A stretch of 39,598 bases of DNA. Source: a virus. The position numbers were made by a program, and so were the translations under genes. Each line of letters starts with the position of its first letter. Position 1 is the stretch's first letter. Of this stretch, positions 1 to 39,598 are shown piece after piece. The stretch lies in IMG/VR virus record IMGVR_UViG_3300031787_000319, positions 1-39,598 of that record, one strand, 5' to 3'. The notes under the pieces are model-generated. The model saw nothing but the letters and a program-made list of their open reading frames with translations, made no database searches and had not been told where the DNA came from.

Positions 1-114
1 CTATTGCTTAAAGTGAAATTTCACAGCCCCCCCTTACGATATATGACACACCGTGCCCACACACCCCGCCGCCGCCCGTTGGGTAGCCGTGTGCGCGAGG
101 CCTGTAAACAAGAA

Positions 115-136
115 ATGCAGCCCTTACGAGCTGCAT
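115..136 (-). terminator. Candidate terminator after terL
   Basis: A perfect 7-bp inverted repeat (ATGCAGC / GCTGCAT) with an 8-nt loop lies about 80 bases past the large terminase stop. Read on the minus strand it is followed by a T-rich run (TTTCTTGTTT), as expected for a weak intrinsic terminator. The rest of positions 1 to 213 shows no gene. Confidence 0.4.
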
Positions 137-213
137 ACCATTCATAAACGAGTTAGGGATAGAAGCGGTACCATGTACAAGCGTATAGCCCGGCCGTAGG
201 CAACTCCCGCCTG

Positions 214-1851
214 TTAACTTATTGCACTCACATCACCAGCGCCTGCACTAATTGGATCAATCTTCAACTTACCCCAGATCAGTGTATCAAAGCCATCAGA
301 GCCATGTGTGGCAAACTGCTGGGGTACTTGCGGATCTTTCTCACACCTTTTATCTTTTTTAAACCCATCATCTGTCTGTCGGTGCTTAGCATCAGCCATG
401 CTCTTCCAAAGTGCCGGGCAATTGGTGCGATCAATACGAATACAGTACAAGTCTGGTGTCCGCTCAGACATCAGCTTGACAAAGAAGTTGTACTTATCCT
501 CATGGTTGGGTGCCTGCCCGATGTACTTCTGATTAATCTGCCAACCTGACTCACGCAGCACACGCACCACAATGTCCCGATAGCTCTCTTTACTCTTACC
601 GTCCTTACCTACAGCCGTGTGGTCATAGAAGTAGTTAACCACCTTCACCCGGTGATAACGGAAGTAATTCACAAAATCCCGAACCACATCTTCAAGCAAC
701 TCAGGAGAGAGCCGCCAGTGTTCTTTCAGCACATTGTAATACCTGGCACTTTGCTTTTGGCCCACAACCATAAAATTGATCGATGCACCATAATCAAAGG
801 AAACATCAAGAGCTGCATTGGTATTCACATACCCATCCTTACGACTATCGTTTACATTGAGCAGATCAAAGTCATACCCCACACTTTCAAAGTGAGATTG
901 GTTGTACGCCTCATAGCTGTGCGTTTCCTCAGACAGCGCAACATAAAACGCTGTCTTCATATCCCTTGTGCGCTTGTTCAGAATGCTGCGATCAAACTGC
1001 TCAGGTGATAGGTTACGCTTTTGGTCAGCGATGTAACGGATGCCCAGTGCGTCAATGTTTTCAAGTGTGCTGGCTTCAATGTAGTGCACTGCATTCAAGC
1101 GCAGCAGTGTCAACTGCTTTTCGTAATGGTTAATTTTCTTCAACACATTTACCTGTGTTGATTTCGCATACGATGGCAGTAATTCCCGTAGCCGGTTGAT
1201 CTCGTACTGCAGGTTGATGATTAAGTTGATAACGGCCGGATCACACAACTTTTCCTTTTCCAGAATCCACTGCGCCGATGTAGCCTTAGGCATATCGGTA
1301 CACAGCAGAATACTGTGATGCTGGGCCAGATTTCCAAAGTAAACATTGTTGCCGCGATTAATGGGTAAGAGTTCGTCGTGGTATTTGTCATACTTTAAAA
1401 AACGTGCTTCATCACCGTGTATAAAGTCAACACTCATACCATTGGCCATACCCACACCATCTTGCGACACCATTTGCATGGCGGCACCGGTGTACCAATG
1501 AATAAGGTGTTTGGCATCGATGGGTGCCCAATAGGGCTTCGGCCAATTCCATGCTTTGGGTGCATAGTGGCCGATGGTATAATGCACATCGCGCTTATAC
1601 CCCATCTTTTCCCAGCCCTTGATCACAGAGGGTAAAGTACGTGTAAGGATTTGCGCAAATGTGGCACCCACGTTTGCGCCCAAACACCGGGGCATAGTAA
1701 TCATGTTGCGATGCGCGGCAGGAGCTAATATACCTTCGGATTTACCTGTTCCCCGCCCGGCAACAACATACGTTTCGCGGGCCTGCACAATCCCCACTTT
1801 AAGCTGGGGAACGTTTAAATGTATGTTAGCTGTTTGCACTACCATTACCAA
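214..1851 (-). CDS. terL: Phage terminase large subunit
   Basis: This is the DNA-packaging motor: an ATPase that drives genome entry into the prohead, plus a nuclease that cuts it. The 545-residue product has a Walker A motif AGRGTGKSEG at residues 31-40 and a Walker B FIHGDE at 143-148. An RNase H-like nuclease start, ALDVSFDYG, lies around 347-355 with its metal-binding Asp at 349. Length and domain order fit the family. It overlaps the preceding gene by 26 bases. A second Met two codons in is an equally possible start. It is the last gene of the leftward head cluster in this window. Confidence 0.93.
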   Translation of the reverse strand: MVMVVQTANIHLNVPQLKVGIVQARETYVVAGRGTGKSEGILAPAAHRNMITMPRCLGANVGATFAQILTRTLPSVIKGWEKMGYKRDVHYTIGHYAPKAWNWPKPYWAPIDAKHLIHWYTGAAMQMVSQDGVGMANGMSVDFIHGDEARFLKYDKYHDELLPINRGNNVYFGNLAQHHSILLCTDMPKATSAQWILEKEKLCDPAVINLIINLQYEINRLRELLPSYAKSTQVNVLKKINHYEKQLTLLRLNAVHYIEASTLENIDALGIRYIADQKRNLSPEQFDRSILNKRTRDMKTAFYVALSEETHSYEAYNQSHFESVGYDFDLLNVNDSRKDGYVNTNAALDVSFDYGASINFMVVGQKQSARYYNVLKEHWRLSPELLEDVVRDFVNYFRYHRVKVVNYFYDHTAVGKDGKSKESYRDIVVRVLRESGWQINQKYIGQAPNHEDKYNFFVKLMSERTPDLYCIRIDRTNCPALWKSMADAKHRQTDDGFKKDKRCEKDPQVPQQFATHGSDGFDTLIWGKLKIDPISAGAGDVSAIS

Positions 1852-2374
1852 GAATTTTACTCAATTCTTCATCCAGGTTAGCAATTGGCTCAGCACCGAT
1901 CAGCGTCAAATTATACTGGTAGTTAATCACTGCCGGTGGCGGCAGCTCCGGCGGTCCTTCATCATCATCTTTATTCAGACCAATAACAGATTCCAGCTGC
2001 TTATAGAGTTCGGCAACTATTTTCCAGTTGCCGGAGACTCTGTTTTTCTGAATGTCTTCTACCAGCCATTCGGCCATCATGTGGCGGTAGAATTGCTTAT
2101 CATGCTTTCGGCTCTGCCCGAAGATGAACTGTGTTTTTGCCACCAACTCATACGCGGCGGTATCGGATAATTTAAACCGCGCTTTGATCAGCGACACTAC
2201 TTTTTTCTTGGTGTGTCGTTGCAGCAGCTGATCATTAGCAAAGCAAACACGCTTGTAGTATTCACCCAGCTTACTGGGCAGTTTATCTGTATTGCCGCCA
2301 CCCGCCAAAAACTCAATCAGCTGCTGGTCCATGGTCTGGGGCAATTTTTCGATGTTGTTGTTCAGGTTTGGCAA
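1826..2374 (-). CDS. Terminase-associated hypothetical protein
   Basis: A 182-residue protein between the small-terminase-like gene and terL, overlapping both. It is mostly helical and charged. A central segment (KKVVSLIKARFKLSDTAAYE) could form a helix-turn-helix, and the C-terminal third holds an acidic and proline-rich linker (DDDEGPPELPPP). The position suggests a role in packaging, perhaps as part of a two-gene small terminase or an adaptor that recruits TerL. That is inference from neighbours only; I do not recognise the family. Confidence 0.6.
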   Translation of the reverse strand: MPNLNNNIEKLPQTMDQQLIEFLAGGGNTDKLPSKLGEYYKRVCFANDQLLQRHTKKKVVSLIKARFKLSDTAAYELVAKTQFIFGQSRKHDKQFYRHMMAEWLVEDIQKNRVSGNWKIVAELYKQLESVIGLNKDDDEGPPELPPPAVINYQYNLTLIGAEPIANLDEELSKILGNGSANS

Positions 2375-2649
2375 TCTTCGGCGTTTTTAAAATTCGTGAT
2401 GTATTTATCAGCGAGCGCTTGTGCCGGCGCACTGCCGGCAATGGCAAGCTGAATAACTGATTTTCTGATTTTGGCTTCTGTTTCTAATTGTGCTTTGTAA
2501 TAGGCTTTGTGAACGGATGTTTTTGGGTTGTCGATAGCAGCAGAAAGTTTTTCGGGATCAACTTCCAATGCCAGGGCTATCTGATTGCGCGTCATCATCA
2601 GCATCGCCAACTCTCCGATCATCTTCAGCTGATCTTCGGTGAGTTTCAT
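2362..2649 (-). CDS. Putative terminase small subunit (HTH)
   Basis: A 95-residue protein with an N-terminal helix-turn-helix-like segment (MMTRNQIALALEVDPEKLSA), as in small terminases that recognise the pac or cos site. It sits two genes upstream of terL, a usual place for TerS. I chose the internal Met giving MKLTEDQLK. The reading frame stays open 20 codons further upstream, but that part lies inside the preceding gene. Even so it overlaps the PLD-like gene by about 90 bases, so a later Met (MIGELAML) is possible. Confidence in a real gene is good; in the function, moderate. Confidence 0.6.
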   Translation of the reverse strand: MKLTEDQLKMIGELAMLMMTRNQIALALEVDPEKLSAAIDNPKTSVHKAYYKAQLETEAKIRKSVIQLAIAGSAPAQALADKYITNFKNAEDCQT

Positions 2650-3199
2650 AAAATTTGGTTTCAAACCATTGCCGTAAAGCCGCACAGTTGTTTTCTGTGC
2701 GGCACACAATGGTATTTTCTATTCTGTTGTTTGCGGTAAAGTTTGCCGATGAATACACGGCATAAGAAATTTCGCTGCCGGTAATCAGCACCATTTTTGC
2801 GTGGCACGCTTCCAGCTGCAGGTGATCAAAGAACGAACGTAAGAAGTGATAAACAGCAGCATGCCCGGAGAGTACCCGGTGATCAATGATGCCTTTTACC
2901 TGAGTAATTAATTTTTTTTCCTTCATCAAAAAAATAGCGCGCGCAGCATCTTCGCTGATCGCCCAGGTTGTAAAATAAAGTGTTGCCGGTGCACACTGAT
3001 GAACGAGTGCTTCAACGATATGGTGCATACTCATACTGCCCTGAGTGATCCAGCAAAAGGTTTCATTTTCATGTACCTGGTTGATGAACTCAGCAAGTGA
3101 ATTGCTCGACACTGAAACCAGCATACCATCAATGGCCGGCACAGGCATAGCCGTATCACCATTTACCGTAACTTTAAGATCATCGGGCTTTAGCAGCAT
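2558..3199 (-). CDS. Phospholipase D-like protein, single HKD-type motif
   Basis: A 213-residue protein. Residues 133-142 read HAKMVLITGS and are followed by SANFTANNRIE, matching the HxK...GS plus (S/T)xN(F/L)T pattern of the PLD/endonuclease superfamily (nucleases such as Nuc or BfiI, and cardiolipin-synthase-like enzymes). The catalytic Asp spaced six residues after the Lys in a classical HKD is not evident. A single motif would need a dimer to form the active site. It lies in the packaging cluster, so a DNA-end or nuclease role is possible. It overlaps the upstream gene by 20 bases and the downstream gene more extensively. Confidence 0.65.
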   Translation of the reverse strand: MLLKPDDLKVTVNGDTAMPVPAIDGMLVSVSSNSLAEFINQVHENETFCWITQGSMSMHHIVEALVHQCAPATLYFTTWAISEDAARAIFLMKEKKLITQVKGIIDHRVLSGHAAVYHFLRSFFDHLQLEACHAKMVLITGSEISYAVYSSANFTANNRIENTIVCRTENNCAALRQWFETKFYETHRRSAEDDRRVGDADDDAQSDSPGIGS

Positions 3200-3764
3200 C
3201 TAATTGCTTATTGAGTTCGGTTAATGATTCAGTGAGTTGAGTAAGCAATTCAGCATCCCCCTTTTTTTTCGCCCGGCTGATTTTTACACGAAGATTGTTT
3301 CGCTCAATAATCAACAGCGTAGGTGATGCAGGTGCTGCACTTGCTGCTGTTTTTTCAGCCATGTAACGATCACAGCGATTCCAGATGGCATTCATTTCAT
3401 CGAGCAGCTTCATCATTTTTTCGCGAATCAATTTTCGCTTAGCTGCAATTCGGGTATGATATAAATCATTGTGAAGCTGCGCAACCTGACCAAACAGCTT
3501 TGCTTTGTTTTTAAACTCAGCTTGTAACTCAGGTGGGAGATCTGCAACCGTGTAAGAGGAATGCACCGGAAGCTGCCGAACCACAGCTTCACGGTGCTGA
3601 CCGAGCAGGCGCAGGAGCTCGGCTTCCATTTTTTTGCGTGAAAAGGGACTGTCTGTGCGAAACAGGTTTTTCAGCACAACACTATCACCATACTTATCGT
3701 ATAGTGATTGACCAATTTCAAATGGCTTACCATCATCAATCCAACTTTGGATTTCACTGCGCAT
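3180..3764 (-). CDS. Hypothetical coiled-coil protein
   Basis: A 194-residue, strongly helical and charged protein. The C-terminal quarter (KISRAKKKGDAELLTQLTES...) looks like a coiled coil, and a short Ala/Pro linker (AASAAPASP) separates it from the rest. No signal peptide or membrane segment is seen. It lies between holin and the PLD-like gene, and overlaps the latter by 20 bases, so it belongs to the same transcript. I do not recognise the family. Confidence 0.65.
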   Translation of the reverse strand: MRSEIQSWIDDGKPFEIGQSLYDKYGDSVVLKNLFRTDSPFSRKKMEAELLRLLGQHREAVVRQLPVHSSYTVADLPPELQAEFKNKAKLFGQVAQLHNDLYHTRIAAKRKLIREKMMKLLDEMNAIWNRCDRYMAEKTAASAAPASPTLLIIERNNLRVKISRAKKKGDAELLTQLTESLTELNKQLDAAKAR

Positions 3765-3804
3765 GAAACAAATTTATAAGCAGTGTTTTTGACGCCAAAG
3801 GACA

Positions 3805-3831
3805 GGGGGTGGCCATCGCTGACGCACCCCC
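3805..3831. terminator. GC-rich hairpin between holin and next gene
   Basis: A perfect 7-bp inverted repeat GGGGGTG / CACCCCC with a 13-nt loop lies in the 90-bp gap downstream of the holin gene. A second small hairpin (AAGCC / GGCTT) overlaps the holin stop region. There is no long U run on either side, so this may be an attenuator or processing site rather than a full terminator. Confidence 0.35.
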
Positions 3832-3854
3832 TTGAATTAAAGCCTTACGGGGCT

Positions 3855-4244
3855 TCACTTGCGTTTGAACAAATCTTTAAGCGGCTTAAGTAAGCCTTTT
3901 TTTCCAGTAGCTTTCTGAAAGTTTTCGTCAACCGAACCAAGCTCAAGCCCTACCAATAACATTGTGGTCAGCGCAAGCAGATGGTTGATTTGAAAAATAT
4001 CTTCAGCTGCCCTGGACAACAGGATAAGCAACAGGTAAACAGTAAGCTTACCAATCACGTCTGAAAATCGCCGAGAGTGTATTTTTTCACCACTCCGGCG
4101 GGCTGCCCAAATACCTGTTGCGGTATCCGTAAACACAGCAAGTACCACGATTCCCAACTGCCCTGCAGCCGGTAAGAAGTAAGCCAGCAGCAACTCGGGT
4201 AAATGCTGCAGCCCTTCGATTAGTCGGTTCACAATGCGTTTCAT
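3855..4244 (-). CDS. Phage holin family protein
   Basis: A 129-residue membrane protein with hydrophobic segments at about residues 16-38, 65-78 and 86-102, and a basic C-terminal tail (LLKPLKDLFKRK). The segment FTDTATGIWAARRSGEKIHSRR resembles the cytoplasmic loop of the toxin-secretion/holin family (Phage_holin_4). It would form the membrane lesion that times lysis. No endolysin gene is recognisable next to it, which is unusual. The call rests on topology and remembered family pattern. Confidence 0.8.
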   Translation of the reverse strand: MKRIVNRLIEGLQHLPELLLAYFLPAAGQLGIVVLAVFTDTATGIWAARRSGEKIHSRRFSDVIGKLTVYLLLILLSRAAEDIFQINHLLALTTMLLVGLELGSVDENFQKATGKKGLLKPLKDLFKRK

Positions 4245-4289
4245 TTATGTGTTTATTTGGGTCCATATATAGTGCCGCTGGGACGGCGA

Positions 4290-5465
4290 TTATGCTGTGA
4301 GGTAGAAGCCGGTGATTATTACGAAGCGATAAGATCCTGTGGAAAAAGTTGGTGCTGTGATGATTTCAAAACCATTAGCAGCAGCATTTACACGCCACAT
4401 TGGCGATATAACCAATGCGTTGGCCGATTTGGATGTAGTCATGATTCGGCCATTCAACACCTGCACATACATCGATGCGCCAGCGTAGTTGCTGTTGGTT
4501 GCCGGGTTCGGCAGTTGAGTAATGTTGCTCAACGTTAAGCTTGTCATTGTAGCGCCAGCCGTCGCGTATTCGAGTGTAATTGTAAACGACACCATGCTTC
4601 CGATTCGATACATGCTTATCCGGTGATCGGTTGTACCACTTGGTTGTGTGCCGGCAGTGAAAGCAATGGTGCCTGTAAATGCCGCGCTGTTTGTGCGAGG
4701 AAAAACAATAGAATCTTGTTTCCCGTTCCAGACTGAAATTTGAGTACCTGAGACAAATTGACGGGCCGATGTTTGCTGTATATTATCAGCATTAGTTGCA
4801 TCAATGTTGGGAACCTGGTCTAAACCAACAAGTCCAGGGGTAAGTGCCACCCACTGCTTTTCGCCATTTAATACTTCACTCGCACTGCCCTGTGTAATCG
4901 CTGGCTCACGGGCTTCGATTGCCGTTTGCGCGGCACTACTTATCGGCCAGTCTGCGGGTGCAAGATTAGGAATAAGAGGAAGCCCAATGTCTGCTTTTCC
5001 GAGTACTACAGTGCCGGCTTGACCATTAACTGATAACACTGGTGCCGCAGGGTAGTTAATGGGTACCCATGAATTAATCAGTGAGGGATTCTCATTTATT
5101 AAAACATAAGCCTTGAATTCATCTGATCGATTGCACCAATCGCCGCGCTGTCCAGTGAGCTGAAGCATCGCATTTTGATTCGCTACTGTGCCGAGAAACT
5201 CAGTAATAGCAATGGCTGGCAATTGTGACGTAGGTATAAAGCCACCAACCAAGTCCGCCTTATTTGCCAATGCGGCAGTAACAGATGCAGCTGAGGCGTA
5301 ATAGCTTGCCAGTTGACCAGCCAATCGCTCAGAATCATTAACCACGCCATCATTGTCGCTGTCATAAACAGATCGAAACATATCACCACCACCCGCTGCA
5401 GGCGGTGCACTAGGCGAAGCATTAAGCTGCCGAACAATGGTACCGGTGGCTGAATAAATGCTCAT
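4290..5465 (-). CDS. Tail fibre or virion-surface-like protein
   Basis: A 391-residue protein rich in Ala, Ser, Thr and Gly with few charges. It resembles trimeric phage fibre or receptor-binding proteins. Residues near the N-terminus (DSDNDGVVNDSE) look like a calcium-binding, dockerin- or EF-like loop. The middle has fibre-like segments such as VNGQAGTVVLGKADIG, a motif common in phage tail fibres before the shaft. The C-terminal 110 residues look beta-rich and may be the host-contact head. The start was chosen because its ATG overlaps the upstream TGA (ATGA), though the frame is open 5 codons further. It is not a DGR target: no variable-repeat copy is present. Confidence 0.7.
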   Translation of the reverse strand: MSIYSATGTIVRQLNASPSAPPAAGGGDMFRSVYDSDNDGVVNDSERLAGQLASYYASAASVTAALANKADLVGGFIPTSQLPAIAITEFLGTVANQNAMLQLTGQRGDWCNRSDEFKAYVLINENPSLINSWVPINYPAAPVLSVNGQAGTVVLGKADIGLPLIPNLAPADWPISSAAQTAIEAREPAITQGSASEVLNGEKQWVALTPGLVGLDQVPNIDATNADNIQQTSARQFVSGTQISVWNGKQDSIVFPRTNSAAFTGTIAFTAGTQPSGTTDHRISMYRIGSMVSFTITLEYATAGATMTSLTLSNITQLPNPATNSNYAGASMYVQVLNGRIMTTSKSANALVISPMWRVNAAANGFEIITAPTFSTGSYRFVIITGFYLTA

Positions 5466-5836
5466 GACACAAGCGTGCAAATGGTAAAGTAATCACTCCC
5501 TGAATTGCTGCTCTGCACATCCGACACTTTCAAATTAGAATCGTAACGGCCTGAAGTATCGGTTTCAGTGATTCGAACTTCAATGTTCAAATCGCCATCT
5601 GCAGCGGTTGTGGTAAATGATCGGGGAACAACAATTACAAGCTGATTCCCGTCAATGTAAATAGATCTTTGCCCACTAGTTGGTGTTTTAACAAACTCCA
5701 ACCAATACTTACGTTGATTGCCATTTACGAATGTAAACAGCTTCATCTGGTAATCAGCCAGTGAAGAAGGCACAACAGGCGTAGTGCCGTCAACAACAGC
5801 AATTTTCCAAGTTATATCTGTGCCTTTTTTTTGCAT
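5462..5836 (-). CDS. Putative baseplate or fibre-adaptor protein
   Basis: A 124-residue, beta-rich protein immediately upstream of the fibre-like gene and overlapping it by 4 bases. The N-terminal part (ITWKIAVVDGTTPVVPSS...) resembles the immunoglobulin-like N-terminal domain of baseplate upper proteins that anchor receptor-binding proteins, but the match is loose. There is no signal peptide. The pairing suggests the two products assemble together on the virion. Confidence 0.6.
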   Translation of the reverse strand: MQKKGTDITWKIAVVDGTTPVVPSSLADYQMKLFTFVNGNQRKYWLEFVKTPTSGQRSIYIDGNQLVIVVPRSFTTTAADGDLNIEVRITETDTSGRYDSNLKVSDVQSSNSGSDYFTICTLVS

Positions 5837-5844
5837 AAGAAAAA

Positions 5845-5859
5845 GCCGGCAGTGCCGGC
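5845..5859. terminator. Intrinsic terminator, probably bidirectional
   Basis: GCCGGC-agt-GCCGGC is flanked by AAAA on the left and GTTTTT on the right. On the minus strand the stem is followed directly by TTTTTC. It sits in the 34-bp gap between the 73-residue head gene and the fibre-adaptor gene, so it may lower expression of the fibre/holin/terminase genes relative to capsid genes. Confidence 0.65.
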
Positions 5860-5870
5860 GTTTTTACTAT

Positions 5871-6092
5871 TTATTTTTTTGTGGATTTGGGAGGCTGTAG
5901 TGACTCAGTAGCCGGTGCTACCGGTTCAATCTTACTGAGTGCATCAGAAAGCTTGAATTTCACAATGTGCTCGGCTGTGTCCAGATCGACAAGCTCCCAG
6001 TTCACTTCCTGCCCATTGCGAAGTACTTCCCGTGGGGAAGTAACTCCGCTGAGCGTGAACTTTTCGGCGATGTTGGCGGGAAGTTTAACCAT
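5871..6092 (-). CDS. Small hypothetical virion gene
   Basis: A 73-residue protein whose start codon overlaps the stop of the preceding gene (TAATG arrangement), so it is translationally coupled. The first 50 residues look like a small beta domain, and the tail is Pro/Lys rich (EPVAPATESLQPPKSTKK). It lies among head genes, so a head-completion or connector role is plausible but unproven. Confidence 0.6.
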   Translation of the reverse strand: MVKLPANIAEKFTLSGVTSPREVLRNGQEVNWELVDLDTAEHIVKFKLSDALSKIEPVAPATESLQPPKSTKK

Positions 6093-6637
6093 TATGCAGA
6101 CGGATGTGCAGTAATGGTAGCTGTGTAAGCAATCGGTCCCATCTGGAATGCACGGATGGTAACATTTGTGCCGCGAACACCTGAGCCATTCTGAGCGGTA
6201 CCGAATTCGTATTCAGCAATCTTTGCCGGATGCAGTGATGTACCTACCTGATGGTTGGTACCGTCAGCCATCGGAACGATGAAGATAAGATCATCAGCTT
6301 TCATTTTACGAAGCACGCCATTGGTACCGGCATCAGTACCAGGTACAAAAACCTTCACTTCATAAAAACCGCCGGATGCATCAACTTCTGCTGCATCCTT
6401 GAACATGGCTTCGCCTTTCTGTTGGGTGCAATAGAACTTGAAAAAACCGGTGCTGGCGGGAAAAGTATGAGCAACCGTAACCTGCGCAAGATCTGCAGCA
6501 GTTGTAGCAGTAGCCATGTTGGCGGGCTGCTGAATGGTTGTCATCAATGATGTGGCTGAATACCACACATATTGACCAATGCCACCGGGATTTTCTTTCC
6601 CCTGAAGGCCATTGATGGAAGCATAGTTTACCGGCAT
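6092..6637 (-). CDS. Hypothetical structural protein
   Basis: A 181-residue protein with low charge, many Thr/Ala/Gly and no membrane segments, like a virion decoration or tail protein. It follows the major capsid gene by two genes. Residues around 100-140 (VFVPGTDAGTNGVLRKMKAD) suggest a beta-rich fold. I do not recognise the family. Capsid decoration or head-tail joining is the likeliest role by position. Confidence 0.65.
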   Translation of the reverse strand: MPVNYASINGLQGKENPGGIGQYVWYSATSLMTTIQQPANMATATTAADLAQVTVAHTFPASTGFFKFYCTQQKGEAMFKDAAEVDASGGFYEVKVFVPGTDAGTNGVLRKMKADDLIFIVPMADGTNHQVGTSLHPAKIAEYEFGTAQNGSGVRGTNVTIRAFQMGPIAYTATITAHPSA

Positions 6638-6691
6638 GGTAGTATGGTGTAAAAAATGATGTGTACTTGAAAAACTCTACTCAGAAAATAC

Positions 6692-7006
6692 TTACTCCGC
6701 TTTGAGTATTGCTGAGTTCATCTCAATGAGTTGGTTCACTACTGCTTCATTTTTTGAAGCTGCTTCAGCAGTGAATTTCTGCTCATTCAGGTAAAATGTT
6801 GGAACGGTAAAACGATACGTTTTACCCTTCAGCTCAACACTTGGAAGCAAACCAGCAGCTACAGCTTCACCTTTCAAATCATTCAATGATTTGGTTAAGT
6901 CAGCATTGGCTGTGTTAAGCTCTTCAACCAACTTTGTAAGCTTTTCGTTATCAGCTTTCAGTTGGGCGTTTTCAGTTTTGAGAGATTCAATAGTCGGATT
7001 TGCCAT
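6692..7006 (-). CDS. Coiled-coil virion-associated protein
   Basis: A 104-residue protein. Residues 5-48 form a clear heptad coiled coil (SLKTENAQLKADNEKLTKL...). The remainder is a small globular part with GKTYRFTVPTFYLNE. It lies directly downstream of the major capsid gene behind a hairpin. A late assembly or scaffold-like role is possible. The family is unknown to me. Confidence 0.65.
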   Translation of the reverse strand: MANPTIESLKTENAQLKADNEKLTKLVEELNTANADLTKSLNDLKGEAVAAGLLPSVELKGKTYRFTVPTFYLNEQKFTAEAASKNEAVVNQLIEMNSAILKAE

Positions 7007-7034
7007 GATGCAAAGAGGTATGAAGGTGTTTGAT

Positions 7035-7058
7035 AGAACTGGCTTTTCAGCCAGTTCT
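7035..7058. terminator. Hairpin after the capsid gene
   Basis: A perfect 9-bp inverted repeat AGAACTGGC / GCCAGTTCT with a 6-nt loop lies just past the capsid stop. No U run follows on the minus strand, while AATTTT follows on the plus strand. It may act as an RNA 3' stabiliser or attenuator that favours capsid mRNA. Confidence 0.45.
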
Positions 7059-7089
7059 AATTTTAATCATAGTCGAACAGAACTGCTAA

Positions 7090-8046
7090 TTAGGCCAGTT
7101 CGTTGCAGAATACAGCTTCAAGTAATTTGAAGCCAACACCGCGCCAGTGATCGCCAAGTATTTGCACTTCACGATCTTTCGGCTGCACTTCAATTTGACC
7201 TTGACGCGCATTGCGAAAGCGCAGATCTACAAAGTTTTCTTTAGGCGTTGCAAAAATGCGTGAGCGGCCAGTCATCGAAGAAAGTGGCGCAACAGTAAAG
7301 TTGGTATCAATCACTTTTGCTTCTGTTCCGGTAAAGTCGCTCTGATTACCGTATTTTTCGCGATAACCCTGCTTGTAACGCAATCCAAGTGTTGGATTGA
7401 GGTGAATGTTCATTGGAACATTTGCATAATCCTCATTGATGCCTACAATTGAGCGAGTAAAAGTTTCTACCTGCTCAACGAATGTAACAGCATTGGTGCT
7501 GATTGCGCCAAGTGTGATTGGTGTAATCGTTGTGGCGGTGATGGCGTCAGCGATAATTTTACCAATACCGTTCATCGCAGTTCCTGCAGCACCGGCAGTA
7601 CCAACAGTGGGAGCGGCATAAACACCTTTATAGATTTCGGCGAGCTCATAATCACGCGCTGCTTTCGCAAGCACCTGCTCAATCATGAAGCGAACAAGAG
7701 GCCACTCTGTACGCTTAACACCTTCTGCGCCCAAAAAACCAAGCCATGACGCTTCAACATCATCCGGTGATTCTTTGATGTCCATCTTGAAATGGTAAAG
7801 GTCCCATTTCAGCGGCTTGAAGGTAGCAGAGCCAGCAGGTGTTACTGCTTTTTGGAAAGGCTGCAATACCTGTCCGATGGTGAATTTGGCGGCTTCCCAA
7901 CGTGTACCGTCAACCATTACAGGTGTCATGTACTTGGTGGTGTCCGTTTGCGCATACATCAATCGGAGCAAAGAATTCATATTCTGCCCGTTGTTTTTGT
8001 AATAGGCACCGAACTCGGTAATTACGTCTGCGATGTTGATTGGCAT
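7090..8046 (-). CDS. Major capsid protein
   Basis: A 318-residue protein following the S49-type maturation protease, the standard place for the capsid gene. The size, the long helix-rich middle (EWPLVRFMIEQVLAKAARDYEL), and the C-terminal stretch with SRIFATPKENFVDLRF fit HK97-fold capsid proteins seen in Bacteroidota phages. It is the only gene in the head cluster with these properties. The upstream protease carries the scaffold-like tail, so this protein itself appears not to have a long delta domain. I infer the fold; no motif is diagnostic. Confidence 0.78.
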   Translation of the reverse strand: MPINIADVITEFGAYYKNNGQNMNSLLRLMYAQTDTTKYMTPVMVDGTRWEAAKFTIGQVLQPFQKAVTPAGSATFKPLKWDLYHFKMDIKESPDDVEASWLGFLGAEGVKRTEWPLVRFMIEQVLAKAARDYELAEIYKGVYAAPTVGTAGAAGTAMNGIGKIIADAITATTITPITLGAISTNAVTFVEQVETFTRSIVGINEDYANVPMNIHLNPTLGLRYKQGYREKYGNQSDFTGTEAKVIDTNFTVAPLSSMTGRSRIFATPKENFVDLRFRNARQGQIEVQPKDREVQILGDHWRGVGFKLLEAVFCNELA

Positions 8047-8097
8047 GGTATAAAAGAAATTAAGAGTACGTGTTAGTGGACTGGATCGGAATGACTA

Positions 8098-9396
8098 TTA
8101 GTTAGTCAGAAAAGGATTTTCGTCAACGGCTTTGTTGTGTGCCATGTTTGACAGTTCATCCGGCGCAGGCGGATCAATCTTTTCGTCAGCTTTCGGCGGT
8201 GCAGTAGTTTCATCACCCGGCTTATTGCCATAGGTATTAATCACTTGCTGCAACTCAGTCACTTTACCTTCTGCGCCGGTAGCGCGTTCGGTCATTGCCT
8301 GAAGCTGTGATTCCATTTCAGAAAGCCGGGTATTGGCAGAAACAAGCTGTGCAGCTTGTTCAGCACCTTTATCGTTGATGGTTTGAAAATGCTCTTCTTC
8401 GAGCGTTTCAGGGACGGCTTCACCAAAGCAGCCAGAAATCCATACCAATGTGGTTGCAAGTTTTAATCCTGCCATATTGCTTGAGTTGTTATTTGCGTTG
8501 GAAAAATCTTTACTCAGTTCGGCGGCGCGCTGAACTACCAGATCAAAACTTTTTATGCCATCAATAAGGCCGATTTGCTGAGCTTCATAAGCGTAATACA
8601 GTCGGCCATTAAATGGATCATCAACTTTTGTATTTATTTTACTGCCACGATTTTCACGCATCGCAGAAATAAAAATATCAGCCGCAATTTTTACAGCAGC
8701 TTCAGTAAGCTTGGTTGTACCCTTGTCAACAAATTCGCGGTACTCTTCATTCTTTTCAATTGACTGCTGGGCGTACACATCTTTGATCTTATACCCCATA
8801 CTTTTCCACCGTTCAGTAGTATCTACCATAGTTTGGTAAACACCAATGGAACCAATCAGATCAGTTTTCTGAGATGCATAAATCTCAGTTGCCGCGCTTC
8901 CAATCCAGTAAGCGGCTGATGCCATCATACCCTCGTTAACAAAAGCCACTACCGGCTTTTTCTCACGGGCCATCTTGATTTGATCAACCAATGATTGAGT
9001 TCCCGCAAGCGTTCCCCCTGGCGAATCAATTTCAAGAATGATCGAAGAAATATTGGGATTCGCTGCGGCTGAACCGATGAACTTTCCTAATGACTCGGTA
9101 CCGGGATCACCGCACCAATCTGTTTTTGAGATTGGAGATAATATGCGGATGACAGCCACACTATCAGCCGGCGCATCATTCAACCGGAACTGATTCGCAT
9201 TAATAACATTGCTTTTTGCAGTAACACAAAAAGCAAAATCTTGTTCACGTAATCCATCATCATCAACTCCGAGCGCAGTAGTTTGCCCGGTCAGTAACGA
9301 CAGATACAAATGAAAATAAGCATCACCACCTGATGGTTCGACCAACAGAAGTTGTGTATTCAATTCGTGTATAAGTCGTTTGGCGCGGAATGACAT
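8098..9396 (-). CDS. S49/SppA-like capsid maturation protease with scaffold-like tail
   Basis: A 432-residue protein with a Clp/crotonase-fold serine protease domain at about residues 75-275. The segment LEIDSPGGTLAG at 121-132 forms the oxyanion region, and the nucleophile is Ser160 in EGMMASAAYW. The catalytic Lys should lie some 50 residues later in the KIKDVYAQQSIEKN region. The C-terminal 130 residues hold a coiled coil (ARLSEMESQLQAMTERATGAE-like) and a Pro/Asp-rich end, as in protease-scaffold fusions that are cleaved during prohead maturation. I prefer the internal Met (MSFRAKRL) over one 8 codons earlier. Confidence 0.85.
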   Translation of the reverse strand: MSFRAKRLIHELNTQLLLVEPSGGDAYFHLYLSLLTGQTTALGVDDDGLREQDFAFCVTAKSNVINANQFRLNDAPADSVAVIRILSPISKTDWCGDPGTESLGKFIGSAAANPNISSIILEIDSPGGTLAGTQSLVDQIKMAREKKPVVAFVNEGMMASAAYWIGSAATEIYASQKTDLIGSIGVYQTMVDTTERWKSMGYKIKDVYAQQSIEKNEEYREFVDKGTTKLTEAAVKIAADIFISAMRENRGSKINTKVDDPFNGRLYYAYEAQQIGLIDGIKSFDLVVQRAAELSKDFSNANNNSSNMAGLKLATTLVWISGCFGEAVPETLEEEHFQTINDKGAEQAAQLVSANTRLSEMESQLQAMTERATGAEGKVTELQQVINTYGNKPGDETTAPPKADEKIDPPAPDELSNMAHNKAVDENPFLTN

Positions 9397-9439
9397 GGTA
9401 CAAATGTATTTTTGCACCATGTGGCTTTAAAGGACATAA

Positions 9440-9910
9440 CTAAGCCGTATAGAATGGCGGCTCAGCGATCATGTCCCGATAAAAAGTAAATGTGTAGCCA
9501 GCTCTTCCGCCAAAAACAGCCAGTGTATTCGCTTCCACCTTTAAGCGCATTGGTTCATTCAAATTACCTACCAATCGCTTATTACCATTGGAATCCTGTG
9601 CTACAAGAACAACTCCGCGCATTAATTCATCAATCACTTGTGAAGTAAGCAGCTGAAGCTTGGGCACAAAAAGTTGTACCTGTGTTTTCCAAACATCACC
9701 AGCAATTGTAATCGCACTTTCTGTACTTAATCCGGCCGACTGCTGCGAATAAGCTAAACTGTAAAATCGTTTACCGGCCACAAATACCGGTGCTGCGCTT
9801 ACTGTTTTATTGAAAGCCCTGTCAATGCTGATAATTTCAGACACTACCGCAACACTGAGTGTTACAAGACCAGAAGCATTTTCTTCGCGAAGAGGGAGTA
9901 TGTCGTTCAT
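9440..9910 (-). CDS. Hypothetical protein of head operon
   Basis: A 156-residue, mostly beta-rich protein with no signal peptide. It precedes the protease gene by 44 bases on the same strand. The C-terminal half (MRLKVEANTLAVFGGRAGYTFTFYRDM) suggests a compact virion protein. I do not recognise the family; by position it may be a head-tail connector or minor head protein. Confidence 0.6.
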   Translation of the reverse strand: MNDILPLREENASGLVTLSVAVVSEIISIDRAFNKTVSAAPVFVAGKRFYSLAYSQQSAGLSTESAITIAGDVWKTQVQLFVPKLQLLTSQVIDELMRGVVLVAQDSNGNKRLVGNLNEPMRLKVEANTLAVFGGRAGYTFTFYRDMIAEPPFYTA

Positions 9911-9937
9911 GAGTGACAGTTTAGGAAAAATTAAATG

Positions 9938-10468
9938 CTAATTACTTACATTATTAGCAGTGACATTTTGGGAAAAAATATTGAGTTGGTTTGTTCGTAA
10001 AACTTGCGCCAGATCACTGCTTGACACCTTTTTGCTTTCTCTGGATTTATTATTGTACCGGTAGTAATATTGCTTTAAAGAATCAAATGTAAGCTCAGAT
10101 TCTTCAAAACCAAATTTGTCGATAAAATAATAAATGGAGGTTTGCGCATCAAACAGATCTTCCAGCGCCTCCATGTGTGCGATGAATTCAATATGAATCA
10201 AGTGTTTGATGTACTGGTTAAGAAGTGGAATAAAAGATTCAGGCAGATGAATCAGGTGATGGTACTCACCCTTTCGAAGTAAGCGAATATGCACATGAGC
10301 ATATCCATCGGTATTCACTTTTGAAAAATTGCGCGGTTTAGGCCGCAGCAGCTCTTGCAAAAAATAATCGAAAGCGGTTATGCGATGGATTTCAAAAATG
10401 GTGTCGAAGTTGTACCTGACTTTCAAATACTTTAGGTTCGCTGGTGTTATAGGAACTTGTATAACCAT
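9938..10468 (-). CDS. Hypothetical first gene of the late head operon
   Basis: A 176-residue protein rich in aromatic residues and His, with a helical middle (LLNQYIKHLIHIEFIAHMEALEDLF) and an Asn/Ser-rich end. It is the first gene downstream of the promoter and repeat region, so it could be a late regulator or a minor virion protein. No known DNA-binding motif is evident. On the minus strand a TACTTTTA box about 20 bases upstream of the ATG resembles the Bacteroidota -7 element TAnnTTTG. Confidence 0.6.
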   Translation of the reverse strand: MVIQVPITPANLKYLKVRYNFDTIFEIHRITAFDYFLQELLRPKPRNFSKVNTDGYAHVHIRLLRKGEYHHLIHLPESFIPLLNQYIKHLIHIEFIAHMEALEDLFDAQTSIYYFIDKFGFEESELTFDSLKQYYYRYNNKSRESKKVSSSDLAQVLRTNQLNIFSQNVTANNVSN

Positions 10469-10520
10469 GGTCGGAATAGTTTATGTAAAAGTACGGCTAT
10501 CTATTTAATATTTAAATGTT

Positions 10521-10551
10521 TTGCACCCTATTTATAGCAAAGGTGGTGCAA
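10521..10551. promoter_or_regulatory. Inverted repeat upstream of the late operon
   Basis: TTGCACC and GGTGCAA form a 7-bp inverted repeat separated by 17 bases, about 55 to 85 bases upstream of the first late gene. The enclosed AT-rich DNA has TATAAATA on the minus strand. It could be an operator for an activator or repressor of late transcription. No regulator can be assigned. Confidence 0.35.
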
Positions 10552-10610
10552 TAAAATTGCCGAAGAAAGGACTTTTTACCGTGTTGCACGTCCTATGGCA
10601 AAAAACGCCA

Positions 10611-10791
10611 AAAAATTCGTGCATTCGTGCGCTTTGGGGTTAAACCACTCATATACAACAAATTAACGCGCACGAATCGCGCACGAATTCGTACTAGTGC
10701 AGATTCGTGCAGATTCGTGCAAAATTCGTGCGGGGTTAATAAACTGATATACAGCCGTTTACAGAGTGTGCGCACGAATGCACGAATTTTT
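10611..10791. repeat. Iteron-like array of ATTCGTGC motifs in a 22-bp inverted repeat
   Basis: The 8-mer ATTCGTGC occurs five times on the plus strand (from 10615, 10623, 10703, 10713, 10724) and four times on the minus strand (10670-10677, 10681-10688, 10772-10779, 10780-10787). The outermost pairs belong to a perfect 22-bp inverted repeat, 10611-10632 versus 10770-10791. Inside, GGGGTTAAnnnACTSATATACA occurs twice as a direct repeat (10636-10657 and 10732-10753), and ACGAATTCGT at 10683-10692 is a palindrome. The array lies in the 790-bp gap between the late and early clusters. It could be a replication origin or a multi-site operator. The rest of the gap holds the terminator at 11000-11025 and a candidate small gene. 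Confidence 0.75.
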
Positions 10792-10999
10792 TCCTGTTTT
10801 TTACTATAAAGATTTTAAAAAGGGTATAGTAGTAGTATTATAGTATGTATGCCGCGCCATTTCTCATTTTCTTCCAAAACTGCAACTTTGGTGCATTTTC
10901 CTTCCAAACCCCGATTTTGCTTTTTGAACACGCCTGCACTATTTTTCTCGTTACCTAGGTTTGGGGGAAAGGGGGAAAGGCAAGCTGAAAAAAGCAAAA

Positions 11000-11025
11000 G
11001 CCGCTCAGATAAAAATCTGAGCGGC
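11000..11025 (-). terminator. Strong intrinsic terminator of the early/DGR operon
   Basis: A perfect 11-bp stem (GCCGCTCAGAT / ATCTGAGCGGC) with a 4-base A loop is followed on the minus strand by TTTTGCTTTTTTC. It closes leftward transcription from the repressor switch through replication and DGR genes, and separates it from the late head operon. Confidence 0.85.
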
Positions 11026-11056
11026 CCGAAAGGTGTAATTGGTGATTTGTCTGCAA

Positions 11057-11248
11057 TTAATCTTGCCGGAAGCAAGTTGAGCAGGTAGCTATTCCGCAGC
11101 CAGAAACTATTCTGCAATACTTCTTGCCTTGGCAGCTACCCAACAGACCAAGCTCAGTAAGCCGAAGCTGTCTGACTGCTCGGGCCGTTCTGTTTTTCCA
11201 TTCGCGGCTTAACGCAGTTGAGGGGGTGCGGGGGAGTGGTGTAAACAT
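11057..11248 (-). CDS. Candidate small cysteine-rich protein
   Basis: A 63-residue reading frame starts 12 bases after the lipoprotein stop and ends 32 bases before the operon terminator, exactly where a last operon gene would sit. The N-terminal half is basic (LSREWKNRTARAVRQLR). The end has six cysteines in 25 residues (CQGKKYC...CGIATCSTCF), which might bind metal. There is no homology I recognise, so chance coding is possible. Confidence 0.3.
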   Translation of the reverse strand: MFTPLPRTPSTALSREWKNRTARAVRQLRLTELGLLGSCQGKKYCRIVSGCGIATCSTCFRQD

Positions 11249-11259
11249 ATTGCTATTTA

Positions 11260-11604
11260 TCAAGGCACCATCCAAGCAATGCGCTCATACCCGCCACACC
11301 CGGCACCAACACCCATCCAGTAATACCCATCAATGTATACATCGAGGCGGTACCATTTCATAGGCTTACCCTGAGCGCTGATGTACAATGAATCGCCCGG
11401 CGCAGCTAAATACTCATACGAGTACTCTGCGCCCGGCGAAACCATCTGAGTGATGTCTTGGGCTGCTCCGGAGTGAGAAACGCTCACAGCATGCTCACAA
11501 ACGACTTTAAAGCCGATTTTGTGCCGGTTATCCATCGTTTGTTCGTTGCGGCTGCAGCTGGCCACAAACATGGCTGCAAATGCGAAAAGAAGTAGTTGTT
11601 TCAT
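11260..11604 (-). CDS. Small lipoprotein in the DGR operon
   Basis: A 114-residue protein with a typical lipoprotein signal: MKQLLLFAFAAMFVASCS, with a lipobox (VASC) and the lipidated Cys at residue 17. The mature part is beta-rich with a Gly/Cys loop (YWMGVGAGCGGYE). The start overlaps the stop of the Gp37/Gp68 gene (ATGA), so it is coupled to it. Phage lipoproteins often alter the host envelope, for example to exclude superinfecting phages. That role here is inference. Confidence 0.7.
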   Translation of the reverse strand: MKQLLLFAFAAMFVASCSRNEQTMDNRHKIGFKVVCEHAVSVSHSGAAQDITQMVSPGAEYSYEYLAAPGDSLYISAQGKPMKWYRLDVYIDGYYWMGVGAGCGGYERIAWMVP

Positions 11605-12527
11605 AGTTGAGTTATTGATGTGGGCATGTCATTATGTTCGCGGCCGTCGAGCAAGCGGCCGGCTCTGGTTTTTCCAACACGGTAATAGATGTTTTTTTTA
11701 TTCGGATTATGCGGACTCGGGTATTCCTTCGGATAAGCTTTTTGATCTTCAGCAGCCTGGCAATGGGGCAGCAGTTCACCCCATTGTTTGAAAAAGAATG
11801 GCACACCAGATTCTTCGCACTGATCGCGCAGAGAGCGAAACCAATCCGGGTGACTGGGGCGTGGATAGTCTCCCGATTCGCCTCCGGCAATCACCCAATC
11901 AATTCCGGTAGTGTACGGCCAATGTTCTTTGCGCTTGAGATAATTGCTCATATCTACAGCTTCAAGCAGCGGCTCCATGGAAACAAAACGAATCTGTGCC
12001 GGCACTTTCAGCAGCTCAGGCATACGTATTTCTAGTTCCTGCTTATTTTCTATTGTAGTTCCTTGCCAAACATTAACTGGCCAATCTGTAAGCCAGTCAG
12101 ACGGAACCATGCTGAGTACATTGTCAATTCGCTTTGTCAGAAACAAATAATCGAGATAAGGCGTTTCTTTCGTAAGATTGAATAAACGACTACGCTGCTC
12201 ATTCAGCAATTCATTGATGTCGGGATTAACATGACGCTCAAATAAATCAGACATTGAGTTGCAGAACACTTTCAGGCGAATGCCTTTTTTTAAAGCATAG
12301 CGATTCCACACATGCGGTTGCTGCCAATACTTTTCAGATTGCATTTTGCGCGGAGCAAGCAAGCCCCAATGTCCCGGATTAAAACGGTTAGCATTTTGCT
12401 CAGCATAACAGTTCTTGCAAGCGGCTGAAACTTTGTGGCAACCCTGCCACGGGTTAAATGATTTACCCTTCAATACCGTGCCGTCCGGCAGGCGGGTTGC
12501 TGTCCATTCAATGGTTGTTGTGCTCAT
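11601..12527 (-). CDS. Phage Gp37/Gp68 (DUF5131) family protein
   Basis: A 308-residue cytoplasmic protein. The N-terminal region SFNPWQGCHKVSAACKNCYAE, with Cys30, Cys37 and Cys40, is the family hallmark and looks like a metal or iron-sulfur site. Further family blocks are FCNSMSDLFE, LTKRIDNV, WQGTTIENKQ and WVIAGGESG, followed by FFKQWGE near the end. The spacing differs from canonical radical SAM CX3CX2C (here CX6CX2C). The reaction is unknown to me. It is coupled by 4-base overlaps to the genes on both sides. Confidence 0.88.
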   Translation of the reverse strand: MSTTTIEWTATRLPDGTVLKGKSFNPWQGCHKVSAACKNCYAEQNANRFNPGHWGLLAPRKMQSEKYWQQPHVWNRYALKKGIRLKVFCNSMSDLFERHVNPDINELLNEQRSRLFNLTKETPYLDYLFLTKRIDNVLSMVPSDWLTDWPVNVWQGTTIENKQELEIRMPELLKVPAQIRFVSMEPLLEAVDMSNYLKRKEHWPYTTGIDWVIAGGESGDYPRPSHPDWFRSLRDQCEESGVPFFFKQWGELLPHCQAAEDQKAYPKEYPSPHNPNKKNIYYRVGKTRAGRLLDGREHNDMPTSITQL

Positions 12528-12820
12528 GTAAATAAGTATCTCTCGTTATCACTGATGATGGTTGTTGTAAATGGAAAATTCTTTTCCGGAACTTGGCGAA
12601 TTGTTTGAATCAAATACTTCGATCCGGTAAACAATACCCGCTTTTCACCGTTCAAAACAATTTGCAGATACAGGCATTCGCCAGAGGCATCTTGCTTTGA
12701 TGGTTTGATTTCAAACCGGTGCACTTCTATTGGCCGATTGAGCACGTAACTGATTTTTATTTTTTCGCCGACCATTCCTTTTTCTGGCGGCGCAATAGCC
12801 ATTTCGTTGAATGCAATCAT
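12524..12820 (-). CDS. DGR-associated small protein (candidate RT accessory factor)
   Basis: A 98-residue beta-rich protein directly downstream of the reverse transcriptase. Its frame overlaps the RT end by 110 bases, or 65 if the internal Met of MVGEKIKISYV is used. Segments such as EVHRFEIKPSKQ, LYLQIVLNGEKRVLFTGS and FPFTTTI look like a compact OB- or PH-like beta domain. I recall similar short ORFs next to DGR-type RTs in Bacteroidota elements. No Avd-type four-helix accessory protein is visible, so this protein may take that place. That function is inference. Confidence 0.72.
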   Translation of the reverse strand: MIAFNEMAIAPPEKGMVGEKIKISYVLNRPIEVHRFEIKPSKQDASGECLYLQIVLNGEKRVLFTGSKYLIQTIRQVPEKNFPFTTTIISDNERYLFT

Positions 12821-13766
12821 GAGTTATTTTTTTAACCAGATGGCGCGTTTTGGCATGGGCCATCCAACCCATATAAGAGGCGAATGATTTTTCATCATTT
12901 CGCTTCATTGCCATTCTGGCGAAGTTTTGTTTTATAGATTTTCTGATGCCGATGTGTGTGTGATAAATGCGGTAGCCTACAAAGTCAATACCTCTTGAGG
13001 CTACCGGAAAAACCTGATAAGTTGATTTTACTTCCAGTTTTAATTCTTGCTTCAGATAGCTGCGAATACTTGAAAGCAGCTGGTGGAGCTCTTGTTTTGT
13101 TCTTGCGAGAATAACAATATCATCCGCATATCTGAAGTAGTACTTTACCATCAGCGTTTGCTTTACCCAGTGATCGAATCCTGACAAATAAAAATTAGCC
13201 AGGTATTGACTCAGGTAATTACCAATGGGCAATCCATTCGCACTGTCAATAATTTCATCGAGCAGCCACAGCAGATCTTTGTCTTTAATTTTTCTGCGCA
13301 ACAACGCTTTCAGAACATCATGATCAACCGATGGATAAAACTTACGGATGTCTAATTTTAAGCAGTACTGAGTATTGCTTATGTCCCGAAGCGCACGTTC
13401 AACAGCTCTAAGAGCAGCGTGTATGCCTCTACCTTTAATGCAGCTGTAAGTATCTGCAGTAAATCCGGCCACAAACATAGGTTCAAGCACATTCATGATG
13501 GCATGATGGGTGATCCTGTCCGGAAAGTAGGGTAAGCGATATACTTCCCTTTCCTTCGGCTCATGAATGATGAATGTGGTGTACGCTGATGTGCGGTAAG
13601 CGCGGGTATAAAGCTGTAAGTGCAGCTGCTTCAAATTTTCATCAGCATTCAAATCATGTTTCTGAATGCCCGGCTGATGCCGTTTACCCTTTCGAGCAAT
13701 CGCATCAGCACGCTGCAAGTTTTCAAGACTGATCACTGAGGGATAAAGATTGCCGATTCGTTTCAT
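12711..13766 (-). CDS. DGR reverse transcriptase
   Basis: A 351-residue reverse transcriptase of the retron/DGR class. Motifs in order: RGIHAA at 113-118, LDIRKFYPSVDHD at 138-150 (metal Asp139), GLPIGNYLSQYLAN at 178-191, and YADD at 213-216. The IGxxxSQ form of domain 4, where most RTs have QGxxxSP, is the DGR signature. A basic C-terminal tail (ARKRNGRRKNKN) could bind template RNA. No maturase or endonuclease domain is present. It makes cDNA from the TR transcript with errors at adenines, to be written into the variable genes. The TR lies 115 bases upstream. Confidence 0.95.
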   Translation of the reverse strand: MKRIGNLYPSVISLENLQRADAIARKGKRHQPGIQKHDLNADENLKQLHLQLYTRAYRTSAYTTFIIHEPKEREVYRLPYFPDRITHHAIMNVLEPMFVAGFTADTYSCIKGRGIHAALRAVERALRDISNTQYCLKLDIRKFYPSVDHDVLKALLRRKIKDKDLLWLLDEIIDSANGLPIGNYLSQYLANFYLSGFDHWVKQTLMVKYYFRYADDIVILARTKQELHQLLSSIRSYLKQELKLEVKSTYQVFPVASRGIDFVGYRIYHTHIGIRKSIKQNFARMAMKRNDEKSFASYMGWMAHAKTRHLVKKITHDCIQRNGYCAARKRNGRRKNKNQLRAQSANRSAPV

Positions 13767-13881
13767 GGCCTTTTCATTACACGTCCGTTTTGCTTTAGAT
13801 CAGCGACTAAGGCCGTGAGTGTATTCGTGATTTTTTGCCCTGTTGGCAAGGTCTGCATTGCAAAAAGAGTATATGAAAGAT

Positions 13882-13950
13882 GGGCACTGACGTTCGTGTT
13901 CGTGTAGTTGTAATTCGTGTTCTGAAACCCGAAACCACTCGCGGCAGCAC
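13882..13950 (-). repeat. DGR template repeat (TR)
   Basis: A non-coding copy of the variable repeat lies between the stop of the first variable gene and the RT start. Read on the minus strand its core is a run of AAC/ACG/AAT/TAC codons holding 15 adenines. Aligned with the three variable repeats, all 26 core substitutions occur at these adenines, the hallmark of DGR mutagenesis. The TR has two tandem TTCGTG units (plus-strand reading) where the variable repeats have three, so it is 6 bp shorter. Two further adenines (AGT codons near each end) are G in all three targets. The one near the 3' boundary may be the IMH/IMH* difference. Confidence 0.93.
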
Positions 13951-13972
13951 AAGCAATGCACCACCCTATTCT

Positions 13973-14392
13973 TTATTGCTCATCCAGTGGAATCAGCATG
14001 GTATCTACCAGCAGTTGCCTGAAGTGAGTGAACATGTGTTCGACAAGTTCAACATCACGTAACAAAAGGCGGGCACCGACGTTCGCGCGCGTGAGCGTGT
14101 AGGAGTAATACGCGTCCTGAAACCCGAAACCACCCGCGGCAGCACTATCTTCGCCCGGCCATACCCATGGATAAAATTTGAGCTGTGAGCCATCGTTAAA
14201 ATTTGGAATCCAGCGCGGCGATTTTGGTTTGTAGGCTTTATTTAAAGCCTCTACTACTATTGCGCGCTTGTAGTTGCCGGTGGTGAATGCCTTCAGGCGT
14301 TCCGGGAGCATTGACACATCGGGCAATGCATTGGGATCAACGCCTACCAATTTGGCGGCAGCTTCCCAGCTGGTAATTTTCTTGTAACTCAT
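13973..14392 (-). CDS. DGR variable protein 1
   Basis: A 139-residue target protein. The N-terminal part (TSWEAAAKLVGVDPNALPDVS, then a helix KRAIVVEALNKAYK) leads to FYPWVWPGEDSAAAGGFGFQ. The variable segment follows at about 93-106, and the protein ends after VGARLLLRDVELVEHMFTHF. It has no signal peptide or membrane segment. The layout resembles a widespread Bacteroidota phage/ICE family with a YYPWF...VGSRLCFKS ending (from memory). The variable residues are D, A, Y, S, T, L, R, A and N, at AAY/ACG template positions. The stop lies 23 bases from the TR edge. Function unknown; ligand binding by the variable loop is inference. Confidence 0.88.
   Translation of the reverse strand: MSYKKITSWEAAAKLVGVDPNALPDVSMLPERLKAFTTGNYKRAIVVEALNKAYKPKSPRWIPNFNDGSQLKFYPWVWPGEDSAAAGGFGFQDAYYSYTLTRANVGARLLLRDVELVEHMFTHFRQLLVDTMLIPLDEQ
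14071..14145 (-). repeat. Variable repeat VR1
   Basis: A 75-bp copy of the DGR repeat inside variable gene 1. Against the TR it shows 9 core substitutions, every one at a template adenine, and one extra 6-bp unit. Homology stops sharply at GCGGCAGCA on one side and GGGCAC on the other. Confidence 0.92.
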
Positions 14393-14404
14393 GTTGTTTA
14401 TTAA

Positions 14405-14881
14405 TTAAGCGATTAATTCTTTGTTGATAAGATCAATGAATGTTTCGCCGAAGAAACGGGCTTTCTCTTCGCTTAAAAAACTGCGGCGGGCACCGACGCG
14501 CGTGCGCGTGAACGCGTAGTGGTAATTCGTGCGCTGAAACCCGAAACCACCCGCGGCAGCACCATATTGAAACCACGGACACCACTTTTTCTGATCGCTA
14601 TTGGAGTAATCAATTGGCGCATCATTGCCACGGATAGCATCACAGATCAGGTCAAGGTAAATAGTGGTTTGTAAGCGCTCCTGATAGCCATCTGGCGCAT
14701 TATTCACCTTTACTTCTACTTCCGATTCTGTGAGGCCATGATAGCGAAGTGCATCATCAAGCGTTGTAATTGTTCTCCAGTCGTGGAATACTTTCGGGAA
14801 TAATTCCTCAAGCACCTTGCGCTGTACCGGGAGAGCATCATGGTGGATTTCTGCGATTTCTTTAAATGTGATTGTGCTCAT
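14405..14881 (-). CDS. DGR variable protein 2
   Basis: A 158-residue target protein adjacent to variable protein 1. It shares the KKWCPWFQYGAAAGGFGFQ lead-in, the variable segment (R, T, N, H, A, F, R, T and R at varied positions), and VGARRSFLSEEKARFFGETF. The N-terminal half differs from proteins 1 and 3 and is helical (EIAEIHHDALPVQRKVLEEL). I chose the internal Met (MSTITFKEI) because the longer frame runs into the methyltransferase gene region. No signal peptide. Three different N-terminal halves on a shared variable C-terminal module suggest different anchors or partners. Confidence 0.88.
   Translation of the reverse strand: MSTITFKEIAEIHHDALPVQRKVLEELFPKVFHDWRTITTLDDALRYHGLTESEVEVKVNNAPDGYQERLQTTIYLDLICDAIRGNDAPIDYSNSDQKKWCPWFQYGAAAGGFGFQRTNYHYAFTRTRVGARRSFLSEEKARFFGETFIDLINKELIA
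14488..14562 (-). repeat. Variable repeat VR2
   Basis: A 75-bp DGR repeat inside variable gene 2, with 8 core substitutions relative to the TR, all at template adenines, and the same extra 6-bp unit as VR1 and VR3. Confidence 0.92.
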
Positions 14882-14909
14882 TTTTATTGTGATTGATTGG
14901 TGAACTGAT

Positions 14910-16610
14910 TTAAGCGGCCGCACGAATTGCGCGGCTGAGTGTACGGGCCATATGTTGTGGAATGACTGGGTGTACCATATTACCGATCATCCACTTTTGT
15001 TTTGACTGATTTCCGGCAAGAACGTACTGCACTGGCAATCCCATGATCTGCTTGAGTTCATCAACTTTCAGCATCCGCATGGTGATGCGCACAATGCCAT
15101 ACATCGCCATGAATTGTTTGATCTTCACCGTGGCCGGGCTGTCAGTCTCATACACCGCAATGGCTACCTGCCCGGTTTCGGTAGTCACTACGTACAGCGG
15201 TGCTTTATCCTGCCGGGCAACTACCGTGCAGCAGGGCTGATCGACTGAGCCGGGATTGCCTCCCCACGATGGATTGACGATGTATTGATGGCGGCGGCTG
15301 GCAAGTATGGTTGGTGCTGGTTGATCGACACTGGTGCCGTAATTGTTGTAGGTGTGATTAATCAGAAACGCATTCACCAGATTCTTTTTCGGCACGGTAG
15401 CCAGAGAGCCGCAGGGTTCATCGGCGCTGCTATGGTTGTGGTCGCCGCTGCCGAATTGCGAATCAATCCAGTGTGCCTGTACTGAGGCAAGTGCATCTGC
15501 GGCGGCAACAGTCGGAGCCGGGCGATCTGTGGCCGTACAGTTGTGGCCGTTGCCGTGATAGGCCGAAAGAAACACCGCGGCAAGGCGCGGCTGCGCAGTA
15601 ATTACCGGCGCGGGTACATTTACCCCGGCACCGACAGAAACGCCCGTCTGAGGCGAATTGCTAAGGTATTTCACAAGAAATCCGGGTTGCACCAAATACT
15701 GATGGCAAGTAGTGGTAAGGCTACCAGTAACGGTTTCGACAGATGAACATTTACTGGCCGGATGGCCGCTGTTCATCTTCATAACAAATGCCTCATGCGC
15801 AGCTTTGCCACCGGCCACGTACTTCATCAGCCCGGCGTAAATGCGCTCCAGTGTTTTTTCGCTCAGGGCTTTATCACGCTCGAAAATGTCCTTGCCGATG
15901 TCTTCGAGATCAAGCACTTCACGCACAGCTTTCCATTTCCGCAGGGCGTGGCTGAATAGCCCGCCAGATTGCGGATTTTTCGCGTGTGTTGGTTCCGGCC
16001 ACACAATAGGCAGACCGTGTTTTGCGAATATTGCAAAGTACCTGGTTCGTGATGTGTATGCACCAAAGTCGGCTGAATTGAGTAACCTGTGCTCGTAGTC
16101 GAATCCGCAAGCCTTCACATTGTTCACCCAGCGCATGAAGTCGGTGCCTTCGTGTCGGCTGATCGGTTTGCCACTATCATCAAGTGGCCCCCAGCACATA
16201 AACTCTTCCACGTTTTCAATCATTACAAAATCGGGCTGCAGCGATTCAATGTACCTGAACAAGTGATCTGCCAGTGTGCGGCTGTCTGCATCGCGTGGCT
16301 GACCACCTTTTGCCCGGGAAAAATTCGTGCATTCAAGCGATGCCCAAAGCACTATTTTGGCAGCAGTGTACCGACGCTGCATTCGCTCAACATGTCTCAC
16401 CAGTGGACCGAGTTGTAAGGTTCGGATGTCCTCAGTGAAGTGCAGCACAGACTTGTGGTTTGCACTGTGTGAACTGATGGCAAATTCATCATGGTTAACA
16501 CAGGCAATCACCTTCGCAACTCGGTTGCGGCCGATGCGGGCTTTCTCAAAGCCGGTGGTAGTTCCACCGGCACCGCAAAAGAGATCAATTACAAGAAAAT
16601 TAGGGTTCAT
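14910..16610 (-). CDS. DNA cytosine-5 methyltransferase
   Basis: A 566-residue enzyme that methylates cytosine in DNA using SAM. Motif I is DLFCGAGG at 9-16. The motif IV catalytic Cys94 lies in SLECTNFSRAKGG, with an ECT variant instead of PCQ, as often in phage enzymes. Motif VI is ENV at 132-134 and motif VIII is SRTRYFAIF. Motif X is GNMVHPVIPQHMARTL near the end. The long region before motif IX repeats a D-x-P-x-x-T element several times (DRPAPTV, DEPCGSL, DQPAPTI, DQPCCTV), an unusual target-recognition domain. It lies between the ASCH gene and the DGR and probably protects phage DNA from host restriction. I used MNPNFLVIDL as start. Confidence 0.93.
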   Translation of the reverse strand: MNPNFLVIDLFCGAGGTTTGFEKARIGRNRVAKVIACVNHDEFAISSHSANHKSVLHFTEDIRTLQLGPLVRHVERMQRRYTAAKIVLWASLECTNFSRAKGGQPRDADSRTLADHLFRYIESLQPDFVMIENVEEFMCWGPLDDSGKPISRHEGTDFMRWVNNVKACGFDYEHRLLNSADFGAYTSRTRYFAIFAKHGLPIVWPEPTHAKNPQSGGLFSHALRKWKAVREVLDLEDIGKDIFERDKALSEKTLERIYAGLMKYVAGGKAAHEAFVMKMNSGHPASKCSSVETVTGSLTTTCHQYLVQPGFLVKYLSNSPQTGVSVGAGVNVPAPVITAQPRLAAVFLSAYHGNGHNCTATDRPAPTVAAADALASVQAHWIDSQFGSGDHNHSSADEPCGSLATVPKKNLVNAFLINHTYNNYGTSVDQPAPTILASRRHQYIVNPSWGGNPGSVDQPCCTVVARQDKAPLYVVTTETGQVAIAVYETDSPATVKIKQFMAMYGIVRITMRMLKVDELKQIMGLPVQYVLAGNQSKQKWMIGNMVHPVIPQHMARTLSRAIRAAA

Positions 16611-16618
16611 AATCTGTT

Positions 16619-17128
16619 TCAGTTTTTTGATTTCTCCCAACACCCAAAATCAGCACAGGCATCCGGCATGTTACATTTATCACACTCCTGAAATTCAACA
16701 GTATCATCAGCTACAGGCTTAGTAGCAACAGCAACCAACTTCCAACCAATCATCCGACCGGAAAAAGGAAGCCCGTACATTTTTTTAAACCATGCCACCA
16801 TTGCCTGATAGTCTTCAAATCCATCACGCCGGGCGATAAAATCCGCAAGTCGTTCACCGGGCTTTTTACCAGCCAAAACAAGATCACGCAAACCAATTTC
16901 ATAAGACAGTATAAAATCACGTTCATCATTCGCAATAGTGATCTCAGCAGTAAATGTGCACTGCGCATCAGAAAGATGTTTACAGCTGCTGGTGCGCTGA
17001 CCGGTGTATAAAAAAAGCTTATCCCCAACGGCTATTGGCTTACGTTTACCAACGGCACGAATCGTTGTTGTTTTTTGGCCTAAGGCTACAGCCTGGGCAA
17101 ACTGCTTTTGAAAATTAAGTGCAGGCAT
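16619..17128 (-). CDS. ASCH-domain protein with C-terminal Cys cluster
   Basis: A 169-residue protein. The first 90 residues, with LGQKTTTIRAVGKRKPIAVG and DKLFLYTGQRT, match the ASCH (PUA-like) fold, which binds RNA or modified nucleotides; some members are nucleases or N4-acetylcytidine amidohydrolases. The end has CDKCNMPDACADFGCW, a probable zinc site absent from minimal ASCH proteins. It sits 8 bases upstream of the methyltransferase, so a role with nucleic-acid modification is reasonable. Substrate unknown. Confidence 0.8.
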   Translation of the reverse strand: MPALNFQKQFAQAVALGQKTTTIRAVGKRKPIAVGDKLFLYTGQRTSSCKHLSDAQCTFTAEITIANDERDFILSYEIGLRDLVLAGKKPGERLADFIARRDGFEDYQAMVAWFKKMYGLPFSGRMIGWKLVAVATKPVADDTVEFQECDKCNMPDACADFGCWEKSKN

Positions 17129-17139
17129 TTCAGTTTTTT

Positions 17140-20100
17140 TTAAGTGAATAATGGTGTTTGCGCCGGGAGCGTATCCGTATCATCGGGCAGATCGAGTTTA
17201 CTGTACTTATCATTGGCCACAATGAAGTATTCCGTACCGCCGCTTTTGATATCGCCGCCGTGCGCCGAATCTTTGCGGCTCACATTAGGGTTAAAAATGT
17301 GGTAGGAGTATTCACACCACTCGATCAGTTTCTTTTTCAAAAGCCGCGGATCATACAGCTTTCTCAGCTCCGGGTGTGAGCTGTAGAAATCATCATTGAA
17401 CACTTTACGTTCAACTTTTACATTAACATGAATGGGGTTCGCAAAATAAGTATCGGCCCACTCCATAAACACTTCACCAATGCTTTGCCGCAAACGGCGG
17501 CGTTCAATGCGATCATTGGGAGCAGGAATAATTCCAAACTGAAAATAGAGCTGCAAACAAACCGCCGCGAAATTGTAGAACAAATTCCACTGGTCGAACT
17601 CCCATTCATCGAAGAAGGAAATTCCAAACTCCGAGAGCGGTGAATTCATGTTGCCCTTACCATCATCGTAGTACCAATCAGAAAAAGCCAGTTTAATCAT
17701 ACGCGAAGCAAATGAGCCGCCGCGCTCATTGATGGCGTGATTGGTACAGATGTAAAGCTTGGGCGTTTTTTCAGGGGGTAATGAAGTACGGCGAATACCC
17801 TTCACCTCGTATTTTGCGCCACCCGTGATGAATGGAAAAAAGAATTCAAAGTCAAAGTTCACCCGCACATCATCAATCCACAGCACCTTTGTTTTACCCG
17901 GTTCTACCTCTTCAAGCAAAAACCGATCTTCGGTAAGGTCCTTAGCCTTACCGGGAATATATACCGTAGGCAGCAGCTTTTGCAGAGCCTTTCCGAGCAA
18001 TGATTTTCCCGAGCGACCTTCCGAAGATCCTACCTCAGAAATCTTCGCATCCATAGCGATCACGGCTTTGGTCAACCGCGGATCACAGTGGGTATGCAGC
18101 AAGTACCCGAATGCCGTACATTTTTGCAAAAAATGGCGGTCACATTCGTTTTGTTCGTCAAGTGCAAGTGCAGTGCCTTGCACTTCTTTTTCACGATAAA
18201 AATTACTGGCGCGATACAGAAAAAGCAGAAAGTGACATTTATCGGCATCATCACTAAACTCAATACTGAAAGTGCCTTTTCTAAGATCACCCGCCGCTGT
18301 TTTATCTTCGATGTGTGACACTTTTATCATGGTGTCCATCACCTGCGCAGAACGATCACTTACCTGATCACTCCATACAAATCCATCTAGATCACTTATC
18401 GGAGATTCGGTGATACTGTCAGCCGTGATCTTCCAATATTTCTCAGCAAAAAAGAAGTACTGCAGCCCTTTGGCAGCTTCCAAAAATTCCGGCTGCACAA
18501 AATCAAGGTTACGCAACGAATTCTCCGAAAAATAGCGTAGATCGCCGGAGAAAAGCATATTGCTCAACTCTTCATGATCGAGTGTGCGCACAAAGTTTTT
18601 AACGTATCGGCCAATTTCATCGGCTTCAACAGGGCGCACTACCCTGTCCTGTACATGCACAAAGTATTTGCGCTTTTCAAATGATTCGTAATTCGCAAAT
18701 CCCCGATTCCACAAAAAGCGATAACAGCGCAAGTAATTAAAACGCAAACGGGTTTCTTCCTGACCGCGCCGGCCAACCTTTGATTCTTCCCAAAATTTCT
18801 CCGATTCGGAAAGCGGTTGCGCCAACTCCACTACATCTTCACCACTCGGATCATCAATGTACTTCCACAGCTCTTTGCCAAACCGAAACACTTTATGCTG
18901 CTTGAGCGCAGCTTTATTGAAACGCGCAAACGACTGCACATTTTCAAGGTGAAAATGTTTTTGAAAATCAAAGTAGGACCAGCCGGTGATGTTGTGCACA
19001 TTCAGGTATTGTCCTTCACCTGATTTTACATTCATTGTGTGAAAAATATTCTTCACCACCTGATCTTCTTTGCCGGCACAACTCCCGGCAAGCAAATCAT
19101 CAATACCTTTTTCACCAGCGCCATTCTTACGCACATACCCGAAGTAAATGTTCAGCGATATGCCCAGGTTGTTAAATGCAAAAAAATACTGCTGAAAATT
19201 GTACACGGCTTTCATAAAAGAGGCCGGGCGATAAGAAGCCGATTGCACCAGATTTTTACCCAGATCGAGATAATCCGAATCAACAATAAAAACAACGCTC
19301 TTGGTGCCGCGCTTCACAATCAATTGCACCTCATGGGGCAACTGCTTTTCATGGGCCAGATTATGAATGCCCATCATGCCGATGCTGGCCATACCATGCT
19401 TTTGCGCCTTATCTGCTTTCTTTTCGCCCTCATGAAAAAAAAGCGTTTCAAAGGTTTTCCCGGCCTCCCACTGATAAATAAAACTCGTCGGAAACCACAG
19501 CTTTGAACCACTACCAGCGGGCGACTGGTATTTCATGGGGTTGCCATTTTTATCGGGGTGTATGGCCGGAATCTGCCAGCGCATACGGAACATATCGCGG
19601 GTTTTTGCCGATGATTTACTGGTATAGGTTACACGGCGGCGATTTAGATCCACATACACCATGTACATATCATCACCGGCAATCAGTTCAAACCGGTCAT
19701 TGAGCGTACCGGCCATATACCGGTTAATTTCTACCTCTTTATCCGGATCCTCCGTTCTGAGCCGAATTAACTGATCTGCTTCCTCAATACCCGAAGCCGC
19801 CAGCTGCTGGTTACGAAAAGACTGCGGCAAATTTGCAGCAGCCTTAGCAGCTACTGCCGCTGCTGCCTTTCGTTTGGCCGTTCCCGGTACTGCTTTCGCC
19901 ACTGGAGCACCTTCTTCTTCCACCCAATTAATGTGATAGTAGTCGGCAACAATTTTCAAGGAATCAACGTAGTGCTTACCCATAAACACTTGCAAAAAAC
20001 TTACTGCTGTCTTTGCCGACTTTCCGCAGCTAAAGCACTTGGCAATTCTTTTTGCAGGGGTAATGTTGAAGGTTTTTGTACTGCTGCACAGCGGACAATC

Positions 20101-20211
20101 ACCGACCTGACTGGCGCCTGATTTTTTGAGTGTCAAAAAATTGGCAGCAATATCCAACAGCTTAGACTGCTGTTCAATTTCATTAATGATGTATTCCGGT
20201 ATTCTTCCCAT
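17140..20211 (-). CDS. Replicative primase-helicase
   Basis: A 1023-residue fusion for phage DNA replication. A CHC2-type zinc ribbon has Cys39/42 (CPLC) and Cys59/62 (CFSC). A Toprim-like part follows, with FFHEGEKKADK and VVFIVDSDY at about 275-340. The middle has long alpha/beta linkers. An SF3/D5-like helicase has Walker A EGRSGKS at about 730, Walker B LWIDDV at about 780, and the sensor ICTNHAIN. The start Met (MGRIPEYI) was chosen because the open frame extends 27 codons upstream across a tRNA-like element, which gives the false peptide RVRLPPRAHH. The last 100 residues are basic. Confidence 0.92.
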   Translation of the reverse strand: MGRIPEYIINEIEQQSKLLDIAANFLTLKKSGASQVGDCPLCSSTKTFNITPAKRIAKCFSCGKSAKTAVSFLQVFMGKHYVDSLKIVADYYHINWVEEEGAPVAKAVPGTAKRKAAAAVAAKAAANLPQSFRNQQLAASGIEEADQLIRLRTEDPDKEVEINRYMAGTLNDRFELIAGDDMYMVYVDLNRRRVTYTSKSSAKTRDMFRMRWQIPAIHPDKNGNPMKYQSPAGSGSKLWFPTSFIYQWEAGKTFETLFFHEGEKKADKAQKHGMASIGMMGIHNLAHEKQLPHEVQLIVKRGTKSVVFIVDSDYLDLGKNLVQSASYRPASFMKAVYNFQQYFFAFNNLGISLNIYFGYVRKNGAGEKGIDDLLAGSCAGKEDQVVKNIFHTMNVKSGEGQYLNVHNITGWSYFDFQKHFHLENVQSFARFNKAALKQHKVFRFGKELWKYIDDPSGEDVVELAQPLSESEKFWEESKVGRRGQEETRLRFNYLRCYRFLWNRGFANYESFEKRKYFVHVQDRVVRPVEADEIGRYVKNFVRTLDHEELSNMLFSGDLRYFSENSLRNLDFVQPEFLEAAKGLQYFFFAEKYWKITADSITESPISDLDGFVWSDQVSDRSAQVMDTMIKVSHIEDKTAAGDLRKGTFSIEFSDDADKCHFLLFLYRASNFYREKEVQGTALALDEQNECDRHFLQKCTAFGYLLHTHCDPRLTKAVIAMDAKISEVGSSEGRSGKSLLGKALQKLLPTVYIPGKAKDLTEDRFLLEEVEPGKTKVLWIDDVRVNFDFEFFFPFITGGAKYEVKGIRRTSLPPEKTPKLYICTNHAINERGGSFASRMIKLAFSDWYYDDGKGNMNSPLSEFGISFFDEWEFDQWNLFYNFAAVCLQLYFQFGIIPAPNDRIERRRLRQSIGEVFMEWADTYFANPIHVNVKVERKVFNDDFYSSHPELRKLYDPRLLKKKLIEWCEYSYHIFNPNVSRKDSAHGGDIKSGGTEYFIVANDKYSKLDLPDDTDTLPAQTPLFT

Positions 20212-20215
20212 AAAA

Positions 20216-20547
20216 TTTTGAACCGATGTAGTTAAGTGGTGTGCCCGGGGCGGGAGTCGAACCCGTAAAGAACCAGTGCAAGAACATCTCACCTTTCTGC
20301 GTATATCCCCCGGGCGTGTGCCCGATCTCGCTCGGGCGGGCGGTCATTGCCGGCTTAGTGCCAATGAAAACACTCTATCGGGTGTTAACCGGTGAAAAAC
20401 ACTGAGCAGCCGACCTTCCTAAAGGCACCCTGACGCGGGGAACCTCACTTTATCACCGGAATTTCTTGGTAAGGAGTGGGGAGAGCCAACCCCTTAGCTC
20501 TCCCTTTACTCCCAGCAATGCCCAAAAGCCATGGAAAAAGGCATTGC
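20216..20547 (-). other. Highly structured non-coding leader before the primase gene
   Basis: A 332-base gap without a gene but dense in inverted repeats. In minus-strand order these are a 9-bp stem (AGCAATGCC/GGCATTGCT, 20514-20548) right at the upstream stop and a compound stem (GGGAGAGC/GCTCTCCC at 20479-20504, extended by GGAGT/ACTCC). Next come CCGGTGA/TCACCGG enclosing about 50 bases, TCATTG/CAATGA, GCCCGA/TCGGGC (20320-20337), and finally the tRNA-like element. The phrase AGTGTTTT recurs. It could be an RNA regulator, a processed small RNA, or a structured 5' UTR controlling primase. No riboswitch class is recognised. Confidence 0.55.
20242..20315 (-). tRNA. tRNA-like element without canonical anticodon arm
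   Basis: A 74-base segment with a perfect 7-bp acceptor stem (GCCCGGG/CCCGGGC), discriminator A, and a T arm CGGG-TTCGACT-CCCG with the invariant TTCGA loop. The D region has CAGAAAGGTGAG but only a weak stem. No 5-bp anticodon stem with a 7-base loop forms; the best try has a mismatch and a pyrimidine at position 37. CCA is not encoded. It may be a degenerate tRNA, a tRNA mimic at the end of a longer RNA, or loosely a tmRNA-like 3' domain. I would not assign an amino acid. Confidence 0.4.
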
Positions 20548-20835
20548 TTAATCACCCGGGGAACCACTTCCGGATGTATCGCCCGATGAATCGGGCAATG
20601 TTGTGCCCGGCACAAGGCCGGGACTTATAATGGCAAGAAGCACATCCAGCGGCAAGGTGTACATCAACGTAAATTCTGCACGTTCACCAATCCCGCCGGT
20701 ACGAATAGTTTTTCCCACACGGCTACCCTTAGGCAAAGCCTCGGGTAAGTGTAGTTTAATGCGTTCGCAAACATCGTTGAGCGGCTGATGTTCGCTGCAT
20801 TTGAAAGTGATTCGTACCAGATTTTTCTTAGCCAT
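20548..20835 (-). CDS. Hypothetical early protein
   Basis: A 95-residue protein with an alpha/beta N-terminal part (NLVRITFKCSEHQPLNDVCERI) and a low-complexity end rich in Ser, Gly, Asp and Pro (DSSGDTSGSGSPGD). It is the last small gene before the structured leader of the primase gene. Its stop codon lies in the first hairpin there. I do not recognise the family. Confidence 0.6.
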   Translation of the reverse strand: MAKKNLVRITFKCSEHQPLNDVCERIKLHLPEALPKGSRVGKTIRTGGIGERAEFTLMYTLPLDVLLAIISPGLVPGTTLPDSSGDTSGSGSPGD

Positions 20836-20838
20836 TGA

Positions 20839-21054
20839 TCAGAGAGGTTTGGGAGTTACGATGTAGCGACCGGCAAACATGGAGCGCACATGCTGCGCGC
20901 TTTGATCGCTAGTAAATACGGTTGCATTCAACACATTGTCTGTGTTGGCAGAATTGCGCCGATCTGAGTAAATCAAATAGCGCGGTTTATTGTCGGCAAA
21001 TTGCACTGTACTTTGAAGTACAAGCTGCACAGGTTTAGCGGAAGAGTTCATCAA
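20839..21054 (-). CDS. Hypothetical small early protein
   Basis: A 71-residue protein 3 bases upstream of the 95-residue gene, so both are co-translated. It is polar, has no membrane segment, and contains NKPRYLIYSDRRN and SMFAGRYIV, which could be strands of a small beta fold. A second Met follows the first directly, so the exact start is uncertain. No family recognised. Confidence 0.55.
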   Translation of the reverse strand: MMNSSAKPVQLVLQSTVQFADNKPRYLIYSDRRNSANTDNVLNATVFTSDQSAQHVRSMFAGRYIVTPKPL

Positions 21055-21101
21055 ATCGAGTTTTTATTTCGTAAAGCCACCAGCGCCAGCCGGCCCATTC
21101 G

Positions 21102-21425
21102 TCAGCGGCTATTTTTCTGATGGATTTCACGAGCAGTTTGAATGATGGCATTGATTTCAAGAAGTGAAGATTGAAACGTTTTGTTATTCACATGCGGCAA
21201 GATCAGCCGCAGTTCCGGTTCCACCTGAAGCACAAGCGAAGCAATCGAGTTCAGCGGTATATTTTCACAGGCACGCGCATCAGCTACAAGCTTAAACACA
21301 TCTTTCAACTTCGCCAATGCAGTCAGCTTACCGCTGTGCATCACATCCTGCCTAGAGTTAATGATGATGCGCTTGTGCGCCACATACTTTAACAGTCGCT
21401 GAACAAATTGCTTTTTATCGCTCAT
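21102..21425 (-). CDS. Hypothetical helical early protein
   Basis: A 107-residue, strongly helical and basic protein (KKQFVQRLLKYVAHKRIIINSRQ at the start). No DNA-binding motif is clear. It lies in the string of small genes between the Cro-like regulator and the primase, where phages keep host-takeover or replication helper genes. Function unknown. Confidence 0.6.
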   Translation of the reverse strand: MSDKKQFVQRLLKYVAHKRIIINSRQDVMHSGKLTALAKLKDVFKLVADARACENIPLNSIASLVLQVEPELRLILPHVNNKTFQSSLLEINAIIQTAREIHQKNSR

Positions 21426-21436
21426 AGCTTCAGGTG

Positions 21437-21796
21437 TTACATGTGAATGATTTTCGGATCAGCAGAAAACTTCATGATCGGAATCACCTCATAGCCCAGG
21501 TACCGGGCAATGGTGATAAAACTTTTTGCCACCGGTGAACTTTCCCAGTTAGTCATAGTCAGTACAGTTGTTCCCTGCTGGCACAACTGCGACACCCATG
21601 CACGAAGAAAAAGTTCATCGAGCTTATCCTGCGAAACGCTATTGATGTTCACCTCTGAAAAAACTTCCAGCGTCACATCAAACGGCGTAAACACACCACA
21701 CACAGCATCAGATTTCACCACTTGAATTGCGCTGTTATAATCACCTGCAGCACCATCGTACTGCCATGCACCGGCAATGAAATAAGTCTGGTTCAT
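21437..21796 (-). CDS. Putative nucleoside 2-deoxyribosyltransferase-like (DUF4406-like) protein
   Basis: A 119-residue protein. It starts MNQTYFIAGAW, as in YiAGP-type starts of this fold, and later has TVLTMTNWESSPVAKSFITI followed by ARYLGYEVIPI. This matches the W-S-S-x-G-A...E...A..LG pattern of DUF4406/deoxyribosyltransferase-like proteins, although the usual catalytic Glu position reads Ser/Phe here. The start was chosen for its ATGA overlap with the upstream stop, because the open frame continues 33 codons further without support. It may act on nucleotides or be a catalytically dead relative. Confidence 0.5.
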   Translation of the reverse strand: MNQTYFIAGAWQYDGAAGDYNSAIQVVKSDAVCGVFTPFDVTLEVFSEVNINSVSQDKLDELFLRAWVSQLCQQGTTVLTMTNWESSPVAKSFITIARYLGYEVIPIMKFSADPKIIHM

Positions 21797-22026
21797 TCTT
21801 CTACAGATTTTAAGTTTCGTTTGGCAGTAGCCAAAAGCTGCTGCGTGTAGGATTGTGATTTGATATTGGCAAGGGAAGCTTCTTCCCGCTGCCAAGTGAG
21901 CACACCACGCTGCTCAGAAGCAGGTAAATCAGCAATGGACAGCTTCACTTCAGCAAAAGCCGCATGCAGCTTTTGCTGAAGCTCCACAATCACCGCTACC
22001 TGTGAGAGTATCACATCTCGATGCAT
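21793..22026 (-). CDS. Hypothetical small coiled-coil protein
   Basis: A 77-residue protein, almost entirely helical, with a coiled-coil-like first half (VAVIVELQQKLHAAFAEVKL). Its ATG overlaps the stop of variable gene 3 and its stop overlaps the start of the next gene, so three genes are translationally coupled. It could be a partner of variable protein 3. That is inferred from coupling alone. Confidence 0.6.
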   Translation of the reverse strand: MHRDVILSQVAVIVELQQKLHAAFAEVKLSIADLPASEQRGVLTWQREEASLANIKSQSYTQQLLATAKRNLKSVEE

Positions 22027-22460
22027 CAGGCAGTAGTATTGGGTGCTATAACCATTGTATCAATAAGCACTTGACGGAAGTACTTAATCATGTGAATCAC
22101 CAATTTTTCATCGCGAAGCAAAAGGCGGGCACCGACGGCCGTGTGCGTGAGCGAGTAGTAGTAAGACGTGCGCTGAAACCCGAAACCACCCGCGGCAGCA
22201 GCATCAGCACCCGGCCAAACCCACGGGTAGTATTTATATTCAGAATCATTATCAAAATCCGGCACCCAGCGCGGTTCATCTTCATGGCCCACTTTATTAA
22301 GTGCCTGACAAATAATAGCGCGCACGGGCATGCCCAATGTAAACGCCTGCAATTCCTCCGGCATCCGAGACACATCAGGCAGCGTACTGAGGTCAAAGCC
22401 TATAAATTCAGCGCAAGCTTCCAGAGTCGTTAAATCAGAGAGTTTCTTTTTCTTTTTCAT
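22026..22460 (-). CDS. DGR variable protein 3 (remote target)
   Basis: A 144-residue target protein about 8 kb upstream of the TR. Its order matches variable protein 1: KLSDLTTLEACAEFIGFDLS, LPDVSRMPEELQAFTLG, RAIICQALNK, then YKYYPWVWPGADAAAAGGFGFQ, the variable segment and VGARLLLRDEKLVIHMIKYF. Proteins 1 and 3 are therefore recent paralogues. It begins with a basic MKKKKK stretch and has no signal peptide. It lies directly behind the Cro-like switch, separating it from the RT cassette. Confidence 0.88.
   Translation of the reverse strand: MKKKKKLSDLTTLEACAEFIGFDLSTLPDVSRMPEELQAFTLGMPVRAIICQALNKVGHEDEPRWVPDFDNDSEYKYYPWVWPGADAAAAGGFGFQRTSYYYSLTHTAVGARLLLRDEKLVIHMIKYFRQVLIDTMVIAPNTTA
22127..22201 (-). 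repeat. Variable repeat VR3
   Basis: A 75-bp DGR repeat inside variable gene 3, with 9 core substitutions from the TR, all at template adenines, and the extra 6-bp unit. The flank GCAAAAGGCGGGC is shared with VR1, showing gene duplication beyond the repeat itself. Confidence 0.92.
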
Positions 22461-22519
22461 GTTTTTGGTTTTTAAGAGTTGAGAGTTAAGAGTTAATGAA
22501 TTTAAAAAGCAGTTGTTTT

Positions 22520-22771
22520 TTAAATTTTCACACCAGCTGAAGGCTGCTCTACAAACACATTTGTCGTATTGATCACACCTGCACTATCCGTTTCATTACC
22601 CGTGCGGATAAAAACATGATCACGCAGCAGTGCTTCATAATCATATGAAGACATTATAATCTTGCAACACCTGCCATCTATGTAAATGTTGCAGTCAGTG
22701 AATGCTGAATTTTGTTTGTTAGGCCCGATAACATCAATTTGAAGCTGACGGCCGTTAGTTGAATTCGCCAT
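22520..22771 (-). CDS. Hypothetical small early protein
   Basis: An 83-residue protein with a beta-rich first half (RQLQIDVIGPN, CNIYIDGRCCKIIMSS) and a polar end. It is the second gene of the early operon, after the Cro-like regulator. No signal peptide and no recognised family. Confidence 0.55.
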   Translation of the reverse strand: MANSTNGRQLQIDVIGPNKQNSAFTDCNIYIDGRCCKIIMSSYDYEALLRDHVFIRTGNETDSAGVINTTNVFVEQPSAGVKI

Positions 22772-22794
22772 GTTCTTTTATGATTAGCTTGGTT

Positions 22795-23037
22795 TTATTG
22801 GTTAGAAAATACCTGCTCCACCGTTTGTTCAGGCAAATGGGGAGCCTTGGTTTTGTTGTAAGCTTTAATGATTACCGCCTGCTCCAATTTGCTCGGCCGG
22901 GTTTCACCATTCACCCAGCGGTAGAAGGTTTGCTTGGTAACACCTGTCTTTTTTAAAACAGAGTCGCGAAATGTTAATCTGTAGCAATCTTCTACCTCTT
23001 GGTAGTACAGCTTATGCAGCATATTTGCGAGATTCAT
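22795..23037 (-). CDS. Cro-like regulator (HTH)
   Basis: An 80-residue protein with a helix-turn-helix TGVTKQTFYRWVNGETRPS at about 32-50, similar to Cro/YdaS-type regulators. It is the first gene of the leftward early operon and divergent from the repressor gene, with about 100 bases of operator DNA between them. It would bind those operators to commit to lytic growth. The HTH is clear; the Cro role is inferred from arrangement. Confidence 0.75.
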   Translation of the reverse strand: MNLANMLHKLYYQEVEDCYRLTFRDSVLKKTGVTKQTFYRWVNGETRPSKLEQAVIIKAYNKTKAPHLPEQTVEQVFSNQ

Positions 23038-23044
23038 TTTTTAG

Positions 23045-23063
23045 TTGCAGTTTGTTACTGCAA
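23045..23063. promoter_or_regulatory. Operator 1 of the lysis-lysogeny switch
   Basis: TTGCAGT-N5-ACTGCAA, a perfect 7-bp inverted repeat of 19 bp overall, lies 8 bases before the Cro-like start. It would cover the transcription start of the early operon. A -7-like box TAGTATTG (minus strand, 23061-23068) touches it. Confidence 0.55.
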
Positions 23064-23085
23064 TACTATAAATAATACATAGCCG

Positions 23086-23104
23086 ACTCTATAAAATATA
23101 GAGT
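23086..23104. promoter_or_regulatory. Operator 2 of the lysis-lysogeny switch
   Basis: ACTCTAT-N5-ATAGAGT has the same 7-5-7 geometry as operator 1 but different half-sites, suggesting that two regulators share the intergenic region. It overlaps the -33 region of the repressor promoter. Confidence 0.55.
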
Positions 23105-23120
23105 TACTTTTCAACAGATG

Positions 23121-23128
23121 TAGTTTTG
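23121..23128 (+). promoter_or_regulatory. Bacteroidota-type -7 box of the repressor promoter
   Basis: TAGTTTTG fits the Bacteroidota consensus TAnnTTTG exactly and ends 10 bases before the repressor ATG, so the mRNA is nearly leaderless. This supports a Bacteroidota host. Confidence 0.6.
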
Positions 23129-23138
23129 CCAACATACA

Positions 23139-23732
23139 ATGCTCAACATCAGCTTAATAAAAAAGTTAATTAAAGCTACTGGTATAACTCAAAAGGAGTT
23201 TATTAACCGTGCAGGTATTCCCGAACCTAGTTTTTACAACATAATGAAGACGGGAACTGCAAGAAGAAGCACTATCATAAAAATAGCGTCAGCTTTAAAT
23301 GTAAATGAAGAGAGATTATATTCTTTTAGTGAAAAAGCCAATAACAATGTACTGTTTGTCCCAATATCAGTTCAAGCTGGATACTTTATGGGGTATTCAC
23401 AGGACTCTCTAGAAATCCGTTCCTTCTGGCTTCCAGAAATTGGCGACACTCAACACTACGCATTCAATGTATCTGGCGATTCTATGGCCCCTACACTCAT
23501 GAACGGGGACATTGTAATTTGTCAAAAGCTTGTCGGTGCCGAAGAAATCAAGCCGGGAGCTGTGTACGTTTTATTCGATAAAACAGATGGCGTTGTGGTA
23601 AAGCGGCTACAGCTAGAAGGCCAACAGGTAAAAGTTGTTAGCGATAATCCGAAATATCCGGCCTACAGCATCACAGCCCGCTCTGTAACTCAACTTTATC
23701 GCGTAAAGCGTGTAATAACTGCAAACATTTAA
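23139..23732 (+). CDS. LexA/CI-type phage repressor (HTH + S24 peptidase)
   Basis: A 197-residue repressor that keeps the prophage silent and inactivates itself after DNA damage. An N-terminal helix-turn-helix (GITQKEFINRAGIPEPSFYN, 15-34) is joined to an S24 domain. The cleavage bond is Ala80-Gly81 (VQAGYF), with nucleophile Ser115 (GDSMAPT) and Lys155 (VVVKRL). It is divergent from the early operon, with two inverted repeats between. All parts for SOS-linked induction are present. Confidence 0.93.
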   Translation: MLNISLIKKLIKATGITQKEFINRAGIPEPSFYNIMKTGTARRSTIIKIASALNVNEERLYSFSEKANNNVLFVPISVQAGYFMGYSQDSLEIRSFWLPEIGDTQHYAFNVSGDSMAPTLMNGDIVICQKLVGAEEIKPGAVYVLFDKTDGVVVKRLQLEGQQVKVVSDNPKYPAYSITARSVTQLYRVKRVITANI

Positions 23733-23744
23733 AACCTAATAACT

Positions 23745-24278
23745 ATGAAATTCGCAATACTAATACCAATTGTTATGTGCATGGCGTGCACACAACAAAC
23801 TGATCTAGGCATCCAAAAAGAGAATAATAAAATAGATTCGGGTGTAACAGCTCGTAATAAAAAACAACCTACAATAATTCACAAACGATTAGATAGAATC
23901 GGCGAAATAAAAGAATGTAGCCTATCAATTGCAACTACGATTGATTTGATTAAAAATGACACGCTAAAAACAGTTCAGTTCAGCTATTATAACCTTGAGA
24001 AAATATTTACAAATGAAATCGATAAAAATGAACTTCAATTACTTATAAGGACATTTAAACACGGAATTGATTCATTAGTAACTCGTAGATATGATAATCT
24101 CGAAATGGTAAAATTTTCAACTGAAAAAGGGTTTGAAGCATATATATATCCTACTGATGTAGGATGGAATTTCTCCATTCAAATTAAATCTGATGAAAAA
24201 CAAAGTAGTTTATTTCTATCAGAATTTGAAGCACAAACCCTTATAGCAATTTTAGAAAAATGCTTACTTAAAGTATAA
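23745..24278 (+). CDS. Lipoprotein, candidate lysogenic conversion gene
   Basis: A 177-residue protein with a signal MKFAILIPIVMCMACTQQ and lipobox MCMAC (lipidated Cys at 15). The mature part is polar and AT-rich in codon use (many AAA/AAT), unlike the denser GC of neighbours, which suggests a recently acquired moron gene. It lies 12 bases after the repressor on the same strand and is likely expressed in lysogens. Envelope or immunity role inferred; family unknown. Confidence 0.72.
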   Translation: MKFAILIPIVMCMACTQQTDLGIQKENNKIDSGVTARNKKQPTIIHKRLDRIGEIKECSLSIATTIDLIKNDTLKTVQFSYYNLEKIFTNEIDKNELQLLIRTFKHGIDSLVTRRYDNLEMVKFSTEKGFEAYIYPTDVGWNFSIQIKSDEKQSSLFLSEFEAQTLIAILEKCLLKV

Positions 24279-24289
24279 AACCCGACAGT

Positions 24290-24315
24290 AACTGCCACAA
24301 CTGTCAAAACTGCCA
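24290..24315. repeat. Integrase arm-type sites, P arm
   Basis: Three AACTGYCA sites are spaced exactly 9 bp apart (from 24290, 24299 and 24308: GCCA, GTCA, GCCA versions). The same 8-mer occurs twice more, inverted, on the other side of the candidate core. This is the architecture of arm sites for a tyrosine integrase. Confidence 0.6.
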
Positions 24316-24358
24316 GTTTAAAAAACCCAATAACAACAGCCTCTTTGGCGTGGATTCC

Positions 24359-24384
24359 GGTTTCGAGTCTCGCCTCCCCGACCA
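24359..24384. other. Candidate attP core matching a tRNA 3' end
   Basis: A 26-base segment reads like the 3' part of a tRNA: a TTCGAGT-type T loop, then CTCGC, CTCCCCG and ACCA. A C1-G72 acceptor with CGGGGAG...CTCCCCG suggests a tRNA-Pro attB, but other tRNAs are possible. The 5' T-stem strand does not pair, as expected for an attP that holds only the tRNA 3' end. It lies 122 bases before the integrase ATG, between the arm sites. Confidence 0.6.
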
Positions 24385-24418
24385 CGAAACCCGCGTAAAT
24401 AGAGGGTTTCAGGAAAAA

Positions 24419-24463
24419 GGTTAGCAGAAACTGTCACTTTAAAAGTGACAGTTTCTGCTAACC
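24419..24463. repeat. 45-bp perfect palindrome with integrase arm sites
   Basis: Two 22-bp arms are exact inverted copies around a single central A. Each arm contains AACTGTCA (24429-24436, and its complement 24446-24453). It could be the P' arm of attP, an integrase operator, or a terminator for the lipoprotein transcript. No U run follows on either strand. Confidence 0.8.
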
Positions 24464-24506
24464 GGAACACAGGTTTGGGGATTGAGCCGTAACTCACTTT
24501 TCAACT

Positions 24507-25730
24507 ATGAAAAAAATTGCCACAAAACCCAAGCTATTCGATGCTGGGGGAGACTTACTCAAAGACTGGTATGTCTATTACTCATTTGTAAATTCATTCA
24601 CCGGTAAACTAGAGCGACACCGAAGGCTCAAGGGGCTTTCAAAAAAGAAAAAAGAAGTAGTGGATCTGATGTCTGAACAAGACATTGAACAGGAGCGGCA
24701 GCGGCGCTACGAAGTCAGCATTCGTTTAATCGAGAAAATTGAAAAAGATTTACTCAACGGGTATAACCCGAACAAAACTTCCGGGGACATTTATACAGAT
24801 GAAATCAAGCCGCTAAAGCGGGTTGCAGGATCAAAAACCATAGAATACTACCTGCGCGAAGTTGAACAACACCTCACAACCGGCAGGCGTGAAAACACGG
24901 TTAAAAACTACCGCATCTACCTCAATAACTTTTTAAAGTGGTTAAGAATAAACCAGATGCATCTGCTGCCGATTTCAGCCATAGAACACGGGCATGCAGA
25001 ACGCTTTCTTTCATTAATCACAGTTGGCGGGTTAAAATCCAACAAATGGCGAAACGAGCATTTATTCTACATGAACCGCTGTTTCAAGCAGCTCATGCGC
25101 CTTTACCCAAATCTATTACTCATTAACCCGTTTGGTCTCTCCGAAAAAGTAAAGCACGTAAGAAAAAAAGCAGCACTGTATCGCCCGGATATGCGCCAGC
25201 GCATTAAGGATTTGCTCCCAAAGTACGATCAACAACTTTGGCTTTTTGTTCAATTTATCTACTACACCGGTTTACGCCCAGGAATAGAATTACGCTCACT
25301 ACAGGTAAACATGATTCACCTGAACGAAAGCATACTCATTTTGCCGGCACATCTTGCCAAAGATGGTGAATTGCGTGTGGTCACCATCCCGCAGCAATTA
25401 GAAGAGCAATTAAGGGCAATGAATCTGGATAAAGTACCCGGCGAATACTTTTTGTTTTCCACCGCAAAAAAGCCGGGACCGGAAATAGCCGGAAAGAACT
25501 ACTTCATGAAAGGGTGGCGCAAATTCAGGGAAGCGCACAACATACCCGATGATTTCAAAATTTACTCCTGGAAGCATACCGGCGCAACGGCCGCAGATGA
25601 TGCAGGCATTGACAGAAGATATATACAAGGCCATCTCGGACACAACACACTGCAGCAAACCGAAGAGTATCTGGATAGCAATAAGGTTAAGGGCTCAGAA
25701 GAAATTCGCAGCAAATACCCAACATTATAG
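24507..25730 (+). CDS. int: Tyrosine recombinase, phage integrase
   Basis: A 407-residue integrase that recombines attP with a host tRNA gene. It has an N-terminal arm-binding part, a core-binding SAM-like domain (about 110-200), and a catalytic domain. Catalytic residues are Arg257 (YYTGLRPG), Lys285 (AKDGE), His357 in YSWKHTGAT, His379 in GHLGHNT, and Tyr388 in TEEYL. The second Arg of the usual HxxR box is replaced (HTGA), a feature I associate with Bacteroidota phage and transposon integrases. It converges with the tape-measure gene, only 1 base between stops. Confidence 0.93.
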   Translation: MKKIATKPKLFDAGGDLLKDWYVYYSFVNSFTGKLERHRRLKGLSKKKKEVVDLMSEQDIEQERQRRYEVSIRLIEKIEKDLLNGYNPNKTSGDIYTDEIKPLKRVAGSKTIEYYLREVEQHLTTGRRENTVKNYRIYLNNFLKWLRINQMHLLPISAIEHGHAERFLSLITVGGLKSNKWRNEHLFYMNRCFKQLMRLYPNLLLINPFGLSEKVKHVRKKAALYRPDMRQRIKDLLPKYDQQLWLFVQFIYYTGLRPGIELRSLQVNMIHLNESILILPAHLAKDGELRVVTIPQQLEEQLRAMNLDKVPGEYFLFSTAKKPGPEIAGKNYFMKGWRKFREAHNIPDDFKIYSWKHTGATAADDAGIDRRYIQGHLGHNTLQQTEEYLDSNKVKGSEEIRSKYPTL

Positions 25731-25731
25731 C

Positions 25732-28700
25732 TTACCCTTTTCTACTGCCTATAACCGCAGAACTCTTAGCCATGCTTATCGAATCCAAATCCCGCGAATA
25801 ACTGTCGTACACCAATTTGGCCTGAATCCCATTACCCAGCAGCTGATTGAGCAGGGTAACGGCTTTAAGCAATTCATCACCTGAAGCACTACTCCGCCCG
25901 CTGGTAGATACACCCTGAGCAAACTCCGGTGTACCGGTTGACTGCTCCCGACCAAACCGCACAGCTTTGGCCGCAGTAGAGTAAGACACGGGCGCAGGCA
26001 CCGAAGTAAGGGCTGTGATGCTGCGGCCGCGGGCACTGAGCAAGGCATTAATTATACCAGGGTTGGCAGCAGTGGTATCTGCCGGAATCATCGCTTCGTA
26101 ACCTTCAATCTCAGCCACCTTGCGCCGGCCATTGTAAACACCCAACCCGCCCTGCTCGTGCGATGGTCCCGGCAGAATACCGCCAAACCGGTATTCGGGT
26201 ACTTCGCCCGATTCCTCCCAGATGGCACGGGCTTTGGCAATGTTGCCCATAATCAGCGCAAATCCGCTAGCATATTGAGCAATACCGGCCAATCCACCTG
26301 TAACCGCATTCGCAGGGTTACTGCTCGACATCACCACCAATTTAGCAATAGCAGCCGCCGTATCTACGCCAATTTGAATAAGTGCCAAACGCTTTTGAAA
26401 CCGCACATAATCGGCCGACTCATTGCCCAGAGCATCAAACATTGATGTGAATGCAGAAGCTAAGCTGCTGGCTACAGAGGCCTGAGCATCAATATTGGCC
26501 AACTTATCATTTAATGCTTGCTGATCGGAAGCAAGAATGTCTGCATTTTTCTTTTTATTTTCTTCAACCTCTTTTTTATTCCACTTTTGAATGATGGCTA
26601 ATATTTCTGCCTGCTGCTGCTCATAAAGCACTGATGCATCCAAACCGGCCGCGGCCAATTCTTCATTTTTGAGCTGGTGTCTTTGCGTAGCTTCATACAG
26701 CTCACGATCTCTGTCACTCAGCAGCATTCCATAAACCTGCTCACTCAGCTCTTCGCGCTTACGAATTCGATCCTGCTCAATCTTAGCATCTTCATCTGCA
26801 AACTTTTTATTGAGCGCAAGTATCTCAGCATTACGAAGTGCCTCAATTTCTTTAAGCTGTTCCGAATGCCCCTTTGCTTCTGTTTGCAGTTTGTTGTACT
26901 TAATGTTTACGGCTTCTACGGCCCGATCTCGCTCATTGAGTTGAGACAACCGAAGTGCTTCTGCTGCATCAGCAATGGATTGATTTAATCGCTCTAACTT
27001 TTTTGCTTCACCGGATTCAACGATTCCAACACCTGTATCAGCACCGGCTTTAGCAATTTCATTGAAAACTTTTTCTCGCTCTTCCAACAGCCTTTTCTTT
27101 TCAGCGGCTTTTTCCTGCTCAATTTTTTTAAAACTTGCATCAGTATTGTCACTTAATGCAATTTGATCTTGGTATCGTTTATCTAGCGTTGACAAAAGAG
27201 TGTCAATCTCTTTAAGACGCTCCTCCGGTGTTTTAGCCCCAGTAGTCAATTCATCAACAACTTCATTCAATCCAAGTAACGTCTTTTTGGTATCGAATTG
27301 AGTTAATGCTTTATTGAGATTTTCAACCGCTATTTGATTATCGCCTACTGCTAAAGCATACATTGGCAACAGGCGTGTTCCATCTACATACAGCTGATTT
27401 GCTTGTTGCATCCAGCCAAAGTGTGTTTTCCAACTTCCTCTGGCTTTCTGATCAGCAAGATATTTCTGTAAATAGTCTTGAGCCGCGGTAAATTGTTCAA
27501 CCGGTGTTACATTTTCTTTAAGCACATATCCATATTTCTCATGTATCAGCAATGACTTTTCAAGCATCCTAGTTTCTATGTTCACTTTGTCTGCTAGCTT
27601 GTCTTTTGCTTTTTCTGCCTCACTATTCAATTGCTCTTCATATTCAACCAACAGTAGCTTATTTACAAGCATGTTGTTTACCTTATCTAATGCTTTAAAC
27701 AGTTCTTTGTTACCAACAGTTTCAGCATTAATATTTTTCAGGTACTGAGGGTAGGTAGATTGTAAATCATTGATAAGCCCAACTCTGTCTTTGTGTGCCA
27801 AATTATTATTCAGCAGCTGCGCATACATTTTAACAAATTCGTCCTTTTCCTCTCGTATCTTTTCTTCGAGGGGTTGCTCTAATAATTTGTCAATCCAGTC
27901 AACCGTATTTTCAAGCCCTTTGGCAACTGCGGAGTTCGAAAAAGCATCAGCCATTTTGCGCCCTATTTTCTCAATTTTAGCGGCAAATGTTTCATTTTTT
28001 ACGTTAAACTCACCCATTACCGAATCAGTTGATTTAAGCGATTTCGCAGATATGTCTAATTTCTGCGAAAGCAATTCGGTATTGCTTCCGAGTTTAAGGA
28101 ATACTTGTGATGCGCCTGCACCAGAAAGCCCTAAACCTTCAAGCATATTTCCCAACTTGGTTGCACTTGTACCTGAGTTTTTAGCGCCTTCTGCAACTTT
28201 GAGAAACGCGCCGTACAAATCTGTATTCACCAACTCTGCAAACTGAGTTACATCGACATTGGCTACTTCTGCAAAATCTTTCACATTGGTAGTCATTTTT
28301 TGCAAAATCTTACCTACGGCAGTACCACCTACTTCTGTGCTAATGTTCAACTCCTGCATAGTAGCAGAAAGTGCAAGTACTTGCGCTGATGACAATCCCA
28401 ACGGTATGGCAATGCCGCCAATGCGGCTTGCAAAATCGGTAACAACTGGTGCCGTAGCTGAGCCGGATGCACCAAGTTCGTTAAGTGCATTTCCAATTTT
28501 CAGCATGTCTTCATCAATCTTGGCGGATTTCACATCACTAAAGATGTTCCGTAAGGCACCAATGTTTTTTGTTACTTCTTCTGCGCCACCTGCAAATTCA
28601 TCACCTAAGGCAACCACCAATTTATCTGTGGCTTTGGTAAAAGCCAGCACATCAGCCGATGCAATACCAAGCTGACCAGCCACAGCAGCGATTTTGCGTA

Positions 28701-29145
28701 ATTCACTGGTAGCTGTTCGGGTATCAATTTTAGAAAGATGTTTATTCAACCGCTCAACCTCTTGCTGTGACATACCAGTAGTTTTCTGAATGTCGGCCAA
28801 TTCATCCGAGAGTTGAGCATTCTTACTAATAATATTCTTGACCGAATCCGTAATAAACTCAAAGCCCATGTAACTCATGGCCAAAATTCCAAACTGTCGG
28901 ATTTCATCTTTGATTTTCGAAAACGCACCACCAACACCACGTATCTCATTCTGCACCCGGCGCAGCTGTGCTTCCACCCGCTTGAGTTCCTCCATTTTCT
29001 TGATAAACTCTTCAGTGCCTGGAACAAGATTATCAAGCTCCCGCTTGAGCTGGCGCGAATCCTTCTTCAACTCTTTAAGCGTTTTGCCGGATTTTTCGCC
29101 ATTAACGTTTACAATGACGTTTACAATGTCTGTGAAAACTCCCAT
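25732..29145 (-). CDS. Tail tape measure protein (TP901 type)
   Basis: A 1137-residue protein that sets tail length and may pass through the membrane on injection. The first 80 residues form a coiled coil (LKELKKDSRQLKRELDNLVP). A TP901-like core follows (about 100-380), with TGMSQQEVERLNKHLSKI, AGQLGIASADVLAFTKATD and SATMQELNISTEVGGTA. Long coiled coils run through 450-850. Hydrophobic segments lie at about 890-960, then an RFGG loop (VPEYRFGGILPGPSHEQGG) typical of tape measure C-termini. It implies a long tail (siphovirus or myovirus-like). No sheath gene is recognised, so a siphovirus is likelier. Confidence 0.93.
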   Translation of the reverse strand: MGVFTDIVNVIVNVNGEKSGKTLKELKKDSRQLKRELDNLVPGTEEFIKKMEELKRVEAQLRRVQNEIRGVGGAFSKIKDEIRQFGILAMSYMGFEFITDSVKNIISKNAQLSDELADIQKTTGMSQQEVERLNKHLSKIDTRTATSELRKIAAVAGQLGIASADVLAFTKATDKLVVALGDEFAGGAEEVTKNIGALRNIFSDVKSAKIDEDMLKIGNALNELGASGSATAPVVTDFASRIGGIAIPLGLSSAQVLALSATMQELNISTEVGGTAVGKILQKMTTNVKDFAEVANVDVTQFAELVNTDLYGAFLKVAEGAKNSGTSATKLGNMLEGLGLSGAGASQVFLKLGSNTELLSQKLDISAKSLKSTDSVMGEFNVKNETFAAKIEKIGRKMADAFSNSAVAKGLENTVDWIDKLLEQPLEEKIREEKDEFVKMYAQLLNNNLAHKDRVGLINDLQSTYPQYLKNINAETVGNKELFKALDKVNNMLVNKLLLVEYEEQLNSEAEKAKDKLADKVNIETRMLEKSLLIHEKYGYVLKENVTPVEQFTAAQDYLQKYLADQKARGSWKTHFGWMQQANQLYVDGTRLLPMYALAVGDNQIAVENLNKALTQFDTKKTLLGLNEVVDELTTGAKTPEERLKEIDTLLSTLDKRYQDQIALSDNTDASFKKIEQEKAAEKKRLLEEREKVFNEIAKAGADTGVGIVESGEAKKLERLNQSIADAAEALRLSQLNERDRAVEAVNIKYNKLQTEAKGHSEQLKEIEALRNAEILALNKKFADEDAKIEQDRIRKREELSEQVYGMLLSDRDRELYEATQRHQLKNEELAAAGLDASVLYEQQQAEILAIIQKWNKKEVEENKKKNADILASDQQALNDKLANIDAQASVASSLASAFTSMFDALGNESADYVRFQKRLALIQIGVDTAAAIAKLVVMSSSNPANAVTGGLAGIAQYASGFALIMGNIAKARAIWEESGEVPEYRFGGILPGPSHEQGGLGVYNGRRKVAEIEGYEAMIPADTTAANPGIINALLSARGRSITALTSVPAPVSYSTAAKAVRFGREQSTGTPEFAQGVSTSGRSSASGDELLKAVTLLNQLLGNGIQAKLVYDSYSRDLDSISMAKSSAVIGSRKG

Positions 29146-29579
29146 CAGATGGTATTTTGAGTGTTGTTTTGCCCGATTACTTGCATCTGCTGCATCGCAA
29201 ATGCAGCGTAGTTGGCAGAGAGATTGCCGATCAGTTTATTCAGTGAGCCGTAAAATGTTTTGCTGTACCATTTCTTAGGCTGTCGTGCGCCTTTGCGTCG
29301 CTTGAGTGCCCGCCGCTTATTGGCTTCGGTTTGCAGCATCTGCCCCCGGCCTGCGCCCATATCCACAAAGCGGCCATACTCTTTAAACAGCTGCTGGTAT
29401 TGCCCTTTTTGCGATGCGCTTGCAGCCATCACGCGATGCGAAAGCGAAGCGATCAACTCTTGGGTGTAACCTACATTTAAAGCAGCCAATGCCTGACGCA
29501 GCCGCTCTTCTACATAATCACCCCATTCAGTAAGTTCATGCTGAATGAATTCTTCTTCGTATTGTGGCCGGTTTTGCAT
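29145..29579 (-). CDS. Hypothetical tail protein
   Basis: A 144-residue basic protein whose stop overlaps the tape measure start by one base. Residues 60-110 hold YGRFVDMGAGRGQ and KKWYSKTFYGSLN, blocks I associate with Bacteroidota phage tail genes of unknown role. It stands where a tape-measure chaperone or tail assembly factor usually sits, though no frameshift pair is seen. Confidence 0.65.
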   Translation of the reverse strand: MQNRPQYEEEFIQHELTEWGDYVEERLRQALAALNVGYTQELIASLSHRVMAASASQKGQYQQLFKEYGRFVDMGAGRGQMLQTEANKRRALKRRKGARQPKKWYSKTFYGSLNKLIGNLSANYAAFAMQQMQVIGQNNTQNTI

Positions 29580-29581
29580 GG

Positions 29582-31735
29582 TTAGATCTGTCGCATTTCC
29601 ACTTCACTTTCATCAATCTTTTTACCCCAGAGTGTTGAAACTTTAGTGATTAAATAATTGCGGCCACCGATGCGTTTAGGCAGCTCAGTCATGGCCATCA
29701 GATTAGCAATAGAAAAGCGAATAAAGCGCCGTATAAATTCACCGCGCATCAGAATGGCAATCCACTTTGCCCAAAAATTGAAGAACAGGCTTTGCTGAAA
29801 ATGCAACTGGTAGGCACCAACAATCCCGCCCGGAAAATTGTACCGCGTAGTACCGGAACAGGGGTATAAATTCCCTCCTGCGCCCGGCTGCAGGTTGCGC
29901 CAAAACACATACCGGATTTCTTTCGAATCAATGCTGCCGGTATCGAATGCATCCGATTTTCCCGGAACAAGGGTATGCGGCATCAGGCATTGCCCGCCCA
30001 CGTTTGATTTATTGGTCATGAGCATGGGCGATGCTTTCACCCGCGCTTCAATTTCACCACCGCCAATCACTAAATCATAGTAGTAATCGGTGTAATACGC
30101 CCAAAGCTGAATGTTTAAAGCAGTATCGAACCGCGATTGAAAAACACGGTTCTGATTAAGTACAATGGCAAACTTATCTTCATTGCCAACTGCCGGAGGC
30201 AATGAAGCAAAATCAATGGGCGAAGAAACCAGCTGATCCCAATCGAAGGTTTTAAAATTTTCATCAGCATCTTCTGATGGAAAGCTCCAGCCAAAGGTGT
30301 AGCCTTTGGTTTCAGCATCGAATTCAATACCATAATCACGAGTCACTTTATCGCTGTAATCAGCATCCGGCTGTTGGCTGATGCTGTTTTCAATCAGGCT
30401 AAGAACAACCCGAGCACTATTGATGTCGAGCGATGCAGAAACATTAAACGTGCCGCGAAACGCTTCAAAAAATTCGCCGAACGTTACATCCGGAACGTGA
30501 TTTTTAAGGTTAATAGATTGAGCAAAACAATTGATGTTTGGCTCAATGTGCAATTGGTCGGAAGGAAAAAGCGTAGCGTTTCGAACACTCAAAGAACCGG
30601 CTGTGCATTGAACTGAAAGCACACCATCAATAGAATCGGTAATCGCCATTTCAATATGAAATGTTGAACCGATATCGCCGCCTGAAGCGGTGAACTGAAA
30701 GGTGTGTGTGAAATTAATGTTGCCCGCTGTAACGCTTGTGAATTGGAATAATTCTTCGACAAATGTTCCATTCTTAATCAGCAGCATCTGCACATCAATA
30801 AAGCCAACCGGTGAAGGGATTTGTAAAAACACGGTAGCGCAGATGTCATGCACACCGGTATCTGTGATGGTGAAATGAGCGCTGCCGGTATCAAATACAC
30901 TGTTCAAATCATTGGCCGGTGGCGTAGATGTATCATTGAAATAAACCTTCTGATCAGCACCGGTTTCAATTAAATGTGGTGCAGTTAAATTGGCTAGTAA
31001 ATAGAACTGGCCGCGCACATCATCAATACTGTTGTTGTGAACAGTTTGGTGTTGCAGAATTTCAGGATTCAAAAACACATCGCCGTAAACTTGCAACCCT
31101 TCTTCCAAAAATGCTTGCCGGATGATGTAGGCAGTAAACACAAAAGGAACAAGCGTGTTGGTGTTTACCGGGCTTGTGGTGCTGCGTACATTGGGCTGAT
31201 AGGTTTGTGTATTGATGTTGTAGCGATTGACTACACCGGCAAAATCTTCGTTTTTATTGCCGTAGAAATTCGGCCAACTCGTGCTGGGGAAATTAAACTC
31301 AGTGGCCGGATAGTTCAGCGCAACAAGGCTGTTCGCAAAACCAATAATATCTTCCTGCCGGTAGCCCAACTGGCGATCACCGCCTAAGTTGAGTTCAGAA
31401 AGTTTTTTTTCAAAAACACTCAGCGAAGCCAAACCAACAACCAGATTTACTGTGATGGAACGGCGGGTTGATTTCTGCAAAATCAGTTTGCATGCGGCGC
31501 GTTTGGTTTTATACCAATACAGATCAGCATCAAATTTTTTCTTACGCTCAGCAATTTCAATAACCGTTGGAAAACCAAGCGCATTCATGTTCGCCGGTGT
31601 CCAATTGAGTTCAAACGGGAAACTGTAACTGCCCTGAAATACTTCGGTTTGAAACATCGAAGTAATGCTCTCGATGCGAATACTCGCATCGGGTGGCAAA
31701 TCCAGAAATATACCATTGACCTTGATTGCATTCAT
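29582..31735 (-). CDS. Large tail/baseplate-like structural protein
   Basis: A 717-residue, beta-rich protein with low Lys content and many Asn/Thr. The N-terminus (FLDLPPDASIRIESITSMF, then QGSYSFPFELNWTP) and repeated short strands fit a distal tail or baseplate hub component. It lies two genes upstream of the tape measure and overlaps the previous gene by one base. No enzymatic motif seen. Family not recognised by name. Confidence 0.68.
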   Translation of the reverse strand: MNAIKVNGIFLDLPPDASIRIESITSMFQTEVFQGSYSFPFELNWTPANMNALGFPTVIEIAERKKKFDADLYWYKTKRAACKLILQKSTRRSITVNLVVGLASLSVFEKKLSELNLGGDRQLGYRQEDIIGFANSLVALNYPATEFNFPSTSWPNFYGNKNEDFAGVVNRYNINTQTYQPNVRSTTSPVNTNTLVPFVFTAYIIRQAFLEEGLQVYGDVFLNPEILQHQTVHNNSIDDVRGQFYLLANLTAPHLIETGADQKVYFNDTSTPPANDLNSVFDTGSAHFTITDTGVHDICATVFLQIPSPVGFIDVQMLLIKNGTFVEELFQFTSVTAGNINFTHTFQFTASGGDIGSTFHIEMAITDSIDGVLSVQCTAGSLSVRNATLFPSDQLHIEPNINCFAQSINLKNHVPDVTFGEFFEAFRGTFNVSASLDINSARVVLSLIENSISQQPDADYSDKVTRDYGIEFDAETKGYTFGWSFPSEDADENFKTFDWDQLVSSPIDFASLPPAVGNEDKFAIVLNQNRVFQSRFDTALNIQLWAYYTDYYYDLVIGGGEIEARVKASPMLMTNKSNVGGQCLMPHTLVPGKSDAFDTGSIDSKEIRYVFWRNLQPGAGGNLYPCSGTTRYNFPGGIVGAYQLHFQQSLFFNFWAKWIAILMRGEFIRRFIRFSIANLMAMTELPKRIGGRNYLITKVSTLWGKKIDESEVEMRQI

Positions 31736-33315
31736 CAGTTACCAGATTGAAGTGTTTGACGAATACCACCGCTGCCGGAGTGATCGAAAAAGGCGAGTGT
31801 AAATTCAAATTCGACATTCCATAAATCGGAAGTCAAATCTGTTTTTACCACACTGGCCGGAGTAATGTAAATGGGTACATGCTGCTCCATAACCGGATCA
31901 ATCACGTATTTGTATTCAGAAAGCAGCAAGCTTTCAATCCACTTGGTTTGTGCCAGGGTTAGCGGACCGGTGTTTACTTTGGTTGGCAAGAGTTTCTGCG
32001 GATCGGTCTGAAACTGTTCACCGGTGGTGAGTACCGAAGTGCGCTCGTAGGGCCGATTGGATAAGGTCAGCTCCGGATCAATGGATTGAATGATGTTGCC
32101 TGTGCAGGTCATCACATCCATTGCTGAAAGTGTATTGGAAAAAATGAACTGCAGAAAGCCTAACGGTGTACTGGTTTCCAGATAAAACCGCCGACGCAAG
32201 CTCACTTCATTGGCCGGCGAACCATCATCCAAAAACACTTCATACCACACCACTGTTTTCGATGGGTTGATTGCCGCCAGATTAAGCTGAGTAAATCCGG
32301 CTGGAATCAAAAACGTATCAAACTGATTTACGCTGCTGCGTGTGCTGATGGTACCGGTTGCTGTAGTGGTATCGAAGTAGTAAATATGGTAGCGAATCCG
32401 AAACGAGGTAAGCCCTGAGGGCGCGCAAAAATATAGCCAGTCATATTCATAGGGCCGCACTACTTTGTTATTGGGTTGCCAGGTTAAAAACTGCTTGGTT
32501 TGGTGAACCCAGCTGGTTATTACGTTCTGAAAAATGGCCGCTTCCTGGCGCGTGGTACCGCCACGAAAAACAGTGTACACCGGTGAGATGTAGTTGCGCA
32601 GCTTTACAATGCTTGGATCACCAAATGATTCATAGTAGGTGATGTAATACTTACGCCGGTTATGAATGCACAGCGTTACTGTATTCTGATTAAACGTGGG
32701 AAGATCGCACCGATCAAACACCGCATGCAAAAATTCTTCCAATGAAAAATCAATTCGATTGTTGAGCGCAGTAGGTTGCTGCGCCTGTGTGGGCATTTTT
32801 TCAAAAACACCGCTACCCAGTGTTTTTTCAACGTACAAATCAAGGTTGATGTAAAAGTTGGGTTGCACAACCCAATCAACACCGGCTGTAACAGCGTGCA
32901 ATGAAAAGCCGCTGGCGTTCATGGTGGCATTGATGCTCCATGCTGCGCCCGGTTGTTTGGCGGTAAGGGTAATGCGCGAAGTGGTGTAGGTGATGGTGTA
33001 ATTGCTGTAGATAAATTGATCTGAACCAAAATCATCAGCCACCTGCGCGATAAATGCCGTTAATGACAGTGCTCCCGCAGTGCGCACCACATCACCGGTA
33101 TCTCCTAAACCGGTGGCAAACGTAAAGGGGTAAGCGTTACCGGCAACAATAAACGTGATGATCTGTCCTACACTGGCGGCAGTACTGGCCACATTAAGCG
33201 TGATACTGGCAGCAGTAGCCGCCTGCACCACATAACGATTAGTGGTGATACTAGCCGTGATTTGATTTTTTGAAAGATCAGTACTGCCCGGAGCAGCAAC
33301 AAGTGTGAGCGCCAT
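31735..33315 (-). CDS. Tail structural protein, hypothetical
   Basis: A 526-residue protein with an Ala/Thr/Ser-rich N-terminal domain (about 1-150) typical of virion beta domains. A larger C-terminal part contains DRCDLPTF and RRKYYITYYESFGDP. It has one-base overlaps with both neighbours. It could be the major tail or a tail-associated protein. By size it is larger than most tail tube proteins, so tube identity is unproven. Confidence 0.62.
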   Translation of the reverse strand: MALTLVAAPGSTDLSKNQITASITTNRYVVQAATAASITLNVASTAASVGQIITFIVAGNAYPFTFATGLGDTGDVVRTAGALSLTAFIAQVADDFGSDQFIYSNYTITYTTSRITLTAKQPGAAWSINATMNASGFSLHAVTAGVDWVVQPNFYINLDLYVEKTLGSGVFEKMPTQAQQPTALNNRIDFSLEEFLHAVFDRCDLPTFNQNTVTLCIHNRRKYYITYYESFGDPSIVKLRNYISPVYTVFRGGTTRQEAAIFQNVITSWVHQTKQFLTWQPNNKVVRPYEYDWLYFCAPSGLTSFRIRYHIYYFDTTTATGTISTRSSVNQFDTFLIPAGFTQLNLAAINPSKTVVWYEVFLDDGSPANEVSLRRRFYLETSTPLGFLQFIFSNTLSAMDVMTCTGNIIQSIDPELTLSNRPYERTSVLTTGEQFQTDPQKLLPTKVNTGPLTLAQTKWIESLLLSEYKYVIDPVMEQHVPIYITPASVVKTDLTSDLWNVEFEFTLAFFDHSGSGGIRQTLQSGN

Positions 33316-33824
33316 TAGTCAGCAGGTGTTTCGTTAAACCATTCATCAGGATTCAGTAAGTATTGAATACAATCTTCCATCGTGTAACTGCACCGGTAAC
33401 CGACCACGGTACCAGACATATCAGTTTGTGCAGTACGCTGAAAAGTCCCGCGTTTAAAACCTTTATACACCCCAATGGCTGCATCATTGCGCAGCTTGGT
33501 ATAAACCTGATGCGATACGGTGTAACACTTTTCCCGCACTGCATTTATTGCATCAAAATCTTTATTGCTGCCAATCGGGGCAACAATCCAAAAAGCACAA
33601 AACTGAATTAGGCGCGGGTTATCGGATAAGTTGTCTTCTTCCCGATCTTCCGGATGCTCAATCACAAGCGATAAACCTTTAAAGCGGTTGTTGAGCGCAC
33701 CGGTTAATTCTTCAAAATCAAAGCGGTAAAACCGTTTGTGATCGGCATCATCGGGAATGTGCCCGATGGCGCGATTGTTTTTAGCAATCGCTTCAAAGTA
33801 GGTTATGAATTCGTTGGGACTCAT
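33315..33824 (-). CDS. Head-tail or tail completion protein, hypothetical
   Basis: A 169-residue protein (SPNEFITYFEAIAKNNRAIG at the start, NPDEWFNETPAD at the end). The size and place between connector-like and tail genes suit a tail terminator or completion factor. It overlaps the next gene by 4 bases. No diagnostic motif. Confidence 0.6.
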   Translation of the reverse strand: MSPNEFITYFEAIAKNNRAIGHIPDDADHKRFYRFDFEELTGALNNRFKGLSLVIEHPEDREEDNLSDNPRLIQFCAFWIVAPIGSNKDFDAINAVREKCYTVSHQVYTKLRNDAAIGVYKGFKRGTFQRTAQTDMSGTVVGYRCSYTMEDCIQYLLNPDEWFNETPAD

Positions 33825-34726
33825 GAGGTAGCTGTTTTATTCATTTTCTTGAGCATCAATTCGAGCTCAGAAAAAATGATGTCGATATTTACCTGTTCGC
33901 GCTCTACGAGCGTTCCGAACTTTTCAGCAGGTAGTTCAGACACAAGGCTGAACCAACCGCCATCAGCGGTACTAACGGCTTCTTCTTTTTTATCAAAAAC
34001 AGTGGGGTACAACTTTTCAAGATTGTTGCGACACCCCTCATAAAAAAGAGCAATGGCAACTTTGCGTTCAAGTGCAATCCCCTGCACATCATTCAGCCAG
34101 GCATCAATAGCCATGTTGTTGAAGGGAATCCGGTAATCACCGCTGAACCCGGGATCCGTTGGCCGAATGTCCAACTGTGGCCGGTAAAGAATGGCCACCA
34201 GCATATTCAAATCTTCAATTGCCAGTGTTTTTTTGAAGTTGATAAAATACCCATCTGCAAAAACAAATTCTTTCAGGCACAAGGAACTGAGCTGATCGTC
34301 AGGGCCGTTCAGGCGATAGTTTTTCGTCTTGATGACCGGCAGTAAATTTTTGGTGAGCGTAACTTTTTCAAAGATGAAATCCGAACACCGGAGCATTGCG
34401 CTAAGGTGTTCGAATTGCTCAATAAAATCAGCATTCAGGCGGTGTTTGCGCAGCTGTCTGCGTGAGGGTAAGAGCCGCAAAAAATCGCGTGTTTTTTTTG
34501 AAAAGCTGTTCCAGCGGCGAATGCCGGAAAGCACAACGAGCAGTTCAATGCGCGCACCATTTAAAAAAGCAATGGCCGTGGCTGCATGTACATTGCGAAG
34601 CGCAATAAGCAACGGCATCCATTTTTTTGCAATGGATACCAGTTGCGCTGCTGAGAGTTCATCCCAGCACCCGGGCAGCTGAATGCTGACAGGTTTTCCC
34701 TTGTGTTCGTAGTCGATTGTGTTCAT
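33821..34726 (-). CDS. Hypothetical protein of connector region
   Basis: A 301-residue, helix-rich protein with many basic residues in the middle (FLRLLPSRRQLRKHRLNADF). The C-terminal end has an acidic helix (NIDIIFSELELMLKKM). Coupled to the next gene. It may be a tail assembly chaperone or head-tail factor. Unrecognised family. Confidence 0.6.
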   Translation of the reverse strand: MNTIDYEHKGKPVSIQLPGCWDELSAAQLVSIAKKWMPLLIALRNVHAATAIAFLNGARIELLVVLSGIRRWNSFSKKTRDFLRLLPSRRQLRKHRLNADFIEQFEHLSAMLRCSDFIFEKVTLTKNLLPVIKTKNYRLNGPDDQLSSLCLKEFVFADGYFINFKKTLAIEDLNMLVAILYRPQLDIRPTDPGFSGDYRIPFNNMAIDAWLNDVQGIALERKVAIALFYEGCRNNLEKLYPTVFDKKEEAVSTADGGWFSLVSELPAEKFGTLVEREQVNIDIIFSELELMLKKMNKTATS

Positions 34727-34732
34727 TGCGCG

Positions 34733-35734
34733 CTAGATTGAAACAATACCCCAACTGGTGTCATTTTTAAAGCGCGTATCGGTTGACGGATCAACATAGG
34801 CGCTGCTTGAAAAAAATGTAGCGTATCGGCTGACAGATGCATTTTTATTCAGGTAGTCAATAGCGGATTTTAAATACGATTCGCCTGTTGATCGCCACTG
34901 CGCCGCGATAAGGGCAATGCGCTTATCGTACTTATTATCGGGCGATTCTTTCCCGCTTGGAATTTCAGTAGATCGGCTCGTGGAAATTGTTGCACGGTCA
35001 TGGTCAATAGTGACGGTAAATTCAAGCAGCGCCAACGATGCAGCCATGTTACACATCGCTTTTTGCAAGAGATCAAGTACAGTTTTATTATCCGCAGTTA
35101 ATGCATTGTTCTTAGACTGCAGCAACAATTCATTGAGGTATGCTTCACTGATGGCCGACTTTATAAGTAAGTCCTGAACATCCATCAGATACGGCTTCAT
35201 GAACCGGAACACACGGCGGCTGTTATTGATTGGCCGGATAGCATTGAACTGCGCGGTATTGAACACCAGACAGTTCTTGAACTCGGTATAAGCCGAAGAA
35301 TTGGCAAAGAGTGTGTAAGTAGTTTTGTTCGCTTCTAAAAACTCAAGCAGGTCATCAGCTGCGCCATCACCGGCATTCATATAGCCATCAACCGCATCAC
35401 GAATCTGCCACGAGAAAGCGGTTTTCTGAAACTCATTTGAAGTGATCAATGCACCCGAAGTAGATACAGCAAATTGCAAGCGCGGTACCGCCTTTTGCAT
35501 GGCGTAGTTCGCCAATACCGGCCGGATGTAGTTAATCAGGTTGAGCATATCCGCCGAAAGAGCTGCATCTGAAGTAGCGGCTGTATAAGCCGTTTTTACC
35601 GCTGCCATCTGCTCGGGGGAGATCAGCTCTGAAATTGTTTTTTCGGCTTCCTTTAAAAAAGGCAGCAGCACTTCAAATGCTGAATTTGCATCAACATTTA
35701 CAAACTGCTGGAGTGTTCCAATGTCGCGGATCAT
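34733..35734 (-). CDS. DUF6712-like phage protein
   Basis: A 333-residue helical protein following the portal. It has FMKPYLMDVQDLLIKSAISE and NSRRVFRFMKP, blocks I associate with a Bacteroidota phage family of unknown function (DUF6712, from memory). Its ATG overlaps the portal stop. Its place fits a head-tail adaptor. Confidence 0.65.
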   Translation of the reverse strand: MIRDIGTLQQFVNVDANSAFEVLLPFLKEAEKTISELISPEQMAAVKTAYTAATSDAALSADMLNLINYIRPVLANYAMQKAVPRLQFAVSTSGALITSNEFQKTAFSWQIRDAVDGYMNAGDGAADDLLEFLEANKTTYTLFANSSAYTEFKNCLVFNTAQFNAIRPINNSRRVFRFMKPYLMDVQDLLIKSAISEAYLNELLLQSKNNALTADNKTVLDLLQKAMCNMAASLALLEFTVTIDHDRATISTSRSTEIPSGKESPDNKYDKRIALIAAQWRSTGESYLKSAIDYLNKNASVSRYATFFSSSAYVDPSTDTRFKNDTSWGIVSI

Positions 35735-37017
35735 TTCACTGTTTTTGTGCTCGATCCTGCATCGAGCGTGGTGATTATTTTGCGCTGAATTTTGAAGTAC
35801 ACCGGCCAGCCGTTGTAAGGTGCAATCACGTTGTTAAGCGGTTCAAGCAGCAGATCTTCATTCGCTGCATTCATAATTACGAACTGCTCAAAGGCAACCC
35901 GTTTATCACTGCCCGAACCTGCGCCCATGCCTTTGCCGGGAGAATTGCCAACGAGCGTACCATCAATGCCCATTGCAAACAGCAAGTGATCGAATGCAGT
36001 CTGCATATCCTCGATGTATTTGCCATCGGCAAATTTTTCATCGAGCTGCTTGATTTTCCAACCAACGTATTGCTGCGACTGTTGATCGAAGATGGAAGCA
36101 GTCATTAGTGAGCGGCCGGCATTTTCAACACCGGTTAAAATGTCGTTGATCTCAGTTAGTTCCTGCGTGCGGATGGTTGTTTTTTCCGCATCAGTTTTGC
36201 TTTCCCAATCCTTGTATTTGGTAGTCCAGTACAGGTAAGGAATTTCAATATGAAACTTGATGCTGATTTGTTGTTTCATCAGCATTTTTTTCCACTGCGG
36301 AATAAGCGAAGCCAGTTCCAGCCAACCATTCTTGCGCACAGAATCCCATGCAGCTACTTGGTAGTAGCTTTTTCCCGGCGATGGAAATGAACTGGGGTAG
36401 ATGTATTTGAATTTCTTTGAAGCAAGTAAGTTGCCTACCGGATCATAATACGGATCGAGCGTATCTACTTTGATTGAATTTTCCTCGGTCCCGCCATCAT
36501 CCCAATTGGCATTGATGTACACAAATGGGCTGATGCCTTTGTCGTTTTGTCGCTCAAAACGGCAATACATCGCTTCCTGCGCGCTGATGGCCGCAATTTT
36601 CTTGCGGTCATTACTTAAAATGATTTCCGGAAAAAAGTTCCCAAACGCAAATAAATCTTGCGCCGCTTCAAGCAGGTAGCGCTTAATGTTGGTTCGGCGC
36701 AACCAATCTTCGATTTCCGGATTGATTTGCCGCACAAACTTTTCATTTCCGTTTTCATCAATGGTATCGGTACCATACACGAGCTTACCGTAAAGCCCTT
36801 CCGCTTGCCGCTTGATTAGTGTAGGTATGGATGTTTTTTCAGCCAGTGCCCAAACTTCCTGCGGAAACAAATTGGTTTCACCCCACGGTGCTATCTTGCC
36901 AGTGCCTTCTACTTTTTTGGGCGATGATGTAGGGTAACCGGGCTTTTCGCTCGTCACCAAAGCAGAACTCGCACTGAGGTAGGTTATTGATGCATCACCG
37001 TTATGAAGTATGCTCAT
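35731..37017 (-). CDS. Phage portal protein
   Basis: A 428-residue protein forming the ring through which DNA enters and leaves the head. Features are the N-terminal GKIAPWGETNLFPQEVWALAE, an alpha/beta wing with LEAAQDLFAFGNFFPEIIL, a long helix region (KTTIRTQELTEINDILTG), and a C-terminal FDHLLFAMGIDGTLVGNSPGKG segment with GAGSGSDKRVAFEQF. Size and motifs fit the family. It lies far from terL in the window but would follow it by about 4 kb if the genome is circular. Confidence 0.82.
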   Translation of the reverse strand: MSILHNGDASITYLSASSALVTSEKPGYPTSSPKKVEGTGKIAPWGETNLFPQEVWALAEKTSIPTLIKRQAEGLYGKLVYGTDTIDENGNEKFVRQINPEIEDWLRRTNIKRYLLEAAQDLFAFGNFFPEIILSNDRKKIAAISAQEAMYCRFERQNDKGISPFVYINANWDDGGTEENSIKVDTLDPYYDPVGNLLASKKFKYIYPSSFPSPGKSYYQVAAWDSVRKNGWLELASLIPQWKKMLMKQQISIKFHIEIPYLYWTTKYKDWESKTDAEKTTIRTQELTEINDILTGVENAGRSLMTASIFDQQSQQYVGWKIKQLDEKFADGKYIEDMQTAFDHLLFAMGIDGTLVGNSPGKGMGAGSGSDKRVAFEQFVIMNAANEDLLLEPLNNVIAPYNGWPVYFKIQRKIITTLDAGSSTKTVK

Positions 37018-37277
37018 AGGTACACCCGTTTTTTATTAAACTCAATGATGGTATGAATCGCCACAGTGTGTGCGTGGTGATTGTTGGTAGTAGAGCGAAG
37101 CCCGATGTATCGGCGGCGATTAACACCGGGTTTTAAACCGCATTTCATGGCCGATTTCAGGTGAATGAGTTCACCGTCTTTACCCACGTACTTCACCGAG
37201 TAGCCAATGAGATTGCCGGATGCATCTTTCTTTTTATCCATAGCATCCAGCGCATCGGCAAGTTTGATCGATTCCAT
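37014..37277 (-). CDS. Hypothetical protein preceding portal
   Basis: An 87-residue protein starting at the Met of MESIKLADALDAMDKKK. A longer frame starts 7 codons upstream. Contains YSVKYVGKDGELIHLKSA and GLKPGVNRRRYIGLR and overlaps the portal start by 4 bases. It is the first gene of the portal-tail operon. No family recognised; perhaps a small regulator or virion factor. Confidence 0.6.
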   Translation of the reverse strand: MESIKLADALDAMDKKKDASGNLIGYSVKYVGKDGELIHLKSAMKCGLKPGVNRRRYIGLRSTTNNHHAHTVAIHTIIEFNKKRVYL

Positions 37278-37339
37278 ATTGCGAAAATCGCTCACCAACT
37301 ATACTTGCGAAAGGACACGCTTTTGCAGAGCTTTGCACA

Positions 37340-37567
37340 ATGGGCAGAAAACCAATAGCACGTAAAATGACCTTCGATCAGGCGGTGGAACACATCTTCA
37401 CCAACGATCTGAAAAAGCGCGGTGTACACCACGGCTTACAAGTTGCACAGGCCACACTCAGCAGCTACCGCAGGCGGTACCGGAACGGAACACTGAGCAT
37501 TGAAACCAAACGATGGTTACTCAGCAAGTGCGGCTATGAAGTTATTCAACAGGAACTTTGGCAGTAA
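37340..37567 (+). CDS. Small HTH-like regulator
   Basis: A 75-residue, basic protein on the opposite strand to its neighbours, 62 bases from the divergent start of the portal operon. The segment GLQVAQATLSSYRRRYRNGT looks like a helix-turn-helix, followed by SIETKRWLLSKCGYEVIQQE. Arrangement suggests it controls the divergent late operon. Function inferred. Confidence 0.65.
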   Translation: MGRKPIARKMTFDQAVEHIFTNDLKKRGVHHGLQVAQATLSSYRRRYRNGTLSIETKRWLLSKCGYEVIQQELWQ

Positions 37568-37590
37568 TGCGCAACCGCGCACTAAAAAAT

Positions 37591-37620
37591 AACGGGCAGC
37601 TCCGAATGGAGCTGCCCGTT
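37591..37620. terminator. Bidirectional intrinsic terminator
   Basis: A perfect 13-bp stem (AACGGGCAGCTCC / GGAGCTGCCCGTT) with loop GAAT. On the minus strand it is followed by ATTTTTTAG. It separates the small plus-strand gene from the converging methylase gene. Confidence 0.85.
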
Positions 37621-37640
37621 TCCGTTTGGCCGTTTTCTTT

Positions 37641-37674
37641 GCTACTTTCTTTTTCGGTGAAAAAAGAAAGTAGC
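37641..37674. repeat. Long AT-rich palindrome between genes
   Basis: GCTACTTTCTTTTT and AAAAAGAAAGTAGC form a perfect 14-bp inverted repeat with a 6-base loop. A GC-rich hairpin (GCGCCCG/CGGGCGC) follows directly at 37674-37693. Similar palindromes are scattered in bacterial chromosomes as intergenic repeats, so this could be a host-derived element or a tandem terminator. Confidence 0.7.
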
Positions 37675-37730
37675 GCCCGCACGCACGGGCGCCACTGTTC
37701 TGCAGTGTGTTTTAAAGCTCTTGTTTTGTC

Positions 37731-38531
37731 TTAAAAAAAGTCAAACACCTTGAGCAGTTCAACTACTTGTGTTTGTTGGCTTTCGGCGGCTTCGTGTTCA
37801 TCAATTACGATGGCTGTTGTCACTTGATCGGGCGGGTTTTCTGGCGGCTGTGGCTGGCTTTCTGCTTGCAATAAATCATCTTTATCGATCACGTACAAAC
37901 TGGGTATGCCGTGCATGTACAAGCCGGGGTTAACGTGATAGCCGCCGTAGATGTCAAGGGTAAGCGAATCGCCCCAGATTACCCGGCCGGTAATCCCGTG
38001 AAACATCATGTTGAGCGCGCACATATCAACGCACGTTTTATCCTTATCCTGGGCGAAGTAGTAAGCGCCAGGAAAAATAGCATTTACTGCAAGCAGGTTG
38101 CGCCCGCTGCCGCAAGCCGGATCTGAAATTGTTACCTGTTTACCATCGGCGCGGGGTTCGGGTTTATTGAGTGCGGCCATCAGATCACAGATTTCGGGAG
38201 GTGTAAAGAACTGCCCGAACGCATCGCGTGTACTTGATGCGTTAATGCTTTCAAAATAAGTGCCGAACAAGTCACACCACGCTCGGCTTTCCACTTCTTT
38301 GAGCATTGATTTTGAAAAGGTGTGCAGCGCATCGCCAAAAGCGGCGATTTCTGCGCCGGTGTAGCGTTCTTTGGTCTCAGCCCAAATTTTCGGGTTTTGA
38401 TTGGGTGTAAATTGGTCAATGGCGTAAGTCAAAAAATCGCGGAACGCTTCGCTGTAGCTGCGTCGCTGACTAATCGGCTGCATTGCTTTACTGAATTCGC
38501 GCAGCTGCGGGGGAATGCTAGTTGTTTTCAT
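37731..38531 (-). CDS. N6-adenine methylase-like protein, catalytic motif unclear
   Basis: A 266-residue protein with the HsdM-type start of the methylase domain: FGQFFTPPEICDLMAAL (105-121) and SAM motif DPACGSGRNLLAV (137-149). The expected motif IV NPPF/DPPY is not seen; the equivalent region reads GGYHVNPGLYMHGIP. It may be an inactive or divergent methylase, as I recall for short N-6 methylase proteins of Bacteroidota mobile elements. The end is Pro/Gln rich. It overlaps the upstream ArdC-N-like gene by 14 bases. Confidence 0.8.
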   Translation of the reverse strand: MKTTSIPPQLREFSKAMQPISQRRSYSEAFRDFLTYAIDQFTPNQNPKIWAETKERYTGAEIAAFGDALHTFSKSMLKEVESRAWCDLFGTYFESINASSTRDAFGQFFTPPEICDLMAALNKPEPRADGKQVTISDPACGSGRNLLAVNAIFPGAYYFAQDKDKTCVDMCALNMMFHGITGRVIWGDSLTLDIYGGYHVNPGLYMHGIPSLYVIDKDDLLQAESQPQPPENPPDQVTTAIVIDEHEAAESQQTQVVELLKVFDFF

Positions 38532-38889
38532 CGGCTCTTTTTACTTGCAGGTTGGAAAACAGGTAACAAATCGGCCAAAAATTTTCAGGGTGTTCTTCGT
38601 TTTCTTGCGGTGTGGGTTCGCTTGCTGCTGCTTTGTTTTTTTCTTTGGGTGCTCCCCACACCGGAAAAGCGGTTGAGCCTTTTAAAACCCGGTAGCCTTT
38701 TTTATTCCACTGGTACAGGGTATGGAATTCGCTGTGTCCGTCTTTGGTATAAAAAATTTCAATCACTGCTTCGTTAATGGTTGAGAATGCACCTTCGGTG
38801 ACGAACTTGCGCACACTCTGACTGATGGCGCGTAGCTCTTGGCGGCGCTGCTCGTATGTTTTTTTCATGCTGTACTCTTTGGCTTCCAT
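38518..38889 (-). CDS. ArdC N-terminal-like protein, antirestriction candidate
   Basis: A 123-residue protein with YQWNKKGYRVLKGSTAFPVW, followed by a variable linker and FWPICYLFSNLQV. This resembles the single-stranded-DNA-binding N-terminal domain of ArdC-type antirestriction proteins (pattern of gYkVkkGskgfpiw...yFnvsQ). The metalloprotease half of ArdC is missing. A start 7 codons later (MKKTYEQRR) is equally possible. With the methylase-like gene next to it, a joint role against restriction is plausible. Confidence 0.55.
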   Translation of the reverse strand: MEAKEYSMKKTYEQRRQELRAISQSVRKFVTEGAFSTINEAVIEIFYTKDGHSEFHTLYQWNKKGYRVLKGSTAFPVWGAPKEKNKAAASEPTPQENEEHPENFWPICYLFSNLQVKRADENN

Positions 38890-38986
38890 ATAGACAATAG
38901 TTGACTAGGCCGCGGATAGCGGCAAAAGGTGATAATTAAAAGTTGGGAGGGTAAAGCCGCCCGGCAGTTACCGGGCGGCGAAGGGA

Positions 38987-39415
38987 TTACAGGTTAACCG
39001 AAAATATTTCAGCATCGCAGCGCGACAATTCAGCCTTAGCACGCTCAGAAAGCAGGTTTAAAACCGCTTTGATGGTCTCGTGGTTACCTGACTCAAACGC
39101 TGCGCCTTTCGCATCGGTAAAAACGACTTTACAGCTGTTCTGATCATGCCCAAACTCAAACTTTGCCAGTCGCTGAATACCGGCCGCGATGCCTTCACGG
39201 CGGTTAGATAACGAATTAAGCTGCGCGATTTTCTGCAACCGCTCTTCTATTGAGCCGCTCAAGGCAATTAATTTTTCTGGCGGTGTTCCTGAAAGCAGTT
39301 GAGCCGCTCCCGGTGCAGCTGTTGGGGTGGCCGTTGGGGTATTTACTTGTGCTGCTGTCTCCTGTTTTGCCTGTTCGATGGTGGCCGGTGTTCCGTTGGT
39401 TGCTTTTGTTTTCAT
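38987..39415 (-). CDS. Hypothetical protein with low-complexity N-terminus
   Basis: A 142-residue protein. The first 45 residues are Ala/Thr/Pro/Gln rich and likely disordered. A helical middle (SIEERLQKIAQLNSLSNRREGI) and an alpha/beta end with LAKFEFGHDQNSCKVVFTDA follow. It is the first gene of the leftward methylase cluster, with palindromic operator-like DNA upstream. Family unknown. Confidence 0.6.
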   Translation of the reverse strand: MKTKATNGTPATIEQAKQETAAQVNTPTATPTAAPGAAQLLSGTPPEKLIALSGSIEERLQKIAQLNSLSNRREGIAAGIQRLAKFEFGHDQNSCKVVFTDAKGAAFESGNHETIKAVLNLLSERAKAELSRCDAEIFSVNL

Positions 39416-39472
39416 TTTTTAAGTGTTTTAGTTTATAACTTATTGACTTTCACTATATAAATGTACGTAAGC

Positions 39473-39490
39473 CCTTGCGAATACGCAAGG
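39473..39490. promoter_or_regulatory. Inverted repeat upstream of the methylase cluster
   Basis: CCTTGCG-aata-CGCAAGG, a perfect 7-bp inverted repeat about 60 bases upstream of the first gene of the cluster. It could be an operator or a small hairpin. Confidence 0.5.
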
Positions 39491-39529
39491 AATGGAGCAA
39501 CTAATTACATTAAACAAGTGATTTTATTT

Positions 39530-39562
39530 AACTGATTATCAGTTACTTATAACTGACAGTTA
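39530..39562. promoter_or_regulatory. Paired palindromic operator-like sites
   Basis: AACTGA-tta-TCAGTT is followed 6 bases later by TAACTG-a-CAGTTA, both perfect palindromes sharing the half-site AACTG. Another AACTG half-site follows at 39573. The setting is AT-rich. It suggests cooperative binding by a regulator, about 115 to 150 bases upstream of the first gene. Confidence 0.5.
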
Positions 39563-39598
39563 ATATATAAATAACTGTTTATCAATACTTTATATAAA

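Follow-up and report, generated by a model that had tools for sequence, protein, structure and literature searches.

The 39,598-base virus record IMG/VR IMGVR_UViG_3300031787_000319 (here called the window) carries a diversity-generating retroelement (DGR) that is best read, at a probability of about 95%, as an Avd-less 'target-TR-RT' DGR in a temperate tailed phage of Bacteroidota. On the minus strand, the order of transcription is target 3, then primase, methylase and other genes, target 2, target 1, the template repeat (TR), a spacer, the reverse transcriptase (RT) and a 98-aa open reading frame (ORF), and the cassette is positioned between capsid and replication genes. The terminase-, portal-, protease-, tape-measure- and integrase-like genes of the record indicate a temperate tailed phage which, as judged from the relatives of its RT, belongs with Bacteroidota, the nearest being a prophage of Paraflavitalea (Chitinophagaceae). 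At the nucleotide level no phage relatives were found; 10 viral contigs sharing a 17-mer of the TR core were rejected as near relatives, being chance matches that harbour neither RT nor target.

Elsewhere in the record, an intergenic 39-nt inverted repeat (10594-10808; 87% complementary) is rich in GCACGAAT / ATTCGTGC words. A C5 cytosine methylase is encoded at 14910-16643 (minus strand), with residues ~235-510 outside the best match of the Pfam model, and a DUF5131 protein (11601-12527, minus strand), weakly similar to radical SAM mobile pair protein A, adjoins the cassette.

Differences between TR and VRs concentrate on template adenines

The TR (13882-13950; 69 nt, 18 adenines) is non-coding and lies within a 206-nt gap between ORFs (13767-13972), while all three VRs, likewise on the minus strand, are positioned inside ORFs: (i) VR1 (14071-14145) in target 1 (13973-14392; 139 aa), where a predicted C-terminal helix follows it; (ii) VR2 (14488-14562) in target 2 (14405-14881; 158 aa from ATG, or 172 aa from a GTG at 14923); (iii) VR3 (22127-22201) in target 3 (22026-22460; 144 aa), which is closest to target 1 (53% identity). 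The non-coding TR and two adjacent VRs of the preliminary description are thus present where it had placed them, and VR3 is remote, ~8 kb upstream; the span originally flagged (13882-14562) reaches only from TR to VR2.

Using an alignment with one 6-nt gap in the TR, 9, 10 and 13 mismatches were found between the TR and VR1, VR2 and VR3, of which 9, 10 and 12, respectively, fall on TR adenines (hypergeometric P 8.6e-7, 1.3e-7 and 2.5e-8), or 31 of 32 when pooled. The preliminary description had counted 9, 8 and 9 differences, all on adenines and none elsewhere; the adenine pattern stands, yet the counts do not, and VR3 has one mismatch at a non-adenine. Pairwise differences among the VRs, which are counted without the TR and therefore constitute a test independent of its gap, also fall on TR-adenine sites (11/11, 10/11 and 8/9). 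With the same script, adenine-specific TR/VR pairs were recovered at the same place upstream of the RT in most relatives, and in 76 of 85 loci that had been retrieved independently of TR and RT.

Mutation within the repeat would give many residues and no stop codons, as the TR codons are mostly AAY. Among TR/VR pairs of the small-target clade (described below), the second adenine of AAC was changed to C in 2% of cases versus 20% for AAT at comparable codon positions, a deficit (P 7e-4, stratified) that is in part confounded by position and runs opposite to the context effect of the BPP-1 RT. The rates differ even though AAC and AAT give the same amino acids.

Fixed 3' differences and a TR shorter than the VRs

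Not all adenine differences appear random. TR adenines A12 (in CGAG) and A69 (in GTCAG), together with an adenine 7 nt past A69 that lies immediately beyond the 3' end of the aligned repeat, read G in every one of the three VRs. Among relatives, the A69-equivalent site is A in the TR and G in the VR in 106 of 108 TR/VR pairs, the +7 site in 108 of 108, and a third 3' site (position 11) is A in the TR and T in the VR in 87 of 87, though CTA and CTT are synonymous. Being constant in relatives, the GTCAG and +7 adenines are taken as fixed IMH*/IMH-like differences and not as products of random mutagenesis; in the window, as in an IMH/IMH* pair, matching 3' ends are combined with fixed differing sites.

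A related observation concerns sequence context. In the TRs of relatives (L005-L080, L105-L183), the adenine of CAG before G, T or C is nearly always G in the VRs, while that of CAGA is not; CAG-context sites in the flanks are G in 154 of 164 cases, and fourfold-degenerate codon sites in 41 of 41. CAG-to-CGG changes are also seen inside the tract of tail-target DGRs (for example, in GCAGGC). Either a context effect of the RT or sites that are not copied could cause this pattern. A rule that CAG always becomes CGG was not adopted, as CAGAAC in the window stays CAG in 3/3 VRs and CAGG is kept in some distant DGRs.

The TR contains two ACGAAC units, versus three in every VR, and is thus 6 nt shorter, so that only a 56-nt core of TR and VRs aligns without a gap. 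Because the spacing from GF to VG(A/S)R in all three VRs equals the family norm, the TR most likely lost one unit after the present VRs were made. The VRs now in the window would then derive from a longer ancestral TR; all of them fit a template with one more 6-nt unit, so that no trace of homing from the current TR can be seen. Among all loci checked, a TR/VR length mismatch occurs elsewhere only in the L023/L024/L028 lineage, where one VR of three (V1) is 6 nt longer. The 'active or recently active' state proposed at the outset is thus supported only in part, as the VRs all fit a longer TR; from these sequences, recent activity of the DGR is plausible.

The main alternative as to its present state, compatible with DGR identity, is a stalled or decaying DGR, its TR having lost one unit, the 3' end of the TR having drifted and its VRs being fossils of earlier activity. 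The shorter TR, a mismatch of a rare kind, and a TR 3' end of CCCATCTTTC in place of the family's TCACCTATGC speak for such decay, yet RT and partner ORF are intact, 9 of 10 spacer pairs are kept, and the 6-nt loss is in frame and would only shorten a loop by two residues; we consider decay unlikely, though with an appreciable chance of being correct. Alternatively, the deletion itself could be an artefact of assembly or of a population consensus in the tandem ACGAAC repeat, as the record is an IMG/VR contig and the difference is exactly one tandem unit. However, the VRs, with the same type of repeat, were assembled at full length, and almost every other contig has a TR and VRs of equal length, which makes an artefact improbable. 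A gain of 6 nt by the VRs through RT slippage in homing, instead of a loss from the TR, is more doubtful still: the BPP-1 RT is reported to slip in multiples of three within AAC repeats (PMC12875486), but the three VRs are equal in length, and the distance between their conserved F and V residues is the one usual in the family.

The RT is of the DGR type

The RT (12711-13766, minus strand; 351 aa) harbours YADD and, in agreement with the IGxxxSQ form of domain 4 reported earlier, IGNYLSQ, which fits the [IVL]GxxxSQ of DGR RTs. It matches RVT_1 at 4e-21, and its best solved relative in the PDB is the BPP-1 DGR RT (8ub7; E 1e-44), whereas group II-like RTs reach 3e-19 at best. In a 40-row tree, the analysis by which the preliminary description had proposed to judge the RT, it grouped with the DGR RTs of BPP-1, Ideonella, ANMV-1 and crAss, its sister group including DGRs of crAss-like phages, while group II RTs were split off at 100/100. 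An RT of another class (group II intron, retron or antiviral DRT) with repeats that are unrelated duplications is scarcely credible: in its favour, library models of those RTs do score weakly, but the NCBIfam scores are far below curated cut-offs (group_II_RT_mat, 123.9 bits versus a cut-off of 300), the motif is IGNYLSQ instead of QGxxxSP, the tree is DGR-type and the adenine pattern would be left unexplained. The proposed DGR identity was therefore confirmed, by the position of the RT on the DGR side of the tree together with the adenine-specific differences, the non-coding TR, the VRs inside ORFs and the structured spacer.

Avd was not found in the record: both PF22296 and PF05635 are absent, with PF22296 positive in the BPP-1 and Ideonella controls. 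About a quarter of DGRs are without an accessory homologue (PMC7290462). The RT is ~30 aa longer than in close relatives because their stop codon is absent.

A structured RNA is conserved in the spacer

The spacer between the TR and the RT start (13768-13862, minus strand) is predicted to form two hairpins. The structure of the clade comprises 10 pairs in 23 sequences, with compensatory changes in 10/10 pairs and 95% of cells paired, and its covariation is 0.686, versus 0.06-0.14 for slid structures. A covariance model built without the window matched the window spacer (59.5 bits; E 3e-12) as its sole match in 39.6 kb, where 9 of the 10 pairs are kept. The model also matched 34 of 34 further loci tested and many tail-target and crAss DGRs, with no match in ANMV-1; no match to the spacer was found in Rfam. 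The folded spacer of BPP-1 recruits bRT-Avd and is the source of the priming adenine (PMC12875486); by analogy, the window spacer may play a similar role.

A 98-aa protein accompanies the RT

Downstream of the RT, a 98-aa ORF (12524-12820, minus strand) overlaps the RT end by a few nt in relatives and by 110 nt in the window, where the RT lost its usual stop. Its conservation is at the protein level, with differences of 0.20, 0.13 and 0.54 across the three codon positions, and it belongs to phrog_19665, a family of unknown function; no relatives were found in PDB or Pfam. Scanning viral contigs with the window's own 98-aa sequence gave nothing, while a tighter alignment of the protein alone gave 80 loci, in 78 of which a DGR RT is located directly upstream and ends at its start. 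The remaining two are L159, cut by the contig end, and L158, a DGR whose RT is deleted. At L158:3300-4400, TR, two VRs, spacer and the 98-aa gene remain, whereas an in-frame deletion reaching from the first RT codons to the partner gene has removed the RT.

The protein was matched in 6 of 395 Bacteroidota genomes, with a DGR RT within ~1 kb in 6/6, and in 2 of 50,697 phage records, ANMV-1 and vir525, both archaeal viruses, in which the homologue follows or overlaps a DGR RT. It is absent near the BPP-1, Ideonella and LBR48 cassettes and from the vicinity (within 3 kb) of two crAss cassettes, in which respect BPP-1 and crAss differ from the window. In the literature consulted, the DGR accessory proteins named are Avd, HRDC and MSL (PMC10053308). 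The odds seem evenly balanced that the 98-aa protein is an undescribed DGR accessory that replaces Avd in a large branch extending from Bacteroidota phages to archaeal viruses, in conjunction with the spacer RNA in the Bacteroidota branch. By analogy with Avd and Sp of BPP-1, partner and spacer probably serve the RT.

Relatives form a small-target subclade

Approximately 110 relatives revealed a distinct subclade, in which a short TR goes with two or three small targets of non-tail type that carry internal VRs, with a structured RNA and with a ~98-aa protein abutting the RT. Relatives with RT identity above ~55% resemble the window: their TR measures ~57-86 nt and most of them have two or three targets, each 114-185 aa long, with the VR near 60% of the ORF and a conserved helix-forming tail after it. 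Below ~55%, relatives have one target of ~420-950 aa with a C-terminal VR and a TR of ~115 nt, the target being 320-490 aa long in the most distant ones. Border cases are L026 (55%; a single 475-aa target) and L071 (57%; a single 313-aa ORF).

Neighbours of the small-target cassettes include methylases, HNH endonucleases, primase, helicase, anti-repressor and terminase, and tail families are absent among their most frequently matched neighbour families. As the targets are sited among replication and methylase genes and not among tail genes, their binding partner is probably not, or not solely, the adsorption receptor. AlphaFold models of targets 1 and 2 have a mean pLDDT of 82-83, with confident N-terminal helices and low confidence in the VR region; Foldseek with these models, whose VR region is of that low confidence, returned no PDB match that would assign the VR domain to the C-type lectin fold of DGR targets or to another fold. 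No hairpin was found 3' of the VRs in the window, and in the clade 4 of 54 VRs had one at p<=0.05, no more than chance.

Comparison with known systems and a proposed mechanism

The window and the BPP-1 DGR share RT class, TR/VR logic, a structured TR-RT spacer and IMH*/IMH-like fixed 3' differences, and a second (remote) VR is annotated in the BPP-1 record as well. However, BPP-1 has Avd, a 134-nt TR and a tail-protein target with a C-terminal VR and a hairpin after it, whereas the window has no Avd, a 69-nt TR and small targets with internal VRs lacking that hairpin. The DGRs of crAss-like phages, as far as the account in PMC7290462 goes, form lineage 3 of Wu et al. 2018, with target-TR-RT order and no avd. 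By its order, its lack of avd and the grouping of its RT with the crAss LMMB RT, the window would fit lineage 3; RT identity to crAss-like DGRs is ~50-53% and the spacer RNA matches, yet in their cassettes the TR is longer and the single large tail target carries its VR at the C-terminus. Two-target phage DGRs with tentaclins (PMC10743442) also serve more than one target per TR, but with Avd present and receptor-binding (tail) targets. The DGR of the archaeal virus ANMV-1 (PMC4372165) has the 98-aa homologue directly after the RT, although its RT is distant (36%) and its target, adtA, is large.

The following mechanism is proposed. The RT would bind a transcript carrying TR and structured spacer, possibly together with the 98-aa partner, and would make cDNA with errors opposite template adenines. 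This cDNA would then replace the matching stretch in the three small target genes, between conserved flanks with the IMH at the 3' end.

The cassette itself is of low novelty, since Avd-less and multi-target DGRs are already known, and the partner protein is the new lead. The window would add another phage to those that rewrite proteins of their own, its targets being unlike tail fibres. Two questions arise from its family: how DGRs work without Avd, where the constantly linked 98-aa protein and the spacer RNA offer concrete candidates, and what advantage a phage may draw from the hypermutation of small proteins whose genes lie among those for replication.
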